Virus record (IMG/VR): IMGVR_UViG_3300020347_000003
Span: 1-64,000 of that record
From: a virus
Reading direction: 5' to 3' (one strand)
DNA: 64,000 bases
In this document: positions 1 through 64,000 of the stretch, in pieces
Numbering within the stretch: the first letter of the stretch is position 1
How the letters are laid out: every line of letters starts with the position of its first letter
Notes under the pieces: model-generated
The model's database searches: none
What the model was told of the DNA's origin: nothing
The model's input: the letters and a program-made list of their open reading frames with translations, nothing else
Made by a program: the position numbers and the translations under genes

Positions 1-157
1 CCTCAACCTGCATCTGAAGCTCTTCCATTTCTTTTCTGAGACGACCTTTCTCAGCATTCAGTTGCATGGCCAGTTTCCCAGCCTTACTCATCACGCTGTC
101 GTTGTACTGGTCTTTGACATCAGACTTGATTTCTTGTTCACTCGTCAACGTCGACAC
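1..157 (-). CDS. Coiled-coil protein, 5' part only (runs off window)
   Basis: The frame is open from a stop just upstream of a GTG at 155-157 to the window edge. It reads as a charged, Lys/Glu-rich helix (MSTLTSEQEIKSD..., then KGRLRKEMEELQMQVE), typical of a coiled coil. An AAGGCAAG ribosome-binding site lies just before the GTG. ATG at 89-91 is an alternative start. It overlaps the 3' end of the gene at 138-281 by 20 nt, which is common for coupled genes here. Function unknown. Confidence 0.5.
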   Translation of the reverse strand, partial: MSTLTSEQEIKSDVKDQYNDSVMSKAGKLAMQLNAEKGRLRKEMEELQMQVE

Positions 158-281
158 CTTGCCTTTTCCAACGATCTATTGTCTCGCGATGTATTTCCTT
201 GTGACAATAATACATGGTGAGTCCACCGAATATCATAGGACACAGAAAAACTGCAAGAATGCCTAGAATTCCAAAATTCAT
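138..281 (-). CDS. Small single-pass membrane protein (47 aa)
   Basis: Translated directly. An N-terminal hydrophobic segment of about 25 residues (MNFGILGILAVFLCPMIFGG and on) is followed by a charged tail ending KRQGVDVDE. A GGAGG-type ribosome-binding site sits just upstream of the ATG, and the ATG overlaps the stop of the preceding gene (ATGA). The layout predicts a membrane peptide with a cytoplasmic tail. No family recognised. Confidence 0.6.
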   Translation of the reverse strand: MNFGILGILAVFLCPMIFGGLTMYYCHKEIHRETIDRWKRQGVDVDE

Positions 282-451
282 TTCTTTTCCTCCTTTGATT
301 CAGCACGACCATACATGTCGTAATAAGATTGTTCCCAATCCCAATGCTTTCTTGACTCGATTAAATGTGGATGCTGTGTGCGATTCTTTCGCTCTTTGAT
401 TTTCTTAGCATCATCGTCCCCCAAGATTTTATCAATCTTGTCCCGCGTCAT
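278..451 (-). CDS. Small charged hypothetical protein (57 aa)
   Basis: A 57-residue hydrophilic product rich in Lys, Asp and Trp (MTRDKIDKILGDDDAKK..., ending ESKEEKK). Its start lies 5 nt after the stop of the 456-800 gene and its stop overlaps the next ATG, so it fits the coupled early operon. No motif recognised. Confidence 0.55.
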   Translation of the reverse strand: MTRDKIDKILGDDDAKKIKERKNRTQHPHLIESRKHWDWEQSYYDMYGRAESKEEKK

Positions 452-455
452 AATC

Positions 456-800
456 TTACCCTTCCTTTTCCAAGTCCCACTGAACCTTATTCACCTTTTT
501 GTTTGTGGTCGGGGGTCTCATTGCCCATAGGTGACCATTCTTTTCTGCATCTTGAAATATCATCGCAGTAATAAAAAATGCTCCCACCACCAAAAGATGT
601 CCACCAACACTATAAATGCCATAGTAGATGGTGTATCCTGCCCAGAATGTAAATACTGCTGACCACATTACCGAGAGATAGAACATCAAAATGAATTGAG
701 TAAATGCATTGGGAATGTGTCTCAAAGGATTTATTTTCAAACTGAAAAAGAAGTTGTATAGATCATAGATCCAAAAGCCGATTGCCTTAAAAGGGTTCAT
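456..800 (-). CDS. Membrane protein, unknown function (114 aa)
   Basis: Two predicted membrane segments fall in the middle: one around residues 30-55 (aromatic-rich, FILMFYLSVMWSAVF) and one around 60-80 (VGGHLLVVGAFFITAMIF). The C-terminal tail is basic and polar. A GAGG ribosome-binding site precedes the ATG. It follows the 804-1139 gene by 3 nt. Not assigned to a family; an early inner-membrane host-takeover protein is a guess. Confidence 0.6.
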   Translation of the reverse strand: MNPFKAIGFWIYDLYNFFFSLKINPLRHIPNAFTQFILMFYLSVMWSAVFTFWAGYTIYYGIYSVGGHLLVVGAFFITAMIFQDAEKNGHLWAMRPPTTNKKVNKVQWDLEKEG

Positions 801-803
801 AGT

Positions 804-1139
804 TTATGCCTCAAGTTGAGCGGTGTGTTTACACTTGCCACGAAATTTAAAGCCGGGGCAGCTACAGACACCATCAGTGATTGTGTAAGTCTCACCATTT
901 GATCCTTGAACTGTAATCGTATCAGCCGGGAGAGACTCGTCGAGAGATCCAATCTTTTCGAATTTCCTGCGAGACTTTGAAAACCCCTTTAAAGGATTTT
1001 TAAAGACCGTACGATTATCCGAGTTTGGTGATTGGAAAGCCACTAGGTGACCCGCACGATTTACCCAGTATATGCCATTATTGGCAGTCAACGAAGGTTC
1101 ATCCCATTGCGTTACTTCTCTTAATACATCAATGGTCAT
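804..1139 (-). CDS. SWIM-type zinc-finger protein (111 aa)
   Basis: The C-terminus carries a CxCx8CxH arrangement (C92, C94, C103, H105 in [16 protein letters not shown]), the SWIM zinc-finger pattern found in nucleic-acid or protein-binding factors. The N-terminal 85 residues are mixed alpha/beta with no known domain visible. AAGGAG precedes the start. The finger assignment is from the visible ligands; the partner is unknown. Confidence 0.7.
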
Positions 1140-1314
1140 CGGGGGCTCCTTTTAGTTCGTTAAGTAGATTCTTAATGTGAGTATTAATCTCAGCAAGAGA
1201 GTCGAGTTCATCATAATATGCCTGACCTTCAGCATATTCCAACCGATCACGAACCTTGGTAGATTTTTCTCTCAGGTTTGCAACAGCAACCAGAATCTCA
1301 CTTTTAGTTTTCAC
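1129..1314 (-). CDS. Small helical protein, GTG start (61 aa)
   Basis: The product is almost wholly charged helix ([20 protein letters not shown]...), likely coiled coil. The start is GTG at 1312-1314 behind AAGGAGATAAAT; the upstream ATG in another frame reads straight into TGA. Its end overlaps the start of the SWIM-finger gene by 11 nt, so the two are likely co-translated. Function unknown. Confidence 0.6.
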
Positions 1315-1316
1315 AT

Positions 1317-1496
1317 TTATCTCCTTACGTAATTCTCGAAGAAGTTTCCCCCAACCTCGTCGATCTTATCACAGAGATCCTTAAATCTACACAGTAGATA
1401 GTAGAATAGATCCCAAGCTAAAACAGGAATAATTACCAGTGCCATTTTGAGTGTTCTTTTCCAGTCAATGTTGGCAAATGTAGGTCTTATTCGCAT
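1317..1496 (-). CDS. Small membrane protein (59 aa)
   Basis: Direct translation gives MRIRPTFANIDWKRT, then one hydrophobic helix (MALVIIPVLAWDLFYYLLC, about residues 18-36), then a charged tail ending FFENYVRR. GGAG lies 8 nt upstream of the ATG. It sits in the 1.1-1.7 kb chain with 2-20 nt gaps on each side. No family recognised. Confidence 0.6.
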   Translation of the reverse strand: MRIRPTFANIDWKRTLKMALVIIPVLAWDLFYYLLCRFKDLCDKIDEVGGNFFENYVRR

Positions 1497-1516
1497 TTGT
1501 TATTCTCCATTACGTC

Positions 1517-1729
1517 TTATTGAACCCAGATATGGTTGTATTTACTGGGGTAATTTTGGCATGTGTAATCAAACCGAGCATCATAATTAATCACTCGAAC
1601 ACACTCACCTGTCGTATTCGAAATGTGTACATCGGGCATTGAGCTGTTTTGAATCACCCCAGCAGTAACACCAGCAAACACTAAACAAAGACACAGTACA
1701 GGAATTAACAACTCTTTCAAAGTTTTCAT
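1517..1729 (-). CDS. Exported or membrane-anchored small protein (70 aa)
   Basis: The N-terminus is a signal or anchor sequence (MKTLKELLIPVLCLCLVFAG). The remaining 45 residues contain two Cys (C43, C57) that could form a disulfide in the periplasm. The start overlaps the preceding stop (ATGA) and has GAGG upstream. Whether it is cleaved or stays anchored cannot be told. Function unknown. Confidence 0.6.
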   Translation of the reverse strand: MKTLKELLIPVLCLCLVFAGVTAGVIQNSSMPDVHISNTTGECVRVINYDARFDYTCQNYPSKYNHIWVQ

Positions 1730-2079
1730 GCATATTCCTCTTCAAATTCGCGATTGGCTATCGTCTCTTTCAATACCTCATCAACTGCAGCCCATGCCCC
1801 TTGGTTATGACCACCAATGTGCCAATCGTAAGACTGACCATTTCGTGACCGAAGACCACCATCGTAATCTTTCCAGTCGTAGATCGTCGCCATAATGTGA
1901 CGATTGAAGCCCAGATCAAAGAACTCGAGTTCCCACTCGGTGTTGACCTTACCGTCGCCACTTGGCTCGGAATAGTGCGGCTCACCAAATGCAGCCACCA
2001 TTTCTTCATATGTAGCCGAAATGCGACCCTGTAAAGAAGTCATGTTACTGCTACCTTGACCAATCAATTTATAATCCAT
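1726..2079 (-). CDS. Conserved-looking early protein (117 aa)
   Basis: A soluble alpha/beta-looking protein with many Trp and Gly residues in its second half (TIYDWKDYDGGLRSRNGQSY). The motif EEMVAAFGEPHY with downstream KVNTEWEL resembles small phage proteins of unknown role, but I cannot name a family. It is coupled to the exported protein downstream by ATGA and follows the 2082-2549 gene by 2 nt. Confidence 0.6.
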   Translation of the reverse strand: MDYKLIGQGSSNMTSLQGRISATYEEMVAAFGEPHYSEPSGDGKVNTEWELEFFDLGFNRHIMATIYDWKDYDGGLRSRNGQSYDWHIGGHNQGAWAAVDEVLKETIANREFEEEYA

Positions 2080-2081
2080 TG

Positions 2082-2549
2082 TTACGCCACCTCTTCGTTT
2101 GAATAAGCAATAATCTCGTCCATCTGTTCAAAGGTGATAAGACGCATGTCAGAGCAACCCTCTGGGGTCTGAGACCAAGAACGCTCACCGTAAGGTGTCG
2201 CATCCATGTCGTACTTACGTGCAACCTTCTTGCAAAGGAGCTCGGTACGATCTGACAACTTGATGCAGTAGGTGGGTGAGTCCCACTCTTCAACGTGGTC
2301 CGACTCTTTGAAGTCGACGTCGTCGACGAGAGTCTCGCCAATGATGTACTCCTCAGAGTAGTCAGAGCGATGGGCAATGCAACGACCCACCTCAGCATAG
2401 AAGCCTGGGTCTTGGGCCTCTTGCAGGTTCACCTCGACGATGAAGGTCGAGCCACCCTTAGACTTCCAGTACTGAGGGCATGCACCCTTGCCGTCCCAAT
2501 CGTGGGCACCATAGTTCTCGCGGAATTGAGTTTGAATTACTAATTTCAT
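2082..2549 (-). CDS. Hypothetical early protein (155 aa)
   Basis: Acidic soluble protein starting MKLVIQTQFRENYGAHDWDG, with GAGGTG upstream of the ATG. It contains five Cys but no clear zinc pattern. It is the second gene of an operon that starts at the 2752-2780 promoter, overlapping the preceding gene by 4 nt. The base composition and the strong promoter suggest early expression; function not recognised. Confidence 0.65.
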   Translation of the reverse strand: MKLVIQTQFRENYGAHDWDGKGACPQYWKSKGGSTFIVEVNLQEAQDPGFYAEVGRCIAHRSDYSEEYIIGETLVDDVDFKESDHVEEWDSPTYCIKLSDRTELLCKKVARKYDMDATPYGERSWSQTPEGCSDMRLITFEQMDEIIAYSNEEVA

Positions 2550-2719
2550 GCTTTCACCTCAGGTTTCATTACATTTTGTGGAGCGTAGAGCCCTTCAAGG
2601 CTCCGAACTTCGTTCCAAACACGGATACGTTTTGCAGTCAGGCCAGTGACTTCTCCAGTCACCCAGCAGTCAGTACCGACACACTTGACCCAAACTTTTT
2701 CACCGATTTCGAAATTCAC
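2546..2719 (-). CDS. Small SH3-like hypothetical protein, GTG start (57 aa)
   Basis: The product is beta-rich (NFEIGEKVWVKCVG, then TDCWVTGEVTGLTAKRIRVW), like a KOW/SH3-type barrel. The longest frame starts with ATG at 2738-2740, but that leaves only about 5 nt between it and the transcription start predicted from the promoter at 2752-2780. The GTG at 2717-2719 has AGGA upstream and is preferred. First gene of its operon. If the transcript is leaderless, the 64-aa form would be correct. Confidence 0.55.
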   Translation of the reverse strand: MNFEIGEKVWVKCVGTDCWVTGEVTGLTAKRIRVWNEVRSLEGLYAPQNVMKPEVKA

Positions 2720-2751
2720 GTTTTTCTTTCCTATCTCCATTTGACAAAGAT

Positions 2752-2780
2752 ATTATATCAAAGCAAATTGTATTTGTAAA
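2752..2780 (-). promoter_or_regulatory. sigma70 promoter (TTTACA-17-TATAAT)
   Basis: Read on the minus strand: -35 TTTACA at 2775-2780 and a perfect -10 TATAAT at 2752-2757 with 17 bp between. It drives the 2719-to-left operon and is backed by the conserved AT-rich block at 2781-2841. Confidence 0.85.
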
Positions 2781-2841
2781 CACTTTTCTGCGATTTTTTT
2801 AGAATATTTTGTTATAACGATAGAACCAAAAGTTATATGCA
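2781..2841 (-). promoter_or_regulatory. Conserved upstream cassette (UP-like block and small palindrome)
   Basis: Between the stop at 2842 and the promoter lies an AT-rich block (plus strand tttttttagaatattttg) followed by the palindrome gttataac at 2811-2818 and aaaagttata. The same parts recur at 4063-4100, 5426-5503, 12407-12483 and 25681-25760. It could act as an UP element for RNA polymerase plus a weak stem-loop insulating the operon. Confidence 0.6.
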
Positions 2842-3396
2842 TCAGTCCCAGCTAATCGAAATTCTCGATCCTCCAGTCTCGTCCCAGTGGTAGTCACATC
2901 CGCATTCCTTGATGATGGGTAATATTGCCTTGAGGTTTTTAACCCCTTTCTTTTGACCATCGAAACAGAATAGAGATTCTTTCTGCTGCTCTGGAGTGTG
3001 GCAGATAAATCCAGTCTGGCTGGTATCGTGGTCAGCGAGAACAAAATCTTCGTCTGGCATCATACCGGTTCCATTACATACCGGACAATCCTCATCGTCC
3101 TCGTCGTATCCCTCACCATCGCAGGCATCGCATTCGTTTTCGAAATAGACCTCACAATCCTGGCTGTGGTTGAATAACACCTTGCTGAGATCAATTTCTT
3201 CGTAGACATCGTCACGATCTGAGTAATCTAGCTCTTTGCCTGTCTCGGGATGGACGAGATAACCATTCTCGTTGTGCACGGCATCATGGTAATCGGGTAC
3301 ATCCATCCATGCGCAGGACTGACAGCAGTAATGATTCCAGCCGAGATACCAGCCTTCCTCACGAAGTCGAGCCTTCAGCTTTGCAAAGCTACTCAT
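2842..3396 (-). CDS. DnaJ-type zinc-finger protein (184 aa)
   Basis: The middle contains two CxxCxGxG-like repeats (CDACDGEGY at 89-97 and CPVCNGTG at 104-111), the pattern of the DnaJ central zinc domain, here separated by a short acidic linker. A further Cys cluster (CCQSC) lies at 24-28. There is no J-domain. It could be a small zinc-dependent binding factor. It is the last gene of the operon from the 4034-4062 promoter. Confidence 0.65.
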   Translation of the reverse strand: MSSFAKLKARLREEGWYLGWNHYCCQSCAWMDVPDYHDAVHNENGYLVHPETGKELDYSDRDDVYEEIDLSKVLFNHSQDCEVYFENECDACDGEGYDEDDEDCPVCNGTGMMPDEDFVLADHDTSQTGFICHTPEQQKESLFCFDGQKKGVKNLKAILPIIKECGCDYHWDETGGSRISISWD

Positions 3397-3511
3397 TTGG
3401 TTTCACCTCATGTCTTTTAAGGAACTGTTCCTTCCATTCTGGGTGAGCGATGAGATAAACCCTCTCGTTCTCATACCACCACTGACCATGTTCGTCCTGC
3501 TTGGGAGCCAT
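3389..3511 (-). CDS. Small hypothetical protein (40 aa)
   Basis: A 40-residue product (MAPKQDEHGQWWYENERVYL...) found by translation between two larger genes. Its start overlaps the preceding stop (TAATG) and its end overlaps the DnaJ-finger gene by 8 nt, so it is probably translated by coupling. Rich in Trp, Tyr and His. No family recognised. Confidence 0.55.
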   Translation of the reverse strand: MAPKQDEHGQWWYENERVYLIAHPEWKEQFLKRHEVKPNE

Positions 3512-4002
3512 TATGCGTAGTCCTCTTCCTCTTCCCACATTTCTTCACAGTCTTCGCAGGTCCAGCCGTTTTCAGTCACACAACCACACTCGGTGCAGAA
3601 GTTTTGCTCCTCGTCCTCATAGTCGAACATATCTTCCGTGTTCTCTATGGTCAGAAGCTGTGGGTTGTTTATGATCATCGAGCAGACCATATCTATCATT
3701 TTTTCAATGGATACCTGCAGGCTGTCACCCCTAAAGCGACCCTCGTAGACCCGCCCACGACTGTACTCATAGATATTATCGTAGGTCTCATCGTCCAGCA
3801 CGGATTTTTCATTCAGAAAATTTACGGCACCAGAAGTATTGTTGCCCATTCCGTTATTGTAGAAATCGTACGAGAGCTTACAAGCTGCACGAATCATCTC
3901 CATACCGAGAGTTTCCTGAGCCCCACTTGGGGTCATCTTTTCACTTAATTCAAAAAACTGGGCCTGAAATTTTCCAGCCTGGTTCCAGTAAGTATTTTCC
4001 AT
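3511..4002 (-). CDS. Hypothetical protein with C-terminal zinc ribbon (163 aa)
   Basis: The last 35 residues hold four Cys in a ribbon layout (CTECGC ... WTCEDCEE), followed by a very acidic tail. The first 120 residues are mostly helical. It is the promoter-proximal gene downstream of the perfect promoter at 4034-4062, so strong early expression is likely. It could bind RNA polymerase or nucleic acid; that is inference from the ribbon only. Confidence 0.65.
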   Translation of the reverse strand: MENTYWNQAGKFQAQFFELSEKMTPSGAQETLGMEMIRAACKLSYDFYNNGMGNNTSGAVNFLNEKSVLDDETYDNIYEYSRGRVYEGRFRGDSLQVSIEKMIDMVCSMIINNPQLLTIENTEDMFDYEDEEQNFCTECGCVTENGWTCEDCEEMWEEEEDYA

Positions 4003-4033
4003 AAATCAAACTTCCTAATTAATTTTCAAGAAC

Positions 4034-4062
4034 ATTATATCAAGTAAAAGCATCTTTGTCAA
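4034..4062 (-). promoter_or_regulatory. sigma70 promoter (TTGACA-17-TATAAT, perfect)
   Basis: -35 TTGACA at 4057-4062 and -10 TATAAT at 4034-4039, 17 bp apart. The spacer is identical to that of the promoter at 11851-11879, indicating a recent duplication or exchange. Drives 4002 leftward. Confidence 0.92.
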
Positions 4063-4100
4063 CGATTTTCTTAGATCATTTTGTTATAAGGTTATAACCA
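4063..4100 (-). promoter_or_regulatory. Conserved upstream cassette with ggttataacc palindrome
   Basis: Same AT-rich block as at 2781-2841 (variant tcttagatcattttg) followed by the perfect 10-bp palindrome ggttataacc at 4090-4099. It lies between the stop at 4107 and the promoter at 4034-4062. Confidence 0.6.
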
Positions 4101-4106
4101 AACGAT

Positions 4107-4310
4107 TTATTTCGAAGGCTTTAAGTAGTGAACGACTGCTTCCAATCGCGCAAGATTGCGTTCAAGACTTTCATTGTGCGTTTCAAGTTTCCAAATCTCT
4201 ATGATGAGATCTCGCTTTGACATCTTCATAAGTTTTTCAAACTCAGGCAAAAGCTCTGGGAATTGGTGCTTATTCGGAGTCGGCGTTGAGTAAAATGTTT
4301 TGTCTTTCAT
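4107..4310 (-). CDS. Small coiled-coil protein (67 aa)
   Basis: Mostly helix (LMKMSKRDLIIEIWKLETHNESLERN...). The start chosen is the ATG 1 nt after the stop of 4312-4653 (TAA-T-ATG). The frame is open 18 codons further, but that part lies inside the preceding gene. Last gene before a cassette and promoter. Function unknown. Confidence 0.6.
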   Translation of the reverse strand: MKDKTFYSTPTPNKHQFPELLPEFEKLMKMSKRDLIIEIWKLETHNESLERNLARLEAVVHYLKPSK

Positions 4311-4311
4311 A

Positions 4312-4653
4312 TTATGACTCACATCGGTCATGGAAAGGCACGACACCTTGTGGAAATTCGCCACCCTCAGGTCCTGCGATCTCCTTGATTTTCTCAGAGA
4401 AACGACTGTCAGATGTACTCAGGAAAGTCCCGCCCATCATTGTCCACCTCTTGGCTTCGTGCAGATCCAAAGGTACAGCCTTAACAGTACCTCGTAGATT
4501 GCCTGGTACCAAAACAACAGCTGGGAGATCATCTTGCCTCGGCTCAAAGGGACCTTCGGCATTGACCACACAGACGCGGTCGAATTTGTAAGACATGCCC
4601 TTATTAGAACAATCAGTCATGTCGGAGCGAAATACACTAGCAATTAAACCCAT
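4312..4653 (-). CDS. Hypothetical early protein (113 aa)
   Basis: Soluble protein beginning MGLIASVFRSDMTDCSNKGM, beta-rich in the middle (VCVVNAEGPFEPRQDDLPAVVLV). The look is that of small conserved early proteins in marine T4-like phages, though I cannot name a family. It is followed 1 nt later by the coiled-coil gene. Confidence 0.6.
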   Translation of the reverse strand: MGLIASVFRSDMTDCSNKGMSYKFDRVCVVNAEGPFEPRQDDLPAVVLVPGNLRGTVKAVPLDLHEAKRWTMMGGTFLSTSDSRFSEKIKEIAGPEGGEFPQGVVPFHDRCES

Positions 4654-4663
4654 AATAATATCC

Positions 4664-4930
4664 TTAAACTAAATGATCGTTTAAAATGTCTTCAATGATA
4701 AACCCAACGCGTTCTCGGTCGAGTGAATCACCACCACCCCAAGTCTGATGTAGCGAGGGATCACCACATCGCTTGATGTATTCTTGAATTGCCTGTTCAG
4801 TCCGGTTAACCGAATTGCTTTCGATGGGGTAGAGACCATCGTAGGCATAGAAAGACAAAACATAGTTACGAAATTCGACAAGTACAGGATTCTTACGAAT
4901 CGAAATACAGTTAGAAATAGCTTCAATCAT
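4664..4930 (-). CDS. Hypothetical protein (88 aa)
   Basis: Starts MIEAISNCISIRKNPVLVEF. The longer open frame (27 more codons) overlaps the small membrane gene at 4936-5034 in another frame and reads as an unlikely Cys-rich sequence, so the ATG at 4928-4930 was chosen. Helical with a Gly-rich turn (TWGGGDSLDRERVGF). Function unknown. Confidence 0.6.
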   Translation of the reverse strand: MIEAISNCISIRKNPVLVEFRNYVLSFYAYDGLYPIESNSVNRTEQAIQEYIKRCGDPSLHQTWGGGDSLDRERVGFIIEDILNDHLV

Positions 4931-4935
4931 ATTAA

Positions 4936-5034
4936 TCACACCGATATCCAAGTAGATAAAACAACAGCAAAAATACAAATCACAACTGGGAGTAGTACAA
5001 ATCCCACACATTGAAGGGCGAGCTTTTTATCCAT
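4936..5034 (-). CDS. Tiny membrane peptide (32 aa)
   Basis: MDKKLALQCV and then one long hydrophobic helix to the end. The ATG overlaps the stop of the 5034-5357 gene (TAATG). Such peptides are common in phage early regions; role unknown. Confidence 0.5.
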   Translation of the reverse strand: MDKKLALQCVGFVLLPVVICIFAVVLSTWISV

Positions 5035-5357
5035 TAAGCAGCCCTCCGAGTTCTAGTTTTTCGGTACCGACCACGGCCGGCATAGCCCACCTTTTGAACA
5101 GCCTCAAGTGGTGAGGTCTCGCGAGTCTCAGCGAGGTATTCCTCAACCGTATAGTTATCAGCGATACAGTTGACCCAAGATTTCCACGGCTTTGAGCCAT
5201 ATTTGAATCGAGCAATAAATGCAGGTTTTGGCTTACCAATCCAAGATGGGTGGCAGTTAGGATGGGCAACTTCCATGTTAACCGACTCGGTATGCCGACC
5301 ACGGTACATCAAGTACATTCCGTCCCAGGTAAATTCATCTTTGTTAAATGGTGTCAT
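5034..5357 (-). CDS. Hypothetical early protein (107 aa)
   Basis: Begins MTPFNKDEFTWDGMYLMYRG and ends in a basic tail (GRGRYRKTRTRRAA). The frame is open to 5438, but the promoter at 5397-5425 lies inside that extension, so translation must start downstream. The ATG at 5355-5357 has AAGGAAAA before it. Basic tail suggests nucleic-acid binding. First gene of the 5.36-4.1 kb operon. Confidence 0.7.
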   Translation of the reverse strand: MTPFNKDEFTWDGMYLMYRGRHTESVNMEVAHPNCHPSWIGKPKPAFIARFKYGSKPWKSWVNCIADNYTVEEYLAETRETSPLEAVQKVGYAGRGRYRKTRTRRAA

Positions 5358-5396
5358 AGCTAGATTTTTCCTTTTGATTTCATATTTTATGAGACC

Positions 5397-5425
5397 ATTA
5401 TAAAGGGCTATGCTGGAAGAGTCAA
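5397..5425 (-). promoter_or_regulatory. sigma70 promoter (TTGACT-17-TATAAT)
   Basis: -35 TTGACT at 5420-5425, -10 TATAAT at 5397-5402, 17-bp spacer. Drives 5357 leftward and fixes the start of that gene. Confidence 0.88.
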
Positions 5426-5503
5426 CACTTTTTTTCAAAAAAGTGCAGTTTTTTTAGAATATTTTGGAATAACGATAGAACTAAAAGTTATAAGGGGGGC
5501 TAG
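5426..5503 (-). promoter_or_regulatory. Conserved upstream cassette
   Basis: Contains tttttttagaatattttgg, then aataacgatagaactaaaag, a 20-bp stretch that matches the one at 2814-2833 at 18 of 20 positions. This is the clearest copy pair of the early cassettes. It lies between the stop at 5504 and the promoter at 5397-5425. Confidence 0.65.
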
Positions 5504-5938
5504 CTAGAAGGCTACCTTCCAAGACAGACCTACTTCATGATTGTGATACACAATATATGCTCTTACTGCGATACCGGCCAACATGATATTATTCATGCGG
5601 TCCTGCTGTTTCTTCCCTATTGAGTAATAGAGCAGACCCGCGACTGAAGCCTGTGTTAAGATTAATTTGTCTCGATGCGGATATTTTCCGAATATGGGGT
5701 TTGCTTCTCTGTAGCACCCACACGGGTGCTTGAGGGCGGCAATTGTCTGTTGGTAGTCCACATAAGACACCACGTTATATGCTGTAAAGAGACTTTTTTC
5801 TTTGGTGGTCCAGTCGCCAAAGTGTCTAAAATCTGCCAGTGTTTGCTGAGAGAAAAGCAAACAGACGATGACTAGAGCACTAGTTACCGCCGAGTGGATT
5901 GTCCATGTATTTTTGCAGAGTATCTCTAAGGTCTTCAT
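5504..5938 (-). CDS. Exported or membrane protein, DUF5658-like (144 aa)
   Basis: N-terminal hydrophobic segment ending in a possible signal-peptidase site (SQQTLA-D, about residue 36), then a pattern DYQQT...EANPIFG...P with a later hydrophobic helix, recalling small membrane proteins of the DUF5658 type. GGAG precedes the ATG. The first 59 nt overlap the end of 5880-6431 in another frame. Function unknown. Confidence 0.55.
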   Translation of the reverse strand: MKTLEILCKNTWTIHSAVTSALVIVCLLFSQQTLADFRHFGDWTTKEKSLFTAYNVVSYVDYQQTIAALKHPCGCYREANPIFGKYPHRDKLILTQASVAGLLYYSIGKKQQDRMNNIMLAGIAVRAYIVYHNHEVGLSWKVAF

Positions 5939-6431
5939 CTAGCTTCTCCATTTTATCATCAATACGATCCTCTACTTCACGCATTGTATTACGGACATCC
6001 TTTTCCGATTCTCTACTGAGGTCTGACACTTCTCGCAATCTTTCATCAATGGTATCTTGTACAGCCTTCACTCTATTGCTTGCAGACTCAGCTACTCTTT
6101 CAGTTCTTATAATATCATCTCGCAGACTGTTTTTGATATCTCGCGTATAGTCGATAGCGTCTGCAAGTTTTGTTTCGATAGCAAGATTTCGGGCTTCTAC
6201 AGCTTCGATGTCCATCACCTCCAGCTTCTCACTCATTTCTTGGAATGCCTTGTACGTTTCAAAGCCACCATAGAGTGTTGCCAAAACTGAGGTTAGTAAA
6301 CCAAACGCTACACCTATTGTTGTCGGAGTCATACCGATTCCGAGCAAAGTAAATTTCTTGTTCTTTAGATTCTCGACACCCTCTTCAAGGTTTTCTGTCA
6401 TTTCGCCCAAATCTTTTTGTTTTCTCGCCAT
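5880..6431 (-). CDS. Membrane-anchored coiled-coil protein (183 aa)
   Basis: Residues 30-50 form one membrane helix (TPTTIGVAFGLLTSVLATLY). From about 60 to the end the protein is a long charged coiled coil (DIIRTERVAESASNRVKAVQ...). This layout suits a spacer or tether at the inner membrane. It lies in the secreted/membrane gene cluster at 5.5-9.9 kb. No family recognised. Confidence 0.65.
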   Translation of the reverse strand: MARKQKDLGEMTENLEEGVENLKNKKFTLLGIGMTPTTIGVAFGLLTSVLATLYGGFETYKAFQEMSEKLEVMDIEAVEARNLAIETKLADAIDYTRDIKNSLRDDIIRTERVAESASNRVKAVQDTIDERLREVSDLSRESEKDVRNTMREVEDRIDDKMEKLDEDLRDTLQKYMDNPLGGN

Positions 6432-6449
6432 TTTACTAGCCTTCTATTT

Positions 6450-6539
6450 TTATGCGTAAATGTCTATAATTTGGCCGGATTGAATAGTCCACCCATACTT
6501 AAGCTTTAAAAATCGTTGATAATTGTTATATCGGTACAT
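6450..6539 (-). CDS. Possible tiny protein (29 aa)
   Basis: MYRYNNYQRFLKLKYGWTIQ and 9 more residues, starting by TGATG overlap with the preceding stop. No clear ribosome-binding site, so it depends on coupling. Could be chance. Confidence 0.3.
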   Translation of the reverse strand: MYRYNNYQRFLKLKYGWTIQSGQIIDIYA

Positions 6540-7009
6540 CATAACATACTTACGCCGATTAAAACTGCTCCAACCACTACAGCAAGCATTACAGTTGCTA
6601 GTGTGGCTAAACCAACGTCAGTCCAGAATCTAATGCTTTCCGCTTTCTTTTGTGCTACTGCAAGACGACGCTGCCGTATCTTTCTACGTTCTCGCATCAT
6701 ATCTTCGTAAAAATGCATTTGACCTGAATAGATCAAAAAGTCGCGTAATTCTTTTTCTATTTGTGCTATTTTGTGCCTTGCTGCTGTTACCTGTAAGGCT
6801 TCAGCCTCGACACTACTGCCCGAAAATAGCTTCTTGGCCATTGACGGTTTGCTATTCGCAATTGCTGCTTCTGCAAGTTCTTCTTTCGCGTCAAAAAATC
6901 TTGTAAATCCTTGGTACAGGTCTTGTACTTCCTGCCCTTTCTCAATCCCATTCTTTATCATGTTGTATGCAGACCCAGCCATGCTTAACGCGGCTGCAAT
7001 CTCAACCAT
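6539..7009 (-). CDS. Coiled-coil protein with C-terminal membrane helix (156 aa)
   Basis: A long helical body (ARHKIAQIEKELRDFLIYSG, MRERRKIRQRRLAVAQKKAE) ends in a hydrophobic anchor of about 20 residues at 133-154 (ATLATVMLAVVVGAVLIGVS). Tail-anchored topology. It belongs to the membrane/secreted cluster. Function unknown. Confidence 0.65.
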   Translation of the reverse strand: MVEIAAALSMAGSAYNMIKNGIEKGQEVQDLYQGFTRFFDAKEELAEAAIANSKPSMAKKLFSGSSVEAEALQVTAARHKIAQIEKELRDFLIYSGQMHFYEDMMRERRKIRQRRLAVAQKKAESIRFWTDVGLATLATVMLAVVVGAVLIGVSML

Positions 7010-7023
7010 GATTTAGTTCCTTA

Positions 7024-7506
7024 TCAGTTTACCGGTTTGATCTCCACCGGTGTTATAGTATCTTCGAACTTCAGAGCTCTCAAATTTTGAATTTCTGCCT
7101 GAAGCCTCATTACTTCCAACCTCTTCTTTTCCAACTCTAATTGGTATAGCTTATTACAATTGAGCCGTTCCTTGGGTGCTCCTAGTGGAATCGTAATTCT
7201 ACCATATACACCCACATCACGAATAAAGTCACTGTTGTCATAGCGAAAATTAGGATCCTGTGAAGCCAAATTGTACATAGGATCATCCTGATTCATAATT
7301 CCCACAACGCCAAACTCTACATTAGTAGAAGAACCAATTGCCATCGAGCATTCTAAATCACCAGCTCTAATGCGATCAGTTTGGAAGTTGGGTGAGGTCT
7401 GAGGTATGGCCATATTGATTGAGCTTGATTGCCCATAGGCAGCCCCTGCCCAAAAACCTATAACGAAATATACTGTAATGAATAATATAAATTTTGTACT
7501 TGTCAT
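7024..7506 (-). CDS. Secreted protein with C-terminal coiled coil (160 aa)
   Basis: Signal peptide at 1-25 (FVIGFWAGAAYG-QSS). The middle has a Cys pair (C53, C116) and beta-like segments (VEFGVVGIMN, DVGVYGRITIPLG), followed by a coiled coil (YQLELEKKRLEVMRLQAEIQ). The beta part with GVYGRITIPLG looks like an outer-membrane or surface strand region. Its start overlaps the stop of the chaperone-like gene (ATGA). Confidence 0.65.
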   Translation of the reverse strand: MTSTKFILFITVYFVIGFWAGAAYGQSSSINMAIPQTSPNFQTDRIRAGDLECSMAIGSSTNVEFGVVGIMNQDDPMYNLASQDPNFRYDNSDFIRDVGVYGRITIPLGAPKERLNCNKLYQLELEKKRLEVMRLQAEIQNLRALKFEDTITPVEIKPVN

Positions 7507-7886
7507 TTTATCTTAGAACATATTTTAGATTTCACCATTGTGAGGCCGGTACCTCGACCTAACAATTTCGATTCAGAACAAATATAAACCGCGTTGTTGC
7601 GATCCTTCTCACGAATATAAATGTTCACCTTTTTTCTATCCAGATACTTTAACCTAATAATATTCGTTTCAGTGGCAAATGGAATAGCATTCCATTCTCC
7701 ATCAAAAACACTTAGGCCAAAATATTCAACATCATTTCTGGCATTGAATAATTTCATTTCTGTCTGCAATATGCCAGGCATAAATGAAGGTCTTAGTTTA
7801 GGATATGTTGGTGTGAACTCATGAGCACTTACATGCCCATGAGCCGATAAGACCAACAGAGTAATAATTACAACGATGTGTCTCAT
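7503..7886 (-). CDS. Periplasmic pilus-chaperone-like protein (127 aa)
   Basis: Signal peptide (ITLLVLSAHGHVSA-HE). The rest resembles the N-terminal Ig-like domain of PapD-type chaperones: a strand pairing of the form LFNARNDVEYFGLSVFDGEW...PFATE, then KKVNIYIREKDRNNAVYICS. At 127 aa it is about half a normal chaperone, so only one domain would be present. First gene after the late promoter at 7891-7898, next to a pilin-like gene. Assignment is by appearance only. Confidence 0.5.
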   Translation of the reverse strand: MRHIVVIITLLVLSAHGHVSAHEFTPTYPKLRPSFMPGILQTEMKLFNARNDVEYFGLSVFDGEWNAIPFATETNIIRLKYLDRKKVNIYIREKDRNNAVYICSESKLLGRGTGLTMVKSKICSKIK

Positions 7887-7890
7887 ATTT

Positions 7891-7898
7891 TATTTATA
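7891..7898 (-). promoter_or_regulatory. T4-type late promoter box TATAAATA
   Basis: Exact TATAAATA on the minus strand, 4 nt upstream of the ATG at 7884-7886 and inside the spacer after the 7899 stop. The very short distance would make the transcript nearly leaderless, so it is a candidate only. Confidence 0.45.
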
Positions 7899-8399
7899 TC
7901 AAATTGCGATACACTCCGCAGTAACGACTGTACGGTATGTTCCAGCAGGAAATGCCTTATCATAACCATAATCAGCTTCAGAGTCTATCCCGAACCAAGT
8001 TGATCCAGCAATTGACAAATCAACTTCTGTGATGTTGTCAAACTCAATCTTATCAGTATCGTAAGCAGACATTCCAGCATCAGATACTTCTGCTACCGAT
8101 GTGCTACCAGTCCAAGTCACGACATCATTTAAAGATGGGCTTTCTGAAAATCCATTGGGATGAGAAATTCGTGCCTTGTAGTAATCTGCAATAATTACAT
8201 CGTAACGAATGATTGGCTTAACACCACCATTGCTACCATCTGTTGACAGTAGGTTTGGAGTAGGGTTACCATAGATACCTACAGTATCAGTTACTACCAA
8301 ACATTTTGATTCTACTGTACCCGTGATTTGTACATCTTCTGCCAAAACAGAAGCTGACAGCCCGGCGACTGCCAATGCTATTCCGAGTTTTTTGAACAT
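7899..8399 (-). CDS. Secreted pilin-like structural protein (166 aa)
   Basis: Clear signal peptide (MFKKLGIALAVAGLSASVLA-ED). The mature part begins with VQITGTVESKCLVV and ends FPAGTYRTVVTAECIAI, with two Cys (near residues 33 and 163) that could close a disulfide across an all-beta fold. This is the general plan of fimbrial and spore-coat-U type subunits. Its neighbour is a chaperone-like gene. A phage-made pilus-like or surface protein is inference. Confidence 0.55.
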   Translation of the reverse strand: MFKKLGIALAVAGLSASVLAEDVQITGTVESKCLVVTDTVGIYGNPTPNLLSTDGSNGGVKPIIRYDVIIADYYKARISHPNGFSESPSLNDVVTWTGSTSVAEVSDAGMSAYDTDKIEFDNITEVDLSIAGSTWFGIDSEADYGYDKAFPAGTYRTVVTAECIAI

Positions 8400-8411
8400 G
8401 TGTTCTCCTTT

Positions 8412-9374
8412 TTATTTTTTATCTGTTGTCTTATCATATTGTAAGTCAACTATTTTATCATGAAGTAAGTCTTGCGCAAAGCTTTGTCGTCTGCCAGACG
8501 GATTATCCGGCAAATCTGAATCCTTTAATTGGGTGGTTTCTACATACTCACCACCTGGAATGGTATCGTAATATGTGGTTGGCATGTAACGAAGACTTGT
8601 CAAAGTCGCATGCAACAGATTAGATCCTTGTGCCAATTCTGTAGTGTTAGTGGTTCCCAGCAATTTCTCTAAATTCTCTTTAATTTCTTTTTTTGTTTCT
8701 ACCTTTTTTCGGTCCGAATCTTCTTGGTCTTCGTCCTTCATTACTGCTTTTCGATCTAATTCGTCTTGGACATATTGATCATTCATAGGATCGTAAGGAT
8801 CGGGTTCTGCTACCTCAACATATGGAGGTTTATAACCTGGGCATTCTGGGTTTGTTTGCGGATCAAAACATGGGTCGTATTGAAATGTGTAGACTACCGA
8901 TGCGTCTTCTACAAGGCCAAAGCCTTCAACTTGAATTGAACCATCACCCCATCGATCAATTGGTATCGCACCCACAGGCACGATCTTTCTTATTGTATTA
9001 CTAGGAAGGCCAGACCAATCGTCGGTCTCTCTGAAAATATAACCTTCGCCCTGTGCGTCTTCATTCTGCACATGTACAATCATTTCGTCTTCAGTTTGTT
9101 TTACAGTATCATACTGATAAATTACAGTACCAACTGTGAGGCCGGCTTGTTGGGGTAGGACGTTTTTCATTACCCACTCCATTGCAGGATTCACTGCGTT
9201 TGGTGTGATTCCGTAAACTGTGCTCGTGTCTGATTGTGCGCTAGACTCTTTAGAGTAGAATAAGCAGGAGAAGCAGACCAGCAACACCACTGCCGGCAAT
9301 AAGTGTTTTCCTTTCAATGTCCATTTCCTCTTTCTCACCCTTTTCACCTTCTTCAAGTGGGGTGTCTTCTGCAT
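8412..9374 (-). CDS. Secreted or membrane-anchored protein (320 aa)
   Basis: A basic N-terminal stretch is followed by a hydrophobic signal/anchor (HLLPAVVLLVCFSCLFYSKE, residues 24-43) and AQS. The body is acidic with Pro-rich repeats (PDPYDPMNDQ) and a Lys/Glu helix at 215-240. GGAAGG precedes the ATG. Its first 125 nt are shared with the 3' end of 9250-9846 in another frame. Function unknown; fits the secretion cluster. Confidence 0.6.
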   Translation of the reverse strand: MQKTPHLKKVKRVRKRKWTLKGKHLLPAVVLLVCFSCLFYSKESSAQSDTSTVYGITPNAVNPAMEWVMKNVLPQQAGLTVGTVIYQYDTVKQTEDEMIVHVQNEDAQGEGYIFRETDDWSGLPSNTIRKIVPVGAIPIDRWGDGSIQVEGFGLVEDASVVYTFQYDPCFDPQTNPECPGYKPPYVEVAEPDPYDPMNDQYVQDELDRKAVMKDEDQEDSDRKKVETKKEIKENLEKLLGTTNTTELAQGSNLLHATLTSLRYMPTTYYDTIPGGEYVETTQLKDSDLPDNPSGRRQSFAQDLLHDKIVDLQYDKTTDKK

Positions 9375-9846
9375 TTACCTTCCAAGCTGCTTTCGCCTCT
9401 TGACCGATTAAACCATCATATGGACAGGGAGTTCCTGCATTCATCATCGCGTCAAAAACCCGTTTATCTTGACACATTAAGGATACTGCTGCAACCTTCA
9501 TGCCCATATCATATAGAGTTTTCGAATTCTTTAGTCTTTCACAATTATCATCAGTTATCTGGGTTCCCGTAGAAATACCTAGAATCTGAGTTTGAATTGC
9601 TCCCGCAACACCAAATGTACACAGATCCGAGTTCGACGTATTAATAGTCGGGGATATTGCACTTGCTGGAGGTGACTTAAGAGTAGTGGTTGTGTTGCCG
9701 TTTGTGGTCACTGTACTAGTCGTTGTCGCCTCGGACCTTATAACATCATCAATTGGGTCTGGGGTTGCTGGATCCGCATCTTGTGAATAAGCGCTGGAAA
9801 CAAAACCAAGACTTAAAATAACGAATATCACTTGAGATAATTTCAT
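9250..9846 (-). CDS. Secreted protein with C-terminal membrane anchor (198 aa)
   Basis: Signal peptide MKLSQVIFVILSLGFVSSAY, a Thr-rich linker (EATTTSTVTTNGNTTTTLKS), a domain with four Cys (residues 75-146), and a C-terminal anchor (AGSGVAGLLLLLILL). The frame opens at a TTG 21 nt earlier; the ATG at 9844-9846 gives a proper signal peptide. It lies just downstream of a late box. Topology: periplasmic domain tethered at its end. Confidence 0.65.
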   Translation of the reverse strand: MKLSQVIFVILSLGFVSSAYSQDADPATPDPIDDVIRSEATTTSTVTTNGNTTTTLKSPPASAISPTINTSNSDLCTFGVAGAIQTQILGISTGTQITDDNCERLKNSKTLYDMGMKVAAVSLMCQDKRVFDAMMNAGTPCPYDGLIGQEAKAAWKVNAEDTPLEEGEKGEKEEMDIERKTLIAGSGVAGLLLLLILL

Positions 9847-9882
9847 TCTAAATTTATACCTTTTCAATGTTCACCAAATTTT

Positions 9883-9890
9883 TATTTATA
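9883..9890 (-). promoter_or_regulatory. T4-type late promoter box TATAAATA
   Basis: Exact TATAAATA on the minus strand, 37 nt upstream of the ATG of 9250-9846. Good spacing for a late transcript of the secreted-protein cluster. Confidence 0.7.
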
Positions 9891-9936
9891 ACCAGCTGGC
9901 CTCTCACAGATACCAAACCATCGTTAACATCGCTAA

Positions 9937-9972
9937 GTGAGATGAAAGTGTCATTTTTTCGACACATCTCAC
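9937..9972 (-). other. Inverted repeat hairpin
   Basis: gtgagatg...gtgtc at 9937-9952 pairs with gacac...atctcac at 9961-9972 around a T-rich loop. It lies between the terminator at 9996-10016 and the late box at 9883-9890. Could be a second termination or processing hairpin. Confidence 0.45.
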
Positions 9973-9995
9973 ACGAGCTATCGCGAGCTATCGCT

Positions 9996-10016
9996 AAAAA
10001 GGGGGCCGGAGCCCCC
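9996..10016 (-). terminator. Rho-independent terminator
   Basis: On the minus strand GGGGGC-TCCG-GCCCCC followed by TTTTT (hairpin 10001-10016, T-run at 9996-10000). It ends transcription coming from 10044-11816 and separates early genes from the late-expressed secreted cluster. Confidence 0.9.
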
Positions 10017-10043
10017 ATAAAGAGTAGAATGCCTGGGTGGGCT

Positions 10044-10247
10044 TTAACTTTTCTTGTTAAAGAAAACTGACCGGGTGAGCCCGCCGAAGATGTAACACAT
10101 GAATATCAAAGAGGTTGCGAGAAGTGCAGTAGCTGCAATCTCCTTGTCACCCACGATTGCGGTACCGATCATAAGGAACAATTGAGTACCACCAATAATC
10201 AATCCCATCGTGGCAAGACCGACTGCCATATTTTTTAACATTTCCAT
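10044..10247 (-). CDS. Small two-helix membrane protein (67 aa)
   Basis: Two hydrophobic helices (about 8-32 and 40-60) with a short polar loop containing GDKE, and a basic C-terminus. Size and topology fit a holin-like or small channel protein, but it is far from the lysis genes, so that is weak. Followed directly by a strong terminator. Confidence 0.6.
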   Translation of the reverse strand: MEMLKNMAVGLATMGLIIGGTQLFLMIGTAIVGDKEIAATALLATSLIFMCYIFGGLTRSVFFNKKS

Positions 10248-10281
10248 AATTTCTCCTTAATCAAAGAAGGTGAAAGGTGGC

Positions 10282-11238
10282 TTACGCCACCTCCGCCATT
10301 TCCACAGCCGTTTCCAAAGCAGTCAATTTACGCTTTGCATTGGCTCCGAACCAAGCCGATGCAGTTCGAGCATCAGCCGACCGACCCAGTTCATGGTCAG
10401 TCAAGTAGGTGACTGCATTATATGCATTCCACCAGCTACCAGGTCGGAATTCAGCACCTGGCTGGGTATCAACAATTTCAAAAGCACGTTCAGCAGTACG
10501 ACTGAGTACCTTGTCACGCTTTGTAGACTCACCGAACACTTTTGCAAGAAACTGTTGGAAAGAATCATTAGTGTAACGCTTTGAACCCAACAGTTCAGCT
10601 GCCTGTTTGAATTGTTCCACACGAGTGTGTGAAATACCGAGGAGCGTCTTGACCTTCTCAGCGTCGAACTCGGTACGGTGGGAGAGTCGGACTGCAGGCA
10701 TGCCCTTCTCAGTTAAAGCCATGGTCAGAGTATTATTACACACCACACGAGTCATTACGAATTTAACGTCAATACTCTTCCCATATTGGTGCGGATTTGA
10801 GAATAGAAGGTAACCCTTCACCTCGTCACCACCGAACAATGAGAACCCATCGTTCACATCAGCCGCAGCCCAAACAAGACGACCATCTTGTAGAGATCCA
10901 GCTGTATCCATTACCATGTCGCCATTAGAGACAAACTCGGTAAAGAATTCAAAAGCCTCTGAGTTCTGGCAGGGATTCCAACCCTCACCGACCATAGTAA
11001 GAATCTTACCATCGGTGTTACGAACCAGAGCCTGAGACCCAGTTTTTTGGTTATCGCCACGATAGCGAATAAAAGTGTCAACCTTTTCGACCTCCCAGTC
11101 TAGGCCAGCAGCAACCTGCATTTCACGTGGAGTCATGCCATCATTGACAGGGACACCCATGCCGTGCCAAGGCACACCAGAAGACAAACGATATGCCATT
11201 TGAGCTTCACCATTTACAATTTCAAGATTATGAGCCAT
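10282..11238 (-). CDS. DUF932 phage/plasmid-like protein (318 aa)
   Basis: Matches the DUF932 family in length and motifs: an N-terminal WHGMGVPV, then DWEVEK, GEGWNPCQNSEAFEFF, VNDGFSLFGGDEVKGYLLFS and TRVVCNNTLTMAL. The family is common on phages and plasmids; its biochemical role is not established. It lies in an early operon with two small genes (11251-11816) from the 11851 promoter and ends before a terminator. Confidence 0.85.
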   Translation of the reverse strand: MAHNLEIVNGEAQMAYRLSSGVPWHGMGVPVNDGMTPREMQVAAGLDWEVEKVDTFIRYRGDNQKTGSQALVRNTDGKILTMVGEGWNPCQNSEAFEFFTEFVSNGDMVMDTAGSLQDGRLVWAAADVNDGFSLFGGDEVKGYLLFSNPHQYGKSIDVKFVMTRVVCNNTLTMALTEKGMPAVRLSHRTEFDAEKVKTLLGISHTRVEQFKQAAELLGSKRYTNDSFQQFLAKVFGESTKRDKVLSRTAERAFEIVDTQPGAEFRPGSWWNAYNAVTYLTDHELGRSADARTASAWFGANAKRKLTALETAVEMAEVA

Positions 11239-11250
11239 AATATATTTCCT

Positions 11251-11388
11251 TTAAGAGTTTTTGTGTTGTTGAATTAAGTTTTCGATCTCGCTGATTTGCT
11301 TCTCGATTTGAGCGTTACCATCTTCTGATAACTCTCCACGTACCTCGCAGAGGCAGATTAGTTCGTTGTACAGTTCTTCAATTTCCAT
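11251..11388 (-). CDS. Small acidic helical protein (45 aa)
   Basis: MEIEELYNELICLCEVRGEL then a charged helix ending QQHKNS. The start overlaps the stop of the preceding gene (TAATG). Likely coiled coil. Function unknown. Confidence 0.55.
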   Translation of the reverse strand: MEIEELYNELICLCEVRGELSEDGNAQIEKQISEIENLIQQHKNS

Positions 11389-11816
11389 TATGCAGCCTCG
11401 TACATGTAGGGCTTTTGAAAACGACCAGCGTCGATATCAATGTAATGTGACCGATGAAAGTAGTCAGACATCGCATCATCGTTGTTGAAGAAGTCAGGTC
11501 CTTCCATAGCTGATATCAATTCAGAGTAAAAATCGGCAATTTCTTCTTCACCAATGATGCGAGAGTTTTCTTCACACCAGTAATGGTTAACTTGAAGGTA
11601 ATCACCAATCTGGTAAGAAGGTCGACCTTCACGCTCTGCGATTCGGTCATTTGATTTTTGAGCAGCTCCGAGTAGATCAAGCTGACCAGACTTAAGAGAT
11701 ACACAAAGAGTTGAATGATTCTTTACAGAAATGGTACCCTTCATCTTGTACTTCTTCAACACAGCTTTGATGCCGGGAGCCAGAGTTTTCTTGTCTTCTT
11801 GTGAAACAAACGCCAT
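11388..11816 (-). CDS. Hypothetical early protein, LPD-like (142 aa)
   Basis: N-terminal half reads as a small alpha/beta domain (GIKAVLKKYKMKGTISVKNH, STLCVSLKSGQLDLLG), similar in feel to the small polyvalent-protein-associated domains seen in phage early proteins. C-terminal half is acidic and aromatic. First gene after a perfect promoter, hence probably abundant early. Function unknown. Confidence 0.6.
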   Translation of the reverse strand: MAFVSQEDKKTLAPGIKAVLKKYKMKGTISVKNHSTLCVSLKSGQLDLLGAAQKSNDRIAEREGRPSYQIGDYLQVNHYWCEENSRIIGEEEIADFYSELISAMEGPDFFNNDDAMSDYFHRSHYIDIDAGRFQKPYMYEAA

Positions 11817-11850
11817 ATCAAAATTTCCTTCTCAATTAATTTATGTGACC

Positions 11851-11879
11851 ATTATATCAAGTAAAAGCATCTTTGTCAA
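11851..11879 (-). promoter_or_regulatory. sigma70 promoter (TTGACA-17-TATAAT, perfect)
   Basis: -35 at 11874-11879, -10 at 11851-11856. The 17-bp spacer is the same as in the promoter at 4034-4062. Drives 11816 leftward to the terminator at 9996. Confidence 0.92.
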
Positions 11880-11898
11880 CACTTTTTTTAAAATAATT

Positions 11899-12063
11899 TC
11901 AACTTTTTTCGTTAAGATTCTGAGTCCAAGCAAAAAAGATTTCTCGAGCCTCTTCTTTAGAAAGACCAAAGGTTTCGTGCAGATGTTGTGGAGCACCAAA
12001 CATGTTGATGGTACCACCCTCCCTCAGAGCATCGAGGTACAAAAAGTATTGCTTCAAATTCAT
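11899..12063 (-). CDS. Small hypothetical protein (54 aa)
   Basis: MNLKQYFLYLDALREGGTIN, then MFGAPQHLHETFGLSKEEAR and an aromatic tail. The pattern of a short helix, a turn and GLSKEEAREIFFAW suggests a helix-turn-helix-like or clamp-binding peptide. Its start overlaps the stop of 12063-12344 (TAATG). It ends just before the 11851 promoter. Confidence 0.6.
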   Translation of the reverse strand: MNLKQYFLYLDALREGGTINMFGAPQHLHETFGLSKEEAREIFFAWTQNLNEKS

Positions 12064-12344
12064 TACGCTACCACCTGTACACGGTTATCAAAATCAAAAT
12101 CCATTTCAAAGGGGACGAAACCAACATCACCAATCCGAGAATCTTCCTCACGATCAGCACCAGTAATTTCAATGTGGAAACCTTTGAACATCACTACACC
12201 AAACTCTGGGTGAACCACGTCACCTTTCTTAATGACACGACCAACGATAAAGCTGTCATCGCGACCTTCCATAGGCTGGAAGTCTAGAGCCTTGATTGTT
12301 TCACCAACCTGAGCAGTGTTTTCAAATTTCAATAAATCGTTCAT
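12063..12344 (-). CDS. Small beta-rich hypothetical protein (93 aa)
   Basis: All-beta-looking sequence (DDSFIVGRVIKKGDVVHPEF, GVVMFKGFHIEITGADREED). First gene after the perfect promoter at 12378-12406. Resembles small SH3/OB-like early proteins; no family named. Confidence 0.6.
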   Translation of the reverse strand: MNDLLKFENTAQVGETIKALDFQPMEGRDDSFIVGRVIKKGDVVHPEFGVVMFKGFHIEITGADREEDSRIGDVGFVPFEMDFDFDNRVQVVA

Positions 12345-12377
12345 GTTTTTAGTCTCATTGCATTAATTTATGTGACC

Positions 12378-12406
12378 ATTATACCATGTGAGGGGGGTGC
12401 TGTCAA
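12378..12406 (-). promoter_or_regulatory. sigma70 promoter (TTGACA-17-TATAAT, perfect)
   Basis: -35 at 12401-12406, -10 at 12378-12383, spacer 17 bp. Part of the cassette continuing to 12483. Confidence 0.92.
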
Positions 12407-12483
12407 CGATTATTTTCAGTTTTTTTAGATTATTTTGGAATAAGAGCTGGAAGCCTTATAACTTTTCAGTATAAGGCGCGAGC
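12407..12483 (-). promoter_or_regulatory. Conserved upstream cassette with 8-bp stem-loop
   Basis: AT-rich block (ttttttagattattttggaa) next to a perfect inverted repeat gccttata (12453-12460) / tataaggc (12470-12477) with a 9-nt loop. It lies just after the stop at 12484, before the promoter. Stem-loop followed by early promoter is the PeSL layout. Confidence 0.7.
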
Positions 12484-12846
12484 TTAGTGGACTGTGGCGT
12501 TTTCCATGTCTTCAAAGAGACCATCTAGCATATCGTATATGTGGTCGCCATAGCCAGATTTGATGATATCGACAACGTCTGGGTATTCTTCATCAGATTC
12601 AATTGGCAACGCTTCAAGTTCTTCCCAACGTTTTGGAGCGAATACATCTTTGATATAGGACTGAGCCATATTTTCAGACTCGAATGAGCAAGCCTTGGTG
12701 ATATAGAACGGATTATTGCTTGCAAAGAGGGCATATCTCTTATCTGTGGTTTCCGTGTTTGAATCTTTGCCCACATCTTCGTCAGTGTACGTGCCTAAGA
12801 ATACGCCTCTATTTTGATCAATTATTATGTACCTGGGGTTTTTCAT
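12484..12846 (-). CDS. Hypothetical early protein (120 aa)
   Basis: Starts MKNPRYIIIDQNRGVFLGTY. Acidic, with a helical C-terminus ending GLFEDMENATVH. The first part (beta strands, RGVFLGTYTDEDVGK) resembles small phage proteins that sit beside nucleases. The start lies inside the end of the RecB-like gene (29-nt overlap). Function unknown. Confidence 0.6.
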   Translation of the reverse strand: MKNPRYIIIDQNRGVFLGTYTDEDVGKDSNTETTDKRYALFASNNPFYITKACSFESENMAQSYIKDVFAPKRWEELEALPIESDEEYPDVVDIIKSGYGDHIYDMLDGLFEDMENATVH

Positions 12847-13504
12847 GAAGAGCCCTATATTTTTTTCTCACTTGTACCAAATGTTCTAGGTAGTCGTAAG
12901 TGTTAAATTTAAACACCTGAGGCTCAGAGTCATCTACAGCGATAAGGATGACACCTTGTTTGATCGGGATCCCGGTCATTTCATAGAAGGCTGCGGCATA
13001 GAACGAGATTTGCATAAAGTAGTTTTGAATGTTATCTTCGCTCTTTACACGTCTCGATGTCTTAAAATCGATTACCGAGAGTTCACCTTCGAACTCTGCA
13101 ATGCAATCGACCTGGCCGGCAGTCTTCAGCTTATCACTATAAAGATATACTTCCTGAAACCATATGTTATTTATTTTTTTATCTAACACGGGTTTCAGCG
13201 TATTGAACATGAAAAGATTGGAAGGCTGGTGTTTGCCCTTCCAATTTTCAACATTGTCGATATAATCTTCGCAGATCTTGTGGACGGCAGTACCTCGACC
13301 AGAGGCCTGCCTAGAGATACGATTAGCCTCTTCTTCACCAACACGCTTACGCCATTCTATGATGGCTTGTTTGCTCAGAATACTGAGTACTGTGGTGATG
13401 GATGGATAGGCTGAACCATCGGGTGTAAAGTATCTACGACCCTCTTCGGTTGTTTTGCGTGTAAGTGTGGGTAACTCAACGCCGTGCTCTACGTGATCAA
13501 ACAT
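12818..13504 (-). CDS. RecB/Cas4-like PD-(D/E)XK nuclease (228 aa)
   Basis: Shows the RecB-family nuclease set: SGRGTAVHKICEDY (conserved His), AGQVDCIAEFEGELSVIDFKTS (the D...D-x-K core, with Asp, Asp and Lys), and a later QISFYAAAFYEMTG helix with the conserved Gln-Tyr. Such proteins act as 5'-3' or dual exonucleases in phage DNA processing. First gene after the perfect promoter at 13531-13559. Length fits phage members. Confidence 0.85.
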   Translation of the reverse strand: MFDHVEHGVELPTLTRKTTEEGRRYFTPDGSAYPSITTVLSILSKQAIIEWRKRVGEEEANRISRQASGRGTAVHKICEDYIDNVENWKGKHQPSNLFMFNTLKPVLDKKINNIWFQEVYLYSDKLKTAGQVDCIAEFEGELSVIDFKTSRRVKSEDNIQNYFMQISFYAAAFYEMTGIPIKQGVILIAVDDSEPQVFKFNTYDYLEHLVQVRKKYRALHEKPQVHNN

Positions 13505-13530
13505 GATATATTCCTTTCAATTAGTCGTAC

Positions 13531-13559
13531 ATTATATCACAACTGATATCGTTTGTCAA
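13531..13559 (-). promoter_or_regulatory. sigma70 promoter (TTGACA-17-TATAAT, perfect)
   Basis: -35 at 13554-13559 overlaps the stop of 13556-13822; -10 at 13531-13536; spacer 17. Drives the nuclease operon. Confidence 0.92.
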
Positions 13560-13822
13560 ATCGAGAGCTGAATGCCAGAAGTGACCTCAAGGTATTTTTT
13601 GGCAATCTCTTCGATTGTCTCACCCTGTGCAATAATAGAGTTTCGGTTGAATTCCATCTGGCCATCTTGAGCGGACATCATCCACGGGATCATCCCAAAG
13701 CCTTCCTGACCTGGTGTCAGACATACAGGCTTACACATTGTAATATCACCATTTGATTCTTCACCTATGACTCGGCCAATGACCTCTTCACCGGAATTTA
13801 GTTTAAGTGTAATTACGTTCAT
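13556..13822 (-). CDS. LSm/Sm-like small protein (88 aa)
   Basis: Starts MNVITLKLNSGEEVIGRVIG, the first Sm strand pattern (LxSGEExIGRV), and continues as strands with a C-terminal helix (GETIEEIAKKYLEV). Sm-fold proteins bind RNA in Hfq-like rings; in marine T4-like phages similar genes are common but uncharacterised. ATG at 13820-13822 chosen over an upstream TTG. Confidence 0.6.
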   Translation of the reverse strand: MNVITLKLNSGEEVIGRVIGEESNGDITMCKPVCLTPGQEGFGMIPWMMSAQDGQMEFNRNSIIAQGETIEEIAKKYLEVTSGIQLSI

Positions 13823-13843
13823 AATCAATGTTCTCCAAAGTAT

Positions 13844-14068
13844 TTAATCATCTAAAAATTTAGCAAACTCTTTTGCGAAAAGTTTGTTCTCAAAATAAAA
13901 TGTATGCTCATAGACATCAGTCCATTCTTTGAGCTTCCATTCCCATTTATTCAGGTTATCTAGGCACCATGCCTTTGCCTCTTCACTCCAATCAGAGTGT
14001 ACTTGAACAAAGGCAGCGGAATCTCGCATCCACCTCATTTTATAATCTGAAATTTGTTGTGGTGTCAT
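13844..14068 (-). CDS. Small Trp-rich hypothetical protein (74 aa)
   Basis: MTPQQISDYKMRWMRDSAAF with eight Trp in all and a helical C-terminus (NKLFAKEFAKFLDD). Its start overlaps the PAAR gene stop by ATGA-type coupling. Function unknown; position suggests virion or tail-related. Confidence 0.55.
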   Translation of the reverse strand: MTPQQISDYKMRWMRDSAAFVQVHSDWSEEAKAWCLDNLNKWEWKLKEWTDVYEHTFYFENKLFAKEFAKFLDD

Positions 14069-14379
14069 CCCATTAATACCTGTGCAGCACCCGTAATAAT
14101 TGCACCATCTACCTCTACAAGATCACCTACTCTTGCAGCAGGAAATCCGGCAATAAAGACCTTTGCGGATCCTGCGTTTACGGTACCGACATGAGGTACA
14201 CAGGCTTCGCCCACCTTAATTCCGTGTGGTGCAGTGACAGATCCCATAATTGCTGCGGGTGAACCTGCGATCATTACCTGAGGCATTCCGTTAGTGGCTA
14301 TGGTAGAGACCAAAGAGCAGCCGTGTGTGGCTGGGGTTCCGGTCGCGACCTGATCACCTATTCTTGCTGCTGGGGTCAT
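14065..14379 (-). CDS. PAAR-domain spike tip protein (104 aa)
   Basis: PAAR repeats are obvious: PAARIGD near the start, GSPAAIMGS, GFPAARVGDLV near the end, with His at residues 19, 52 and 63 that can hold the metal at the tip. PAAR proteins cap the VgrG/gp5 needle of contractile tails (T4 gp5.4 is the equivalent). The next gene upstream is a large virion-like protein coupled to it. Confidence 0.9.
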   Translation of the reverse strand: MTPAARIGDQVATGTPATHGCSLVSTIATNGMPQVMIAGSPAAIMGSVTAPHGIKVGEACVPHVGTVNAGSAKVFIAGFPAARVGDLVEVDGAIITGAAQVLMG

Positions 14380-16127
14380 TCGTTGTCTCCAAAAAGGTCT
14401 TCGGCATTTTGTATTGTCTCATTATATGTATTAGCAAATAGGTAATAATCTTGCTGAACCTGACTTATCGTCGGTGCGAATAGATCCTCAAATGCACCAT
14501 TTGCTTGTGGTGTTTCGTCAATGACATTTTCAAAAATGCCACGGCCGGGATCTGTCGACCAGTAGTGACGCTGTTTAAATGTAACTTGTTGAGTTTCAAT
14601 GGGAACATCGACACCATCACCAGTATTCATTTCGAAAACATAATCGTATTCTTCCACCGAGGTTCGATTGTTTCTCTCGTCGTCGGGAGCAACCCATTCT
14701 TTTAATATTGTAGTGTCACCATTGGCTGTGTTACTATAGAATGCATTTGCTTCTTCAAAGGTGACATTGGCAGTCGTGAGTGCAGAAGATTCGAATACAG
14801 AATTTGCATATGTCTGAAATATGTACTTTTCTTCAGGCCAGATTTTTGTAGCATTTTTCGTAAATCTGACTCTATTCGGTGGTGTAACGGTGATATCTAC
14901 ATACTGAGTTGGAGAGCTCACCATGGTGATAGAATTCACATCAGCATTGGCACTCGGCGCATCGATATCTCGTACAATCCACCTTAGCGGTATATCCGTA
15001 CCAAGGTTTGGATCTGGGTTATCCATTATCATTTCAAAAGTGTCACCGATAGCATAATTCTTACCACCATCTGTTATGTCAATTCTTGAGCCATACCACT
15101 CATAGTTTAGGCCATTATCATGCGCTGCTCCATTGTCAGATAAGACTCGGAAAACATATGCAGAACCGTTAAAATCCTTACCAGTCACAAGAGCATTTGT
15201 ATCAGGATCTCTTCGTGGGCCATCGGATTGAACGAAGGTAAATGTTGGTGTGTTTGGTGCAGCAATCCAATCTGACTTTGGAGTCGCATTGAAGTACCGA
15301 TTGTAATCAGATCCAGTTGCCGGATTGGGAAACTCACCATCCGTAGCCTCAGCTCTTAATGCGGCTGGATGATCATTGGGTAAAAATTCAAGTCCAGTAT
15401 TAGACGAAGAATTGTATTGAAGTGGGTATGGGTTCAATACCTCTACTCGTGAAATTGCTCCAGTTGGTATATTGTACGGGTTGCCACTAGAGTAATTGGC
15501 AGTATTAGCTTGAGGTGGTATGAAATAGGGTACTGTGTTCGCTACAGTAGTGGAATATGATGCATTAATTTCATTATTGGCCACACCATATGCACCATAA
15601 ACTACAATTTGTTCTGGTAGAACACCAGCATTATATTTAGTCCAAAAGTTCACTGTCGGAGAAACAAAGAAAGCCAAATCAAATGGCTGAGTCCAATTTG
15701 CCCATTCGACATTTTCCCAGCGTATCTTGTGATCGTAGACTGTAATCGTACCATAGAGACCGGCAACACCTGAGAAGGTATTAGCGACTCCATTGACAAA
15801 ATCGGTATTATTGAAATCATCCCAATATGCTACGAGATCGTGTGTCGATGTTGCATAACCACCACCAGCGTTTGGGCTTACATCGATTCCGATTGTTTGA
15901 TTGGGGTTTGGTGGCTCACCAGTCGTCACATCAAATGTGAATGGTTCGACTGGATCACCACCAGTGTTGGCTAGTAACAGGTTGCCTTCAAAGGTTAGCT
16001 CATATTCAAATGGCTCATTGCCATACACAGCAGGAAATTCATTGTGAGGTTCGTGTGGGAACGTATCTCTCTCAATGTACTTATCGTTTGTGTAAGTAAG
16101 TTCATAATCTATAACTGTGTTCGCCAT
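14376..16127 (-). CDS. Large virion-associated protein, probable baseplate or fibre (583 aa)
   Basis: Long, Asn/Thr/Gly-rich, beta-dominated protein without Cys, consistent with an extracellular structural protein. Near the N-terminus it carries TYTNDKYIERDTFPHEP; later segments such as DRNGAAHDNGLNYEW-type loops and repeated VTF/ITV strands suggest beta-sandwich modules. It is coupled to the PAAR gene, so a baseplate or short-fibre part is likely. No specific family recognised. Confidence 0.65.
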   Translation of the reverse strand: MANTVIDYELTYTNDKYIERDTFPHEPHNEFPAVYGNEPFEYELTFEGNLLLANTGGDPVEPFTFDVTTGEPPNPNQTIGIDVSPNAGGGYATSTHDLVAYWDDFNNTDFVNGVANTFSGVAGLYGTITVYDHKIRWENVEWANWTQPFDLAFFVSPTVNFWTKYNAGVLPEQIVVYGAYGVANNEINASYSTTVANTVPYFIPPQANTANYSSGNPYNIPTGAISRVEVLNPYPLQYNSSSNTGLEFLPNDHPAALRAEATDGEFPNPATGSDYNRYFNATPKSDWIAAPNTPTFTFVQSDGPRRDPDTNALVTGKDFNGSAYVFRVLSDNGAAHDNGLNYEWYGSRIDITDGGKNYAIGDTFEMIMDNPDPNLGTDIPLRWIVRDIDAPSANADVNSITMVSSPTQYVDITVTPPNRVRFTKNATKIWPEEKYIFQTYANSVFESSALTTANVTFEEANAFYSNTANGDTTILKEWVAPDDERNNRTSVEEYDYVFEMNTGDGVDVPIETQQVTFKQRHYWSTDPGRGIFENVIDETPQANGAFEDLFAPTISQVQQDYYLFANTYNETIQNAEDLFGDNE

Positions 16128-16139
16128 TTTTTATCACGC

Positions 16140-16892
16140 CTATGCTGCCCTTAGGTAGCTACTACAACTCTCCTTTGCTAGTATATATTCTTTGACCAAG
16201 CCTGATCGGACGATATCGTCGGTACCAAAATTGATAATATCGAATGATTCAATCTTATCAAGGACCTTAAGAAAATCAGGCAATCCTGTTACGTCGTGTT
16301 TGTGTCTTGTTCCTGCCAAATCATCTTGGAAGGTGTCTCCGCAGAAAATAATCTTAGACGACTCACCAACACGAGTAATAATACTGTCGAGTTCATGGTA
16401 TGTCATCGATTGGCATTCGTCTACGATAATGATAGAATTATCAAATGTCAGTCCCCTTACGAACGACGAAGTCATAAATTCTACCATGTTTTTTGTTTTG
16501 AGTATTTCCCAAGCATCTCCTCTTTGAAATAGGTCGTTGGTAATATCGGCATAGGGTACCGTGAACACGGCCTCTTTTTGAGCCTTAGAACCGGGCATGA
16601 AACCCTGTTCTCGTGTTTGTACTGCGGATCGTATTACAATAAGTTTTTCATATTCAGATCGGGTGAGAACATCGGTAAGCCCTAGGTACATTGCGCACAT
16701 TGTCTTCCCTGTTCCAGCAGTCCCAATTGCTGCTATGTTATTATCATTATCGTAACTGTCAAACATATCCTCCTGTGTGTCTGTAATTGGCTCTATCTTT
16801 CGCATTGAGAACTTATTGTTCACAACATCATTGACATTTCTGTCCTGCCTTCGTTTTTCTTTGCGGGACATACGCCGACTTGCTTTGGCCAT
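16140..16892 (-). CDS. phoH: PhoH-like ATPase (250 aa)
   Basis: P-loop AAIGTAGTGKTMCAMYLGL (about residues 54-72), then IVDECQSMTYHELDSIITR (Walker B) and a conserved IIFCGDTFQDDLAGTRHK sensor segment: the PhoH core (superfamily 1 helicase-like ATPase). PhoH is a hallmark of marine phages; its role there is debated (phosphate stress, RNA turnover). Basic N-terminus (RRMSRKEKRRQDR). 12 nt after the large virion gene start. Confidence 0.93.
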   Translation of the reverse strand: MAKASRRMSRKEKRRQDRNVNDVVNNKFSMRKIEPITDTQEDMFDSYDNDNNIAAIGTAGTGKTMCAMYLGLTDVLTRSEYEKLIVIRSAVQTREQGFMPGSKAQKEAVFTVPYADITNDLFQRGDAWEILKTKNMVEFMTSSFVRGLTFDNSIIIVDECQSMTYHELDSIITRVGESSKIIFCGDTFQDDLAGTRHKHDVTGLPDFLKVLDKIESFDIINFGTDDIVRSGLVKEYILAKESCSSYLRAA

Positions 16893-16915
16893 GGAACCTC
16901 CTTCGAAAACTTCTC

Positions 16916-17167
16916 TTAGAAGTCATTGATTGTGTTTTTAGTATGACGAGAGCCAGGATGATGGCTCTTTATGTTTTTTAACACATCACGAAAACTATCT
17001 GAAGGCTTTTTAAGCCCCAGACGGACCGGGTCACCGATTCCCGGCGCGGAAGTAATAATAGGTTCGAGGTGGGGGTGTTCTTCTAGGAAGACTAACTTAT
17101 CAGAATAAGACATGAGCTTATCAAAAGTTTCTTGTGTTTCTTTATCTCTAAAAGAATAGGTAGGCAT
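16916..17167 (-). CDS. Small conserved T4-like phage protein (83 aa)
   Basis: Starts MPTYSFRDKETQETFDKLMS and has FLEEHPHLEPIITSAPGIGD, a pattern familiar from marine T4-like phages where the gene often neighbours virion genes. The N-terminus recalls FmdB-type proteins but the zinc Cys are missing. It is the first gene downstream of a late box. Role unknown. Confidence 0.7.
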   Translation of the reverse strand: MPTYSFRDKETQETFDKLMSYSDKLVFLEEHPHLEPIITSAPGIGDPVRLGLKKPSDSFRDVLKNIKSHHPGSRHTKNTINDF

Positions 17168-17187
17168 TGTTTCTCCACGTATGATTT

Positions 17188-17195
17188 TATTTATA
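17188..17195 (-). promoter_or_regulatory. T4-type late promoter box TATAAATA
   Basis: Exact TATAAATA on the minus strand, 21 nt upstream of the ATG at 17165-17167, overlapping the last codons of the nucleotidase gene. Would drive the 83-aa gene, phoH, the 583-aa virion gene and PAAR. Confidence 0.75.
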
Positions 17196-17775
17196 CAAAG
17201 TTGTGGTACAAGTCAGCCCAATTTTCTACCATAGGGATGTCTTCGTTCTTATAGTTCTTGTTTTGTTCATGTTTCATTATTATGGATCGCAGACCTAGGG
17301 CAGAACCAACCTCAGCATTTGCAATCTTATCTTCAACCCATATGCAGCCAGAATCTTTATATTCGGCCAAAGCCTCGTCCTTATCAGCACCGCAATCAAG
17401 GATTACATACCGTTCAAAGACAGATGGCCCAAATAATTCGCATAGGTTTTTGATTCTGAGATGTTGTGCGTATTCGTCGTTAGTCTGACTGGTTATCGCA
17501 TGAAAGACAAAACCTTTATCAGAGTGTAGTTTCTTGACGTATTTGATAGCATCTCGTAGGGGTGGGAGTCTACGAACCGTAGCACTCTCGTTGAACATTC
17601 GAATGAGTCGTTTCATTTCGAATTTATCGATGTCATAAGCATCAGCCATATCGTATATGCCCTCATGCTTCTTTTCGTAATGATGACGCTTCATCCACTG
17701 ATCAAATGCATATTCCCAATCAAGTAGAACACCATCACAATCAACTAGAATGACCTTATCAGCTAGACTGGTCAT
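17191..17775 (-). CDS. HAD-family 5'(3')-deoxyribonucleotidase-like protein (194 aa)
   Basis: Motif I is VILVDCDGVLLDW (nucleophile D12 and D14), followed by a cap region and a later acidic motif (CIWVEDKIANAEVGSALG). This fits HAD phosphatases of the NT5C/nucleotidase type that hydrolyse dNMPs. The frame opens at 17793, but the promoter at 17806-17834 leaves little leader for that; ATG at 17773-17775 has GAGGAAAA before it. Confidence 0.8.
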   Translation of the reverse strand: MTSLADKVILVDCDGVLLDWEYAFDQWMKRHHYEKKHEGIYDMADAYDIDKFEMKRLIRMFNESATVRRLPPLRDAIKYVKKLHSDKGFVFHAITSQTNDEYAQHLRIKNLCELFGPSVFERYVILDCGADKDEALAEYKDSGCIWVEDKIANAEVGSALGLRSIIMKHEQNKNYKNEDIPMVENWADLYHNFV

Positions 17776-17805
17776 ATTTTCCTCACAGATCAATTCAACC
17801 CGATA

Positions 17806-17834
17806 ATTATAACACGGGCAAAGTGCTTTGTCAA
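17806..17834 (-). promoter_or_regulatory. sigma70 promoter (TTGACA-17-TATAAT, perfect)
   Basis: -35 at 17829-17834, -10 at 17806-17811, spacer 17 bp. Drives the nucleotidase gene. Confidence 0.92.
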
Positions 17835-17837
17835 CAC

Positions 17838-18002
17838 TTATTTGTCATTAAATTCTTTAAAACCAACTTTATCGTCTCTACGACGACGCCGATCTTTTTT
17901 CTTTGACTGATTCTTACGCTTTTCTTCGAATCGGCTCTCATTCTTTGAACCCCAGTCGTCATCATAAGGATCTTTACGATAATTCTTAAATCGCTTAGCC
18001 AT
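17838..18002 (-). CDS. Very basic small protein (54 aa)
   Basis: MAKRFKNYRKDPYDDDWGSK then a Lys/Arg block (KKKDRRRRR). Found by translation; its stop abuts the promoter at 17806-17834. Similar short basic proteins sit near rnh in marine T4-like phages. Probably binds nucleic acid. Confidence 0.6.
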   Translation of the reverse strand: MAKRFKNYRKDPYDDDWGSKNESRFEEKRKNQSKKKDRRRRRDDKVGFKEFNDK

Positions 18003-18006
18003 GGTG

Positions 18007-18444
18007 TTATCCTATCTTGCTCCTGTAAATATCAGGAAAGGCCTCTACTAGAGTCTTTTCCGTTAATCCCTTAATGGGTTTTTGTGAAATCACATGATTG
18101 GCCAAAAGGTCTGCATCATTGTTATCAATATCTTCCAGAAGACTAATAAACAAACCTTCACGCTTGATCTGGTTTAGGTTATCATAACCACCACCTTTCA
18201 CAAAAATTCTGAGTCGACGGGTCTCCTTATAGAGCATACCCTCAGTGCCCACATGTGCATTCTTTTTCCAAGGTGGTGCTGTACTTGGTAAAAGAAACGA
18301 CACACTCTCTTTATCGTAAGTAAGACGAAGAATGGATCGCAGAGGACCTGTGTCGTTCTTGCGCAACCATTCTATCTTTTCATCTTTCTTTTTGAATTCA
18401 GAGACCTTGTCAAGTATCTCTGAAATCGACAATCTTATAGCCAT
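18007..18444 (-). CDS. Conserved T4-like phage protein of unknown function (145 aa)
   Basis: Starts MAIRLSISEILDKVSEFKKK; contains EWLRKNDTGPLRSILRLTYD and TEGMLYKETRRLRIFVKGGG. This arrangement is typical of an uncharacterised protein carried by many marine T4-like phages. It follows rnh with a 1-nt gap, so it may assist replication or late transcription. Confidence 0.65.
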   Translation of the reverse strand: MAIRLSISEILDKVSEFKKKDEKIEWLRKNDTGPLRSILRLTYDKESVSFLLPSTAPPWKKNAHVGTEGMLYKETRRLRIFVKGGGYDNLNQIKREGLFISLLEDIDNNDADLLANHVISQKPIKGLTEKTLVEAFPDIYRSKIG

Positions 18445-18445
18445 C

Positions 18446-19303
18446 TTAAAAATCCTGTATATCAGTAAGTAGATTTTTCAATTTCTTTTTCATAAAGTAA
18501 TTGAACAAATGCTCTCGACCAACTTCTTTTTCCTCATCATAAGCAACAAGAATCTGATCTTTGTACTCTTGCGGAATTTGACTGAGATCGATCATCATAC
18601 GATTACGTTCGTAGTTTCTCAATACATCCTCAGGCATATTCTCGCGAGACGAATATTCGTGCAACTTCTTTTTGGTCATTGGTCTTTGTCTTTCACCAAC
18701 AGCCAAACAATTGTCTGCACTTAATACATTTGGAACACCATCACCGGCATCGCCTTTAAGTAAGTGTTCACTAAGGTATTTATCAGGATTATCATTTCTT
18801 ATCCATCGTTTTCGAACCGGATCGTATTGGTCAACGTTGCCATAACCTTGTAATTGAATGTAATCCTTATCACCCGATAGTACCAAGTATTTTTCGGAAC
18901 CAGTATTCAGCACGGTGCCTTCCTTGTGAATGATTGTACCGATGATATCATCAGCCTCACATCGTTCGATGTCAATCACCTTATAGGGAAAGAACTCTCG
19001 TAGTTCGTCTTTGATTTTGTGCAGACACTCAAACAGCGCATTCCAATCAAGGTCAGAAGTGTCTCGATTCTTTTTACGATTTGCCTTGTAATAAGGATAA
19101 TAATCTCGACGCCAGACATTCTTGTTATCTGCGCATATGATGATCTCACCATACTCTGCCGTGAACTTCTTTCGATTCATCCGCAGAGAGTTGAGAAACA
19201 TATGCCGAATTAGATTTTCATCTAGGTCGACGTTGGTGTGGTTACCGATACTAGCGAATAAAGATGCCAGCATCACCTGGTTGTAGTCTACAAGTATTGC
19301 CAT
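18446..19303 (-). CDS. rnh: RNase H / 5'-3' exonuclease (FEN-like, 285 aa)
   Basis: T4 RNase H/FEN family: MAILVDYNQVMLASLF (first acidic residue), IICADNKNVWRRDYYPYYK, ERCEADDIIGTI (EADD acid cluster), VLSGDKDYIQLQGYGNVDQY (D-x-D) and DAGDGVPNVLSADNC (helix-2-turn). It removes RNA primers and flaps during lagging-strand synthesis with gp32. A promoter at 19335-19363 reads into it. Length fits (T4 Rnh 305 aa). Confidence 0.92.
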   Translation of the reverse strand: MAILVDYNQVMLASLFASIGNHTNVDLDENLIRHMFLNSLRMNRKKFTAEYGEIIICADNKNVWRRDYYPYYKANRKKNRDTSDLDWNALFECLHKIKDELREFFPYKVIDIERCEADDIIGTIIHKEGTVLNTGSEKYLVLSGDKDYIQLQGYGNVDQYDPVRKRWIRNDNPDKYLSEHLLKGDAGDGVPNVLSADNCLAVGERQRPMTKKKLHEYSSRENMPEDVLRNYERNRMMIDLSQIPQEYKDQILVAYDEEKEVGREHLFNYFMKKKLKNLLTDIQDF

Positions 19304-19334
19304 AATTAATTACCATTATTTAATCTGAACCACC

Positions 19335-19363
19335 ATTTTAATCTATTTCGTCGTCAAAGTCAA
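19335..19363 (-). promoter_or_regulatory. sigma70 promoter (TTGACT-17-TAAAAT), overlapping a gene end
   Basis: -35 TTGACT at 19358-19363, -10 TAAAAT at 19335-19340, spacer 17. It overlaps the last codons of 19338-19688 and reads into rnh. Confidence 0.6.
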
Positions 19364-19688
19364 CCATTTTTTCGTCTATTTCTTCAATGGTGATATGTTC
19401 TATCGCGAAAGTCTGCAATGGGTGTTCAATACCACTGGTCTGCAAGTGTAACGATCTAATTGACTCTAATATCAAAACCATCGATGGATAATAAGAATCC
19501 ATATCCTTTTCGAAATCACACCCAGCCCGGCCGAGTTCATTGATCACATGCTGCCAAAGAATGTCTGCAACATCGGATGCATAACTTTCCTTATACATCC
19601 GAAGGTGCTCTTGTACCTCTTCCATTGACTGGGGTGGAGTATCGATTTTGATGTTCGGAAACTCAATTATATTGTTGTCATTAGACAT
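19338..19688 (-). CDS. Hypothetical T4-like phage protein (116 aa)
   Basis: Starts MSNDNNIIEFPNIKID, then PPQSMEEVQEHLRMYKESYA and a helical body, ending in an acidic tail (EKMVDFDDEID). Similar proteins lie near rnh in marine T4-like phages. ATG at 19686-19688 chosen, overlapping the end of the glycosyltransferase gene by 8 nt. Function unknown. Confidence 0.6.
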   Translation of the reverse strand: MSNDNNIIEFPNIKIDTPPQSMEEVQEHLRMYKESYASDVADILWQHVINELGRAGCDFEKDMDSYYPSMVLILESIRSLHLQTSGIEHPLQTFAIEHITIEEIDEKMVDFDDEID

Positions 19689-20649
19689 TCGATTCATACT
19701 CAGCGATTACGTTTGCCAGTGTTGCATCCCAGATGGTCTTGAATGAGCCGATACTGTTACGAGCAAGATTGAACCTATCTGAATAGGTAAACTTAGTAAA
19801 GTATTGATCATCGGCATTGATTACCTGAACCAATTGCTTTGCCACTGAGAAAGCATAATTAGCATGTTCATTGTTATTTTCTCTGAAGTCATACGTAATC
19901 GTAGCGTTTGCACAGGTCTCAGGCAATGCACCAAAATTTGGGTGAATGCAAATTACCTGGCTCTTGATAGCCTCAATGAGAGCGATGCACGACGTTTCCT
20001 TCCAAATATTGGGGTATAAGAAAACATGAGCCTTATCAAGTGCCTCGAGCACTGTAGCGTTATCCACTGCACCGTGATAGGTCATCTGTGGGTGTGACTC
20101 AATCTTCTCAAACAGATCCTTATAAGGCTCGTCACGAGATTCCCAGCCGTAAATACCAAATGATGAATACACATCCAAATGTATATTACTGAACTCTTTG
20201 GCGAGTGCTTCGAACACAGGCACAAGAAGCTCAAGGCCTCGGTGAGGAGTCGTGTGATAAATGAATCTTACAGTTTCCAAATCCTTTTCTTTTGGCGAAT
20301 ACTCTTTCTCTACTGCATTGTGAATCACGATACAGCGTGAATAAGGAATGCCATAACGCAAGATATATTGGTCTCGTTGCCACGCTGATACGAAGACGAG
20401 TCGGTCAAATTTCTGCCAACCACCATCTACCAGTACTCGGTTTTCTGGGTCTTCTGCAAGATCATGACACCACAAGATATTAGGAACATCATCGTACATC
20501 TCGCGGGTTCGTGAAAGGTGAACAGCGACCTTACCCAACAAATCGGGGTTGGCATTATTGACAAGGCGTTGCCTCATCATTTCGGTACCACCATTTGAAT
20601 TTTTAGAAAGCTCGGTATTGATCACCTCACCTTTATAAACCACGCTCAT
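19681..20649 (-). CDS. Glycosyltransferase, GT4/GT-B-like (322 aa)
   Basis: Features of a GT-B enzyme: NSNGGTEMMRQRLV, ILWCHDLAEDPENR, FVSAWQRDQYILRYG, VIHNAVEKEY, FIYHTTPHRGLELLVPVF (donor-side loop), and AHVFLYPNIWKETSCIALIE with the conserved E-x7-E-like region. It would move a sugar from an NDP-sugar to DNA, protein or glycan; substrate unknown. Sits in the replication-gene tract. Confidence 0.8.
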   Translation of the reverse strand: MSVVYKGEVINTELSKNSNGGTEMMRQRLVNNANPDLLGKVAVHLSRTREMYDDVPNILWCHDLAEDPENRVLVDGGWQKFDRLVFVSAWQRDQYILRYGIPYSRCIVIHNAVEKEYSPKEKDLETVRFIYHTTPHRGLELLVPVFEALAKEFSNIHLDVYSSFGIYGWESRDEPYKDLFEKIESHPQMTYHGAVDNATVLEALDKAHVFLYPNIWKETSCIALIEAIKSQVICIHPNFGALPETCANATITYDFRENNNEHANYAFSVAKQLVQVINADDQYFTKFTYSDRFNLARNSIGSFKTIWDATLANVIAEYESNV

Positions 20650-20652
20650 ATT

Positions 20653-20907
20653 TTACTCCACAATTGTAATCGAATTTACATTTTCGACCCGAAAAGAACG
20701 CCAACCATTAGCCTCTAAATCCCAGGCAGCCACGACGGCTTCATTGACCGGCTTGGGTGAGAATTCACCATCCGATGTCACTGGGGTTTCAGGTATTTGG
20801 TCTGCGACTAGGGTACACTTCATTAATCGATTCTCACCATTTACTTTGGTGAAATCAACAATGCATACATTTTCCGACAGGGTTGTTTTCAATTTATCAT
20901 AAGTCAT
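20653..20907 (-). CDS. Small SH3-like protein, WYL_2/DUF2693-like (84 aa)
   Basis: Pattern LKTTLSENVCIVDFTKVNGE, RLMKCTLVADQIPET and AAWDLEANGWRSFRVENV matches the small Sm/SH3-like family (WYL_2, DUF2693) spread in T4-like phages. It overlaps the start of the dNMP-kinase-like gene by 4 nt. Role unknown, possibly nucleic-acid binding. Confidence 0.75.
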   Translation of the reverse strand: MTYDKLKTTLSENVCIVDFTKVNGENRLMKCTLVADQIPETPVTSDGEFSPKPVNEAVVAAWDLEANGWRSFRVENVNSITIVE

Positions 20908-21590
20908 AATGCTATTTTTTCTCCACGTATAGGATGATCAAATTGGACCTGCGCAAGCCTTTCTATGCATCTCAACCGATATTCAATACTGATTAACGAT
21001 TGGAAGAAATCATGTATCGTACCATTATTATGTATACGATATGTCAAAAGCTTTGCAGGCATATCTAACACGAAATCATTTTCGATTTCGGTTTCATAAT
21101 TGATGACAATTTCACTAGACTCACCAGCAAACTTACCATCAAAATATCTACGAGAATCACCTCTAAAATCACAGCCCTGGCGAGTCAATTGTACGATCGC
21201 CACATTCTCTGCACCTACCTTATCAATGATTGGCTCTAATTCTTCAACGAACCCTCCATCACTGATTACGTAGTTTTTATTCAAGTCTATTTCTTCGGCA
21301 ACCTGTTGACCAAAGTAGTCGTTGCCTTTATTTGGTTTAATAACGGATTCTGAGGTATAAATCATTGCAGTGCGACGAGAATGATTCTTAAGAGCCGGTT
21401 CTTTGGTTTCTTTTTTAGAACGATTATTGTAGCCGTCCATAAACCAAGATTCTTTCACACCAAAATACTTGATCGTCTCTCTGAACAATTGCTTTTTAAA
21501 GCTTAGGTGTTCGAAGTTAAATTGATTGCAGAAGAAGGCTGCAGCCTCGTCTTTACCAGTGCCGGGTGGTCCATTAAAGATCAGTATCAT
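20904..21590 (-). CDS. P-loop (deoxy)nucleoside monophosphate kinase-like protein (228 aa)
   Basis: N-terminal P-loop MILIFNGPPGTGKDEAAAFF, a mid segment with FGVKESWFMDGYNNRSKKET and a later VISDGGFVEELEPIIDKVGA, like phage dNMP kinases (T4 gp1 type) and related AAA-lid-free kinases. The frame opens at a TTG at 21617; ATG at 21588-21590 with GAGGAAAAC upstream is preferred. An internal promoter at 21677-21704 reads into it. Confidence 0.72.
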   Translation of the reverse strand: MILIFNGPPGTGKDEAAAFFCNQFNFEHLSFKKQLFRETIKYFGVKESWFMDGYNNRSKKETKEPALKNHSRRTAMIYTSESVIKPNKGNDYFGQQVAEEIDLNKNYVISDGGFVEELEPIIDKVGAENVAIVQLTRQGCDFRGDSRRYFDGKFAGESSEIVINYETEIENDFVLDMPAKLLTYRIHNNGTIHDFFQSLISIEYRLRCIERLAQVQFDHPIRGEKIAL

Positions 21591-22137
21591 TATGTTTGTT
21601 TTCCTCAAAAAATCCAAATTTTGCTATGTAATAGGCATCAATGATATCACTGATGGGGTTCCAATTCTTAGGGGACATTATATCAAGTCTAGCTCGAATG
21701 TCAACCCCTGTTTCAGCAATAAATGCATCATACATCATTTCTTTACTGGCGTTGCCCTTACCAGTAGCAAATTTCTTAATTACAGTAGGGGCAGGAACCT
21801 CAAATGGAATACCACACAACCATAATCGCTGTTTTAGATAACCACCATTCTCGGCTATATTAAATACACGCCCAACAGCGCCAAATGCGTATCCCTCAAT
21901 ATAAGCATGCGTAACGTCTCCGTAGAAGCAGATGTCAAGGGACCAGGCTGAGAGATTTTCGTATCGTTGTTGGTCACTGTGCCACTCGGGGTAGTCATAT
22001 CCAATGAATTCTTGTCCGTCGAGCTGTTTCTTTTTTCTGAAAAAATGGAATCTACAGTTTTCATATTTCCATTCAGCTCCGGTATGTACACAAATTGCAG
22101 GACTAGTTAAACTGTAGTCCACTCCAGCTATCACCAT
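21574..22137 (-). CDS. RuvC-like Holliday-junction resolvase (187 aa)
   Basis: RNase H-fold nuclease acids are in place: D7 in VIAGVDYSLTSP, E81 in AYIEGYAFGAVG, and D164/D167 in ISDIIDAYYIAKFG. The length fits RuvC. It would resolve branched DNA before packaging, replacing T4 endonuclease VII. The 3' third overlaps a promoter (21677-21704), and its last 17 nt overlap the next gene. Confidence 0.85.
   Translation of the reverse strand: MVIAGVDYSLTSPAICVHTGAEWKYENCRFHFFRKKKQLDGQEFIGYDYPEWHSDQQRYENLSAWSLDICFYGDVTHAYIEGYAFGAVGRVFNIAENGGYLKQRLWLCGIPFEVPAPTVIKKFATGKGNASKEMMYDAFIAETGVDIRARLDIMSPKNWNPISDIIDAYYIAKFGFFEENKHNDTDL
21677..21704 (-). promoter_or_regulatory. Intragenic sigma70 promoter (TTGACA-16-TATAAT)
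   Basis: -35 TTGACA at 21699-21704 and -10 TATAAT at 21677-21682 with a 16-bp spacer, inside the RuvC-like gene, about 87 nt upstream of the kinase-like start. Confidence 0.7.
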
Positions 22138-22177
22138 AACACTTCTCCATAATCAATAATCATATGGTGATATTTAT

Positions 22178-22702
22178 TCAATCTGCTCTATAGAAAATAT
22201 GCGAACCAATTCGCCCAGTAGAATGAAATGATTTTCTCCAAGATGGCTCCACATAGGTGGCATGATAATGTGTAGCCCCTTCGGTAATACCTCTAAACAA
22301 TTCCTGCTGCAACATTTGACTGGCAATCAGACGAGACTGGTACCAAGAATCCATGTCGGTGGGTGTGTCTTTCTTACCATCACAATACCAACTGAATTGA
22401 CACTTATTGCGAACAGGGACCTCTTTGCCTCGTTCTTCAAGATGCCATTTGCTCAATACGGCTTGGTGTACCACATCACATACGGTGTCAGGATACCGAG
22501 AACTTTCTACACGATTCATCACAACGTCTGACACAGCGTACATTCCAGCCAGATTCTCGCTTCTTGCTTCGTGGTAGATATTCATTGCAAGACAATATTC
22601 GGCTTCTGGAATCGCTGGAAAGATAATAAAGGGTTGTTCTCCTTCATTTGCCAGTGCAAACATGGCTGACACGCTGACTAATAGAGTGATCAAATATTTC
22701 AT
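22178..22702 (-). CDS. SleB-like cell-wall hydrolase (174 aa)
   Basis: Signal peptide (MKYLITLLVSVSAMFALANE). The body matches the Hydrolase_2/SleB family: CLAMNIYHEARSENLAGMYA (catalytic-type Glu), VSDVVMNRVESSRYPDTVCD, KCQFSWYCDGKKD and GATHYHATYVEPSW. These cut peptidoglycan. Secretion means it could act from the periplasm or in the virion; this phage also has a T4-type lysozyme at 42989. Confidence 0.87.
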   Translation of the reverse strand: MKYLITLLVSVSAMFALANEGEQPFIIFPAIPEAEYCLAMNIYHEARSENLAGMYAVSDVVMNRVESSRYPDTVCDVVHQAVLSKWHLEERGKEVPVRNKCQFSWYCDGKKDTPTDMDSWYQSRLIASQMLQQELFRGITEGATHYHATYVEPSWRKSFHSTGRIGSHIFYRAD

Positions 22703-22703
22703 A

Positions 22704-23597
22704 TTAAATAGGCCTTCGTTTTAGTACAGTAGTTAAACCTTGGCGTTTCTGGTCTTTCTCAGTTTCTGGTGCATGATCCCAGTCAATGGGTTGTTCATCT
22801 TCTACATCCATTCGCATAATCTGTTCTTCATCAACCAATGGATTCATTGTTTCGCGATCTCTTTTAAACATACCAACAGAAACAACGAGTAACATTATGG
22901 CAAGAGGATCGAATACGACAACAAGCATTATAATGATACCACGTACAGCAGTATCAAACATGTCTTTGGCATCCTCACCATAAACTAGTTCCGCAATGTA
23001 TTTGAGAGGCCCAACCTCTGCCTCAAGAGCGAAGGATTGTTTCTGTAGAGGGATGAGCTCATCTTGGATCTCTTCGATAGTTGTGTACGCAGTGTCGATC
23101 TGAGTGTTGAGAGCTCTCCTTTCCTCTGCCTGCCCTTCACGAACTGCAAGCGAACCCGAGGGCCCTCTGATCCTATCGTACTCAATGAGGGTCTGTACGG
23201 CACCATCGAGCTGAGACAATACAGTTTCTGCATCTTTAATAATAATCTGTTGACGATTAATCCTGCGTTCAAAGTTTTGTATTTGAAGCTCATTATTACC
23301 TCCCTGCAGAATAGTTTGATCAACGTGAGCCTTTGAAAGATAGCCAAAAATGCCCATGCTTGTGATAAACATGAGTACCAGAATTGATGTCATAAAATAT
23401 GTTTTAACTAGAAATGTAACTCGATCCCACTCATGGTGTAGCCATGCTGCTGATACAAGTTTACCAACTTCTAAAATACCAGCCATGACAACGACTGATA
23501 AAAAGGCTCCAGAAAAAATGGTAGCCAAACCTACAATTGAGAAGTAGGCTGCCACCGATGCGATTGCGATTGACGTTGTAAGTGTTAAGTACTTCAA
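22704..23597 (-). CDS. Polytopic membrane protein with periplasmic coiled coil (297 aa)
   Basis: Three hydrophobic segments near the N-terminus (about 7-25, 27-45, 65-90), a coiled coil at 105-200 (INRQQIIIKDAETVLSQLDG), then a fourth helix (215-245) and an acidic tail. Similar proteins occur in marine T4-like phages; function unknown. The start is a TTG with AAGGAT upstream, giving MKYLTLTT; no ATG is available nearby. Confidence 0.7.
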   Translation of the reverse strand: MKYLTLTTSIAIASVAAYFSIVGLATIFSGAFLSVVVMAGILEVGKLVSAAWLHHEWDRVTFLVKTYFMTSILVLMFITSMGIFGYLSKAHVDQTILQGGNNELQIQNFERRINRQQIIIKDAETVLSQLDGAVQTLIEYDRIRGPSGSLAVREGQAEERRALNTQIDTAYTTIEEIQDELIPLQKQSFALEAEVGPLKYIAELVYGEDAKDMFDTAVRGIIIMLVVVFDPLAIMLLVVSVGMFKRDRETMNPLVDEEQIMRMDVEDEQPIDWDHAPETEKDQKRQGLTTVLKRRPI

Positions 23598-23614
23598 ATG
23601 AAGATCCTTTAATC

Positions 23615-24064
23615 TTAACGACCCATCCTAGATATTTCGGTTGCCTGTTCTTTATTAATAATGGGCACAGCATTGGATTTGTGCATAGTGCTGATTCCTT
23701 TTACTAAGGTACCCGTATATCTTTGGGGTTCTTTTCTGGGCGTTGGGTTTGTTCCTCTTTGACCTGAAGACGCATTAGGTCGTTTCTTCGTAGGGCTTGC
23801 CGATGGGTAATTTGGCGTTGGGCGCGTATACGGCTCATGTTGCGTCTCATAAGGTTTAAATTCCTTTTTAATTTTTACATTTCCGTAGACATAATCTATA
23901 TATTCAGCGAAGGTTCTTTGGTCGCGATGCATATGATTCTGGCGTAGACGTTTATTGTCCTTAAGCCACTCTTTTTCGAGTTCGTTAAGTTTGGCCTTGG
24001 TGATTTTAGGTTTGGGCTTCTTCGTGTTCAGTGACGAATAGCCCTTCAATAGATGCATTGTCAT
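23615..24064 (-). CDS. Basic, partly disordered protein (149 aa)
   Basis: N-terminal helix (KLNELEKEWLKDNKRLRQNH), then a Pro/Ser/Lys-rich low-complexity middle (YPSASPTKKRPNASSGQRG) and a conserved-looking end (HKSNAVPIINKEQATEISRM). The end motif resembles one found in uncharacterised marine phage proteins. Located directly downstream of the tRNA in the transcript. Confidence 0.6.
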   Translation of the reverse strand: MTMHLLKGYSSLNTKKPKPKITKAKLNELEKEWLKDNKRLRQNHMHRDQRTFAEYIDYVYGNVKIKKEFKPYETQHEPYTRPTPNYPSASPTKKRPNASSGQRGTNPTPRKEPQRYTGTLVKGISTMHKSNAVPIINKEQATEISRMGR

Positions 24065-24079
24065 AATAAATTACCTAAG

Positions 24080-24163
24080 TGGTGGAGAGGGGTGGATTCG
24101 AACCACCGAAGCTTTCGCGTCAGATTTACAGTCTGATGGGTTTAACCACTCCCCAACCTCTCC
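24080..24163 (-). tRNA. tRNA-Tyr (anticodon GTA), CCA encoded
   Basis: Cloverleaf on the minus strand: acceptor GGAGAGG/CCTCTCC, D-arm with GGGGAGTGGTTAAACCC, anticodon stem-loop CAGACTGTAAATCTG (GTA), a class II variable arm, T-arm GGTGGTTCGAATCCACC, then ACCA at 24080-24083. The long variable arm is right for bacterial tRNA-Tyr. Transcribed with the small genes at 24229-24590 from the 24702 promoter. Confidence 0.95.
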
Positions 24164-24228
24164 AAAAAGAACCCCAGCGCAGTGATGCCTCCTCATCCGT
24201 CGATGGGCCGGTCAACAGTGATAGGGTT
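24164..24228 (-). other. Structured spacer RNA next to the tRNA (unassigned)
   Basis: Between the stop at 24229 and the tRNA. AGAACCC (5' end, overlapping the stop codon) pairs with GGGTTCT just before the tRNA, closing a loop of about 50 nt that holds smaller hairpins (GATG-6 nt-CATC; CCG...CGG). The closing stem has the 7-bp length of a tRNA acceptor, but no T-loop consensus is present. Could be a processing spacer, a decayed tRNA or a small RNA. Confidence 0.35.
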
Positions 24229-24402
24229 CTAAAACATAGAAATCCTCTTTTCTAAAATTTCGATCTCGGCGTCCTTGCGGGCCTGCCACTTCTCTTGTGT
24301 ACGGGCAACACCTTTTGCGTTGACCTTTTCAAAGAATTTAGACTCTTTGAGTCTGGCCAATGCACCTTCACGGCGCGTACGAATTACAAATCTACCTCTC
24401 AT
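24229..24402 (-). CDS. Small basic protein (57 aa)
   Basis: MRGRFVIRTRREGALARLKE then a helical Lys-rich body (TQEKWQARKDAEIEI...). ATG overlaps the preceding stop (ATGA), and AAAGGAGAAG lies upstream. Probable nucleic-acid-binding early protein; similar short basic proteins occur in marine phages. Confidence 0.6.
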   Translation of the reverse strand: MRGRFVIRTRREGALARLKESKFFEKVNAKGVARTQEKWQARKDAEIEILEKRISMF

Positions 24403-24590
24403 AACTTCTCCTTTGTTAAGGTGTCTCTGATCTCAATAATCGTATTTTTCAATATGTCATGATGTACACGATCTTCGTCTATGATAACGATTCTATCACT
24501 AGCAGGATTGTTGAAAGCGGCTAGCATACTACCGACAACCTCGTAGACTACTTCTTTCTTTTTCCAGTGGTGATAAGTTACATGAACCAT
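24399..24590 (-). CDS. Small hypothetical protein (63 aa)
   Basis: MVHVTYHHWKKKEVVYEVVG, then SDRIVIIDEDRVHHDILKNT and a short tail. AAGGTACCAAT lies before the ATG. It is preceded by a long structured leader (24609-24674) under the promoter at 24702-24730. Function unknown. Confidence 0.6.
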   Translation of the reverse strand: MVHVTYHHWKKKEVVYEVVGSMLAAFNNPASDRIVIIDEDRVHHDILKNTIIEIRDTLTKEKL

Positions 24591-24608
24591 ATTGGTACCT
24601 TAAATTAG

Positions 24609-24674
24609 AGAGAGAGCCGAGTCTTATTTGGCCGTTTTCGGGGTATATGGCAGGCTCACCACTCGGCATCTCTC
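24609..24674 (-). promoter_or_regulatory. Structured 5' leader hairpin
   Basis: On the transcript, GAGAGATGCCGAGT near the start pairs with ACTCGGCTCTCTC at the end (13 bp with one bulge), enclosing 38 nt with a CCG-AAAA-CGG mini-hairpin. It occupies most of the roughly 105-nt leader. The 5' part looks like the D-arm side of a tRNA-Ser/Leu (GATGCCGAGTGGT). Candidate cis-regulatory RNA or tRNA remnant. Confidence 0.5.
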
Positions 24675-24701
24675 GCCCCCTTGTTCGCAAATTAGAATGT
24701 A

Positions 24702-24730
24702 ATTATAACATGACTAGTTCAAATTGTCAA
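24702..24730 (-). promoter_or_regulatory. sigma70 promoter (TTGACA-17-TATAAT, perfect)
   Basis: -35 at 24725-24730, -10 at 24702-24707, spacer 17. Drives the structured leader, two small genes and tRNA-Tyr. Confidence 0.92.
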
Positions 24731-24737
24731 CAACTAT

Positions 24738-25178
24738 TTAAAGAAATTCTGCTTCGACACCCGATTCAACAAACAGATTAAGTGACTTGGAGAAAGCAGC
24801 AACCCATTTTTCTGGTATGTCAGTCTCAGTAGACATCACGACCCTTTTAATACCAACTTGAATGATGCCTCTTGCACAATCATTACAGACAGGTAATCCC
24901 CAAACATATATCGTAGAATCCCTCAATGGAGTTCCGTTATATGTTGCATTATATATTGCATTCATTTCCGCATGAATGACATGATCGTACTTAGTTGGCT
25001 TATCAGCGTATCGTTCGGGTGAATCCTCAATACCTTTAGGAAACCCGTTGTAACCAGTAGCGAGGATTCTGCGATCGTCGTTAACAATTACTGCTCCAAT
25101 TTTTGTACTTGGATCCTTAGACCAGGTAGAGATCTCTCGAGCAAGGCTCACAAATCTCTTGTCCCACTTAGTAGACAT
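24738..25178 (-). CDS. dCMP deaminase (146 aa)
   Basis: Zinc-dependent deaminase: VIHAEMNAIYNA (His69, Glu71) and GLPVCNDCARGIIQ (Cys98, Cys101), with the YNGFPKGIEDSPERY substrate segment of dCMP deaminases. It makes dUMP for ThyX, whose gene is at 38349. ATG at 25176-25178 is used; the longer frame runs into the preceding gene's coding region and does not align with the family. Confidence 0.92.
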   Translation of the reverse strand: MSTKWDKRFVSLAREISTWSKDPSTKIGAVIVNDDRRILATGYNGFPKGIEDSPERYADKPTKYDHVIHAEMNAIYNATYNGTPLRDSTIYVWGLPVCNDCARGIIQVGIKRVVMSTETDIPEKWVAAFSKSLNLFVESGVEAEFL

Positions 25179-25440
25179 AATCTTTTTTACCCTTAATTTG
25201 CCACTTCTCGGTGACTGGGTTACCGTGTTCATCTTCGTCGACGACAATGTAAGCCACAGTCTTTTTTACCAGAGCATATCTCCAGCCAGTCATACCACAA
25301 ACGCCCTTACCACCGACCCAAACCTTGTGTGGGTAATCATTGAATTGTGACTCTTCGTTTTTAGAGAATTCAAACATATTACCAACATCTTTCTCAGTGA
25401 AAACGCCGATTGGGTCCTTGGTGTAAGTGTAATATCCCAT
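25168..25440 (-). CDS. Hypothetical early protein (90 aa)
   Basis: MGYYTYTKDPIGVFTEKDVG then a basic/aromatic body (HKVWVGGKGVCGMTGWRYAL). Beta-rich; overlaps the dCMP deaminase start by 11 nt. The first 15 residues resemble those of the 12484-12846 product (GVF.GTYTDEDVG), so they may be related. Function unknown. Confidence 0.6.
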   Translation of the reverse strand: MGYYTYTKDPIGVFTEKDVGNMFEFSKNEESQFNDYPHKVWVGGKGVCGMTGWRYALVKKTVAYIVVDEDEHGNPVTEKWQIKGKKDYVY

Positions 25441-25441
25441 A

Positions 25442-25621
25442 TTAAGAAACCTTTAAGAAACAGTGAGCTGCATTAGAAAAGAAAGAACCAACTTCATCAA
25501 AACCATACAAGACAGCACCATCTAAGGGATCAGTACCCTTGGGGTATTCGACCAGATCAAATCCAGCAGGGATGGAACCACGGAAAGTGTTCATGTTGAT
25601 TTCAATAATTTCAGTATTCAT
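25442..25621 (-). CDS. Small hypothetical protein (59 aa)
   Basis: MNTEIIEINMNTFRGSIPAG, then FDLVEYPKGTDPLDGAVLYG. ATG at 25619-25621 with AAGGAATTG upstream; the longer frame opens at a TTG. First gene after the promoter at 25652-25680. Function unknown. Confidence 0.6.
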   Translation of the reverse strand: MNTEIIEINMNTFRGSIPAGFDLVEYPKGTDPLDGAVLYGFDEVGSFFSNAAHCFLKVS

Positions 25622-25651
25622 ATTCAATTCCTTATCTCAATTTATGTGTAT

Positions 25652-25680
25652 ATTATAGGCTACTTTACGCCTGCTGTCAA
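25652..25680 (-). promoter_or_regulatory. sigma70 promoter (TTGACA-17-TATAAT, perfect)
   Basis: -35 at 25675-25680, -10 at 25652-25657, 17-bp spacer. Drives 25621 leftward to dCMP deaminase. Confidence 0.92.
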
Positions 25681-25760
25681 CACTTTTTTTGAAAATAAAT
25701 CAAATTTTTTAGAATATTTTGGAATAAGGACCGAACTTATATGATTTCTGGGTTATAAGG
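25681..25760 (-). promoter_or_regulatory. Conserved upstream cassette with stem-loop
   Basis: ttttttagaatattttggaa followed by an imperfect stem cttata (25736-25741) / tataag (25754-25759) that overlaps the end of the glycosyltransferase gene at 25737. Same order as the cassettes at 2781, 4063, 5426 and 12407. Confidence 0.6.
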
Positions 25761-26699
25761 CAAGAAGAACCTAGATAGCTCCTCGTCTTCCAGCAATAGA
25801 TCCGGCAAATTGTCTGTTGGGTAATGCTTCAGAAACTGGTTAGTATTACCATTGAGGGCTGGGTTTCCTGCCTGAGGTGTCATTTCCTCTAGCCAGTTCT
25901 GATACTTTTTGTCTTGGAATCCACCCTCGTAACCCATTTCTTTGAAGTTATCGTGAGCATGAGCAAATGACGTAGCCTTTGCCTTTCGAGTATTCTTGTT
26001 ACCCATCCATGCAAAATGCCAACCCATTTCGGGGATACCTTTACCATGCGATCGGGGCCACACGGTCTTATAGTTTACATTGCCACATCGAATATTACTT
26101 ACGCTTGACTTGGAAAGTTGAGCCTTGGTCGCAAAGAATGTAGAACGATCCCAAGGAAACCATGCACCATTCTCACCCCGACTGATATCCCATACTCTCA
26201 GATCAGCCCTACCTTGTAAAAAGACCAATGGTATTTTGACCACGATATTATTTCTTGCTGCTTGGTTGATTGTGTTGGCGACCCACTTGATATGGATCGG
26301 ATTGATGATTTCGTCGGCATCACCATAAATGAACACATCGTCATCATTGAACATGTGCAAGGCCTGCAGGACACCATCTTTCTGAAGTCTTTCACGAATC
26401 CGAGCTCTGACCGAATCAGGGTTTGATGCATTCACACCTGCATTATTGATATCAACTTCCAATGGCTCGAGCCACTCTGAATCATTAATGTGCTGTGGTA
26501 TGTAGATAATTTTATCCATCGGAAGCTTCAGCTCATTTGCGATTTCTTCAAATCTAAATGGTACTGGTTTTCCACTGTGTGTCTTATTGGATTCTACAAT
26601 GACAAATTTATCAACTATGTCCTTGTATAGATTTACTCTCAGCTTTAAGAGTTCTTTGCCGGTTGGAGCGAAGAATGGAAATGAATCAATTATTTGCAT
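25737..26699 (-). CDS. GT17-like glycosyltransferase (320 aa)
   Basis: Pattern of the Glyco_transf_17 family: MQIIDSFPFFAPTGKELLKL, DKFVIVESNKTHSGKPVPFR, VIYGDADEI-type FIYGDADEIINPIHIKW (DxD), and later WHFAWMGNKNTRKAKATSFA. In eukaryotes the family includes beta-1,4-GlcNAc transferase III; the phage target is unknown. Coupled to the methyltransferase upstream. Confidence 0.85.
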   Translation of the reverse strand: MQIIDSFPFFAPTGKELLKLRVNLYKDIVDKFVIVESNKTHSGKPVPFRFEEIANELKLPMDKIIYIPQHINDSEWLEPLEVDINNAGVNASNPDSVRARIRERLQKDGVLQALHMFNDDDVFIYGDADEIINPIHIKWVANTINQAARNNIVVKIPLVFLQGRADLRVWDISRGENGAWFPWDRSTFFATKAQLSKSSVSNIRCGNVNYKTVWPRSHGKGIPEMGWHFAWMGNKNTRKAKATSFAHAHDNFKEMGYEGGFQDKKYQNWLEEMTPQAGNPALNGNTNQFLKHYPTDNLPDLLLEDEELSRFFLPYNPEII

Positions 26700-27265
26700 C
26701 GTTCGAGTACTGTCAGCCCATTGTTATTAGTGTAATGCTTTTTGAATCTCCAGTGAGGATTATCAATCATAAAATCAATAATTGCTGGAAGTAGACCTTC
26801 ACCTGCAATTGGCTTCTTTGGATACTGACCATCCATTCTTTCATCACGAGTACCGAATGTTTGTGTATCATGGAATGCAAGATATTTCTGAGCCTTATTG
26901 CCGTGAAGCCTAAGCTCTTGTCGAAGCTGACCATTGGTGTGCAGAGTGTCAATGAATAATAAATCGACCTCGGGTATTTCAATCTTAAGTACATCAGCCT
27001 CGATGTACGCGACATCTCTACCATAGCCTTCTGACAAAAGCTTAAACATTTCAACAAGTCTTTGGTTTAATACGATATCATAGCATGTTAATTTAGCCTC
27101 AGTGTTCATAAAGGCCCGTGTACTCATACCTGACCGAACACCCATTTCAATAATCGTATCACACTCCCGACCCAGTTCGAGTAGAGTAGGGATATGTTCA
27201 TTGATATCCGTTGGTGCATTTCGAGCAAAATTCAAAGCATTTTCTAAGAATACATCAAGACTCAT
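26690..27265 (-). CDS. Class I SAM-dependent methyltransferase-like (191 aa)
   Basis: IIEMGVRSGMSTRAFM is the SAM-binding loop, followed by YDIVLNQRLVEMFKLL and VDLLFIDTLHTNGQLRQEL. Close to the methyltransferase/cephalosporin-hydroxylase-like group found with glycosyltransferases in phages. Substrate may be a sugar. Overlaps both neighbours by about 10 nt. Confidence 0.8.
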   Translation of the reverse strand: MSLDVFLENALNFARNAPTDINEHIPTLLELGRECDTIIEMGVRSGMSTRAFMNTEAKLTCYDIVLNQRLVEMFKLLSEGYGRDVAYIEADVLKIEIPEVDLLFIDTLHTNGQLRQELRLHGNKAQKYLAFHDTQTFGTRDERMDGQYPKKPIAGEGLLPAIIDFMIDNPHWRFKKHYTNNNGLTVLERCK

Positions 27266-28019
27266 GATTAATCTCCGTGTTTATTCTTTGTCTCTTTCTA
27301 AGGTTTATCAGTTCTCTGACTTGTTTATCATCTCTCTGATCTGCCGAGGGCAGGAAGTTTGCCTTGAGGTTTACCATCGGGGTGTTGTCGTTAACTAGAT
27401 AGTACATGGCCAGACTATATCTGTCATTTTGACTCACGTTAGCTAACCCATGATAGCTGTTTTCGGAGTTTTCAAATATCATACAAGTATTATACTCTGG
27501 GTTTACTACCTTGTTGGGTTCTTCGCATGCCGATGCACGGTCTTTATCCCACAGCCCCAGTTGACCTCCATCGGTTATTTGCCAATCTTTGTTAAGATAG
27601 ACCAGTACACTGATTTTACGCCTGTATTTTAACTTAGGGTGGTGACTATAATCAATGTGTGGATTCAATTTACCACCCGGTGGGTAATAATGCAACCCAC
27701 CACCATGAAGTCCCACATCAGGTTCTAACCCAGGTATCTCTAAGGTTTCAATCAGATAATCCGTGAATACTCTACTCGTTAGATACGTAAAAGCCTGATA
27801 TAACTTACTATCAAATTTATCCCATATGTTCATAGTCTTTTTGTACTCTATGGGATTGTTATAATAGCCGTTCCACTTGTGAGAATTCGGCACAGGCAAT
27901 TCATCGTGTAATTCCTGGCAGAAGTCAGAATCCCAAAAATTTTCCAAACATGCATGTGGAAAGGGATCTGCCTGCCAGAAATTGCTCAGATTTGACCTGT
28001 GCTTTTGGAGATCGATCAT
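27255..28019 (-). CDS. 2-oxoglutarate/Fe(II) dioxygenase (254 aa)
   Basis: Fe(II) ligands H121 and D123 in NPHIDYSHHPK and H190 in NSYHGLANVSQNDRYS, with R200 for 2-oxoglutarate. N-terminal FPHACLENFWDSDFCQELHD fits prolyl-4-hydroxylase-type proteins, common in marine phages. It may hydroxylate a protein or a sugar within this glycan island. Confidence 0.88.
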   Translation of the reverse strand: MIDLQKHRSNLSNFWQADPFPHACLENFWDSDFCQELHDELPVPNSHKWNGYYNNPIEYKKTMNIWDKFDSKLYQAFTYLTSRVFTDYLIETLEIPGLEPDVGLHGGGLHYYPPGGKLNPHIDYSHHPKLKYRRKISVLVYLNKDWQITDGGQLGLWDKDRASACEEPNKVVNPEYNTCMIFENSENSYHGLANVSQNDRYSLAMYYLVNDNTPMVNLKANFLPSADQRDDKQVRELINLRKRQRINTEINHES

Positions 28020-29041
28020 ACCTCAAGCCATCTCGTATTCTCAAGTGTCCACTGTACGACTTCTTTAATACGATCTTCAACCGGCTGTGGTTCCCAACCC
28101 ATCTGTTTCATTCTCTCACCACTCAATGCGTAGCGAAGATCATGCCCAGGTCGACTGCTGTGGAAGTCCATAAACTGGTAGTTCAATTCTTTGCCTTGTG
28201 CATCAGCAATCATTTGTGCAAGCTCGAGATTATTCAGCTCGGTAGCACCGCAGATGTTGAACTTCGGACACTTAATGCCATTGTTCTCTTCTGCGTTGAG
28301 TGTATGCTCATTCTGGAGCAAGAAAAGAGTAGCATCAGCAACGTCTTCAGCATGAATATAATGTCGTGACCCTGGTATTGTCTTTGTCTCGTCAGAGTGA
28401 ATCGTGATCATATCACCATCTCTGGCTCGACGAATACACAATGGAATAAACTTTTCGGGGTGTTGGCGTTGGCCAAATACGTTCATTGTATGCGTAATGT
28501 AGATAGGCATATTATAGGTATTTTGATATGCAACTGCAAGTTCTTCACCACCAGCCTTCGATGCGCTGTAAGGATTCGTGCTGTTATACCTATCATATTC
28601 ATCATACTTGACGCCATTTGGTGCTGGGCCAAATACCTCATCAGTAGAGAAGTACACAAATCTTTCTAGGTTTGGTTGCTTTCGAGCGAATTCAAGAATA
28701 TTACAAGTACCGACAACATTATCCATCACGAACTCCATAGGGTGATCGATACTGCGATCTACGTGAGATCCTGCTGCGAGGTGAGCAACGATTTCACACG
28801 GACCAATATCAGCAACAATCTGAGGGTTCAGTTCTGCCTTGAGATCGTGAAAAATGGTTCGAACTCTTTTGCGTTCCTCTGCTGTACGATCTTGCAGAAG
28901 ATCATGCAGACGGTTGAGATTACCACTATAATCTAAACGATCAATAGTGACCACATTCCAGTCTGTACGCATGAGTACTTGGTTGATTAGATGGTGGGCA
29001 ATAAAACCACCGCCACCGGTTATGAGAATTGTTTTAGCCAT
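28016..29041 (-). CDS. NAD-dependent sugar epimerase/dehydratase, RmlB-like (341 aa)
   Basis: Extended SDR: ITGGGGFIAHHLINQVL (GxxGxxG), VAHLAAGSHVDRSIDHPMEF, YFSTDEVFGPAP and YSASKAGGEELAVAYQ (YxxxK). The STDEVFG motif is that of dTDP-glucose 4,6-dehydratase. It would make an activated deoxysugar for the neighbouring transferases. Length fits RmlB. Confidence 0.9.
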   Translation of the reverse strand: MAKTILITGGGGFIAHHLINQVLMRTDWNVVTIDRLDYSGNLNRLHDLLQDRTAEERKRVRTIFHDLKAELNPQIVADIGPCEIVAHLAAGSHVDRSIDHPMEFVMDNVVGTCNILEFARKQPNLERFVYFSTDEVFGPAPNGVKYDEYDRYNSTNPYSASKAGGEELAVAYQNTYNMPIYITHTMNVFGQRQHPEKFIPLCIRRARDGDMITIHSDETKTIPGSRHYIHAEDVADATLFLLQNEHTLNAEENNGIKCPKFNICGATELNNLELAQMIADAQGKELNYQFMDFHSSRPGHDLRYALSGERMKQMGWEPQPVEDRIKEVVQWTLENTRWLEV

Positions 29042-29078
29042 TTCGATTCCTTCATCAAAAACATTATATTGATTTTAT

Positions 29079-29273
29079 TTATGTGTTGTCACCATCACGA
29101 TATTCGATATCAGACTTGTCAAAAGGCTTGATCCGGTTGCCATAATAATCGTGAGTACCTGCTCGGTAATTCCGCTTACGTTCATCTAGCATCAGAGTCG
29201 ATTCCCAAATCATTGCTCCCAGAAAAACACAAACGGCAATTCCCAACACAAACTGTAATACGTCTAGTAACAT
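29079..29273 (-). CDS. Small membrane protein (64 aa)
   Basis: One N-terminal membrane helix (LLDVLQFVLGIAVCVFLGAM) followed by a hydrophilic tail (NRIKPFDKSDIEYRDGDNT). Alone between a promoter (29304-29332) and the epimerase gene. Function unknown. Confidence 0.6.
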   Translation of the reverse strand: MLLDVLQFVLGIAVCVFLGAMIWESTLMLDERKRNYRAGTHDYYGNRIKPFDKSDIEYRDGDNT

Positions 29274-29303
29274 AAGAAAGATCCTGTGATAAAATACCCT
29301 ACC

Positions 29304-29332
29304 ATTCTATCACAAGATCCATATGATGTCAA
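29304..29332 (-). promoter_or_regulatory. sigma70 promoter (TTGACA-17-TAGAAT)
   Basis: -35 TTGACA at 29327-29332, -10 TAGAAT at 29304-29309, spacer 17. Drives 29273 and the glycan genes to its left. Confidence 0.8.
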
Positions 29333-29333
29333 C

Positions 29334-29825
29334 CTATTTTTTCTTTTTCTTTGCCATCAAAGCAACTGCTTTGTCGTAATCGGCTTGAGACACTACACCT
29401 TCCTTGAGCAATTTCTCACGGTTGGCTAGATGCGCTGTCTGTGTCTCTTCTTTTGAACCACCATAGTAAGGTACACAATGACCCTCGTCAGCCATAACTG
29501 CTGTCACTGCTCTCCAAGCATCATGTTTGGGATCATAGACATCAAAATCGCCTAAGACACGACCAAACTTACCCTTCATATCCTCACCATCTTTGGCGAC
29601 CTGGGTCTTCAATACACAAGTCTTGCCGAGCAAAGACTTAAGTCGATTCTTGGCTGCAAGACCAAAAACCTTTTCTACCTTATCACTTGTTCTTGATTCG
29701 GGTGTATCAATGCCCATGATGCGAACACGCTCATCAGACAGGACTATACCAAAACCAAGTTCAATATCTACATCAACAGTATCGCCGTCAACGACACGGT
29801 TAATCTTTGCTCTATATTCGTACAT
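29334..29825 (-). CDS. Staphylococcal-nuclease-like (SNase) endonuclease (163 aa)
   Basis: SNase fold motifs: VVDGDTVDVDIELGFG, ERVRIMGIDTPESR and a later GKFGRVLGDFDVYD. The Asp/Arg pattern of the calcium/phosphate site is present. No signal peptide, so it acts inside the cell, perhaps in host DNA breakdown. Basic tail of Lys residues. Confidence 0.9.
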   Translation of the reverse strand: MYEYRAKINRVVDGDTVDVDIELGFGIVLSDERVRIMGIDTPESRTSDKVEKVFGLAAKNRLKSLLGKTCVLKTQVAKDGEDMKGKFGRVLGDFDVYDPKHDAWRAVTAVMADEGHCVPYYGGSKEETQTAHLANREKLLKEGVVSQADYDKAVALMAKKKKK

Positions 29826-29847
29826 TGTGGTTCCCTTTTTTTTATTA

Positions 29848-30069
29848 TTAGAATATTTTACCTATTAGATAGACGAACCCCATTAGAAAGAACATACTAA
29901 GTGCAGATTCAAAACCATCTAAAACCCATACAACTGGAAATCCCCCAAACCATACAGTCTTAAATGCATAGTCTTTCCAATTCCAAACGATGTAGAATAA
30001 ACCTTCCCACGATCGCATGTTGTCTGGCCTTTCGGGACCAAAGTCAAGCTTTGGTTGTTTATCTCCCAT
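29848..30069 (-). CDS. Small membrane protein (73 aa)
   Basis: Begins MGDKQPKLDFGPERPDNMRS; an amphipathic aromatic stretch (FYIVWNWKDYAFKTVWF) is followed by a membrane helix (ALSMFFLMGFVYLIGKIF). It lies 2 nt after the cytochrome c gene, so the two are probably translated together, and it might anchor or assist it; that is inference. Confidence 0.6.
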   Translation of the reverse strand: MGDKQPKLDFGPERPDNMRSWEGLFYIVWNWKDYAFKTVWFGGFPVVWVLDGFESALSMFFLMGFVYLIGKIF

Positions 30070-30071
30070 AT

Positions 30072-30377
30072 TTATTCCCTTGGAAAGCCTTCTTGTACGA
30101 ATACACCCATTGTACCGATTTGACCATCAGTAAGCTGCATGGCTTGTGGCCACATCATCTGCGACTGGGGACCTACTATCTCACCATTCTTATAGAGTGT
30201 GAGCTTGGTGATGATTTCATCAGCAGATTTGTCATAGAGAGAAGGGCCAATGCCACCCTCACCACGAGCTCCATGGCAAGCTGCACATGTATTCCACTGT
30301 TGACGAATTTCATAGAAACGATCTGCACTTGCGGGGAGTGCGAAAAGAATGCAAGTAAAAGCGATCAAATATTTCAT
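30072..30377 (-). CDS. Periplasmic class I c-type cytochrome (101 aa)
   Basis: Signal peptide MKYLIAFTCILFALPASA, then one heme-binding CAACH (C31, C34, H35) followed by GARGEGGIGPSL, and a C-terminal part with Met ligand candidates (M74, M75, M80 in SQMMWPQAM). Length and plan are those of a soluble c553/c5-like cytochrome that carries electrons to oxidases. Maturation would rely on the host Ccm system. The frame opens 5 codons earlier; ATG at 30375-30377 has GAGGA upstream. A phage-encoded cytochrome c is rare. Confidence 0.88.
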   Translation of the reverse strand: MKYLIAFTCILFALPASADRFYEIRQQWNTCAACHGARGEGGIGPSLYDKSADEIITKLTLYKNGEIVGPQSQMMWPQAMQLTDGQIGTMGVFVQEGFPRE

Positions 30378-30388
30378 AAAGGTTATCC

Positions 30389-30553
30389 TCATTTTGTATC
30401 ATAATAAATGCATGTATATGTATGGCGATTATCAGTCTCACCACATACCATACAACGGTTTTGTTGCTCTTTGTAATCAAACTGCCGGTGGTGTTTATCT
30501 TCCCACACAGCGCGTTCGGTTAATTTCTTTTGATCTTCAGTTGTATCAGTCAT
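30389..30553 (-). CDS. Small zinc-finger-like protein (54 aa)
   Basis: Found by translation between SHMT and cytochrome c. A CxxC (CMVCGETDNRHTYTCIYY) with later His and Cys could bind zinc. Start overlaps the SHMT stop region and the stop overlaps the next frame by ATGA. Function unknown. Confidence 0.6.
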   Translation of the reverse strand: MTDTTEDQKKLTERAVWEDKHHRQFDYKEQQNRCMVCGETDNRHTYTCIYYDTK

Positions 30554-31691
30554 TTAAGTATTTCACGATTCTCTCGGCCAAATGTGCAAACCAAATCTCA
30601 TCGCGTCCTCTTGTTGTCTCAGCGGCAGTGCCGATTCGTATACCAGATGTTTCCATAAATGGTCGGGGATCATTTGGTATTCCATTTTTGTTGACTGTAA
30701 TCCTGCGACCCTCAAGTCTATCGGCCGCTTCTCTACCCGAATATTTGCTTTTACTCAAATCGAGTAGAATGATATGGCTGTCAGTACCACCTGTAAGAAT
30801 ATCAAAACCAGCTTCAGTAAAGATACCAGCCATGGCCTGAGCATTCTTAATTACCTGAGCTCCATATTTCTCAAAGTCGACAGTAGAAGCCTCAACAAAA
30901 GCTTGAGCCTTGGCAGCAATAATATTCATCAATGGACCACCCTGTGTACCAGGAAAGACAGAACTATTAATTCTTCTACTGTGTGCCTTATCGTTCCATA
31001 GGATAATGCCACCTCGTGGACCACGTAATGTCTTGTGTGTCGTACTGGTAACAACATCGGCATATTCAAGAGGGCTGTCGTATACACCAGCTGCAATCAA
31101 ACCCGAATAGTGTGCCATATCAACCATCAGGAGGGCTCCGGCTTGATCAGCAATAAATCTAAATGCCTCCCAATCAATTTGCCGAGGGTATGCTGACGCA
31201 CCAGCGATAATCATTCTTGGTCTATAACTACATGCCAATTTCATAACTTCTTCGTAGTCGATATATCCATTTTCGTCCACACCATATGTCATGGCATCAT
31301 AGATCTTACCGGACATATTGACTGGAGCCCCATGTGAGAGGTGACCACCAGATGCGAGATCCATACCTAAGATTCTATCACCGGGCGTTAAGAAAGCTTG
31401 AAAGACAGCACCGTTAGCATTTGCACCAGAGTGAGGTTGGACATTGGCAAATTCACAATCATAAAGAGATTTGAGCTGTTCGATTGCAAATGTTTCAATC
31501 TCGTCCATATGATCACAGCCATTGTAATAACGCCGGCCTGGGTAGCCTTCAGCATATTTGTTTGTAAACACTGAGCCACATAGTGCCATTACCTCATCAC
31601 TGGCAAAATTCTCACTCGCGATTAACTCTATAGTAGTTTCTTGACGTTTCATTTCATTACGCCATATTAAATCAATCTCGGGGTGTAACAA
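30546..31691 (-). CDS. glyA: Serine hydroxymethyltransferase (381 aa)
   Basis: PLP enzyme converting serine + THF to glycine + methylene-THF. Motifs: IELIASENFAS (22-32), NKYAEGYPGRRYYNGC (44-59), VQPHSGANANGAVF, VDMAHYSGLIAAG, and the PLP lysine K220 in TSTTHKTLRGPRGG. Slightly short (host enzymes about 415 aa) but all core parts are present. The start is a TTG with GGAGGAC upstream; it keeps the family's N-terminal PEIDLIWRNE helix. Products feed both ThyX and ALAS encoded nearby. Confidence 0.95.
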   Translation of the reverse strand: MLHPEIDLIWRNEMKRQETTIELIASENFASDEVMALCGSVFTNKYAEGYPGRRYYNGCDHMDEIETFAIEQLKSLYDCEFANVQPHSGANANGAVFQAFLTPGDRILGMDLASGGHLSHGAPVNMSGKIYDAMTYGVDENGYIDYEEVMKLACSYRPRMIIAGASAYPRQIDWEAFRFIADQAGALLMVDMAHYSGLIAAGVYDSPLEYADVVTSTTHKTLRGPRGGIILWNDKAHSRRINSSVFPGTQGGPLMNIIAAKAQAFVEASTVDFEKYGAQVIKNAQAMAGIFTEAGFDILTGGTDSHIILLDLSKSKYSGREAADRLEGRRITVNKNGIPNDPRPFMETSGIRIGTAAETTRGRDEIWFAHLAERIVKYLND

Positions 31692-31935
31692 GACTTGTGT
31701 CCTCCATCATTAATTGTGTTTGAACCGCTGAGTAAAACTCTCTGTAGTGACCGATATATTTATCGTCCCACCATATGTGAGGTATCTTTTGCATGTCGAC
31801 ATGTTCTGAACGAAGTTGCCTGTAGTATTTGGACAGACCAATATCTTTATATTCGTACGGGATTCCGTACTTCTTTGCAAGACTTACTGCATCATGGCAG
31901 AATCCACACTGCGCTGTGCCGTAAATTGTGATCAT
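31672..31935 (-). CDS. Glutaredoxin (87 aa)
   Basis: CGFC redox motif in ITIYGTAQCGFCHDAVSLAK, then a TxxP-like cis-Pro segment (VDMQKIPHIWWDDKYIGHY). Full length for a glutaredoxin. It can reduce ribonucleotide reductase, which here also has its own fused Grx domain. ATGA overlap with 31932-32282. Confidence 0.9.
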   Translation of the reverse strand: MITIYGTAQCGFCHDAVSLAKKYGIPYEYKDIGLSKYYRQLRSEHVDMQKIPHIWWDDKYIGHYREFYSAVQTQLMMEDTSLVTPRD

Positions 31936-32282
31936 GACTTAGGTTTCATTTCTTCCCAATTATCGATGAAGGCTAACTTCTTTTCTTCACCCCAACCATC
32001 TGGACCTTCGACGAGATATCTATTATCAGTGTCGAAAATATTTAGCATTGCCTCTCGGTCAACGAGTGTCATATCAACCACGTGCTGACCTAAAAATGAC
32101 TGAGAGAATTCCTTGGCTTGTTCAGCCACGACACATTCTTCGAGCCACACTAATGCGGTCTCTTCGTCCAAGTCGTGATCTTTGTTTAGTTCTTGTAGTC
32201 TTTCAACTGGAATAACATATCTTTGTCTGAAGGTAGACACTACCGTTGCGACTGCATACTTGCCTTCAATTTCACTTTTCAT
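31932..32282 (-). CDS. Hypothetical protein (116 aa)
   Basis: MKSEIEGKYAVATVVSTFRQ then RYVIPVERLQELNKDHDLDE and an acidic helical C-terminus ending NWEEMKPKS. The frame opens at a TTG; ATG at 32280-32282 with AGGTGATT upstream is chosen. Similar proteins of unknown function occur beside nrd genes in marine T4-like phages. Confidence 0.6.
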   Translation of the reverse strand: MKSEIEGKYAVATVVSTFRQRYVIPVERLQELNKDHDLDEETALVWLEECVVAEQAKEFSQSFLGQHVVDMTLVDREAMLNIFDTDNRYLVEGPDGWGEEKKLAFIDNWEEMKPKS

Positions 32283-32298
32283 AATCAAATCACCTTTT

Positions 32299-32442
32299 TT
32301 AAATGAATAATAAACCTACAAAGAATCCTATATTTAGCCCTAATGAGCAGGCCAATATAAAATCCTTCGAAAAACTAGACTTCTCAAACGTTACTGCGTG
32401 GCTCTCGTCCACTACCCTGTAATGTATTTTGCTGTTTTCCAT
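32299..32442 (-). CDS. Possible small tail-anchored protein (47 aa)
   Basis: MENSKIHYRVVDESHAVTFE then a C-terminal hydrophobic helix (FILACSLGLNIGFFVGLLFI). It overlaps the next gene upstream by 59 nt in another frame; a GTG 30 nt further in would reduce the overlap. No strong ribosome-binding site at the ATG. Confidence 0.4.
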   Translation of the reverse strand: MENSKIHYRVVDESHAVTFEKSSFSKDFILACSLGLNIGFFVGLLFI

Positions 32443-32551
32443 CCGATTTGATTAATACCCTTGTTCTAATATCAGATCCAAAGTCTCGAGCATAAACCGT
32501 TTTACCACGGTCGGGTGACTCGTAGATTTTTGGTGCGTTCGTATCTTTCAT
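32384..32551 (-). CDS. Small hypothetical protein (55 aa)
   Basis: MKDTNAPKIYESPDRGKTVY, then ARDFGSDIRTRVLIKSDGKQ. GGAGTTGTTGAA lies before the ATG. The short positively charged product resembles conserved small proteins of marine phages; function unknown. Confidence 0.5.
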   Translation of the reverse strand: MKDTNAPKIYESPDRGKTVYARDFGSDIRTRVLIKSDGKQQNTLQGSGREPRSNV

Positions 32552-32562
32552 TTCAACAACTC

Positions 32563-32817
32563 CTACATATTTTTGACATTATCTTGAATTCTTGCCCAGA
32601 TATATTCTGCTTCTGGGAATTCGACCATCTCGTCCACTTGCATGTCGATATAGTCTAGCTCGTCTAAATTGGATGTGGTCACCTCTAGTTTCCACATGTC
32701 AATAATAGCCTGGCTAAATGCTGCGTTATTCAATGCTTGAGGTCCAAAAGCTCTCACGAGATCTTCCAGTGAATACTCACGTGGGGGCTGTTCATTTCTT
32801 CTATCCTTTTTGGCCAT
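32563..32817 (-). CDS. Hypothetical protein (84 aa)
   Basis: [20 protein letters not shown] then an acidic helical body (DELDYIDMQVDEMVEFPEAE). It overlaps the end of the DUF454-like gene by 17 nt. Function unknown. Confidence 0.6.
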   Translation of the reverse strand: MAKKDRRNEQPPREYSLEDLVRAFGPQALNNAAFSQAIIDMWKLEVTTSNLDELDYIDMQVDEMVEFPEAEYIWARIQDNVKNM

Positions 32818-33244
32818 GTGCAGTGTCTCCTTTCAACCAACCGATCTTTTCACCGGCTTTTACTCGACGATCATACTCTTCTACAGAACCTGGATATCTC
32901 CAAGCCCAAACAAGCCAGAAAAGCATGAATAAACCTATACTAATTGTAGCAACTAGCTTTAATTGTAAATAAAGAATCCAACTAAAACTGAATAGACAAC
33001 AAGCCAACATGACATATTTAGCTTTCGTTGGATAAATTCTTTTATTTGTCCAATTCTGTACATAAGGTCCAAATGTGGGATGTTCCCACACCCATTTTTC
33101 TAGTTTAGGTGAACTTTTACTAAAACACCATAACGCAAGAAGTAGAAAAGAAGTGGTCGGAATGCCCGGTACGAGGGCTCCTATGTAAGCCATTCCCACC
33201 GATAACAGTCCTGCTGCTCTCCACAAATTTCTACGTATGTTCAT
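32801..33244 (-). CDS. DUF454 (YbaN-like) inner-membrane protein (147 aa)
   Basis: Starts [20 protein letters not shown], followed by [20 protein letters not shown], then [15 protein letters not shown] and two more helices: the DUF454/YbaN pattern. Four membrane helices predicted. Host-derived look (this family is cellular). It overlaps the end of hemA by 14 nt, so it is likely co-translated with ALAS. Function of the family is unknown. Confidence 0.88.
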
Positions 33245-34430
33245 TAAATACTCCCTTCAAAGCTGTGACCAAGTCATGCATCATGCCATCATCATGTAAT
33301 GGTGTTGGTGTAATTCTCAATCGTTCTGTTCCCACATCTACAGTGGGGTAATTTATTGGTTGAATGTATAATCCATATTTATTTAACAAAGTATCACTTA
33401 TCGATTTACATTTCTTTGCATCACCCACCATTACGGGGACAATGTGTGTACATGCCGAATCGTGTACTTTCAATCCAGCATTTTTGATCATTCTTTTCAA
33501 AGTAGCAGCACGTTCTTGATGCTGTTCTCTTAGATTGTCATGATCTTTTAAATAACGTATTGACGCAATGGCTCCTGCACAAACGACAGGTGATGTTGAG
33601 GTGGTGAAGATGAAGCCGGACGCAACAGACCGAATTGCATCAAGAACATCACTATCACCAGCAATATACCCACCGTGGCAACCAAACGCCTTTCCAAGTG
33701 TTCCATTTATAATATCTACCCTATCTTCCTCTATTCTCTCACAAAATCCAGCTCCTGTCAACCCATAAAGACCGACTGCGTGAACTTCATCAATATATGT
33801 GATAGCATTATACTCTTCTGCCAGATCACAAATTTCCTTAATCGGTGAGACGTCTCCATCCATACTGTATACCGACTCAAAGACGATGCAAGGTGTCTTA
33901 CCTTCCATCTTGGCCCATTGTAAATAAAATCTCAGTTCACGTAGGTCATTATGTTGCCAGACTTTCTTATCGGCACCACTGTGTCGAATACCTTGAATCA
34001 TGCTGGCATGATTTTTCGAATCACTCAGATAAACAAGATTGGGAATGATTTCTGCCAGAGCAACCAATGACCATTCATTGGCGACATAGGCTGATGTGAA
34101 TAGAACGGCAGATTCTTTTTTATGTAATTCTGCCAATTCTTTTTCCAAAGTTACATGGAAATGAGATGTACCACCGATGTTACGTGTACCACCACTTCCA
34201 GCACCTGTCTTATCAAGAGCAGTATGCATGGCATCAATCACATATTGATTCTGACCCATACATAGATAATCATTTGAACACCAATTTACGATATTCTTTG
34301 GGGCGTATTTTCCATACCAAGTAGCGTTAGGAAATTCACCCCTCGTTCTTACAATATCATTAAAGACTCGATACTTACCTTCGTCTTTTAATGTTTTAAT
34401 TACATCATTAAACGGTGTCTTGTCGATCAT
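33231..34430 (-). CDS. hemA: 5-Aminolevulinate synthase (ALAS, Shemin pathway, 399 aa)
   Basis: Condenses glycine and succinyl-CoA to 5-aminolevulinate, the first step of heme synthesis in alphaproteobacteria. The sequence follows bacterial ALAS over its full length: [45 protein letters not shown] (H142), [25 protein letters not shown] (D214), PLP lysine K247 in NGTLGKAFG, and [13 protein letters not shown] near the end. No CP heme-regulatory motif is seen. The frame is open to 34502; the ATG at 34428-34430 gives the family's normal start, overlapping the previous gene by 23 nt. Confidence 0.96.
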
Positions 34431-34788
34431 TAACTTTGTCCCAAATATTATCGGCAGTAAACCGATAAGCCCCAATACATTCATACCGAGTCCAATTCTC
34501 AATTAGGCTCAGCATATATCCATTTTCTGCATTATACAGATAATATATATGCCCAACCTTTGGTACAAAATTGTATGTCGCACAATACACCATCTCTGTT
34601 TGTTTTGCTGCTTCTACCAACTCTTCATATTCACGATTGAGTTGATTCAGCCTTTCTTCAAAATATTTGCTGGCATTTGCTCCACGTTCTGTTTTGAAGA
34701 GGTCAGTGTCCGGCAACTGAATAGCCGGAGCACTGACATTCGAACCATAAGGTAGGAGCCCAGGGGCACTAGGCAGCGTATGCTTCAT
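34408..34788 (-). CDS. DUF2452-like protein (126 aa)
   Basis: Begins [20 protein letters not shown], with [19 protein letters not shown] and a conserved-looking [20 protein letters not shown] (the YLY...LSLI pattern of DUF2452). In bacteria this family is small and uncharacterised. It overlaps nrdB upstream (20 nt) and hemA downstream. Confidence 0.65.
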
Positions 34789-35971
34789 CCCAATTACCCG
34801 ATAAGCCAGCTACTTCATACTCTGTCACTCTGTTCTCAAAGAAGTTGGTATGGTCTGCACCATTCAGTACCCATTCGAGCCAAGAAAGTGGGTTGTCTTT
34901 TACCCTAAAGTTTGGTTTCATACCTAATTGAATCAATCGACGATCTGTGATATATCGAATGTATTGCTTGACCTCTGTCATTTCAAGGCCTTCAATTTGA
35001 CCCATCTTATAGGCTAACTCGACAAATTTGTCTTCTAACTTAACCACCTGACGAGACATTTCATAAATCTCAGCCTTGAATTCATCGTCTACAATACGAG
35101 GATGTTCTTGGCAGAAGACCTTAAACAGTTTAGAGTTACCTTCTACGTGCATTGATTCATCACGGATAGACCATTCGACGACCTTACCCATCCCTTTCAT
35201 CTTACCAAACCGTTGAAAGTTCAGCAACATTACGAATGATGCAAAGAGAGCAACACCTTCATTGAAGACAGATTTTGCAAGAGCGAGACCAAGACCACGC
35301 ATGGTATTAACGTCTGCCTCCATCATGTATTCAATCTTATCAGCCATTTCTTTATACTCCAGAAACGCGTGATATTCTTCATTTGAAAGACCTAGTGTCT
35401 CATTCAAAAGAGCATAAGCTCTCTGGTGAATACCTTCCCGAGCAGCAAACGATGAAAGCATATTGCGAACTTCGTTGTTCTTAAACTTGGGAATGAACTG
35501 ATCAAAATAGTTTTGGCCAACAGCGACATCGCTTTGTGTAAAGAGACGAAGAATGTTGGTGATGTATTCCTTTTCGACATCGGTGATCTTACCACCTTTC
35601 CAGTCAGATACATCTTCAGAGAGGTCGAGCTCGTCTTCAATCCAATGGGCTTTTTCGTGTCGAGTAGTGATGTCAATGGCCCATGGGTAATGAAAAGGCT
35701 TATACGTCTCAGAAAACTCCATTAAACCACCGGATGATTTCTTAATCAAGGTATCAGCAATTTTCATTAAGTCATTATATGTTCCAATTTGCTTGTCGTC
35801 GATAAAGATTTGAGGTACCGACCGGACGTTTGGATATTTCTGGTAGAATGACATTCGTTGCTCTTCATCATCCAATTTAATTTCTGTAAAAGTAAAATTA
35901 TGTAGTTTGAACCATGCCTTTGCCTTATCACAAAACGGGCAAAATGATTTCGAGTAGATTACTACTTGCAT
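34769..35971 (-). CDS. nrdB: Glutaredoxin-NrdB fusion: class I ribonucleotide reductase beta subunit (400 aa)
   Basis: Residues 1-82 are a glutaredoxin (C11-PF-C14, VRSVPQIFIDDKQIG). From about 90 on it is the diiron radical subunit: ligands D148, E179, H182, E238, E272 and H275, and the radical tyrosine Y186 (REGIHQRAYALL). The C-terminal tail (GNWDEAYAA) would dock to NrdA. A fused Grx brings the reductant to the enzyme, as known for a few bacterial R2 proteins. Neighbour genes: alternative oxidase and nrdA upstream. Confidence 0.95.
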   Translation of the reverse strand: MQVVIYSKSFCPFCDKAKAWFKLHNFTFTEIKLDDEEQRMSFYQKYPNVRSVPQIFIDDKQIGTYNDLMKIADTLIKKSSGGLMEFSETYKPFHYPWAIDITTRHEKAHWIEDELDLSEDVSDWKGGKITDVEKEYITNILRLFTQSDVAVGQNYFDQFIPKFKNNEVRNMLSSFAAREGIHQRAYALLNETLGLSNEEYHAFLEYKEMADKIEYMMEADVNTMRGLGLALAKSVFNEGVALFASFVMLLNFQRFGKMKGMGKVVEWSIRDESMHVEGNSKLFKVFCQEHPRIVDDEFKAEIYEMSRQVVKLEDKFVELAYKMGQIEGLEMTEVKQYIRYITDRRLIQLGMKPNFRVKDNPLSWLEWVLNGADHTNFFENRVTEYEVAGLSGNWDEAYAA

Positions 35972-35982
35972 TGGGGGAATCC

Positions 35983-36567
35983 TTATTGAGATAGTTTATA
36001 GTTTGTTTGTGAATGATGCTTCTCGTCTTGTTGTACTCTATAGACCATGTCATAGAGCTTTGCATCAGATTTTAGATCATAATAATCAATTGCCAGTTGT
36101 GGGGCTGGACTGTTATCTATATCACCATGAGCAATCATTTGGAGATAACTTTCATAACTACGTACTGCCTCTTCCTCAAAATAATGTACCATTAGGTGTG
36201 CTGTTTTGGGGAAGAAAATATAAAATATTAAATAATAATGCCAGAATATACATTGTGCCAAGAGAATCAAAGTTCTCTCAACCACATTGGGCTGTGCAAT
36301 CTCAATAAAGAACATGAGATGCATTCTTTCATTTTCGGCTTCGGCTAGAAGTTCTCTAATCTGAGGACCATATCCGGTCTTCAGACTACGAAGGCTGCGA
36401 AGGTGAATCCACATACCAGCGACCATCCCTGGCACACCGGCAATTGTTTCAAGCACTACAGCCCTGTGTCCGTATCTTTTGGCAAAGAACGTATCTGCAA
36501 AGAACCGAAAGAATTTTGTTTGACCATAGGCAAATGAATGGCTCAGCCTCTCTCTTACCCCTGGCAT
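35983..36567 (-). CDS. Alternative oxidase (AOX/PTOX-type quinol oxidase, 194 aa)
   Basis: Diiron quinol oxidase that reduces oxygen to water without pumping protons. Motifs: VVLETIAGVPGMV (E40), AEAENERMHLMFF (E80, H83), HYFEEEAVRSYESY (E132) and QQDEKHHSQTNYKL (E182, H185): all six ligands are present. Core is short (194 aa) but complete. It lies between nrdA and nrdB, overlapping nrdA by 13 nt. The ATG at 36565-36567 is used; a GTG 9 nt earlier is possible. Confidence 0.94.
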   Translation of the reverse strand: MPGVRERLSHSFAYGQTKFFRFFADTFFAKRYGHRAVVLETIAGVPGMVAGMWIHLRSLRSLKTGYGPQIRELLAEAENERMHLMFFIEIAQPNVVERTLILLAQCIFWHYYLIFYIFFPKTAHLMVHYFEEEAVRSYESYLQMIAHGDIDNSPAPQLAIDYYDLKSDAKLYDMVYRVQQDEKHHSQTNYKLSQ

Positions 36568-38339
36568 GCCACACACTCGTCTTGATTATCTTCTTTGCCA
36601 TTTACAAAACTACCAGGAGTCACCAGGTTGTCTAGCTTCTCTCGCTCAACCTTTTGTGAGACGTTTTCAGCCTTGTTTGATGATTCTGTGCGAAGATAAT
36701 ATAACCCCTTGCAGCCCTGTTTCCAAGCTTGATAATGTACCTTATGGAGATAACCTTTGTCGGCTCCAGCAGGGAAGAATATATTCAAAGATTGCCCTTG
36801 GCATAAATGTTCTTGTCGATCACCAGCCAATCGAATGAGCCACAACTGATCAAGTTCAATTGCCGTTTTAAATACATCTTTTACATGATCAGACAAGAAG
36901 CGCAAATGTTGTACTGATCCACCATTCGTAATAATTGATGACCAGATTTCATCGGTATTCTGACCCAGACGATCTAGTTCTGCCTCTAGGTATGGGTTCT
37001 TGTTTAGATGTGATCCCACACGAGTACGAGACGTGAATGCATTGGCTTTCCAAGGCTCGATGCTGGGTGATGTATCTACAATCATTGAAGAATTTGCATT
37101 CGGAGCAATTGCCAACATATGTGCATTACGTCGACCCGTGCCTTTCATGTCTGGAGCCTCTCCTTTTTCTGCACCCATCTGCAGTGTAGCTTTTACGGCT
37201 CTTGTTTTCATCAACGAAAAGATCTCGTCATTCTTTTCTACTGCTTCCTGTGAAGCGAATGGGATCATGTTCTTTTGAAAGTATGAGTGCAGACCCATAG
37301 CCCCAAGACCTAGTGATCTCTCACGCTGTGCACTGAATCGAGCTCGGTGAATTTCATCACCAGCATGATCAATGAAAAACTGCAGTACATTGTCAAGATA
37401 GACTATAAGGTCTTCGATCATTTGCGAATTTTTCCAATCGTCGTATCTCTCCACATTGACCGAAGATAGACAACACACAGCAGTACGATCTTCACTGGTC
37501 ACGAGGTGAATTTCATTACATAGATTAGAACCACGAATCTTCAGGCCGAGATCTTGTTGTGATTGCGGTAGCGCTCTATTTGCAGTATCGATAAAGTTTA
37601 GGTAAGGTTCACCTGTTCGATATCGAGTTTCTAATAGATGTTCCCACAATTTACGAGCCTTGGTTGTATCTCTCACTGAATCATCATCGGGATCAATCAA
37701 ATCCCAATCAGCTCCGGCTTCAACAGCTTCCATGAACTTATCAGTTATATTCACAGCGTGATGTAGGTTGAGATTCTTACGATTCACATCACCAGTTGGA
37801 ATTCTCATGTTTGCAAATTCAATGATGTCTGGATGGTCACAGTCGATATAGGCTGCATAAGATCCCTTTCGAGTTCTACCTTGACGATACGCAACCATAT
37901 CTGCATCAACCGTATGTAGAAATGGCATCGGACCAGGAGCCTTCTTTGATACTGCTCGAATATCAGACCAATGACCACCGACACCACCACCCTTGACCGA
38001 CAGCCACCGAAGCTCGGCACTATGGTCAATCAGACCCTCTAGTGAATCTGGTACGTAAGTAAGAAAACACGAAATGGGTAACGCCTTTACAGGCTCACCT
38101 TCGATAGGAGCGTTTGAGAGAACTGGTGAAGCAAACATAAACCAACCTTTCGAAACGTAATCATAAATGCGTTGTGCAAGTTCTAAATCACCATAGGAAT
38201 AAGCCACTGCCGCGCGTGCAAATGCTTGTTGTGGAGTCTTCTCGTCTTCACGGCAGTAATAATCTTTCAATAACTTTGCTGACTGCTCCGATAGCAGTCT
38301 ATTTCTTCTATTATCAATTCGGATACCTAGGTGATCCAT
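36555..38339 (-). CDS. nrdA: Ribonucleotide reductase alpha subunit NrdA (594 aa)
   Basis: Class I large subunit: FASPVLSNAP, ISCFLTYVPDSLEG, GGGVGGHWSDIR, GSNLCNEIHLVTSEDRTAVC (active-site Cys), and late LAIAPNANSSMIVDTSPSIE and a C-terminal ECVAC pair that shuttles electrons. It starts directly in the catalytic domain, with no ATP-cone at the N-terminus, so dATP shutdown of the ATP-cone type is not expected. At 594 aa it is shorter than E. coli NrdA (761). Confidence 0.96.
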   Translation of the reverse strand: MDHLGIRIDNRRNRLLSEQSAKLLKDYYCREDEKTPQQAFARAAVAYSYGDLELAQRIYDYVSKGWFMFASPVLSNAPIEGEPVKALPISCFLTYVPDSLEGLIDHSAELRWLSVKGGGVGGHWSDIRAVSKKAPGPMPFLHTVDADMVAYRQGRTRKGSYAAYIDCDHPDIIEFANMRIPTGDVNRKNLNLHHAVNITDKFMEAVEAGADWDLIDPDDDSVRDTTKARKLWEHLLETRYRTGEPYLNFIDTANRALPQSQQDLGLKIRGSNLCNEIHLVTSEDRTAVCCLSSVNVERYDDWKNSQMIEDLIVYLDNVLQFFIDHAGDEIHRARFSAQRERSLGLGAMGLHSYFQKNMIPFASQEAVEKNDEIFSLMKTRAVKATLQMGAEKGEAPDMKGTGRRNAHMLAIAPNANSSMIVDTSPSIEPWKANAFTSRTRVGSHLNKNPYLEAELDRLGQNTDEIWSSIITNGGSVQHLRFLSDHVKDVFKTAIELDQLWLIRLAGDRQEHLCQGQSLNIFFPAGADKGYLHKVHYQAWKQGCKGLYYLRTESSNKAENVSQKVEREKLDNLVTPGSFVNGKEDNQDECVACQG

Positions 38340-38348
38340 GTCTGCTCC

Positions 38349-39017
38349 TTATTCTGTTACGTATTCTTTCGCTAGTGGAAAGATTCGATAAATTGCGATT
38401 GCACAAGCCCGTGCAAGTTCCATATGTTCCTTTTGAGTACCATTATCACTACGTAATTCAATGTAGTGAATCCAAGATCGTATGGTACCATTGACATAGA
38501 GTCGAGACACTGTAAGGCCTTCAGGCAGTACTGATCTGGCCTGTTCTTTTGCGATCCCATTTTCTATTGCCCATTTATAGGCTAGTTTGGCTTCATGAAT
38601 AATACTCAATTGTTTCATCTGCCAATCTTTTTTGAGTTCTGGGTCAGTGGTCGCGACACTATTTTGTCGATTTTTCTCATCTTGTAATCTTGCTTCACGG
38701 ACTACAAAGTCAAGATCCTCGGTGGGATCTGCATAACGCTGACTAAATTCTTGGAAACTAAAACTACGGTGTCGTAATAATTGTCGGGCTATATCACGTG
38801 TAGTTTCAATTTCAAAACATGCAGACGCCATTTCAAATGGTGACCAATGTTTGTGTTTTGCGAGATACCTAAGAAGTTTATCACTTGTTTCAGTATTCAT
38901 CTGGTTGGTTGGGTTTGAAACCCTTGCACAGAATGCTATAAGATCCTGAATATTTTCAAGACCTTCCTGTTTCGTGGCTAGTGTAGGCTGGGAATAGCTG
39001 ATCAACCTTGCTTTCAT
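38349..39017 (-). CDS. thyX: Flavin-dependent thymidylate synthase ThyX (222 aa)
   Basis: Signature RHRSFSFQEFSQRY at 82-95 (RHRxxSxxExSxR), N-terminal VSNPTNQ segment and a later FRLQ-free helix with GLTVSRLYVNGTIRSWIHYI typical of ThyX. It methylates dUMP with methylene-THF and FAD/NADPH. It works with dCMP deaminase (24738) and SHMT (30546). Confidence 0.96.
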   Translation of the reverse strand: MKARLISYSQPTLATKQEGLENIQDLIAFCARVSNPTNQMNTETSDKLLRYLAKHKHWSPFEMASACFEIETTRDIARQLLRHRSFSFQEFSQRYADPTEDLDFVVREARLQDEKNRQNSVATTDPELKKDWQMKQLSIIHEAKLAYKWAIENGIAKEQARSVLPEGLTVSRLYVNGTIRSWIHYIELRSDNGTQKEHMELARACAIAIYRIFPLAKEYVTE

Positions 39018-39020
39018 TAT

Positions 39021-40043
39021 CTAAGTCCTTCTCCATTGTTGTAATTTTAATTTGGCCTCAAGCCCGCTGTAAATGTTATTTTTAATAACACCTTGAACGT
39101 CACTGAAACCTGCCAATATCATCTCGTTTATATCCTTACCTGGCACATTATGTGGCCATATACAAATTTTATATCCCTGTCCTATAAGTTTTTCCATTCG
39201 TTTATGGATTTCCTTATTACGAGGTTCAGCATCAAAAACAAAGACAGCATTTTCTTTCGCATTTTTAAGGGCTGATGTTCCACCATCCGCACCGGCCATT
39301 GCCACGGAATTGCGTAGGAAAAAACTATCAATAGCACCCTCAACCACATAGTACTGTCTAGTAAAATCAACTGTGTCAAGGCCAAAGATCTTAGGTCGGT
39401 CATCGAACATAATAGTAAGATAACGCACTCCCTTGGGATCAAAGCCTCGGGCAGATACACCAAAGACATTGTTGTCTTTGTCTAAAAATGGTATTACCAA
39501 TCGTGGTTCGTCTTTACCTACGTTTTCGAACTTATTTGGGATGATTGAGTTGATCCATCCTTTGAATTTTTGTGCGTAGTAAAGCCGATAGTGCTGATTC
39601 GGAGGAATCTGCCTCTGGTTTATATATCCCTTGACGGCGTGATCCCACTGGAGTTGACTAACTTTTTTAATTGCTTTTAAAGGGTTATTTTTCTTATTGA
39701 ACTTCGGAGCAGCAGTTTTGAATTTGCTGTCGTCAGTGGTTGTCGTGATAGAGTTATTTGCCTTTTTGATGAACTTCTCAGCGACATAATCATTATACAT
39801 CATCTGGTCTTGACCCTTCAGAAAGAAAGGAAACGACATGCTGGCACCACAGTTGTGGCAATAGTAGAGAAGTCCATTGTCTTTTTCTAGGAGCCAACCT
39901 CGAGATTTGGAGCGAGACTTCTGCGAGTCTCCACAGATAGGACATCTGAAATTGATCTTGTACGGGTTGGTCGAACGGATCTTGAAATTTTCCAATCTCG
40001 CCGAAAGAAGCTGGGCATATTGGATATCAACAAAATCTAGCAT
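39021..40043 (-). CDS. 61: DNA primase, T4 gp61-type (340 aa)
   Basis: N-terminal zinc motif CPICGDSQKS...YYCHNCG, then VIPFLDKDNNVFGVSARGFD, YYVVEGAIDSFFLRNSVAMA (TOPRIM-like E), and AVFVFDAEPRNKEIHKRMEK (D-x-D). It primes lagging strands together with the gp41 helicase encoded at 57173. First gene after a perfect promoter; I see no further promoter before about 29.33 kb, so it probably heads a long operon. Confidence 0.92.
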   Translation of the reverse strand: MLDFVDIQYAQLLSARLENFKIRSTNPYKINFRCPICGDSQKSRSKSRGWLLEKDNGLLYYCHNCGASMSFPFFLKGQDQMMYNDYVAEKFIKKANNSITTTTDDSKFKTAAPKFNKKNNPLKAIKKVSQLQWDHAVKGYINQRQIPPNQHYRLYYAQKFKGWINSIIPNKFENVGKDEPRLVIPFLDKDNNVFGVSARGFDPKGVRYLTIMFDDRPKIFGLDTVDFTRQYYVVEGAIDSFFLRNSVAMAGADGGTSALKNAKENAVFVFDAEPRNKEIHKRMEKLIGQGYKICIWPHNVPGKDINEMILAGFSDVQGVIKNNIYSGLEAKLKLQQWRRT

Positions 40044-40077
40044 AATCTAAAGCCTATAAGGTTTAATTCATAGAGCC

Positions 40078-40106
40078 ATTATAATACAAACTCATATGAT
40101 TGTCAA
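40078..40106 (-). promoter_or_regulatory. sigma70 promoter (TTGACA-17-TATAAT, perfect)
   Basis: -35 at 40101-40106, -10 at 40078-40083, spacer 17. Drives primase and, as far as can be seen, the whole nrd/hemA/glyA/cytochrome operon. Confidence 0.93.
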
Positions 40107-40111
40107 CCGAT

Positions 40112-40585
40112 TTATACAATAAATCTCTCTAAGCCGATGAATGCAACAGCAGCACCCAGACCCATCATGTAATACTTCCAGTTCTCAAGTGCTCTTAGCC
40201 GGTCACCCTGATCATCCATTGTGTCAGTGACTTCTTTGGCTACCTTATCAATCTTATCAAGTATTACTGAATCATGCTTTGAGCGATTCTTGGCATTGTG
40301 GTCTGCCAGTCGTTTGTGATCTTCACGAGAAGAGTCTCGGTACTCATCAAGTTTTTTGTGTACTGCTACCACACGAAATTCATCCTCTTTTCGATGACTT
40401 TCGATACGATCCTCAAGATCGTCTAATCTTTCGCCTGCTATTCTGAGGACTTCTTCTTGCACTGCTGTCATTTTAGAGACGTCAACCAGGGACTCCATGC
40501 TGCTCTCAACGCGTGAAAAGAATTTCTCAATCTGCTTAATGTCTTTTTTAATGAGTGCGATATCTGTGTTTATATCGTCTGCCAC
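40112..40585 (-). CDS. Coiled-coil protein with C-terminal anchor, GTG start (157 aa)
   Basis: Long charged coiled coil (LDDLEDRIESHRKEDEFRVV, EDHKRLADHNAKNRSKHDSV) ending in a hydrophobic helix (YYMMGLGAAVAFIGLERFIV). Similar to uncharacterised marine T4-like proteins. Start GTG at 40583-40585 with AGAGG upstream. Tail-anchored topology fits a membrane-associated host-takeover or lysis-control role. Confidence 0.65.
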   Translation of the reverse strand: MADDINTDIALIKKDIKQIEKFFSRVESSMESLVDVSKMTAVQEEVLRIAGERLDDLEDRIESHRKEDEFRVVAVHKKLDEYRDSSREDHKRLADHNAKNRSKHDSVILDKIDKVAKEVTDTMDDQGDRLRALENWKYYMMGLGAAVAFIGLERFIV

Positions 40586-40664
40586 ACTAATACCTCTTAA
40601 GTATGCCTTGCAGCTAAGTCTGCATTGCCAACTATTTATTAGGATAATGTTTTGAGATGATAGA

Positions 40665-40693
40665 ATTATAACACTTTAGCCGAGTAATGTCAA
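40665..40693 (-). promoter_or_regulatory. sigma70 promoter (TTGACA-17-TATAAT, perfect)
   Basis: -35 at 40688-40693, -10 at 40665-40670, 17-bp spacer. Drives the coiled-coil gene. Confidence 0.92.
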
Positions 40694-41446
40694 CTATTTT
40701 TTAGGAGTGAGATATATCATAAATTCTGGTGGGAGTTTGCCGTATCGATCTTGAATGTTATCGGCCAGTGCAAAGCCATCATTCCAAATGTCTTCTCTGA
40801 TACTGGAGAATTGGAATTGAACACGACCCTCATCCCAATACTTTTTCAAAAACTCATCACGAAATCTTACAAATTCATTTGAGCCAGATCCACCAAAACT
40901 ATCTGTGTGTCTTCTATGTATCTCTAAAGCGATAAAATTCACATTCTCGTAAATCCAGTCTAAATTTTCTTTGGTGAGGATATCATATTCCCCACCTTCG
41001 CAATCTATTTTTAAATAATCGATGTGGTCAATATTATAGTAATCAATGAATTCTGCAAATGTGAGCTTTTGATATTCTCCAGCTTCTTGTTCATCATAGA
41101 TGTAATTGATATGATCAGCTTGATTCATGATTGCTGCGTGAACTGGTACGATGGGTGATTCCTTTGCGTTAATCACATAATCGCTCACATTCTTCATAGC
41201 TGTCTCTAGTAGACCCCTATTAGGTTCTACCATGTAAACTTTACGGGCTCCACTATCAAGAGCCAACGCAGTAAACATACCAATACACGAGCCTATATCA
41301 ACACACACATCGCCCGGTTTTATCTTGTGAAACCACTCGTACGTGTTATCCCAAAAGAATTCTTTGCGCATATTGGCGACATGGTCCATACAAAGAGAAC
41401 CAGTATCCATATTTTTGTGAAGTGCATGGCGATTCACATAATCCAT
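40694..41446 (-). CDS. FkbM-family methyltransferase (250 aa)
   Basis: CVDIGSCIGMFTALALDSGA is the SAM loop, followed by VYMVEPNRGLLETAMKNV and the FkbM-type HIDYLKIDCEGGEYDILTK. FkbM enzymes methylate hydroxyls, often on sugars. It is placed between early and late genes; substrate unknown. Confidence 0.9.
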   Translation of the reverse strand: MDYVNRHALHKNMDTGSLCMDHVANMRKEFFWDNTYEWFHKIKPGDVCVDIGSCIGMFTALALDSGARKVYMVEPNRGLLETAMKNVSDYVINAKESPIVPVHAAIMNQADHINYIYDEQEAGEYQKLTFAEFIDYYNIDHIDYLKIDCEGGEYDILTKENLDWIYENVNFIALEIHRRHTDSFGGSGSNEFVRFRDEFLKKYWDEGRVQFQFSSIREDIWNDGFALADNIQDRYGKLPPEFMIYLTPKK

Positions 41447-41464
41447 AATATAAAAACCAAGTTG

Positions 41465-42028
41465 TTACGGTGTGGGTGTTTCTTCTTGCTCTTCTTCGGC
41501 TTTGGGTTTCTTGACTGTGACCTCTTTATAGTACACAATCACCTCACCAAGTTCACGAATGTATCGACGAAGCTCTTGAACGTTACCAGACATCAATTCA
41601 TAATCTTTAATTGTAGATGCAATAAAGAGGACATCGCCTCCAGTAGCAACTTTAATATCTGACATGAATTTATCTAGGTAAGTATATCCGGCGGGCCAGT
41701 TTGGATTTTCTTTATCTTCCTGAGCACAGACCTTAGGTCTACGCGTCTTAGGTGTGCCATCTTCGTTGAGTTCTGGCTCACCTGTCTCATCTAATCGAGG
41801 TACCTGTTTACAAAGATTAGGTACCACGGCTTCTGAGACTACATACCACTGTGGACTCTCCAAACTGAGTGGTCGTGGCATTGTTGGCTGAATGATTTCA
41901 ATCTCTACGGGCTTTGATACGACCTGAATTACCTTCTCTGGTTCTGCACCAATTCCCCACTTACCAAGAACTGAACAACCACTAATCAGGCTTATAGTCA
42001 TTAAGATCAGCAATGTTCTTGCTATCAT
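41465..42028 (-). CDS. Lipoprotein, probable outer-membrane spanin (187 aa)
   Basis: Lipobox LISGCS with the modified Cys at 18, followed by a periplasmic Pro/Glu-rich region and a helical part. It overlaps the preceding inner-membrane coiled-coil gene by 47 nt in another frame, the embedded layout of Rz/Rz1 spanin pairs. Longer than most o-spanins, so the assignment rests on arrangement and the nearby lysozyme. Confidence 0.65.
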   Translation of the reverse strand: MIARTLLILMTISLISGCSVLGKWGIGAEPEKVIQVVSKPVEIEIIQPTMPRPLSLESPQWYVVSEAVVPNLCKQVPRLDETGEPELNEDGTPKTRRPKVCAQEDKENPNWPAGYTYLDKFMSDIKVATGGDVLFIASTIKDYELMSGNVQELRRYIRELGEVIVYYKEVTVKKPKAEEEQEETPTP

Positions 42029-42383
42029 TCTCTATCTCCTCAAAAATCTTTTTTGTCGCTTTATTGGTTCGATTCGTTATCAGACCTGGCTTGGCAAGAG
42101 CAAGTTTATCCAGATTGTGACGAGCAAAGATTGCCATATAACGATCTTTCTCTGCATTGATTTCAGAATTCTTTTGCGACAGGTTTGTAAGGGCTGCAGC
42201 TTGTGTCTCAAATGCTTCCTTCATGGCACCCATTGCAGCCTTCTGTTCTTCGACTGCGAATTCCATCTTTTCGACATTACCCTTTAGAACTAGATTGTTG
42301 GCCTCGAGGATTTGGTTTTGTTGATAGAACCAACCAGCTGCACCACCCAAAGCCATTATAATTACAAATAATATTTGATACAT
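41982..42383 (-). CDS. Probable inner-membrane spanin (Rz-like, 133 aa)
   Basis: One N-terminal membrane helix (ILFVIIMALGGAAGWFYQQ) and a periplasmic coiled coil (EKMEFAVEEQKAAMGAMKEA). This is the i-spanin plan; with the lipoprotein encoded in the overlapping frame it would fuse the two membranes at lysis. Located three genes downstream of lysozyme. Confidence 0.7.
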   Translation of the reverse strand: MYQILFVIIMALGGAAGWFYQQNQILEANNLVLKGNVEKMEFAVEEQKAAMGAMKEAFETQAAALTNLSQKNSEINAEKDRYMAIFARHNLDKLALAKPGLITNRTNKATKKIFEEIENDSKNIADLNDYKPD

Positions 42384-42685
42384 TACTCTTCCTCAATCCG
42401 ATAATTTAAGCCACCGTTTGCCTTGATGTTAACAGTTTTCTTCTCGGCTGTGACGAAGATGAGTTCTTTCCAAGTAGATTTGACCACCTTAGGCACATGT
42501 TCATAAACAACATCGTCTAGGTTACCAAACTTGGAGTCATACGAGACTGTGACCTTAAACGTAGGCTTTGCAGTCCACCATTTCCATAGCCAGGCTATCG
42601 CTTGAAACGGAGCGGTAGCGATTACTACCAACCCCGTCCAAAACTTCTTAAAGAAAATGTCAACCCAAGGGTATAACTTATTCAT
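42383..42685 (-). CDS. Membrane-associated protein in the lysis region (100 aa)
   Basis: Starts MNKLYPWVDIFFKKFWTGLV; one N-terminal membrane helix (LVVIATAPFQAIAWLWKWW) and a beta-rich tail (FKVTVSYDSKFGNLDDVVYE). The tail could sit in the periplasm. Position between the prohead-core-like gene and the spanins suggests a lysis or envelope role. ATG chosen over an upstream TTG. Confidence 0.6.
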   Translation of the reverse strand: MNKLYPWVDIFFKKFWTGLVVIATAPFQAIAWLWKWWTAKPTFKVTVSYDSKFGNLDDVVYEHVPKVVKSTWKELIFVTAEKKTVNIKANGGLNYRIEEE

Positions 42686-42700
42686 AATCAAAGACCAAAG

Positions 42701-42949
42701 TTACTTCTTCTTTTTGGACTCTTCTTTTTCTTCTTCGTCCTCATCAGACTCGTCTTCAGCTTCATCTTCTTCAGCTTCTTCCTCGTCCTTTTCTTCTTCT
42801 TCCTCGTCGTCCATCTCAGCCTTTACTTTGGCGTTGACTTTCTCTTCAAGGGCAGCAGAGATGCGAGTACGGACTTCCTCTTCGAAAGCCTCTTTCATTT
42901 GGACTGGATTCTCAGCGAGAGCCTCAGCGATAATTTTTTCAACGGACAT
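42701..42949 (-). CDS. Highly acidic protein, gp67-like prohead core candidate (82 aa)
   Basis: N-terminal helix (VEKIIAEALAENPVQMKEAF) then an extreme Glu/Asp tail with a Lys-rich end. Size and composition match the T4 gp67 prohead core protein and its marine counterparts (gp67 is cut and expelled during head maturation). It is preceded by a late box at 42986-42993. Identity is by composition only. Confidence 0.5.
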   Translation of the reverse strand: MSVEKIIAEALAENPVQMKEAFEEEVRTRISAALEEKVNAKVKAEMDDEEEEEKDEEEAEEDEAEDESDEDEEEKEESKKKK

Positions 42950-42985
42950 GATTTTCTCCTTTAGATTTATATTAAACTAACTTAT

Positions 42986-42993
42986 TATTTATA
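42986..42993 (-). promoter_or_regulatory. T4-type late promoter box TATAAATA
   Basis: Exact TATAAATA on the minus strand, overlapping the last codons of the lysozyme gene and 37 nt upstream of the acidic-protein ATG. Confidence 0.75.
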
Positions 42994-43432
42994 CAGCTTC
43001 TAATCTTTCCATGAGTCTATTGGCACGAGGACCAACCTGACGAGCCCAAAGAGAGTCCAATCCTTCTGGAGCTGCACCGGCGTAATCGCCTTCAATAAGC
43101 TTTGCGTTAAAATTCTTAAATTTACTTAGACGTGGTCGTCCAAGATTGAATAACATGTTGACGAGAACCTCTTGTACTTCGCCTGGGAACCCTTCCCAGT
43201 CATCTCCGTATAGAGTAACACACTCATCAATTGCGATGTTAAGGTCACGTTCAAAGCATTCTCGAACTCTTTCTTCAGTAACAGGAGTTCCGACATCTTG
43301 TCCATGCTCTGGGTCGGACTCGAGTACCAAGTGGCCCACTCCGAAAGTAGGATATCCAAGGTGATCTTCGTAGATTTCATAAACGACACCCTCATCTACT
43401 TTTAGTTGTTCAAATACTGATTCTCTATTCAT
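42989..43432 (-). CDS. T4-type lysozyme (GH24, 147 aa)
   Basis: Catalytic set as in T4 lysozyme: E14 (VDEGVVYEIYEDHLGYPTFG), D23 and T29, then VGHL, and a C-terminal helical lobe (FNLGRPRLSKFKNFNAKLIE). Muramidase for host lysis. Without a signal peptide it needs a holin to reach the wall. Neighbours are spanin-like and prohead-core-like genes. Confidence 0.94.
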   Translation of the reverse strand: MNRESVFEQLKVDEGVVYEIYEDHLGYPTFGVGHLVLESDPEHGQDVGTPVTEERVRECFERDLNIAIDECVTLYGDDWEGFPGEVQEVLVNMLFNLGRPRLSKFKNFNAKLIEGDYAGAAPEGLDSLWARQVGPRANRLMERLEAV

Positions 43433-44031
43433 TTTGTTTCCTTTGAGGTTTCTTTGAACGATTTTAACGTTCTCTTCTTGTGTCTCTTTTGTGCTGCCTT
43501 GGACATGTGATTACCATCCATACCAGCAATATTACCACTACCCACGTTATTGGCAGGAGCCTCTTCATCTTTAGGTACACAATTGGGAACCATCTTGTTT
43601 CCCTTTTTCTTCATACCTACTTGCTTATGAGAGTCCCAGCAAGGATCTCCTTCCTCTTCTAACTCTATGTAGTTCAAATACCACTCTTCAAAACCTTCAC
43701 ATGCCAAATTTAAATCTTCGTCGGTATGGCTCTCGTTCAAGACATTTTCGTTTGAGAATGTTTTATATTCTTTGATGAGCCACAATGCAGCTGCATAAGA
43801 CCCAAGACGCGAGGAACCGCCTGGCAGTTTTGCCAAGAGCTTTTTAATATTCAGTATCATCTGGTCAAACACACCAAAGGCCTGTCGTTGAGCCTTTTTG
43901 GTGAATTGTTTACGCTTGATCAGAATATCACCTTTTTCGTCAATAATTCCCTGTTCGAAAGCAGGCCACTTATTGAATGGAGTGACCAGTTTACGAATGA
44001 ATTGAAAGACTAAAAATAAGTCTACGACCAT
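43429..44031 (-). CDS. Conserved marine T4-like protein, virion-associated (200 aa)
   Basis: N-terminal hydrophobic-aromatic stretch (VVDLFLVFQFIRKLVTPFNK), central helices, and a basic C-terminus (MSKAAQKRHKKRTLKSFKET). The segment DSHKQVGMKKKGNKMVPNCV ("...KxGMKKKGxKMVPNCVPK" type) recurs in marine T4-like head proteins. ATGA-coupled to lysozyme. Role inferred as virion-related only. Confidence 0.6.
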   Translation of the reverse strand: MVVDLFLVFQFIRKLVTPFNKWPAFEQGIIDEKGDILIKRKQFTKKAQRQAFGVFDQMILNIKKLLAKLPGGSSRLGSYAAALWLIKEYKTFSNENVLNESHTDEDLNLACEGFEEWYLNYIELEEEGDPCWDSHKQVGMKKKGNKMVPNCVPKDEEAPANNVGSGNIAGMDGNHMSKAAQKRHKKRTLKSFKETSKETK

Positions 44032-44032
44032 G

Positions 44033-44407
44033 TTAGATCCCTATCAGCGTATCTACTATTTTTTGATCAGACGAGATACTATCAGCATTAATGTTAAGTT
44101 CTTCGTACATCACAATCCTTGGCATATAATTAAGGTATACTACAAATGGTTTTAAATATTCATGAAACTCTTTTAGTTTCATAAACAGCATATTCGTAGC
44201 AGCCGGGCCAAACACATTATACAATACAATTAAATGATTAAGAATCAACCTTTCTTTTAACTCATCCTCATGTCTGTAACGACCAAAGAGTTTTCTGAGG
44301 TATTGAAATCGTTTCAAATCCTCTTCGAACTCAGTCATCTCAGTACACTGAGGATTGTCGTAATGCTTCATAGCGTATAGCAGAAAGGTCGATTCTGTCA
44401 AATTCAT
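44033..44407 (-). CDS. Conserved marine T4-like protein (124 aa)
   Basis: Helical protein: MNLTESTFLLYAMKHYDNPQ, KRFQYLRKLFGRYRHEDELK, NHLIVLYNVFGPAATNMLFM. This compact all-helical pattern is common beside virion genes in marine T4-like phages. Function unknown. Confidence 0.65.
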   Translation of the reverse strand: MNLTESTFLLYAMKHYDNPQCTEMTEFEEDLKRFQYLRKLFGRYRHEDELKERLILNHLIVLYNVFGPAATNMLFMKLKEFHEYLKPFVVYLNYMPRIVMYEELNINADSISSDQKIVDTLIGI

Positions 44408-44425
44408 AATAAAGAAAAAAACTTT

Positions 44426-44734
44426 TTAGTCAGCAACGATAGCGTCGTCAGTCACACCTGTAACACCAAGGTCACCAGCATCACCAGCAGATACCTTAAA
44501 TACACAAAGTGGCTCTGCCTTGTGACGGACATTACCATTTTGATCGGTATAAGTGTGATACAAGTTCCAACCGGGTGTATTGAGACCTTTTGCACGGTTA
44601 CCCGCAACTTGTGCCTCAGTTACGTCGACTAATACTGCATTATCAATGTCATTGGACTTATTAGTATTGTTGGCATCATCTTCAAGCCACTTAGGTGCGC
44701 CTGCAAGATTATCCGTTTTTGCCCATGAAGCCAT
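44426..44734 (-). CDS. Small probable structural protein (102 aa)
   Basis: MASWAKTDNLAGAPKWLEDD; the body is Asn/Ala/Val-rich with a Trp-Tyr segment (GWNLYHTYTDQNGNVRHKAE) that looks like an exposed beta domain, followed by an acidic end. Composition is that of a virion decoration-type protein. No family named. Confidence 0.55.
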   Translation of the reverse strand: MASWAKTDNLAGAPKWLEDDANNTNKSNDIDNAVLVDVTEAQVAGNRAKGLNTPGWNLYHTYTDQNGNVRHKAEPLCVFKVSAGDAGDLGVTGVTDDAIVAD

Positions 44735-44772
44735 TGTTATTCTCCTTTATGTACTTGGGTTTGGTTTACTAT

Positions 44773-44964
44773 CTATGATTCTTTTTTGGCCGGAGCCTTC
44801 TTCTTAGGAGCTGCTTTCTTCTTAGGGGCTGCCTTTTTCTTGGGTGCAGCCTTCTTCTTGGGAGCAGGCTTCTCTTGCACAGGAGGTGTCGGAGGAACAA
44901 CAGGTTCCCTAGGATCGTCTGTGCCAAAGCATCGTGCAAACAGTTCTTTCAAAAACGTAATCAT
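44773..44964 (-). CDS. Lys/Ala/Pro repeat protein, histone-H1-like (63 aa)
   Basis: N-terminal 20 residues (MITFLKELFARCFGTDDPRE) then a tail of KKKAAP units, like the C-terminal tails of histone H1/Hc1-type DNA-binding proteins. It could condense DNA or bind nucleoid or capsid DNA. The repeat lies at 44795-44866. Found in the virion-gene region. Confidence 0.7.
   Translation of the reverse strand: MITFLKELFARCFGTDDPREPVVPPTPPVQEKPAPKKKAAPKKKAAPKKKAAPKKKAPAKKES
44795..44866 (-). repeat. Four tandem 18-bp units encoding the KKKAAP repeat
   Basis: Units start at 44795, 44813, 44831 and 44849, each 18 bp with scattered third-base changes. Unit number is probably variable between relatives. Confidence 0.8.
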
Positions 44965-44975
44965 AATGTAACTCC

Positions 44976-45686
44976 TTAGTATTTTTTACTAGCGCGAATT
45001 TCCTTGCCCATCTTTTTGATCTTACTAGCGGACACGGTACCACATGAATCTTCGTCGACCAAATCAGCATCTTCGACTTTATATTCTTTACCGGCGAACA
45101 TGAATTTTTCATCGCCCTTTTCTTTTGCCATCTTAGCAGCATACATGAATTGCTTCTTGTCTTCTTTCTTGACAGCCTTAGAGATTGCAGCTCTGCGCTT
45201 CTTTAGATACTTATCTGAAGAATCTACATCACCGTCATTGTCGACATCATCGTCTTCTTTGCCTACGGGATCTAATGCTTCTTTCATGCCCATGCCTTTC
45301 TTTAGCGCTGCAAGCAGATCGTCGAGTTTCATTTTCTTATTAGTGAGTGCTTTAGATACAACAGTTTTTCCATTATGAACAAGATCGGCACCATCAAAGT
45401 CAATTGAATTTTTGTGCATTTCGCCTGATTTTATACCGACCTCACCTGTAAGCCATCTCGTAATAAGAACCTTTCCACCGGGCATCTGCGCGGCCTTAGT
45501 GACCAAATCAGATCCCTTAAGATTAGCTTTTGCTTCAGCCATATGATAACCTTTGTCATCACAGTGATCACAGCCTTTGCCTTCACACTTGGGACACTCT
45601 ACCTTTTCACCTTCATCTTCAACGGTTACCTTTTTGCCTTCAAGAAGGTCTAGTACCATTTCATCGATTCTATCTTTAAACGACAT
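44976..45686 (-). CDS. Virion-related protein with zinc-like and EF-hand-like motifs (236 aa)
   Basis: A DnaJ-like CxxCxGxGCxxC cluster (ECPKCEGKGCDHCDDKGY, 30-47), a beta domain (PGGKVLITRWLTGEVG), an EF-hand-like loop with Asp at positions 1, 3, 5, 7, 9 and 12 (DVDNDGDVDSSD) near 152-163, and a basic Lys-rich C-terminus. Such mixed proteins occur in marine T4-like head gene clusters. Calcium or zinc binding is predicted, not shown. Confidence 0.6.
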   Translation of the reverse strand: MSFKDRIDEMVLDLLEGKKVTVEDEGEKVECPKCEGKGCDHCDDKGYHMAEAKANLKGSDLVTKAAQMPGGKVLITRWLTGEVGIKSGEMHKNSIDFDGADLVHNGKTVVSKALTNKKMKLDDLLAALKKGMGMKEALDPVGKEDDDVDNDGDVDSSDKYLKKRRAAISKAVKKEDKKQFMYAAKMAKEKGDEKFMFAGKEYKVEDADLVDEDSCGTVSASKIKKMGKEIRASKKY

Positions 45687-45716
45687 TTTTTATCTCCGTA
45701 AGATCTTTGTTTGAGT

Positions 45717-46004
45717 TTATTTATCTATTGGCGTGATTCGAATAACGAGATCATCGACACCTTTTATAATTCTATGGTACTCACCAGGATCTATTCTAAA
45801 TTTCTGACCTGGTACCAGTAACCAGGGTAAGGCATTTTGCCATTGGAATTGCCAACCATTACCTCGCATTACTTCAATTTCACGATATTCTTTGTCTCGA
45901 TGCCAGACGTAATGAGAATCCTCTGCATCAACACTAAATCTTCTAAAATTGTATTTGTCAACCCGTTCATCAAAGTACGGTTTACCAGAAGTAGTTTCCA
46001 CCAC
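45717..46004 (-). CDS. Cupin-like small protein, GTG start (95 aa)
   Basis: DSHYVWHRDKEYREIEVMRG, GWQFQWQNALPWLLVPGQ and DPGEYHRIIKGVDDL form a small beta-barrel pattern of the cupin type with two His. Similar proteins are known in marine T4-like phages. Start GTG at 46002-46004, inside the previous gene's end. Role unknown. Confidence 0.6.
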   Translation of the reverse strand: MVETTSGKPYFDERVDKYNFRRFSVDAEDSHYVWHRDKEYREIEVMRGNGWQFQWQNALPWLLVPGQKFRIDPGEYHRIIKGVDDLVIRITPIDK

Positions 46005-46365
46005 CTTTCAACCCCAAATCACTAGCATATTTCGGTAATCGGCAGGCCCAATAGCCGGGCGTCATCTTATCCGATTTCGTATCACAACTGTGTCTTGCAG
46101 CAAATGATGCAGCTGCACCTTTATCATTTATCTTAGAGGTAAGACCACCTTTCTCATCACCAAATTCAATCTTTTTAATATTTCCGGTTTTGGGATTCTT
46201 TACATAAACCACATATTTCTTTTTACCGGAGCTACGCTTTGGTGAATTTAATTCTGGTTCTTTCTCTTCCTGAAATTCAATCATCGGTCGCTCGAGCGGA
46301 ACAGTGATGCCCTCATAGAGACCAAACTCTGTCTTTAAACCCGAGTGTTCGCCGAATGATTTCAT
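45982..46365 (-). CDS. DUF5872-like protein (127 aa)
   Basis: The C-terminal two thirds match the pattern KKKYVVYVKNPKTGNIKKIE, FGDEKGGLTSKIND and AARHSCDTKSDKMTPGYWACRL, as in the DUF5872 domain found in phage virion and head proteins. The N-terminal part is a linker. Chained by ATGA with its neighbours (46362-46790). Role probably virion assembly. Confidence 0.75.
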   Translation of the reverse strand: MKSFGEHSGLKTEFGLYEGITVPLERPMIEFQEEKEPELNSPKRSSGKKKYVVYVKNPKTGNIKKIEFGDEKGGLTSKINDKGAAASFAARHSCDTKSDKMTPGYWACRLPKYASDLGLKGGGNYFW

Positions 46366-46790
46366 CCGAATTTCTTGGCGAATGCCTTTAGATCGAGAGT
46401 TTCGAAACCACCAAACTCATCTACCACTCTAAATGCAAGTCTTCCTTTATTCTCAACTGGCTTTGCAGAATAAGATGTCAATCCAGATTTAAGGCCAGAG
46501 ATCTCATTGCCCTTGATAACCATTTTCTTAATCTTAGGAGCCTTGGCTTCTTCCAATTCCTCAAAGGTCTGGGCAACTACTTCTTCAATCTCTTCGTGAA
46601 TGCCAACCTCTTTCTTTGAAAGCTTAGTGAGAACGTCCAAAATCTGTGGAGCCCGTGTTCCAGTCTGCATCAGTGCTTGGTTAATATCACCCCACTGATA
46701 GAGTTCCTTGTCGCCTCTTTTCTTGTACTTACCAGGTGCCTCAGAGAGATCTTCCGGTGCCTCAGAGATGAATGTGGTGAAGTTTTTCAT
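46362..46790 (-). CDS. Hypothetical protein in virion chain (142 aa)
   Basis: MKNFTTFISEAPEDLSEAPG, basic N-terminal helix, then acidic helix (HEEIEEVVAQTFEELEEAKA) and a small C-terminal beta part. The N-terminal MKNFTTFISE pattern (short FxxFxxE leader) is shared with the neighbouring 46787 product (MISNFKNFYES) and 54880 product (MIKFRQYLEEA). Such leaders recur in marine T4-like virion-region proteins. Function unknown. Confidence 0.6.
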   Translation of the reverse strand: MKNFTTFISEAPEDLSEAPGKYKKRGDKELYQWGDINQALMQTGTRAPQILDVLTKLSKKEVGIHEEIEEVVAQTFEELEEAKAPKIKKMVIKGNEISGLKSGLTSYSAKPVENKGRLAFRVVDEFGGFETLDLKAFAKKFG

Positions 46791-47893
46791 TTTTTGCTCC
46801 GTGTATATTCTTTAAATGATTGTGTTCCGGGAGTGTCTTTCTTAAGCTTCTTTGTAAGCTCTGGAGTACCTTCGTCTCCGGCTCCATGCTCTTCTTTTGT
46901 AAACCCTCGGTAATTCAATAGGTGTTTTGGCATGATACCATCCTTCACCATATCTTTAAATACCTTATCTAAGGCTCTAACATCAAGATCATGAATTTGG
47001 GCAGTCTTGACGAGATTTCTTTCTGCATTGTGTGGATTCTTTTTGCGAAGATCTAAAAATGTACGAACGGCTTTCTTGTATGCCCTACCATTTAATTTTC
47101 TATCTAGGTATCGTACTAGATCTGGCATCATAGTCTTCATTGTACTATCGCTACCAAAGGCTCTTTCATCAAGCTTCTCGTCTAATGTTTCTTCTTTAAT
47201 TCCCCGAGCCTTCTTTTGAGCTGAAATCCATTTCTTAGCAATAGGTGATTTAGGATCTTTTGCAGCCCATTTACCCACGTCTTTATATGCTTTCAGAGCA
47301 ATAGCTTCGATATCAGTGTCACTAGAATTATCTAATATGATTAGGCTATTTCTGAAGAACCCTTGAAATTTTCCAATATTATTTTGTACTGATTTCCACA
47401 TGTTTATTACCTGGTCGTCAGGCAATGATCGTGGTCGCATTTTATTTCTTCCTAATGCAGTGTCTAAGTCTGTATTTACAAACAGCATTTTAACCTCATA
47501 GCCTAGAGCTCTTAGGCCCTCTGCTTGAGTTTTGATCTTATCGTAATCTTTACCAGTACCATCAATGACCAAACCAAGTCGGCCGTCGATTGCCTGCTTT
47601 AATTGCATACCGGTTAATTTCTTTGCTTTTGCTCTGGCCTTCTGACCCTGAGGGCTCATCAGACCTTTCGGTGTGAGATCCACTCCAGCCTTGGCAAGAG
47701 CAGCCTCAAATGCGGGGTCGGAATTAATAAGTTTAAATCCGTGTGCAAGTAAAGATGCCTTACCAACAACAAATGATTTACCAGAGCCTGGGCCACCAGC
47801 TAAGAAAACAGCCTTAAAGATTGCTGGGTCATTAATACCCTCTTCAAGTTCTGGTGTTTCGGATTCGTAAAAGTTTTTGAAATTAGAAATCAT
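46787..47893 (-). CDS. P-loop kinase, zeta-toxin-like (368 aa)
   Basis: Walker A FLAGGPGSGKSFVVGKASLL (31-50), then LINSDPAFEAAL, VIDGTGKDYDKIKTQAEGLR and VKMLFVNTDLDTALGRNKMR, the layout of zeta-toxin/polynucleotide-kinase-like P-loop proteins. The C-terminal 150 residues are a separate helical region. It may phosphorylate a nucleotide or sugar; in this chain it sits beside a nucleotidyltransferase. Starts with the FxxF leader type. Confidence 0.75.
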   Translation of the reverse strand: MISNFKNFYESETPELEEGINDPAIFKAVFLAGGPGSGKSFVVGKASLLAHGFKLINSDPAFEAALAKAGVDLTPKGLMSPQGQKARAKAKKLTGMQLKQAIDGRLGLVIDGTGKDYDKIKTQAEGLRALGYEVKMLFVNTDLDTALGRNKMRPRSLPDDQVINMWKSVQNNIGKFQGFFRNSLIILDNSSDTDIEAIALKAYKDVGKWAAKDPKSPIAKKWISAQKKARGIKEETLDEKLDERAFGSDSTMKTMMPDLVRYLDRKLNGRAYKKAVRTFLDLRKKNPHNAERNLVKTAQIHDLDVRALDKVFKDMVKDGIMPKHLLNYRGFTKEEHGAGDEGTPELTKKLKKDTPGTQSFKEYTRSKK

Positions 47894-47896
47894 GTC

Positions 47897-49654
47897 CTAT
47901 TTAACCTTAGCAGCAAGATCCTTATCTGCCTTGCCCCATGTTCCTTTAGATTTAGTAGCAAAACTATTTACTCTTGCAAGACCCCATTGAGTTGGAGTAG
48001 TGCCAGGTCTGTGACCTGTTCTCCAAGCTGCAACACCCCGATCAAATACTTTCTTTAAAATTCCATAAGGCATTCCTGATTTTGCAGCCTTATCTTTTAA
48101 TGCTTTTTCTGGGTTACTCTCAAAGATGAACTCGACAGATTCTGCAAGATCAAGTACCTCTGACATAATATCAAATTCTTCGGTCTTGGTTGCTACGAGT
48201 ACCTTTTCGAATTCAGCCTGTTGCTTGAGCCACTTTTCTTTCCATGCCTTATAGACCTTAAAGCGATTATCGAATTTAACTCCGCCCTTTCCAGCCATTA
48301 GCATGTGTGGTCGCTTTTTTGGCATCATATCTCTCTTTGAAGCCTCCGTAACCTCATTGCGTTTGCTTTTCTGATATGACTTATATTCTTTACGTCTCTC
48401 TGCATCTGCTTTCTTCTCTGCAGGAGTCATCTGCGATACTGGTTTCTTGCGCTCTCCATACATATCCTTAAATCTCTTGGTATGCTTAGATGGTTTGGTT
48501 CCTTTTTCTCGAGCTTCTTTATCACCAGGTGCATCAGTGTATGCTGCCGGATTGTCATCATCTACCTTGGTCTTTCTTTTGAAATGTGCCTCACGATCGT
48601 CTTTCTTATCTTGTGCGACACCTGTGTAGTACTTAGAGGATTCTTCAACGTCAATTTTCTTTGACATTCTTTCTTTCTCAGCCGCTTTTACAGCAGGTAA
48701 TTTCTTCTTGACCATATTCTTAATTTTGGCACCAGAAATTTTCTTAATCTTTTTTTCGATTGCTTGTTTCTGAGATATGGAAAGATCAGCGTAATTCTTA
48801 CCCTTTGCAAACTTATCCTTTAGGGCCTTCTTTACCTGCTTTTCAGCACGACCTTTTAACTTCTCCTTTCCAGCCTTTTTCTTCATTGATCGAGCTCTTG
48901 CACGAGCAATCTTCTTGCCATGTTTCTTCATGACGATGGCTCTCTTTCGTCTTTGAGCCATATCCATAACCTCGTCTAAGGTCATTTCTTCGTTAATATC
49001 TTCATCGATACCCATACCATTCCTCACTGCATCGAGTACTTGTTGTGCTTTAGATTGTAATCTTTTGGGAAGACCTTTCTTAAATGTATTAAGATCATTA
49101 TCTGCCGCTAGAGCTCTCATTTTAGAGGCTGACATACCAGATACGTCATCGGCGTCTGGGTCTCGTTCTCCCGCAGAAATAACTTCTATTGAATCAAATG
49201 TGTAGTCTTTACCGTTATACTTATTTAAGAGTGTTTTAAACTCTCCCACACGATCTGAACCCACGACCAAGACCATATTCTTATATTGTCTTTGCAATTG
49301 AGCAGCAACTTGAATAATGGTCTTTGCAGATGATTTTACAACGATTTTACCAAATGCTGCTTGAGCAAACTTGATCTTATCATCGTACGAAAGGGGGTTC
49401 TTTTTGGGATCTGAGGAATGCGAAAGATAGATTGCTGGGACAGCCTTTCTGGCTTTTGCCTCTGAGGCTACCTTAAGGGCTAATTTTTCATGCCCTGATG
49501 TTACGGGGTTCATTCTGCCCCACGATACTACAACAGTATCCGATTTGGCTGCCTCATCAAGTTCTGGTTTCGTGTTAATATACTTCGAACCACTTTTGAT
49601 AGCATCAGCATCTTTCTTTTTGGACGATTTCTTTTTCTTAGCTTCCGGTTCCAT
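47897..49654 (-). CDS. Nucleotidylyltransferase fused to a long basic tail (585 aa)
   Basis: Residues 40-230: TVVVSWGRMNPVTSGHEKLA carries the (T/H)xGH motif at 52-55 and GMSASKMRALA the second motif, so the domain belongs to the NMNAT/cytidylyltransferase superfamily. The C-terminal 350 residues are Lys-rich, helical, with repeated basic blocks. The open frame extends to 49789, but a late box at 49695-49702 lies inside it; ATG at 49652-49654 has AAGGGAAAG upstream. Function unknown; NAD or CDP chemistry is possible. Confidence 0.75.
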   Translation of the reverse strand: MEPEAKKKKSSKKKDADAIKSGSKYINTKPELDEAAKSDTVVVSWGRMNPVTSGHEKLALKVASEAKARKAVPAIYLSHSSDPKKNPLSYDDKIKFAQAAFGKIVVKSSAKTIIQVAAQLQRQYKNMVLVVGSDRVGEFKTLLNKYNGKDYTFDSIEVISAGERDPDADDVSGMSASKMRALAADNDLNTFKKGLPKRLQSKAQQVLDAVRNGMGIDEDINEEMTLDEVMDMAQRRKRAIVMKKHGKKIARARARSMKKKAGKEKLKGRAEKQVKKALKDKFAKGKNYADLSISQKQAIEKKIKKISGAKIKNMVKKKLPAVKAAEKERMSKKIDVEESSKYYTGVAQDKKDDREAHFKRKTKVDDDNPAAYTDAPGDKEAREKGTKPSKHTKRFKDMYGERKKPVSQMTPAEKKADAERRKEYKSYQKSKRNEVTEASKRDMMPKKRPHMLMAGKGGVKFDNRFKVYKAWKEKWLKQQAEFEKVLVATKTEEFDIMSEVLDLAESVEFIFESNPEKALKDKAAKSGMPYGILKKVFDRGVAAWRTGHRPGTTPTQWGLARVNSFATKSKGTWGKADKDLAAKVK

Positions 49655-49694
49655 CTTTCCCTTGGCCTTATTGTTTGAATAGAGGTAACTGTTA

Positions 49695-49702
49695 TATTTA
49701 TA
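49695..49702 (-). promoter_or_regulatory. T4-type late promoter box TATAAATA
   Basis: Exact TATAAATA on the minus strand, 40 nt upstream of the chosen ATG of the nucleotidylyltransferase gene and just past the end of the glycosyltransferase gene. Drives the chain of virion-region genes at 49.65-45.7 kb. Confidence 0.8.
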
Positions 49703-49715
49703 ATAAAATGAGTCT

Positions 49716-50459
49716 TTATTTCGATTTTGTGGTGTTGACAGGGTGATGAGTTGCGCCATCTCCCTTATAGTTCTGTCCAAACGATTCAACCCACTTATAA
49801 TTCATCACAGAAGAACATTCCCATATCGTAGAGTCGCGGATCCAACCAATTGCAGCAGTGGGGTCCATGATTGCCATCGGTACCTGTGTGAAACCTTTCC
49901 TGCTACCAAGAAAGTACATATTATCAACAGCAGATACGACACCATGCATTTCGATTTCATCTAGCATATCTTTAGCTGCATGCCATGAGATGGCATATGC
50001 GTGTGCCCCCTCGTGTCCATGAATTCTTCGCAGATATCTTGGTGGTCCTGATTCCACGTGATCAAAGTTTTCAGGATCTGGAGCCTTATAACCAAGAACA
50101 ATAATTTCACCATTGCGAATGGGTACTGGTCTTGGGTCATGCAACATAATTGCATCATGCTCAAGAATCACAGCTGTTTCTTTGTTATCACGAATTTTCT
50201 TCCATATCTTCGCGTGACCGGCAGTACAAAGTTGTGCTGCAGCTACCCAGGTGGTTCGATTAATATGTCTCTTTAGACCAATCGAATTCCATGCTGCATT
50301 AGGATCTACCTGATAGAAACCTTCAAAGTATTCCCACGGTAATCCTACTTTATCGCAAGATTCTGCTGCAGTCTTTGCATAGGCATAAGATGTCTCAGTC
50401 GGTACCCTGAGAATATAAGCCTTGTCAATTGTACTTCTACCTCTATCTACGTCTGTCAT
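49716..50459 (-). CDS. GT25-like glycosyltransferase (247 aa)
   Basis: GT25-type pattern: KAYILRVPTETSYAYAKTAA, AAQLCTAGHAKIWKKIRDN and AVILEHDAIMLHDPRP (D-x-x near the metal site), then HAYAISWHAAKDMLDEI. The family includes LPS galactosyltransferases. First of a second glycan island at 49.7-53.4 kb. ATGA overlap with the sulfotransferase upstream. Confidence 0.85.
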   Translation of the reverse strand: MTDVDRGRSTIDKAYILRVPTETSYAYAKTAAESCDKVGLPWEYFEGFYQVDPNAAWNSIGLKRHINRTTWVAAAQLCTAGHAKIWKKIRDNKETAVILEHDAIMLHDPRPVPIRNGEIIVLGYKAPDPENFDHVESGPPRYLRRIHGHEGAHAYAISWHAAKDMLDEIEMHGVVSAVDNMYFLGSRKGFTQVPMAIMDPTAAIGWIRDSTIWECSSVMNYKWVESFGQNYKGDGATHHPVNTTKSK

Positions 50460-51127
50460 GATAATTGCAGTCCTGTTTCCAATTCAATAATTTTTTCAAA
50501 ATCTTTTTCATAATATCTTTTCACTGCGTCCATTGTTTTCTGGTCGTAGTATTGATCAATCAAATCAGCGTCTTTTGGTGTAAACCCCGATTTAAATTTT
50601 TGGAGATCATTCTGTGGTACTACATTATGCTGTTTGGCAAATGCATCTACATATCTGTCTAGTTTATTATATAACCACCAATCGCCATAGTCAACATCAC
50701 CCACACGGGCATAATCCGTCTGTAGTATTCTATTCGATGGATCTGATTCGTGTCTACCCTCTTTGAACAGATGTCTAAATTCACTGACACTCTTTTCTCG
50801 GCCTCGTCTCAAAAAGAAATAGAGGCTTAGTTGTCTCATCAACGGATCACGAATTACTGATATAACTCGCTTACTGGCCAATTCACTTGGGCCGACAACG
50901 TTATTACGAAATAACTCATCGAGCGTTAAATGAATGAATCGATAATTCAACTGGTATTTTTTAAGGAGTCGAGGGTCAACATTATGACTTGGAATGCCGC
51001 AGTCGTTGACCTCAGTCCATTTATCATTCATATCACAGAAATTTTGTATAAAGAATTGAGCAAGACTAGAGCTTGCATTCTTTGGGATTCTGAGATATAC
51101 AAAATTGTATCGTTCACATATTACCAT
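50456..51127 (-). CDS. Sulfotransferase-family protein (223 aa)
   Basis: MVICERYNFVYLRIPKNASS is the Sulfotransfer_2-type 5'-phosphate loop (RIPKNASSSL), followed by IHLTLDELF and VISVIRDPLMRQLSLYFFLR (3'-phosphate region with RxPxxR-like). It would use PAPS to sulfate a glycan. ATG at 51125-51127 with GAGGTAGTA upstream is chosen. Confidence 0.85.
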   Translation of the reverse strand: MVICERYNFVYLRIPKNASSSLAQFFIQNFCDMNDKWTEVNDCGIPSHNVDPRLLKKYQLNYRFIHLTLDELFRNNVVGPSELASKRVISVIRDPLMRQLSLYFFLRRGREKSVSEFRHLFKEGRHESDPSNRILQTDYARVGDVDYGDWWLYNKLDRYVDAFAKQHNVVPQNDLQKFKSGFTPKDADLIDQYYDQKTMDAVKRYYEKDFEKIIELETGLQLS

Positions 51128-51129
51128 TA

Positions 51130-51681
51130 CTACCTCATTTTTGTCATAGAAGGCGAGTCCAATGCACTTGTAATGCATTGTAAGCTATCATATCTGATTT
51201 CACCAAACAGATGCCGTTGCAGCCCATCAATCTTACCAATGTTCTTATTTATCATGTCATTAAAAGACAGCACGTAGACATCATTTTGCTTACCCCATAG
51301 TTCAATTTCGTTTAAACGAAGGGGTGGGGTTTTTCTACCCGTGGCCTCATTCCATCGCTCATACGATTCTAAAATTTCTTCTCTATCTCTCAGCAGGAGA
51401 ATCTTTTTTGTATCCTGCAGTAAGGTTTGCCTTTGACTATCATAAGGTAGGTGGGATACAGCAAAGGTATCATCCCTCAGATATGTGATTGCGTCTTTGA
51501 ATTTGAGCTTTCGTGTGAACTTACCTGGATTCGTTCTGGCCTCATCCATCTTATCAGCTTTGTATTTCTGAAAATTGTTTGGGTTGAAGTGCATGTAGCT
51601 CTGTTCTATACCAAACTCTACTAATAGATTGCTACACAGATAGGTACCTGCTTTAGGTAGACTAATAATCAGTGTCTTCAT
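51130..51681 (-). CDS. Second sulfotransferase-like P-loop protein (183 aa)
   Basis: MKTLIISLPKAGTYLCSNLL carries the 5'-phosphosulfate loop (LPKAGTYL), and KKILLLRDREEILESYERWN matches the 3'-phosphate-binding stretch. Short version of the sulfotransferase fold. Lies 2 nt upstream of the other sulfotransferase in the transcript. Confidence 0.8.
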   Translation of the reverse strand: MKTLIISLPKAGTYLCSNLLVEFGIEQSYMHFNPNNFQKYKADKMDEARTNPGKFTRKLKFKDAITYLRDDTFAVSHLPYDSQRQTLLQDTKKILLLRDREEILESYERWNEATGRKTPPLRLNEIELWGKQNDVYVLSFNDMINKNIGKIDGLQRHLFGEIRYDSLQCITSALDSPSMTKMR

Positions 51682-52168
51682 GGTATTTTAACCCAACGTT
51701 TTTGTTATTTTCAATGTGAAGTCGGGACCCCTTTGGTGCATGAATTATTGTAGATACATCAATTAATTCATTCCAAAAGCGAATCCATTCGGTATTCAAG
51801 TCAGCTGCAATTGCTTGTCTCACCCAAGAATCTTTATTGAATACTCTATCCGTAGATGATACCCAATTATTTGAGAACAATAAATCAAAACCATACAGTT
51901 CAAACTCATCATATCCTTCTGTTCTCAAATGATTATATGCATTATGACCAGTATTCCAAGCCACATTGATACCACCTTTCTGTGTCATAAATGGCTTAGG
52001 TAATACCTTTAATTTTGGATTGTTCTTTTGTCTCTTTATGACCTTTTGATCACTGGCAAATATCACATCGACATCTGCCTCTGTCATATTAAAGCCCACC
52101 TTATACCCCTCTAAATCGGACGAATAATACTTACTCGATGGGCCATTGCCTAACAGAATTGCTTTCAT
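51662..52168 (-). CDS. Glycan-related protein, GT42/DUF115-like N-terminus (168 aa)
   Basis: LLGNGPSSKYYSSDLEGYKV and FNMTEADVDVIFASDQKVIK resemble the N-terminus of DUF115/sialyltransferase-like proteins (GNGPS motif, then ...ASD). EGYDEFELYGFDLLFS continues the pattern. Role in glycan synthesis inferred from its neighbours. Confidence 0.6.
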   Translation of the reverse strand: MKAILLGNGPSSKYYSSDLEGYKVGFNMTEADVDVIFASDQKVIKRQKNNPKLKVLPKPFMTQKGGINVAWNTGHNAYNHLRTEGYDEFELYGFDLLFSNNWVSSTDRVFNKDSWVRQAIAADLNTEWIRFWNELIDVSTIIHAPKGSRLHIENNKNVGLKYHEDTDY

Positions 52169-52689
52169 GCGAGCAAATCACGCTCACGATACCGACCAGT
52201 CGTCCTCACTACAGTAGGAATATCACCACGTAAATCCTCAATGATATCTACCCACTCCTGATGTGATTTCAGAGTACAGTGTGCGTTCTCACCATTGGGT
52301 AATATGGCTTTGGCAGGTGAGGTTGCGATTTGGAAATACACAAATTTGGTAGCGTAACTGTAAATTTCTTTGATGACATCACGGACATACATTTCGGGTA
52401 TGTGTTCCAATACATCTGTATTAATCACAGCATCCCATTCACCTATTGGTTTATTGTTGAACATTCTAACGCCCGGATCATATCGATAGAGCTCTACAAG
52501 ACCCCAATACTGATGTAGATTATGTGGAGGATTATATTGGGTGCCATGACCACAGCCATAATCAATCAAAGATTTGCAACGAAACTGTTCTAGCATTTCT
52601 TTAATGTCATCCTTTGCTCTAATGACCGGATCATTATTTTCATATCCGCCATTGTCATAGAACTCTTGGTATTGCTCTAAGTATTTCAT
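52165..52689 (-). CDS. Class I SAM methyltransferase (174 aa)
   Basis: KSLIDYGCGHGTQYNPPHNL is motif I; WDAVINTDVLEHIPEMYVRD is motif IV with the HIPE tail typical of small-molecule methyltransferases. ATGA chained in the glycan island. Substrate unknown. Confidence 0.85.
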   Translation of the reverse strand: MKYLEQYQEFYDNGGYENNDPVIRAKDDIKEMLEQFRCKSLIDYGCGHGTQYNPPHNLHQYWGLVELYRYDPGVRMFNNKPIGEWDAVINTDVLEHIPEMYVRDVIKEIYSYATKFVYFQIATSPAKAILPNGENAHCTLKSHQEWVDIIEDLRGDIPTVVRTTGRYRERDLLA

Positions 52690-53408
52690 TCTGGTCCTTT
52701 TAATATATGATGTAGATCAAAATCAACTTTCATCTTATCTTTGTGATTTCGGTGATAGTGGATAAGGCTTGCATCAAAGCGTTTTTCGATTGGATTCAGT
52801 CCCAAATGATAATTAAACTGTACTGGTAATGCTGAGTGCTTACCCTGATTACGAATCAGACTGTTTATTATGCCTTGATCAAAACCACCCATTTGATTCT
52901 CTAGGCTGGTTCTTTGCTTGTCTCTTTCTTCAATTGTTTGTGCAAATTCGAACATCTCGTCGTACATGCTTCGAGGGAATATTACGACACCCGAATTGAT
53001 ATGACCATGTTTACCGAACCACTCCAACCCAGGCTTATTTTTCCACCGATTTGTCGACATCATCCACCAAGCAGAAATTGCATTGGTATCTGCATGATCG
53101 AAAACATTTTGAGACTTTTTTGTGGCGAGAATATCACTATCGATGAAACAAAGATAGTCAAAATTATGAAACCATTCACGTGTACCCTGGTCCATAAAGG
53201 GGGTAAAGATGCCGTAAAAGGGAGGGATGTTATTAGGTAAATCGTGATCGAAAAAAGAATATGTAGCCCCGACTCTTTCTGCATATGCTGATATGGATGC
53301 TCGGGACATTTTATGGTAACCAGTGCCTGTTTTTACATACGCACCGGCTCGAGACTTTACAAGTACTTCTTGGTTTGGATCTCTATAATATTGGTAAATT
53401 AAATTCAT
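52686..53408 (-). CDS. GT-A-type glycosyltransferase (240 aa)
   Basis: YLCFIDSDILATKKSQNVF carries the DxD metal motif; INSGVVIFPRSMYDEMFEFA and FDQGIINSLIRNQ are the acceptor-side segments seen in GT8-like enzymes. Last of the glycan island reading from the 53.7 kb side. Confidence 0.8.
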   Translation of the reverse strand: MNLIYQYYRDPNQEVLVKSRAGAYVKTGTGYHKMSRASISAYAERVGATYSFFDHDLPNNIPPFYGIFTPFMDQGTREWFHNFDYLCFIDSDILATKKSQNVFDHADTNAISAWWMMSTNRWKNKPGLEWFGKHGHINSGVVIFPRSMYDEMFEFAQTIEERDKQRTSLENQMGGFDQGIINSLIRNQGKHSALPVQFNYHLGLNPIEKRFDASLIHYHRNHKDKMKVDFDLHHILKGPE

Positions 53409-53428
53409 AACAAAAAAATATTCAACCT

Positions 53429-53533
53429 TTAGATATTAATATTGTCAATCCCATAATACAACGCACCGAAAAAGAGTAGAATCAATGCTAAATCTTTCCA
53501 ATCTTTAGGACTCTTAGGATCAAACTCACTCAT
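53429..53533 (-). CDS. Tiny membrane peptide (34 aa)
   Basis: MSEFDPKSPKDWKDLALILL, then FFGALYYGIDNINI: a short hydrophobic helix. Its start lies in the end of the 53526-53714 gene. Role unknown. Confidence 0.5.
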   Translation of the reverse strand: MSEFDPKSPKDWKDLALILLFFGALYYGIDNINI

Positions 53534-53714
53534 TTTCATCCGATTCTGAATACTGATCAGGGAATTGTTCTCTATGTGCTGTAAGCATTAGTTCCTCAGT
53601 ATCAAACTCCTGTACAGTAGCGTCATCACGATACGATACAACAGTAGATTCGCTTAAAGAAAATGCTCCATCGTTGATGATAAAATGACCTTCTGTTTTA
53701 GTTAATATAGCCAT
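53526..53714 (-). CDS. Small hypothetical protein (62 aa)
   Basis: MAILTKTEGHFIINDGAFSL, then ESTVVSYRDDATVQEFDTEE and an acidic end. Beta-rich; its start overlaps the adhesin gene's stop by 1 nt. It could be a chaperone or partner for the adhesin; that is a guess from position. Confidence 0.6.
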   Translation of the reverse strand: MAILTKTEGHFIINDGAFSLSESTVVSYRDDATVQEFDTEELMLTAHREQFPDQYSESDENE

Positions 53715-54880
53715 TATGCTGATCCTCCATCATAGAATGTCCAGTTATCGTTAGTGATCAAACTAGTTCTTGCCGTCTCGGCCGCACCACCTGCTGTATA
53801 TTGACTGGATCCAAAGAAGGCTTTAGCATTAGTAAACCCTACATTTTGAGCTTCCCAATTAATTAACAGTGCATCATAACGTGCTGTGGGCAGAGCAACA
53901 GGCGCTACTACAAAGTCGGAGAGGGATGAGTAATATGTGTTTAGAGCTGATATATCAAGGTTCTCAACGCCAATAACATCAAAAGTAGCAGCATCTCTAC
54001 CTGTAAATTCAAACAAACCATTCATTGATAGAACACTTGAGGTATCCCAACCACTCACATCAATCGATGCACAATTATAACAATTTCTAAATAACTCATT
54101 CAAGAATCGGAAGGATGAGGTATCCCAACTACTTAAATCAATCGATGTAAGACTATAGCAACTGTAAAACATCAGATCCGCCCGAGTAACATTTGATGTA
54201 TCCATAGTACTTAGATCAACCGATGTTAGATTGTCACAATTTCGAAGCATATAGGTCAGACTATCAAGAGATGAAGTATCACAAACACCACTAGTAAAGC
54301 TAGTCATGTTAGAGCATCCACTAAATGAGTACCTAAGATCCTGCCAGCCTACTTTACCAAGGTTAGTTACTGCAATAACTTTCGTGCAGTCAGCTCCGGT
54401 GTGCCCGGAAAAGACTCCGTTGCCAGCGTTGAACTTTATGCTAGGGAACGTGCCAGTGATACTGATTGAGTGATCTCCAGCAGATGCATATGTGTGTATT
54501 AAACCGGAGTCAGTGTATGACGTAGCTGTTGTTGTTGAACCATCACCCCAATCGATAGTTGCATCAATTGTTAAATTACTGACAGGTATAGTCATTGACT
54601 CATTAGATGTTGTAGTCCTAACAGTCATTTGAAATGGTGCTACATCATCCTCATCACCTTTTGCGTCCCAAAATCCTTTACTTAATTCACCTCTGTTTAT
54701 ATCACCAGTATCACCAACTTTACGAACTTTAATATAAGTTAGTTGGGCAGTGCCGCCTGGAGGTGTAAATGTTCTAATTCCTGCTGCCACTGTTCCGTTT
54801 GCATCAGAGTATGTGTCTGCTGCTGTAGCTGCATCATCATATTCCCAATTAGGGTTGTTTGGAATTGCTACGAATGCCAT
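53714..54880 (-). CDS. BspA-like (DUF285) leucine-rich-repeat protein, probable adhesin (388 aa)
   Basis: N-terminal 100 residues are virion-like; a PKD-like segment (TIDWGDGSTTTATSYTDSGL) follows, then repeats of about 24 residues with LTSVDLSTMDTSNVTRADLM and LTSIDLSSWDTSSFRFLNEL, the BspA-like pattern of surface proteins. The C-terminal part is Ala/Thr-rich. Such repeats bind host surfaces; a tail-fibre tip or decoration is likely. Coupled to the ligase-like gene upstream. Confidence 0.8.
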   Translation of the reverse strand: MAFVAIPNNPNWEYDDAATAADTYSDANGTVAAGIRTFTPPGGTAQLTYIKVRKVGDTGDINRGELSKGFWDAKGDEDDVAPFQMTVRTTTSNESMTIPVSNLTIDATIDWGDGSTTTATSYTDSGLIHTYASAGDHSISITGTFPSIKFNAGNGVFSGHTGADCTKVIAVTNLGKVGWQDLRYSFSGCSNMTSFTSGVCDTSSLDSLTYMLRNCDNLTSVDLSTMDTSNVTRADLMFYSCYSLTSIDLSSWDTSSFRFLNELFRNCYNCASIDVSGWDTSSVLSMNGLFEFTGRDAATFDVIGVENLDISALNTYYSSLSDFVVAPVALPTARYDALLINWEAQNVGFTNAKAFFGSSQYTAGGAAETARTSLITNDNWTFYDGGSA

Positions 54881-56118
54881 TATTTTTGCCAGCCTTTAAT
54901 GTATTTGTCTGAGAAGTTAGCAAGACTGAATTGTAGACGATCGACCAATTTAAGTGAACCTGTACCTAAATGGTCGATCGCTACGAACCCTTCTTGACCT
55001 GTCACTTCAAAACCTTTCTTAGTCTTGAGCAAAGTCCTTAAACCTCCAACAGTATCGAGTTTGGCTATTACCAACAATTTCGCATCGACCAAAATATTAT
55101 ATAGGGTGAACACTTTTTGTAGCTCTTTTAGATTGCGCTTGGTAAAGATTGAAAGCGCGGCATCTCGTTTTGCAGTTTGTGCATCTTTCCCTTTCTTCGT
55201 TTTTTTACTGTCGATTTGACCTTGGTAATATTCTTCAATATCACGTTGAAGTTCGATCACAAAGCCAGCGGCATCACCGATACGGGAGCCCTGTCTGACT
55301 TTCTTGTTAATGAATACATTGGTTCGGCTGTTTAAATCTTCATTCGTGCCGAGTTCGTTGAGTACTTTTGAATTAATAGATCTGAATAGGGTCCCAGCTT
55401 GGGACAAGAGTGAAGTGAATTCTGCAGTCTCTGTACCGGTAAATGTGGCTGTACCAGAGCGATCTTCAAATGTAGCATCTACACTCCAAACAGAATTTAC
55501 TGTTTTGAGGCTTGGGACAATCGCCTTTCCAAAACTTGCTTGCATTGATTCAAAGTCTGATCCTCGGTATGTTGTGTGCCAAACCACACCAATTTTGGAT
55601 CGTTTAATTTGTTTAGCAAGAGCGCTTTTCGCTGGTATCGCATAAACAATCGTATTAGGATGGAAAGTAATATGCGATTCTCCATCAATAGTTTCCGTTT
55701 TAATATCTTCTGACGTATAGAGGAAATCACCTTGAACTACTCCTTCACTAATGCCAAGTTTACTCAACTCAGCCAAGGCGACCTTGAATTTAGCATTCAG
55801 ATCACCAGATAAATCATTATCAATTTCATCGTCTGTTTTATAAATCTTGGGAGTCTTATTAAAAACACCCTTCTTCGCAATAAAGAATTTATCATCGCTT
55901 GGATCGACTCCAGCAAAGATTGCCGGAGCCCCATCCCACTTAACCGATATTGTCACCGGTGCCGAGGCATTACCAGCCAACATATCACGAAGAGCTCGTA
56001 AATAGTTAATGACGTTTCGGGTTCCTTTTACTCCACCATCAATTACTGCATCTTCAAGATGCGTCATGTGTAGGTTCTTACCCGATGCTTCTTCCAGATA
56101 TTGCCTAAATTTAATCAT
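54880..56118 (-). CDS. Ligase/nucleotidyltransferase-like protein (412 aa)
   Basis: Contains a possible covalent nucleotidyltransferase signature: motif I as KWDGAPAIFAG (K near 60), a late EGFVAIDHLGTGSLKLVDRL giving EG-type motif IV and a LKLV-type motif V. The N-terminal MIKFRQYLEEA fits the FxxFxxE leaders seen at 46362 and 46787. Sister genes are found in marine T4-like virion regions without a known role. It may be a DNA/RNA ligase relative. Assignment is by motifs only. Confidence 0.6.
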   Translation of the reverse strand: MIKFRQYLEEASGKNLHMTHLEDAVIDGGVKGTRNVINYLRALRDMLAGNASAPVTISVKWDGAPAIFAGVDPSDDKFFIAKKGVFNKTPKIYKTDDEIDNDLSGDLNAKFKVALAELSKLGISEGVVQGDFLYTSEDIKTETIDGESHITFHPNTIVYAIPAKSALAKQIKRSKIGVVWHTTYRGSDFESMQASFGKAIVPSLKTVNSVWSVDATFEDRSGTATFTGTETAEFTSLLSQAGTLFRSINSKVLNELGTNEDLNSRTNVFINKKVRQGSRIGDAAGFVIELQRDIEEYYQGQIDSKKTKKGKDAQTAKRDAALSIFTKRNLKELQKVFTLYNILVDAKLLVIAKLDTVGGLRTLLKTKKGFEVTGQEGFVAIDHLGTGSLKLVDRLQFSLANFSDKYIKGWQK

Positions 56119-57122
56119 ATCTTTTTACTTGTCCTTGACAGCTTTGCCTTCGGGAAGATACCAACACGGGCATTCTTCACTACCTGCCCTGCTGCTCTAG
56201 CATCACCTCGTCGGGCTTGATATCGAATAAAGAAATAAGCCTCATATTCGCCTCGTGGGAAATCACCATTATTACCCTTGTGAGTTGATACGATCTTATA
56301 AGGTCCGGCACCAGAACCTACCAGAGACATATTGCCTAGGTGGAATTCATCGACGTTACTAATACTGGCAGCACCACCGTATTCGGGTCCATAGATTGCT
56401 TCGAAAACAAGTTGTCGGTCCTTAATCTTACGATAGAAAGAATCACCTGATTTGAGACCATCTGGTCGGGCTGCTGCTACATCCTTCATAAAACTTTGGA
56501 CATCTCTATTTGCCTTATATCGCTTAGAAGATAAACCACCATATTGTTGATAATCTTTTGCAGATTTACCAGCCTTATGTGAGATATATGCCTGAGGATC
56601 ACCTTGGACATTCACCAATGTAAAATCTGATTTTGGTTCTTTGCCTTCAAACTTACCACTTGTACTGGCAAGGTGAGCTGCATCAACTGTACGACCATTG
56701 ATTTCAATTTGTATTGAAGGAAGATTCTCTTTTGCAAGTATGACTGCCAACTTATCGTTGAAATCAGCCCTTGCAAGTTCTTCTGCACTGGTACCAGATC
56801 CTTGACCCTTACCACCAAACGATGGAGTCTTCAAGAAGTCTTTAGGTATGACCAAAGGACCTCGGTTAGTGTTGACTGTCATTTTTGATTTATTGGCAGG
56901 AAACTTACCATCATCGGCAGTCATGAAATCAGTAACATCTTGTAACTCAGTTACGTCAATAATGACCTCTCCGTTGTCAACAGTGGCGAAAGGTGAGGCA
57001 GTGGCCACTTTCTTAATGAAGTTTTTTGGCCGGTTCTCGTCTTTGCGGAGGTCTGGTATTGTCAATTTCCGATATGGAATTGCAGCCTCAACGAGTTGTG
57101 AGAACCTTCTAAAGCGTAGCAT
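56115..57122 (-). CDS. Hypothetical virion-region protein, possible PD-(D/E)XK fold (335 aa)
   Basis: N-terminal FxxF leader-like start (MLRFRRFSQLVEA), then a long mixed region. EPKSDFTLVNVQGDPQAYIS followed by HKAG could be the D...(x)xK core of a restriction-like nuclease, but the fit is weak. ATGA-coupled to the ligase-like gene. First gene after the late box at 57159-57166. No family recognised. Confidence 0.5.
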   Translation of the reverse strand: MLRFRRFSQLVEAAIPYRKLTIPDLRKDENRPKNFIKKVATASPFATVDNGEVIIDVTELQDVTDFMTADDGKFPANKSKMTVNTNRGPLVIPKDFLKTPSFGGKGQGSGTSAEELARADFNDKLAVILAKENLPSIQIEINGRTVDAAHLASTSGKFEGKEPKSDFTLVNVQGDPQAYISHKAGKSAKDYQQYGGLSSKRYKANRDVQSFMKDVAAARPDGLKSGDSFYRKIKDRQLVFEAIYGPEYGGAASISNVDEFHLGNMSLVGSGAGPYKIVSTHKGNNGDFPRGEYEAYFFIRYQARRGDARAAGQVVKNARVGIFPKAKLSRTSKKI

Positions 57123-57158
57123 TGATTATCCTATTATAGTATAGACCCATATTGAATC

Positions 57159-57166
57159 TATTTATA
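57159..57166 (-). promoter_or_regulatory. T4-type late promoter box TATAAATA
   Basis: Exact TATAAATA on the minus strand, 37 nt upstream of the ATG at 57120-57122 and just past the helicase stop. Drives the 57.1-53.4 kb late genes. Confidence 0.8.
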
Positions 57167-57172
57167 ATCATT

Positions 57173-58615
57173 TTATCTTAATTCAACACTGTCGTCAAAC
57201 ACACTACGTCTTTTTTTACCTCTCATGCTGGAACCAATGTCAGTCTTATCGAATACAGGAGGATCGTCATTACGTTTGTATGAGGAAGAACCACCAGAAT
57301 TTCCACCACCATCTATATTGATGTTCTGCTGTGCACTTTCTTCAAGATCGTAAATCTTCATTTTGGCACGATCAATACCGACAAGGAATCGTCGATAATA
57401 TCCAAGGTCACCCCACCGATTCTTCAGCTGTTTGAGCATTACCTGCCCAAGTTCATCTAAATGTTCGGAAGTAACAATGCCGAGGATGCAATCTGCTGTA
57501 TGAGTAATACCCATTGACTCAGAAGTGTTTGTAAGATCCACGTCTGAATTACCATAGCCATCGCGATTAAACTGAGAAGAAGTGACAATCGCACAATTGA
57601 ATTCCATTGCAAGTCCACGTATTTCCTCCGCAATTGATTTGACAAGTGTATATGAATTTGCTGCCGCAGCCCCACGAACTCTGGAGGATGCACAAATATT
57701 TAGATAATCAACAAACACAACGTCAGGTACGAAGCCTTTTTTCATTCTCAATTCATTCAGTAAGTGCCTCATGTGACCAGCGTGAGCCGATCCAGTGGGG
57801 TACTCTTTAATCACAAGTTTACCAGGAGTCTTGGTCTTGTATCTACCCATTCGTTTCTCATAAACATCTCGTGGGCAATCAGTGAGTTCATCTAGCGTGA
57901 TGTCCATAATGTTGGCATCAATACGCCGACCGATTTCTTCTTCGGCCATTTCCATAGTAACATACAGCACATTCTTACCGTACATCAAATGATTGGCAGC
58001 GAAGTGGCATTTCAATAGAGATTTACCACCACCAGTCGTGGCCAGTAATACAGTCATTGATTTGCGAGGCAGACCACCCTTGGTGATCTTGTTCAGGATA
58101 TCAATATCAAAGGGAATTCTTTCCTCTTTTCTATGATAATAGTCATAGCGATCTTCAAATTGTTCCAAGAAGTCGTGACCGACACTCGAGTCAAAGTTGA
58201 TGCCGAGCGAATCAGATAAGATTTTCGGTATCGAGCCTTTGTCAGTGTCTTTGTCTTGGCCATCTAAGATTAGAATAGCCTTACGTATTGAATTATACAA
58301 ATCTTTGTCTTGACAGAACTTCTCAGTCTCTGTAATCAAAAATTCATTACTCGTATCTTTGTCGACCTGTAATTCGTCAACAATACCCATCACCTGGGCA
58401 TAGGTGTCTTCGTTTAGATCTTTACGCTTGTCGATGGTGAGTTTAAGAGCCTCCGTTGAAGGAGGCTCTCTGTATTGCTCAACATAATCTACAAACGTTG
58501 AAAAGACCTTTTGAAGTGCGTTTTCATCGAAATATTCTTCCTTAATGTAGGGGTATACCTTTCGGTAGTAGTCCTCATTAAGTACCAAATTCGACAGTAT
58601 CGTCTTCTCTAGCAT
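57173..58615 (-). CDS. 41: Replicative DNA helicase, DnaB/T4 gp41-type (480 aa)
   Basis: N-terminal helical domain (LEKTILSNLVLNEDYYRKVY), then RecA-like core: ATTGGGKSLLKCHFAANHLM (Walker A), YVTMEMAEEEIGRRIDANIM, VFVDYLNICASSRVR (Walker B) and SSQFNRDGYGN. It unwinds DNA ahead of the fork with gp61 primase, loaded by gp59 (60993). ATG at 58613-58615 is chosen, with GAGGTTGAAG upstream; the frame opens 12 nt earlier inside uvsX. An internal promoter in uvsX reads into it. Confidence 0.94.
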   Translation of the reverse strand: MLEKTILSNLVLNEDYYRKVYPYIKEEYFDENALQKVFSTFVDYVEQYREPPSTEALKLTIDKRKDLNEDTYAQVMGIVDELQVDKDTSNEFLITETEKFCQDKDLYNSIRKAILILDGQDKDTDKGSIPKILSDSLGINFDSSVGHDFLEQFEDRYDYYHRKEERIPFDIDILNKITKGGLPRKSMTVLLATTGGGKSLLKCHFAANHLMYGKNVLYVTMEMAEEEIGRRIDANIMDITLDELTDCPRDVYEKRMGRYKTKTPGKLVIKEYPTGSAHAGHMRHLLNELRMKKGFVPDVVFVDYLNICASSRVRGAAAANSYTLVKSIAEEIRGLAMEFNCAIVTSSQFNRDGYGNSDVDLTNTSESMGITHTADCILGIVTSEHLDELGQVMLKQLKNRWGDLGYYRRFLVGIDRAKMKIYDLEESAQQNINIDGGGNSGGSSSYKRNDDPPVFDKTDIGSSMRGKKRRSVFDDSVELR

Positions 58616-59642
58616 CTTCAACCTCATCAGCCATTAGCAGTTTAAATTTACTTTCAATATAATTATTGAACCGAGGATCAGCAACCAGACCTTCAAAGAA
58701 CTCATCGTCCTGTTCAATGTCTTTAGAGCGTCTCTTAGGTTCGATAACCTCGCCAGTATCCATGTTGACTATATTATACCATCCTTGATTGGCCTTTGTC
58801 AAGTGCCCTGATTCAAGTGCGAGTTCAAAAAGGGAAGACCATTTCTGAATACCCGAGTCATATAATACTTTAAATGGAAGTTTTGATTTCTCTTTTACAT
58901 AACGAGATTTTTCAATATTGATTGTGAATTTGAAGCCTGCAAGATCAGTACCATCTTTTTCTTGTGCCTTAGAGATAATAAAGATCTGATTGGCTGAGTA
59001 GTAAATACCAGTACCACCGGATACAATATTCTTAGGGAACAGACCAATCTCCTTGTAGGTATGATTGATTGCGACCAATGGAATATCTTTACCTGTGACC
59101 TTGGGAGTTACAATGCGGAAGAGTGATTTGAGTTGTTTAGCACGTGACATGTCAGCAACAGATTTCTCATTCTCAGCATCTTCTACCTCTTTACGAGAAG
59201 CCAAGTTACCAACAGAGTCTATCATAATAAAAACTTTATCACCTTTATCAATCTCATTCAATCGCTTGGTGAGGTCAAACTTGAGTTGTTCGACATCTTC
59301 AATCGGTATGTGCAATACACGATCCGTATCGATACCAATGCCTTCAAGGTATTCAGGCGTGATACCATATTCCGAATCATACAGCATTGCAATACTGTCT
59401 TTGTACTTCTTCAAATATGCTTTCATACAATAAAGTGACAAGAGAGTCTTGAAACTTTTTGATTCACCAGCGATGACAGTCAGACCAGGGATCAGACCAC
59501 CATGAAGTGAGCCACTGAAGGCAATATTCACGATTGGAAGTTCAGTTTGAATGGGATCTTTCTCACCGAAGAACGAAGATTTTGACAGGACCGAAGAGCC
59601 CTTGACCGAACCGGCCTTTAACATTTTATCAAGCAAACTCAT
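58578..59642 (-). CDS. uvsX: UvsX RecA-like recombinase (354 aa)
   Basis: P-loop GLTVIAGESKSFKTLLSLYC, a LYDSEYGITPEYLEGIGI segment, KVFIMIDSVGNLASRKEVED (Walker B) and VALVAINHTYKEIG-type loop. This is the T4 UvsX strand-exchange protein, working with gp32 and gp41. The last 38 nt overlap the helicase start. Contains a probable internal promoter at 58773-58802. Confidence 0.95.
   Translation of the reverse strand: MSLLDKMLKAGSVKGSSVLSKSSFFGEKDPIQTELPIVNIAFSGSLHGGLIPGLTVIAGESKSFKTLLSLYCMKAYLKKYKDSIAMLYDSEYGITPEYLEGIGIDTDRVLHIPIEDVEQLKFDLTKRLNEIDKGDKVFIMIDSVGNLASRKEVEDAENEKSVADMSRAKQLKSLFRIVTPKVTGKDIPLVAINHTYKEIGLFPKNIVSGGTGIYYSANQIFIISKAQEKDGTDLAGFKFTINIEKSRYVKEKSKLPFKVLYDSGIQKWSSLFELALESGHLTKANQGWYNIVNMDTGEVIEPKRRSKDIEQDDEFFEGLVADPRFNNYIESKFKLLMADEVEDAREDDTVEFGT
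58773..58802 (-). promoter_or_regulatory. Intragenic promoter in uvsX (TTGACA-18-TATAAT)
   Basis: -35 TTGACA at 58797-58802, -10 TATAAT at 58773-58778 with 18 bp between. Both hexamers are perfect. Reads into gp41, about 158 nt before its ATG. Confidence 0.65.
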
Positions 59643-59644
59643 AA

Positions 59645-59923
59645 TTAATCTCCTTTCAATATCTGATATAGCTTATCAGCAAATGCATCAAGTTTATCAT
59701 AACGATCCGGCCAATAGATGTAATCTTTTTCGGGATTCGCTTTGAGATTATTGAGCAGAGGTACGACTGCATCATAAATGAGTTGAGCCTTAGCAGCATT
59801 AGATTCAGCAGTTGCAGTAGTGGTTTCGGCCACTTGCTTTGCTTCTCTTACTACGTCTAGTTCATCAGCATCTACCGCAGTAAAGCCAAAATCAAAATCG
59901 AGTATAGTTTCTGGTTTATCCAT
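59645..59923 (-). CDS. Conserved T4-like protein between gp32 and UvsX (92 aa)
   Basis: MDKPETILDFDFGFTAVDAD, then a helical body (VVREAKQVAETTTATAESNA) and DYIYWPDRYDKLDAFADKLY at the end. Marine T4-like phages keep a gene of this type in this spot. It may bind gp32 or UvsX; no data visible here. Ends 2 nt before uvsX. Confidence 0.7.
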   Translation of the reverse strand: MDKPETILDFDFGFTAVDADELDVVREAKQVAETTTATAESNAAKAQLIYDAVVPLLNNLKANPEKDYIYWPDRYDKLDAFADKLYQILKGD

Positions 59924-59946
59924 ATGGATCTCCGTTATAGAAGAAT

Positions 59947-60012
59947 GGGGCAGAGGTGAGACGCGCTGTACGGACGATGTTCAACCGAGCGCTTTTAAAG
60001 CTCACTTACCCC
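59947..60012 (-). other. Structured intergenic RNA between gp32 and the next gene
   Basis: On the transcript GGGG (60012-60009) pairs with CCCC (59950-59947), GTGAG with CTCAC (60005-60001 / 59960-59956), AGCGC-type arms (59992-59988 with 59967-59963) and CGG/CCG at the tip. A four-step hairpin of about 66 nt with no T-run, so processing, stability or attenuation rather than plain termination is likely. Confidence 0.5.
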
Positions 60013-60023
60013 GATGACCTTAT

Positions 60024-60947
60024 TTAACTTCTAGCAAGTTCTTTAAAAATTGATAGATCGTCGTCGTCATCTTCTACAACACTAGATGCCATTGGAGATT
60101 CTGCAACCGGAGTCTGGGGTTCGGCCGTAGCCAAATTGCCAAGATCTAAGTCATCAGTCGTGTCTTCCATGGGAGAGGATGCGACTGGTGCATCTGCAGT
60201 AATATCAAGTACCCGATAGAGCTTAGTCTTCAACTCGGTGTAAGACTTGAAGTTCTTAGGATCAATAACCTCGTCTAGCGAGTGTTCTTTTGACCACACT
60301 TCTTCCATTTCTGAATCATCATCAGAGAGAGGAGTCGGTGCATCGAACTCAGACTTATCGTAGTTGGGATAACCTTCAAACTGTCGAATCTTCAAACGGA
60401 AGTTTGCGCCTTCCCAAAGATCGAATGGGTTTACTGGATCCTCATCTTCAAAGCTAGGATTCATTAAATCATTCAACTTATCAAAGATCTTTTTACCGAA
60501 CTGATACATGAATACTTTACCTTCGTTTTCGGGATTTGCAGAATCCTTCACAACGTAGATATTAGAAACATACTTGAGTCGACGTTTCTGCTTTCGGGCC
60601 TGCTCTTTGTCAGCATCGATACCTGTGTTCCAAAGCTTAGAGTTAAACTCAGAAACAGGGTCATCGTTACCAAGAGTGGTCAGAGAGTTTTCGATGTACC
60701 AAAGGCCAGTAGGTCCTTGGAAGCCATGATCCCAGATACGAACGAAGGGCATTTCTTCACCATTTGGTGCAGGCAAGAAACGAATGATCGCGAAACCATT
60801 GCCAGCCTTGTCACGGACAGGTTTCCAGAATTTACCTTCATTAGGATCTGAATAGCTTTTTGTTTGGATTTTTTCAAGCTGTTGATTTAGCTTGTCGAGG
60901 GATTTGCTACGGTTTTTCTTAAGTGCAGCGAAGTCTGTAGGTGCCAT
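60024..60947 (-). CDS. 32: Single-stranded DNA-binding protein gp32 (307 aa)
   Basis: N-terminal basic LAST-like region (FAALKKNRSKSLDKLNQQLE), OB core with AIIRFLPAPNGEEMPFVRIW, LWYIENSLTTLGNDDPVSEF, KYVSNIYVVKDSANPENEGK and FMYQFGKKIFDKLNDLMNP, and an acidic C-terminal tail (EDDDDDLSIFKELARS) that binds partners. No Cys at all, so the T4-type zinc site is missing. Read from the internal promoter at 61075-61102. Confidence 0.95.
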   Translation of the reverse strand: MAPTDFAALKKNRSKSLDKLNQQLEKIQTKSYSDPNEGKFWKPVRDKAGNGFAIIRFLPAPNGEEMPFVRIWDHGFQGPTGLWYIENSLTTLGNDDPVSEFNSKLWNTGIDADKEQARKQKRRLKYVSNIYVVKDSANPENEGKVFMYQFGKKIFDKLNDLMNPSFEDEDPVNPFDLWEGANFRLKIRQFEGYPNYDKSEFDAPTPLSDDDSEMEEVWSKEHSLDEVIDPKNFKSYTELKTKLYRVLDITADAPVASSPMEDTTDDLDLGNLATAEPQTPVAESPMASSVVEDDDDDLSIFKELARS

Positions 60948-60992
60948 ATGATGTTTCTCCTTTGTATAGCGTTATATGCGATATATTTCATA

Positions 60993-61595
60993 TCAAATAA
61001 AGTGTTCGCGGACAATGTCTTTGAACCTCTTTTCATCAATAGCCAGAAAGGGTCTATACTTTCTAGCAGTTCTTATTATATCACGCGAAACTATTTTGTC
61101 AACCAATATTTTGTCCCAATAACCAAAAATATTTGCGAAATGAACTAATAGAGTAAAAGTCTCTAATGAGATCTGTTTCCGCAGATACGTCGTCATCAAA
61201 ATAGGATGTTGACCATCGCGTGATACAAAATTAGCCTGATAACTATCATCAAGCTGTTTCAGATCAGACTTGAAAATGTAAGAGAGTGACTCTTGTTTTC
61301 GTTTCCAATCTACATACACTTGTTCACCTTCGTGTTCAAGTATATCCTTTATCCAGCAGTTGGGTTTCACCAACATATTGGACATAATTCTATTGATGTA
61401 ATCCTCTTTTTGTGCCAGTTTGGCAAAGAAGAATGCATCGTTTCGGGCTCTAAATGAATCCATTGAAGCCCTAACTTTACCATGGTATTTATGAAAATCG
61501 TAACCGTCTGTTGTAAAATGCTTCTTTAGAGCAAGATATTTGACGTAGGCCTCAAATGAGGCTTCATTCACATAGGTCGGTGATTGTAGGCTCAT
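60993..61595 (-). CDS. 59: gp59 helicase loader (200 aa)
   Basis: VKYLALKKHFTTDGYDFHKY, HGKVRASMDSFRARNDAFFF and later VHFANIFGYWDKIL resemble T4 gp59, the all-helical loader of gp41 onto gp32-covered DNA. Size is close to T4 gp59 (217). Order 33-59-32 matches T4. Overlaps the start region of gp33 downstream end by 32 nt. Confidence 0.9.
   Translation of the reverse strand: MSLQSPTYVNEASFEAYVKYLALKKHFTTDGYDFHKYHGKVRASMDSFRARNDAFFFAKLAQKEDYINRIMSNMLVKPNCWIKDILEHEGEQVYVDWKRKQESLSYIFKSDLKQLDDSYQANFVSRDGQHPILMTTYLRKQISLETFTLLVHFANIFGYWDKILVDKIVSRDIIRTARKYRPFLAIDEKRFKDIVREHFI
61075..61102 (-). promoter_or_regulatory. Intragenic promoter in gene 59 (TTGACA-16-TATAAT)
   Basis: -35 TTGACA at 61097-61102, -10 TATAAT at 61075-61080, spacer 16. 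Gives gp32 its own promoter about 130 nt upstream of the ATG. Confidence 0.7.
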
Positions 61596-61803
61596 CTTGT
61601 TTTACCATTCTCAAATCAATAGCTTCAGTTCTTACTTTTTCTTTCAATATCGACGACTTCTTAACGATGTCAGCGATAGATTCGATCTCAAGATTGTTTT
61701 TCTCGGCGTAGTGTACGAGAGCATCGATGTACGGAACACCACGCGCAATCATGTTTGAGATGTCATGGTGGATCTTTTCGGGGGTCATTTTCACAACCGA
61801 CAT
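61564..61803 (-). CDS. 33: gp33 late-transcription co-activator (79 aa)
   Basis: MSVVKMTPEKIHHDISNMIA, then GVPYIDALVHYAEKNNLEIE, SIADIVKKSSILKEKVRTEA: the conserved gp33 helix pattern of marine T4-like phages. gp33 bridges RNA polymerase and the sliding clamp at late promoters, in keeping with the TATAAATA boxes seen here. The frame is open to 61899, but the promoter at 61832-61860 rules out the longer form; ATG at 61801-61803 has GGAGG. Confidence 0.88.
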   Translation of the reverse strand: MSVVKMTPEKIHHDISNMIARGVPYIDALVHYAEKNNLEIESIADIVKKSSILKEKVRTEAIDLRMVKQDEPTITDLCE

Positions 61804-61831
61804 TAATACCTCCTTGATTTTTGAAGTGACC

Positions 61832-61860
61832 ATTATATCAGGACATGCATACAATGTCAA
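61832..61860 (-). promoter_or_regulatory. sigma70 promoter (TTGACA-17-TATAAT, perfect)
   Basis: -35 at 61855-61860, -10 at 61832-61837, spacer 17. Drives 33-59-32. Confidence 0.92.
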
Positions 61861-61874
61861 CCAATTCCGCAAAT

Positions 61875-61909
61875 AAAAAAACGGCCTGAACATTCTCACA
61901 TTCAGACCG
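61875..61909 (-). terminator. Rho-independent terminator overlapping a promoter start site
   Basis: On the minus strand CGGTCTGAA (61909-61901) pairs with TTCAGGCCG (61890-61882), one G-U pair, followed by TTTTTTT at 61881-61875. It stops transcripts from 62.1 kb. The -10 of the 61912-61940 promoter touches its upstream edge. Confidence 0.88.
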
Positions 61910-61911
61910 CC

Positions 61912-61940
61912 ATTATATCAAAGTGCTATCACTCTGTCAA
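61912..61940 (-). promoter_or_regulatory. sigma70 promoter (TTGACA-17-TATAAT, perfect) at a terminator
   Basis: -35 at 61935-61940, -10 at 61912-61917, spacer 17. The expected start near 61905 lies inside the 5' arm of the terminator hairpin. Confidence 0.85.
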
Positions 61941-61947
61941 GGGTTAT

Positions 61948-62121
61948 TTATAACATCGGTACCGGCTGTAGGTACATCATCAACTCTGGGTGGATCATTG
62001 GATAGCTTGCTGGATTCATTAGGGGCATCAAGCCACCCGCAATAGAGAGCAGAAGTATCACAGACAATGCTATGATAGCAATACGATCCTCTTTTTTGGG
62101 ATTTGTGGGCTTCTTCATCAT
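61948..62121 (-). CDS. Small membrane protein (57 aa)
   Basis: MMKKPTNPKKEDRIAIIALS, then a membrane helix (VILLLSIAGGLMPLM) and a Met/Pro-rich tail. Translation is coupled to the 62118-62252 stop (TGATG). A longer open frame covering the same DNA (61937-62149) reads as an unlikely Cys/Ser-rich product. Confidence 0.6.
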   Translation of the reverse strand: MMKKPTNPKKEDRIAIIALSVILLLSIAGGLMPLMNPASYPMIHPELMMYLQPVPML

Positions 62122-62252
62122 TGGGCTGCTGCCATTGCAATGATAACAAAGGGTAAGGCTATGGGCAAGGTTACTGCCGACGTGAGGTAGACTGCATCAC
62201 AGAAAAAACATACCTTGTCGTTACGGCGAAGGTTAGATATAAAACTGTTCAT
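62118..62252 (-). CDS. Small membrane protein with CxxC (44 aa)
   Basis: MNSFISNLRRNDKVCFFCDA then a hydrophobic helix (LTSAVTLPIALPFVIIAMA). GGAGGGTC directly precedes the ATG. The CFFC pair before the helix might bind metal or form a disulfide. Function unknown. Confidence 0.6.
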   Translation of the reverse strand: MNSFISNLRRNDKVCFFCDAVYLTSAVTLPIALPFVIIAMAAAQ

Positions 62253-62298
62253 GACCCTCCTGCTCCATTCGGCTACACGCTATAATAAGATTTTTCAT
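62233..62298 (-). CDS. Possible leader peptide (21 aa)
   Basis: MKNLIIACSRMEQEGHEQFY and one Ile. AAAGGAG lies 10 nt upstream. It overlaps the start of the 44-aa gene, so it could couple or regulate its translation. May also be chance. Confidence 0.3.
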   Translation of the reverse strand: MKNLIIACSRMEQEGHEQFYI

Positions 62299-62351
62299 CT
62301 CAGAAAAACTCCTTTCATTTTGGGGGATTTAAGGTTGTAAAAGATAGTATA

Positions 62352-62370
62352 TTGTTACAAAAGGTAACAA
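62352..62370. promoter_or_regulatory. Perfect inverted repeat, operator-like
   Basis: ttgttac (62352-62358), 5-nt spacer, gtaacaa (62364-62370). It lies in the otherwise gene-free 62299-62468 spacer downstream of the bilin reductase, in AT-rich DNA with a stray -10-like TATAAT at 62387-62392 but no matching -35. Could be a repressor site or an RNA hairpin. Confidence 0.45.
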
Positions 62371-62468
62371 TCTTTCATTTTACGATATTATATATACAGC
62401 TAGGTCGTCAGGATGCGTTATTTCTTTCATTTATTTTTGTCATACATTGTATTACATAGCGGAATGTG

Positions 62469-63173
62469 TTAGTCAACTGGATATGGCTTTAACTCTTCGA
62501 ACAGTACATCATTCACATATTGATTTATTTTATCTTCGTCCAGGTTCATTGCCCTGAGCGAATTCCACAGCTGTTTATTCTTCTTCTGATTGATGCAATA
62601 GTTATTGTGCCAATGAATATGATCACCACCATTTGCCCAGAAGTTTTCGTGTTCAATCTGCTGGAGATAGTAGGCAATCAATTTTAATGCAACTTCACAA
62701 AACTGCTCTGTCTCTTCGCCCTCACGAACATTTCCTGCTGCAACCATATGAGGTGAAAATATCTCTTTGGCCCAGTCGGGTAACTCTCGTTCTTTCTTCC
62801 ACACCAGATCTCTGGTAGCAAGACCAAAGGTAGTAATAATCGGATGTGTTTCATCGGACACGGGAGAAAAGTCAAAAAAGGAGCCACTGATCTTGTTAGG
62901 TCCTGCAACAACATCTAGCCCCAAAATGGGGTAATGCATTAAATTGCTTGGGAAGATGTTAATGTGAATCAACCACAGTTTTGGTTTGCCTTCAATCGGC
63001 TCTATTATTTTTAGGTGTGCCTTACGAATAGGACCTGAGGTCCAAAACAGATCTGTCCAACCTTCAAACTCATTGATATGTCTTTCATTATCAAATCGGT
63101 CTAGGTGGCTATCGAAAAGGTTGATAATTTTGTCCGACAGCTCTCGTAACGTATTCAGTAGTGGTGTGTCCAT
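62469..63173 (-). CDS. pcyX: Ferredoxin-dependent bilin reductase (PcyX/PebS/PcyA family, 234 aa)
   Basis: Reduces biliverdin to a coloured phycobilin with electrons from ferredoxin. Family pattern: WTDLFWTSGPIRKAHLKIIE, LIHINIFPSNLMHYPILGLD, VVAGPNKISGSFFDFSPVSD with the conserved catalytic-type Asp D101, and a C-terminal YCINQKKNKQLWNSLRAMN segment. Length is right (230-250 aa). It follows heme oxygenase by 14 nt. PcyX is my preferred subgroup because the phage also has ALAS and no photosystem genes are seen; PebS or PcyA cannot be excluded by eye. Confidence 0.88.
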   Translation of the reverse strand: MDTPLLNTLRELSDKIINLFDSHLDRFDNERHINEFEGWTDLFWTSGPIRKAHLKIIEPIEGKPKLWLIHINIFPSNLMHYPILGLDVVAGPNKISGSFFDFSPVSDETHPIITTFGLATRDLVWKKERELPDWAKEIFSPHMVAAGNVREGEETEQFCEVALKLIAYYLQQIEHENFWANGGDHIHWHNNYCINQKKNKQLWNSLRAMNLDEDKINQYVNDVLFEELKPYPVD

Positions 63174-63187
63174 AATATATTCCGTGG

Positions 63188-63736
63188 TTAATCAGTTGTG
63201 GCGAAAAGTGTGTCCAACTCTTCAAATAATTTTGTTGCGTATTGAAAGCAAATAATTGCTTCGTCGACCATATCGTCATACAGTAACTCTCGAATACCAG
63301 AAATCAACTCTCGTCGATTCTCAAATTCATACATTGAACCCGAACCTGGTACTCTCTTTTTGATAATCTGACCACCGTGCATATCACCGAAGTGTCTGAC
63401 ATAAAGGTGAGCCATTAGATCGTCATTATCTTCCAGATTTAAAATGTGATCAATGTATTCATCAACCGATCTTAAATTTTCAGAGATCCATGTAAGATTA
63501 TAAGACTCTTCCAATTCACACAAATCTGCCAAGATTTTCTCTGCTCTAAAAACACCGGTCAGTTCCTGTGCCAGATGAACACGCTCTTCAAGTACCCGGT
63601 ATATTTCATATTGAGACTTCAAATAATACTGATATGCAACTGGAGTAATATCCCCACCAATCAGCATTCCGGCGAACCTTGATTGTTCGGCCATATCGTG
63701 GTGTTTCTGAGTTAGTTCTTTTAGACTAGTAGCCAT
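63188..63736 (-). CDS. ho1: Heme oxygenase (182 aa)
   Basis: Opens heme to biliverdin IX-alpha, CO and iron. LKELTQKHHDMAEQSRFAGM carries the proximal His, YQYYLKSQYEIYRVLEERVH follows, and RHFGDMHGGQIIKKRVPGSG is the distal GDxxGGQ helix. Shorter than cyanobacterial HO1 (about 240 aa) mainly at the C-terminus. The open frame extends to 63820; ATG at 63734-63736 with GAGGAG upstream gives the usual N-terminus. A late box lies at 63823-63830. Confidence 0.95.
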   Translation of the reverse strand: MATSLKELTQKHHDMAEQSRFAGMLIGGDITPVAYQYYLKSQYEIYRVLEERVHLAQELTGVFRAEKILADLCELEESYNLTWISENLRSVDEYIDHILNLEDNDDLMAHLYVRHFGDMHGGQIIKKRVPGSGSMYEFENRRELISGIRELLYDDMVDEAIICFQYATKLFEELDTLFATTD

Positions 63737-63822
63737 AGCTCCTCTCATAATTATTAGGGGGCCTTTTGGAAAGGGGGAAGACCATAACCCTGTAACGAGA
63801 CTACGAGTGCCTCGAGTCAATT

Positions 63823-63830
63823 TATTTATA
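63823..63830 (-). promoter_or_regulatory. T4-type late promoter box TATAAATA (leftward)
   Basis: Exact TATAAATA on the minus strand, upstream of heme oxygenase (about 87 nt to the ATG). It shares two bases with the rightward box at 63829-63836. Confidence 0.75.
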
Positions 63831-63836
63831 TAAATA
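63829..63836 (+). promoter_or_regulatory. T4-type late promoter box TATAAATA (rightward)
   Basis: Exact TATAAATA on the plus strand, 30 nt before the ATG at 63867. First rightward promoter in the window. Confidence 0.8.
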
Positions 63837-63866
63837 ATTAAAATTCAAATAACAAGAGGGTTTTAT

Positions 63867-64000
63867 ATGCTGAATGAAGCTGCAAAACAATATGAAAAAC
63901 ATGTAGTTACCAGTTGGTTGGGACAATTGCATGCAAAATTAGCCGCAGCAGCATATGAAGATCCCGATATAGCAAAACCAATCTATAAGGCAGAAGGTTT
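63867..64000 (+). CDS. First plus-strand gene, 5' part (44 aa visible)
   Basis: MLNEAAKQYEKHVVTSWLGQ, then LHAKLAAAAYEDPDIAKPIY and on to the edge. AGAGGG precedes the ATG at a good distance. The late box upstream implies a late, probably virion, gene. No family can be named from this piece. Confidence 0.75.
   Translation, partial: MLNEAAKQYEKHVVTSWLGQLHAKLAAAAYEDPDIAKPIYKAEG

Follow-up and report, generated by a model that had tools for sequence, protein, structure and literature searches.

What use a virus of a heterotrophic bacterium might have for genes that turn heme into bilin is an acknowledged open question, and the locus described here raises it again. We analysed 64 kb (the window) of a 72,114-bp IMG/VR virus record (G000), in which a heme oxygenase gene (hemO) is followed by a gene for a ferredoxin-dependent bilin reductase (FDBR). 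The preliminary description of this DNA implied that such a pair was a surprise in a phage of this kind, a view that has to be given up, since phage hemO-pcyX cassettes with a 5-aminolevulinate synthase (AlaS) and heterotrophic hosts are already published (PMC11480375) and the isolated pelagiphage Mosig carries the pair. We favour, with a probability of roughly 0.6, a late auxiliary metabolic operon in a T4-superfamily phage of an alphaproteobacterium that would take heme to a reduced bilin, with AlaS supplying precursor.

The gene pair and the phage that carries it

Both members of the pair (Table 1) are complete and as first described, a heme oxygenase and a reductase downstream of it on the same strand, the 14-nt gap lying between the hemO stop codon, which ends at 63188, and the FDBR start codon at 63173. 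Membership of the heme oxygenase family is indicated by the PF01126 score, a His at the proximal-ligand position and the GDxxGG distal helix, which here reads GDMHGGQ (residues 117-123). Heme oxygenases open heme to biliverdin IXalpha, freeing one iron per heme and also yielding CO. For the reductase, AlphaFold with 30 aligned relatives gave a model of FDBR fold (pLDDT 87), Foldseek returned PcyA and PcyX as top hits (probability 1.00), and the best PDB match was PcyX_EBK42635 (5owg, E 2.7e-38) with PcyA far behind (~1e-12). Relative to close relatives at 80-82% identity, dN/dS was ~0.07-0.10 for FDBR and 0.03 for the heme oxygenase, with some synonymous distances saturated and the comparison with locus L003 (0.10 and 0.03, respectively) the sounder one; these values reveal purifying selection, and we therefore regard both genes as kept for function.

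Table 1. Features of the window and of the hemO-FDBR locus.
Feature	Position	Strand	Basis or remark
FDBR, Lys type, 234 aa	62469..63173	-	PF05996, E 6.4e-17
hemO, heme oxygenase, 182 aa	63191..63736 (stop codon reaching 63188)	-	PF01126, E 2.4e-18
T4-type late promoter octamer TATAAATA	63823..63830	-	consensus match, ~87 nt upstream of hemO ATG
14-bp palindrome TATTTATATAAATA	63823-63836		contains the octamer; also faces a divergent lipase-like gene
valaS, phage AlaS	33231..34502	-	TIGR01821, 570 bits (cut-off 339)
DUF454 gene	32801-33244	-	directly downstream of AlaS
Alternative oxidase (AOX)	35983..36576	-	PF01786, E 6.4e-65; possible heme-independent respiration
Small cytochrome-c-like ORF	30072..30392	-	CAACH motif; no PHROG match
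Sigma-70 promoter, TTGACA-17-TATAAT, extended TG	61912-61940	-	perfect; upstream of ORF 61564-61899; adjoins TATAAATA at 61945

AlaS and AOX, both named in the preliminary description, are borne out by their family scores, and the cytochrome c that it also listed is present as a small ORF for which the motif is the sole basis. The window holds no Rfam element other than one tRNA.

Phage relationships were assessed with the help of a second record, G002 (169,742 bp, completeness uncertain), which is syntenic with the window at a median protein identity of 80% across 54 shared ORFs. Its capsid (gp23) and terminase (gp17) proteins had their highest scores with phiM12/phiN3-group phages of Sinorhizobium, with Methylophilales phages also near the top for the capsid, and gp41 of the window matched Caulobacter phage Cr30, a Stenotrophomonas phage and Sinorhizobium phages. 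UvsX had its best match in a phage recorded on Synechococcus elongatus and its second in Sinorhizobium phages. Because of these matches, a T4-like phage with an alphaproteobacterial host is likely, in keeping with the proteobacterial host proposed at the outset: the nearest phages by gp23, gp17 and gp41 are those of alphaproteobacteria and other proteobacteria. Neither G000 nor the syntenic 170-kb G002 gave a match to Photo_RC, phycobiliprotein, GAF or copper-binding (plastocyanin) families. The suggested search for bilin-binding proteins, made on the phage side with GAF and phycobiliprotein families, thus found none in these two records, nor was a bilin-binding partner found among the phage records searched; among searched records, only Mosig has a ferredoxin gene. 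Two AlaS-bearing relatives (G017 and G019, loci L148 and L149) carry a phage copper protein that is pseudoazurin-like and that we rejected as plastocyanin: the best PDB match of the L149 copy was the pseudoazurin 1bqk (1.8e-22), and the other copy is similar in sequence character.

The lysine-type reductase clade

A scan of viral contigs yielded 80 FDBR loci, and in nearly all that are long enough hemO adjoins FDBR or sits close upstream of it, while those with no hemO match mostly end short upstream. A maximum-likelihood tree was built from 83 rows covering cyanobacterial, alphaproteobacterial, cyanophage and phage sequences, and in it the window FDBR fell in a 36-row clade (support 100/98). 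The sister group of this clade holds Asp-type sequences, Mosig and 5owg among them, together with a set of Ser type and a single sequence of Glu type (L074); clade and sister group form one phage clade (99/97). PebS, PebA and PebB stand apart from the window FDBR with 99/95 support, PebS on a long branch. The tree proposed in the preliminary description therefore puts the reductase outside the cyanophage PcyA and PebS branches, and its view that the phage is not a cyanobacterial one stands on this placement and on the lack of photosynthesis-gene matches in G000 and G002.

A bacterial origin of the Lys type was also considered and rejected, as the Lys-type hits in bacterial genomes were limited to MAG contigs of Rhodobacteraceae Water_Bin34 and Bacteroidetes UBA4009, probably binned phage; three such contigs are in a single bin and have titles giving very uneven coverage. 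Wegner et al. (PMC11480375) note a phage-like AlaS in a sponge bin that is Rhodobacter-like.

Sequence comparison placed K55, H70 and D87 of the window FDBR at the positions of PcyA E76, H88 and D105, such that the catalytic Asp-His pair (D87 and H70) is kept and is invariant in the alignment. The D101 emphasized earlier is likewise invariant across the viral and cyanophage alignment, but the equivalent of catalytic Asp105 is D87. The remaining position departs from both known states: where PcyA of alphaproteobacteria, cyanobacteria and cyanophages has Glu76 and PcyX has Asp55, Lys stands in 36 of 36 rows of the window clade, and the same column is Asp in 12 rows and Ser in 6. The window enzyme thus has neither the PcyX-specific Asp55 nor the full Asp-His-Glu76 triad of PcyA. 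In the 5owg chain, residue 63 corresponds to Asp55 under an assumed 8-residue tag offset, and Asp94 likewise to Asp86, which we take to be the catalytic position. The Lys column was included in the tree data and is hence not independent of the clade, though as 1 of 239 columns it is unlikely to carry it, and further columns also set the Lys and Asp clades apart.

Ledermann, 2018 (FEBS J), reportedly found no catalytic role for the Asp that PcyX has in place of Glu, and no conversion to a PcyA when Glu was restored; if so, Lys at this column need not alter the product. Glu76, for its part, has been reported to be PcyA-specific and required for 18-vinyl reduction (PMC10151467), and neither phylogeny nor structure predicts FDBR products reliably (PMC13193486). 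Since the window enzyme keeps the His-Asp pair of PcyX and PcyA and has Lys for Glu76, phycoerythrobilin is its most likely predicted product, at about even odds, with phytochromobilin a considerably weaker candidate, phycocyanobilin weaker again and some other bilin likewise among the less likely.

Several variant loci were seen alongside these. The Ser-type group within the phage clade (L075-L082), for whose active-site state no description was found in the literature, has hemO overlapping the FDBR ORF. One Lys-type subclade (L026, L027, L033, L039, L041, L044, L048, L050, L051, L088 and L090) has a conserved, very basic ORF of ~55-60 aa (e.g., MQDDALDTVNLKPKARAERMSRSRTARNRRS...) between hemO and FDBR, often with a porin-like ORF ahead of hemO. 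Finally, L093, a 335-kb contig labelled Neomarinimicrobiota that is either a bacterial genome or a large phage, has a nitrilase-like ORF between an Asp-type PcyX and hemO.

Promoter motifs, timing and AlaS

The octamer TATAAATA is the T4 late promoter consensus, and the window holds 9 copies where 3.4 are expected, 8 of them on the minus (main coding) strand. Among unique loci in which 110 nt or more precede hemO (related loci not being independent), the octamer stands ahead of hemO in 22 of 28 from the Lys clade, against 0.53 expected from local density, and in 1 of 15 Asp-, Glu- or Ser-type loci. Its distance from hemO varies by subclade (about -95, -47 and -31 to -52). The same octamer stands 26-78 nt upstream of many structural-region ORFs of G002, including those for the major head protein and tail sheath, and also ahead of a helicase gene; six phage AlaS genes were checked over the 400 nt that precede them, and none has the octamer there. 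From this motif we infer that hemO and FDBR are expressed late in infection. In the Asp-type pelagiphage-like loci the genes that directly follow the pair are gp13, gp14, gp3, gp16 and gp17, a setting that suggests late expression of these pairs as well. Neither the late promoter at hemO-FDBR nor its lack at AlaS is described in the literature main texts searched, and the contrast between the two narrows the timing of bilin making and argues against a purely early role in host metabolism.

AlaS lies 28 kb from the pair and is its probable upstream pathway partner. It was found in six virus records of the Lys clade (G000, G002, G010, G011, G017 and G019), which include the largest two, of 169 and 201 kb, and none was found in Mosig, an Asp-type phage whose genome is complete; most remaining records are short fragments in which absence is uninformative. 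In the window enzyme the position of R. capsulatus H342 is Lys and the C-terminal Cys is absent, and missing heme-feedback residues are reported for many phage AlaS by Wegner et al. (PMC11480375). Because it is distant from hemO-FDBR and apparently not co-regulated with it, AlaS may instead serve respiration.

Possible uses for a bilin and comparison with known systems

In the late-operon reading, HemO would convert heme to biliverdin IXalpha, the Lys-type FDBR would reduce this to a phytobilin with electrons from host ferredoxin, and a phage AlaS without heme-feedback residues would raise the supply of tetrapyrrole precursor. Candidate acceptors would be a host phytochrome-type receptor or another binding protein, or the bilin could serve free as an antioxidant. 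The preliminary description had listed iron release beside photoreceptor chromophore, CO and antioxidant; the latter three stand as candidates, and iron release is weakened since new heme made through AlaS takes up the iron that heme oxygenase frees. As AlaS and HemO together give no net iron gain, we infer that the bilin, or CO, rather than iron would be the product of the gene set.

Heme turnover nonetheless has a place as a rival, if an unlikely one, in which the pair would release iron and remove biliverdin and the reduced bilin would be a disposal product. The iron freed per heme is established chemistry, and iron release has been proposed for marine phages, many of whose source waters are nutrient-poor (PMC11480375), but beyond the AlaS-fed synthesis that would use this iron up, iron release needs no FDBR, yet almost every locus retains FDBR together with hemO, and FDBR is under purifying selection. 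A further reading that we consider unlikely is that the Lys-type enzymes are a third product class of phage FDBR, yielding a bilin that neither PcyX nor PcyA makes, late and AlaS-fed in phages of heterotrophic alphaproteobacteria, for deliberate use in or by the non-photosynthetic virocell or virions.

It is rather improbable that the FDBR is functionally a PcyA making phycocyanobilin for a host phytochrome, as the enzyme of freshwater phage CB_2, also without Asp55, does in vitro, where its product assembles with Cph1 (PMC11480375): the required Glu76 (PMC10151467) is Lys here, and the Lys clade is sister to PcyX and not to alphaproteobacterial PcyA. Very improbable is a late shut-down of heme-based host respiration through heme destruction and CO, with the heme-free phage AOX sustaining electron flow; heme oxygenase chemistry and the AOX genes of G000 and its close relative G002 would fit, but the other Lys-clade records searched lack AOX, and the reductase and AlaS would be left unexplained. 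An ordinary cyanophage light-harvesting set of PebS or cyanophage PcyA type, which the T4-like phage, the UvsX best hit and an isolate collection whose phage FDBRs are otherwise nearly all from cyanophages might have suggested, was rejected as scarcely credible given the FDBR tree position, the lack of Photo_RC, phycobiliprotein and plastocyanin matches in G000 and G002 and the top scores of gp23 and gp17 against Sinorhizobium phages.

Returning to the late-operon reading, what is new relative to the literature main texts is apparently the clade of Lys-type enzymes, the late promoter of the pair and the presence of AlaS in six Lys-clade records; the pairs, AlaS cassettes and some activities are already known. 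The Lys active-site state is not described in those texts, though the 'PcyX' set of Wegner et al. may include Lys-type sequences. As a defined, testable FDBR set with an altered active-site residue, the clade should be useful for work on the determinants of product choice.

Among known systems, the window locus resembles phage PcyX/hemO (Ledermann et al. 2016; Mosig, 5owg) in having an FDBR of the PcyA/PcyX lineage beside hemO, in a non-cyanophage T4-like phage, with the His-Asp pair kept and with 35-38% identity between the window enzyme and Asp-type viral sequences. It differs in the change of Asp55 to Lys and in its separate, well-supported sister clade, and in having a late promoter of its own, where pairs of the pelagiphage type are found immediately upstream of neck and terminase genes; Lys-clade records also occur with AlaS, where Mosig has ferrochelatase instead. 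Part of Wegner et al. 2024 (PMC11480375, citing Ledermann 2016) describes hemO-pcyX cassettes outside cyanophages, often accompanied by a phage AlaS, with heterotrophic alphaproteobacteria as the hosts, and the same paper gives Asp-type PcyX as making phycoerythrobilin and the HemO of a related phage as active, its discussion leaving the purpose of the bilin unsettled. The window shares with the hemO-pcyA/X-valaS cassette that this paper describes in aquatic phages, CB_2 among them, the same three enzymes, in a 'broken cassette' with hemO and FDBR together and AlaS elsewhere, as well as an AlaS without heme-feedback residues and a suspected alphaproteobacterial host, but the FDBR assayed there is a PcyA. 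The alphaproteobacterial PcyA of the AX clade (Falsiroseomonas, Bradyrhizobium ORS278) is the nearest bacterial lineage in the tree, through Falsiroseomonas and Acetobacteraceae sequences, and differs in having Glu at the Glu76 position and in sharing 25-33% identity with the window enzyme. Cyanophage PebS and PcyA are phage-borne FDBRs too, but they occupy separate branches and belong to phages with cyanobacterial hosts.
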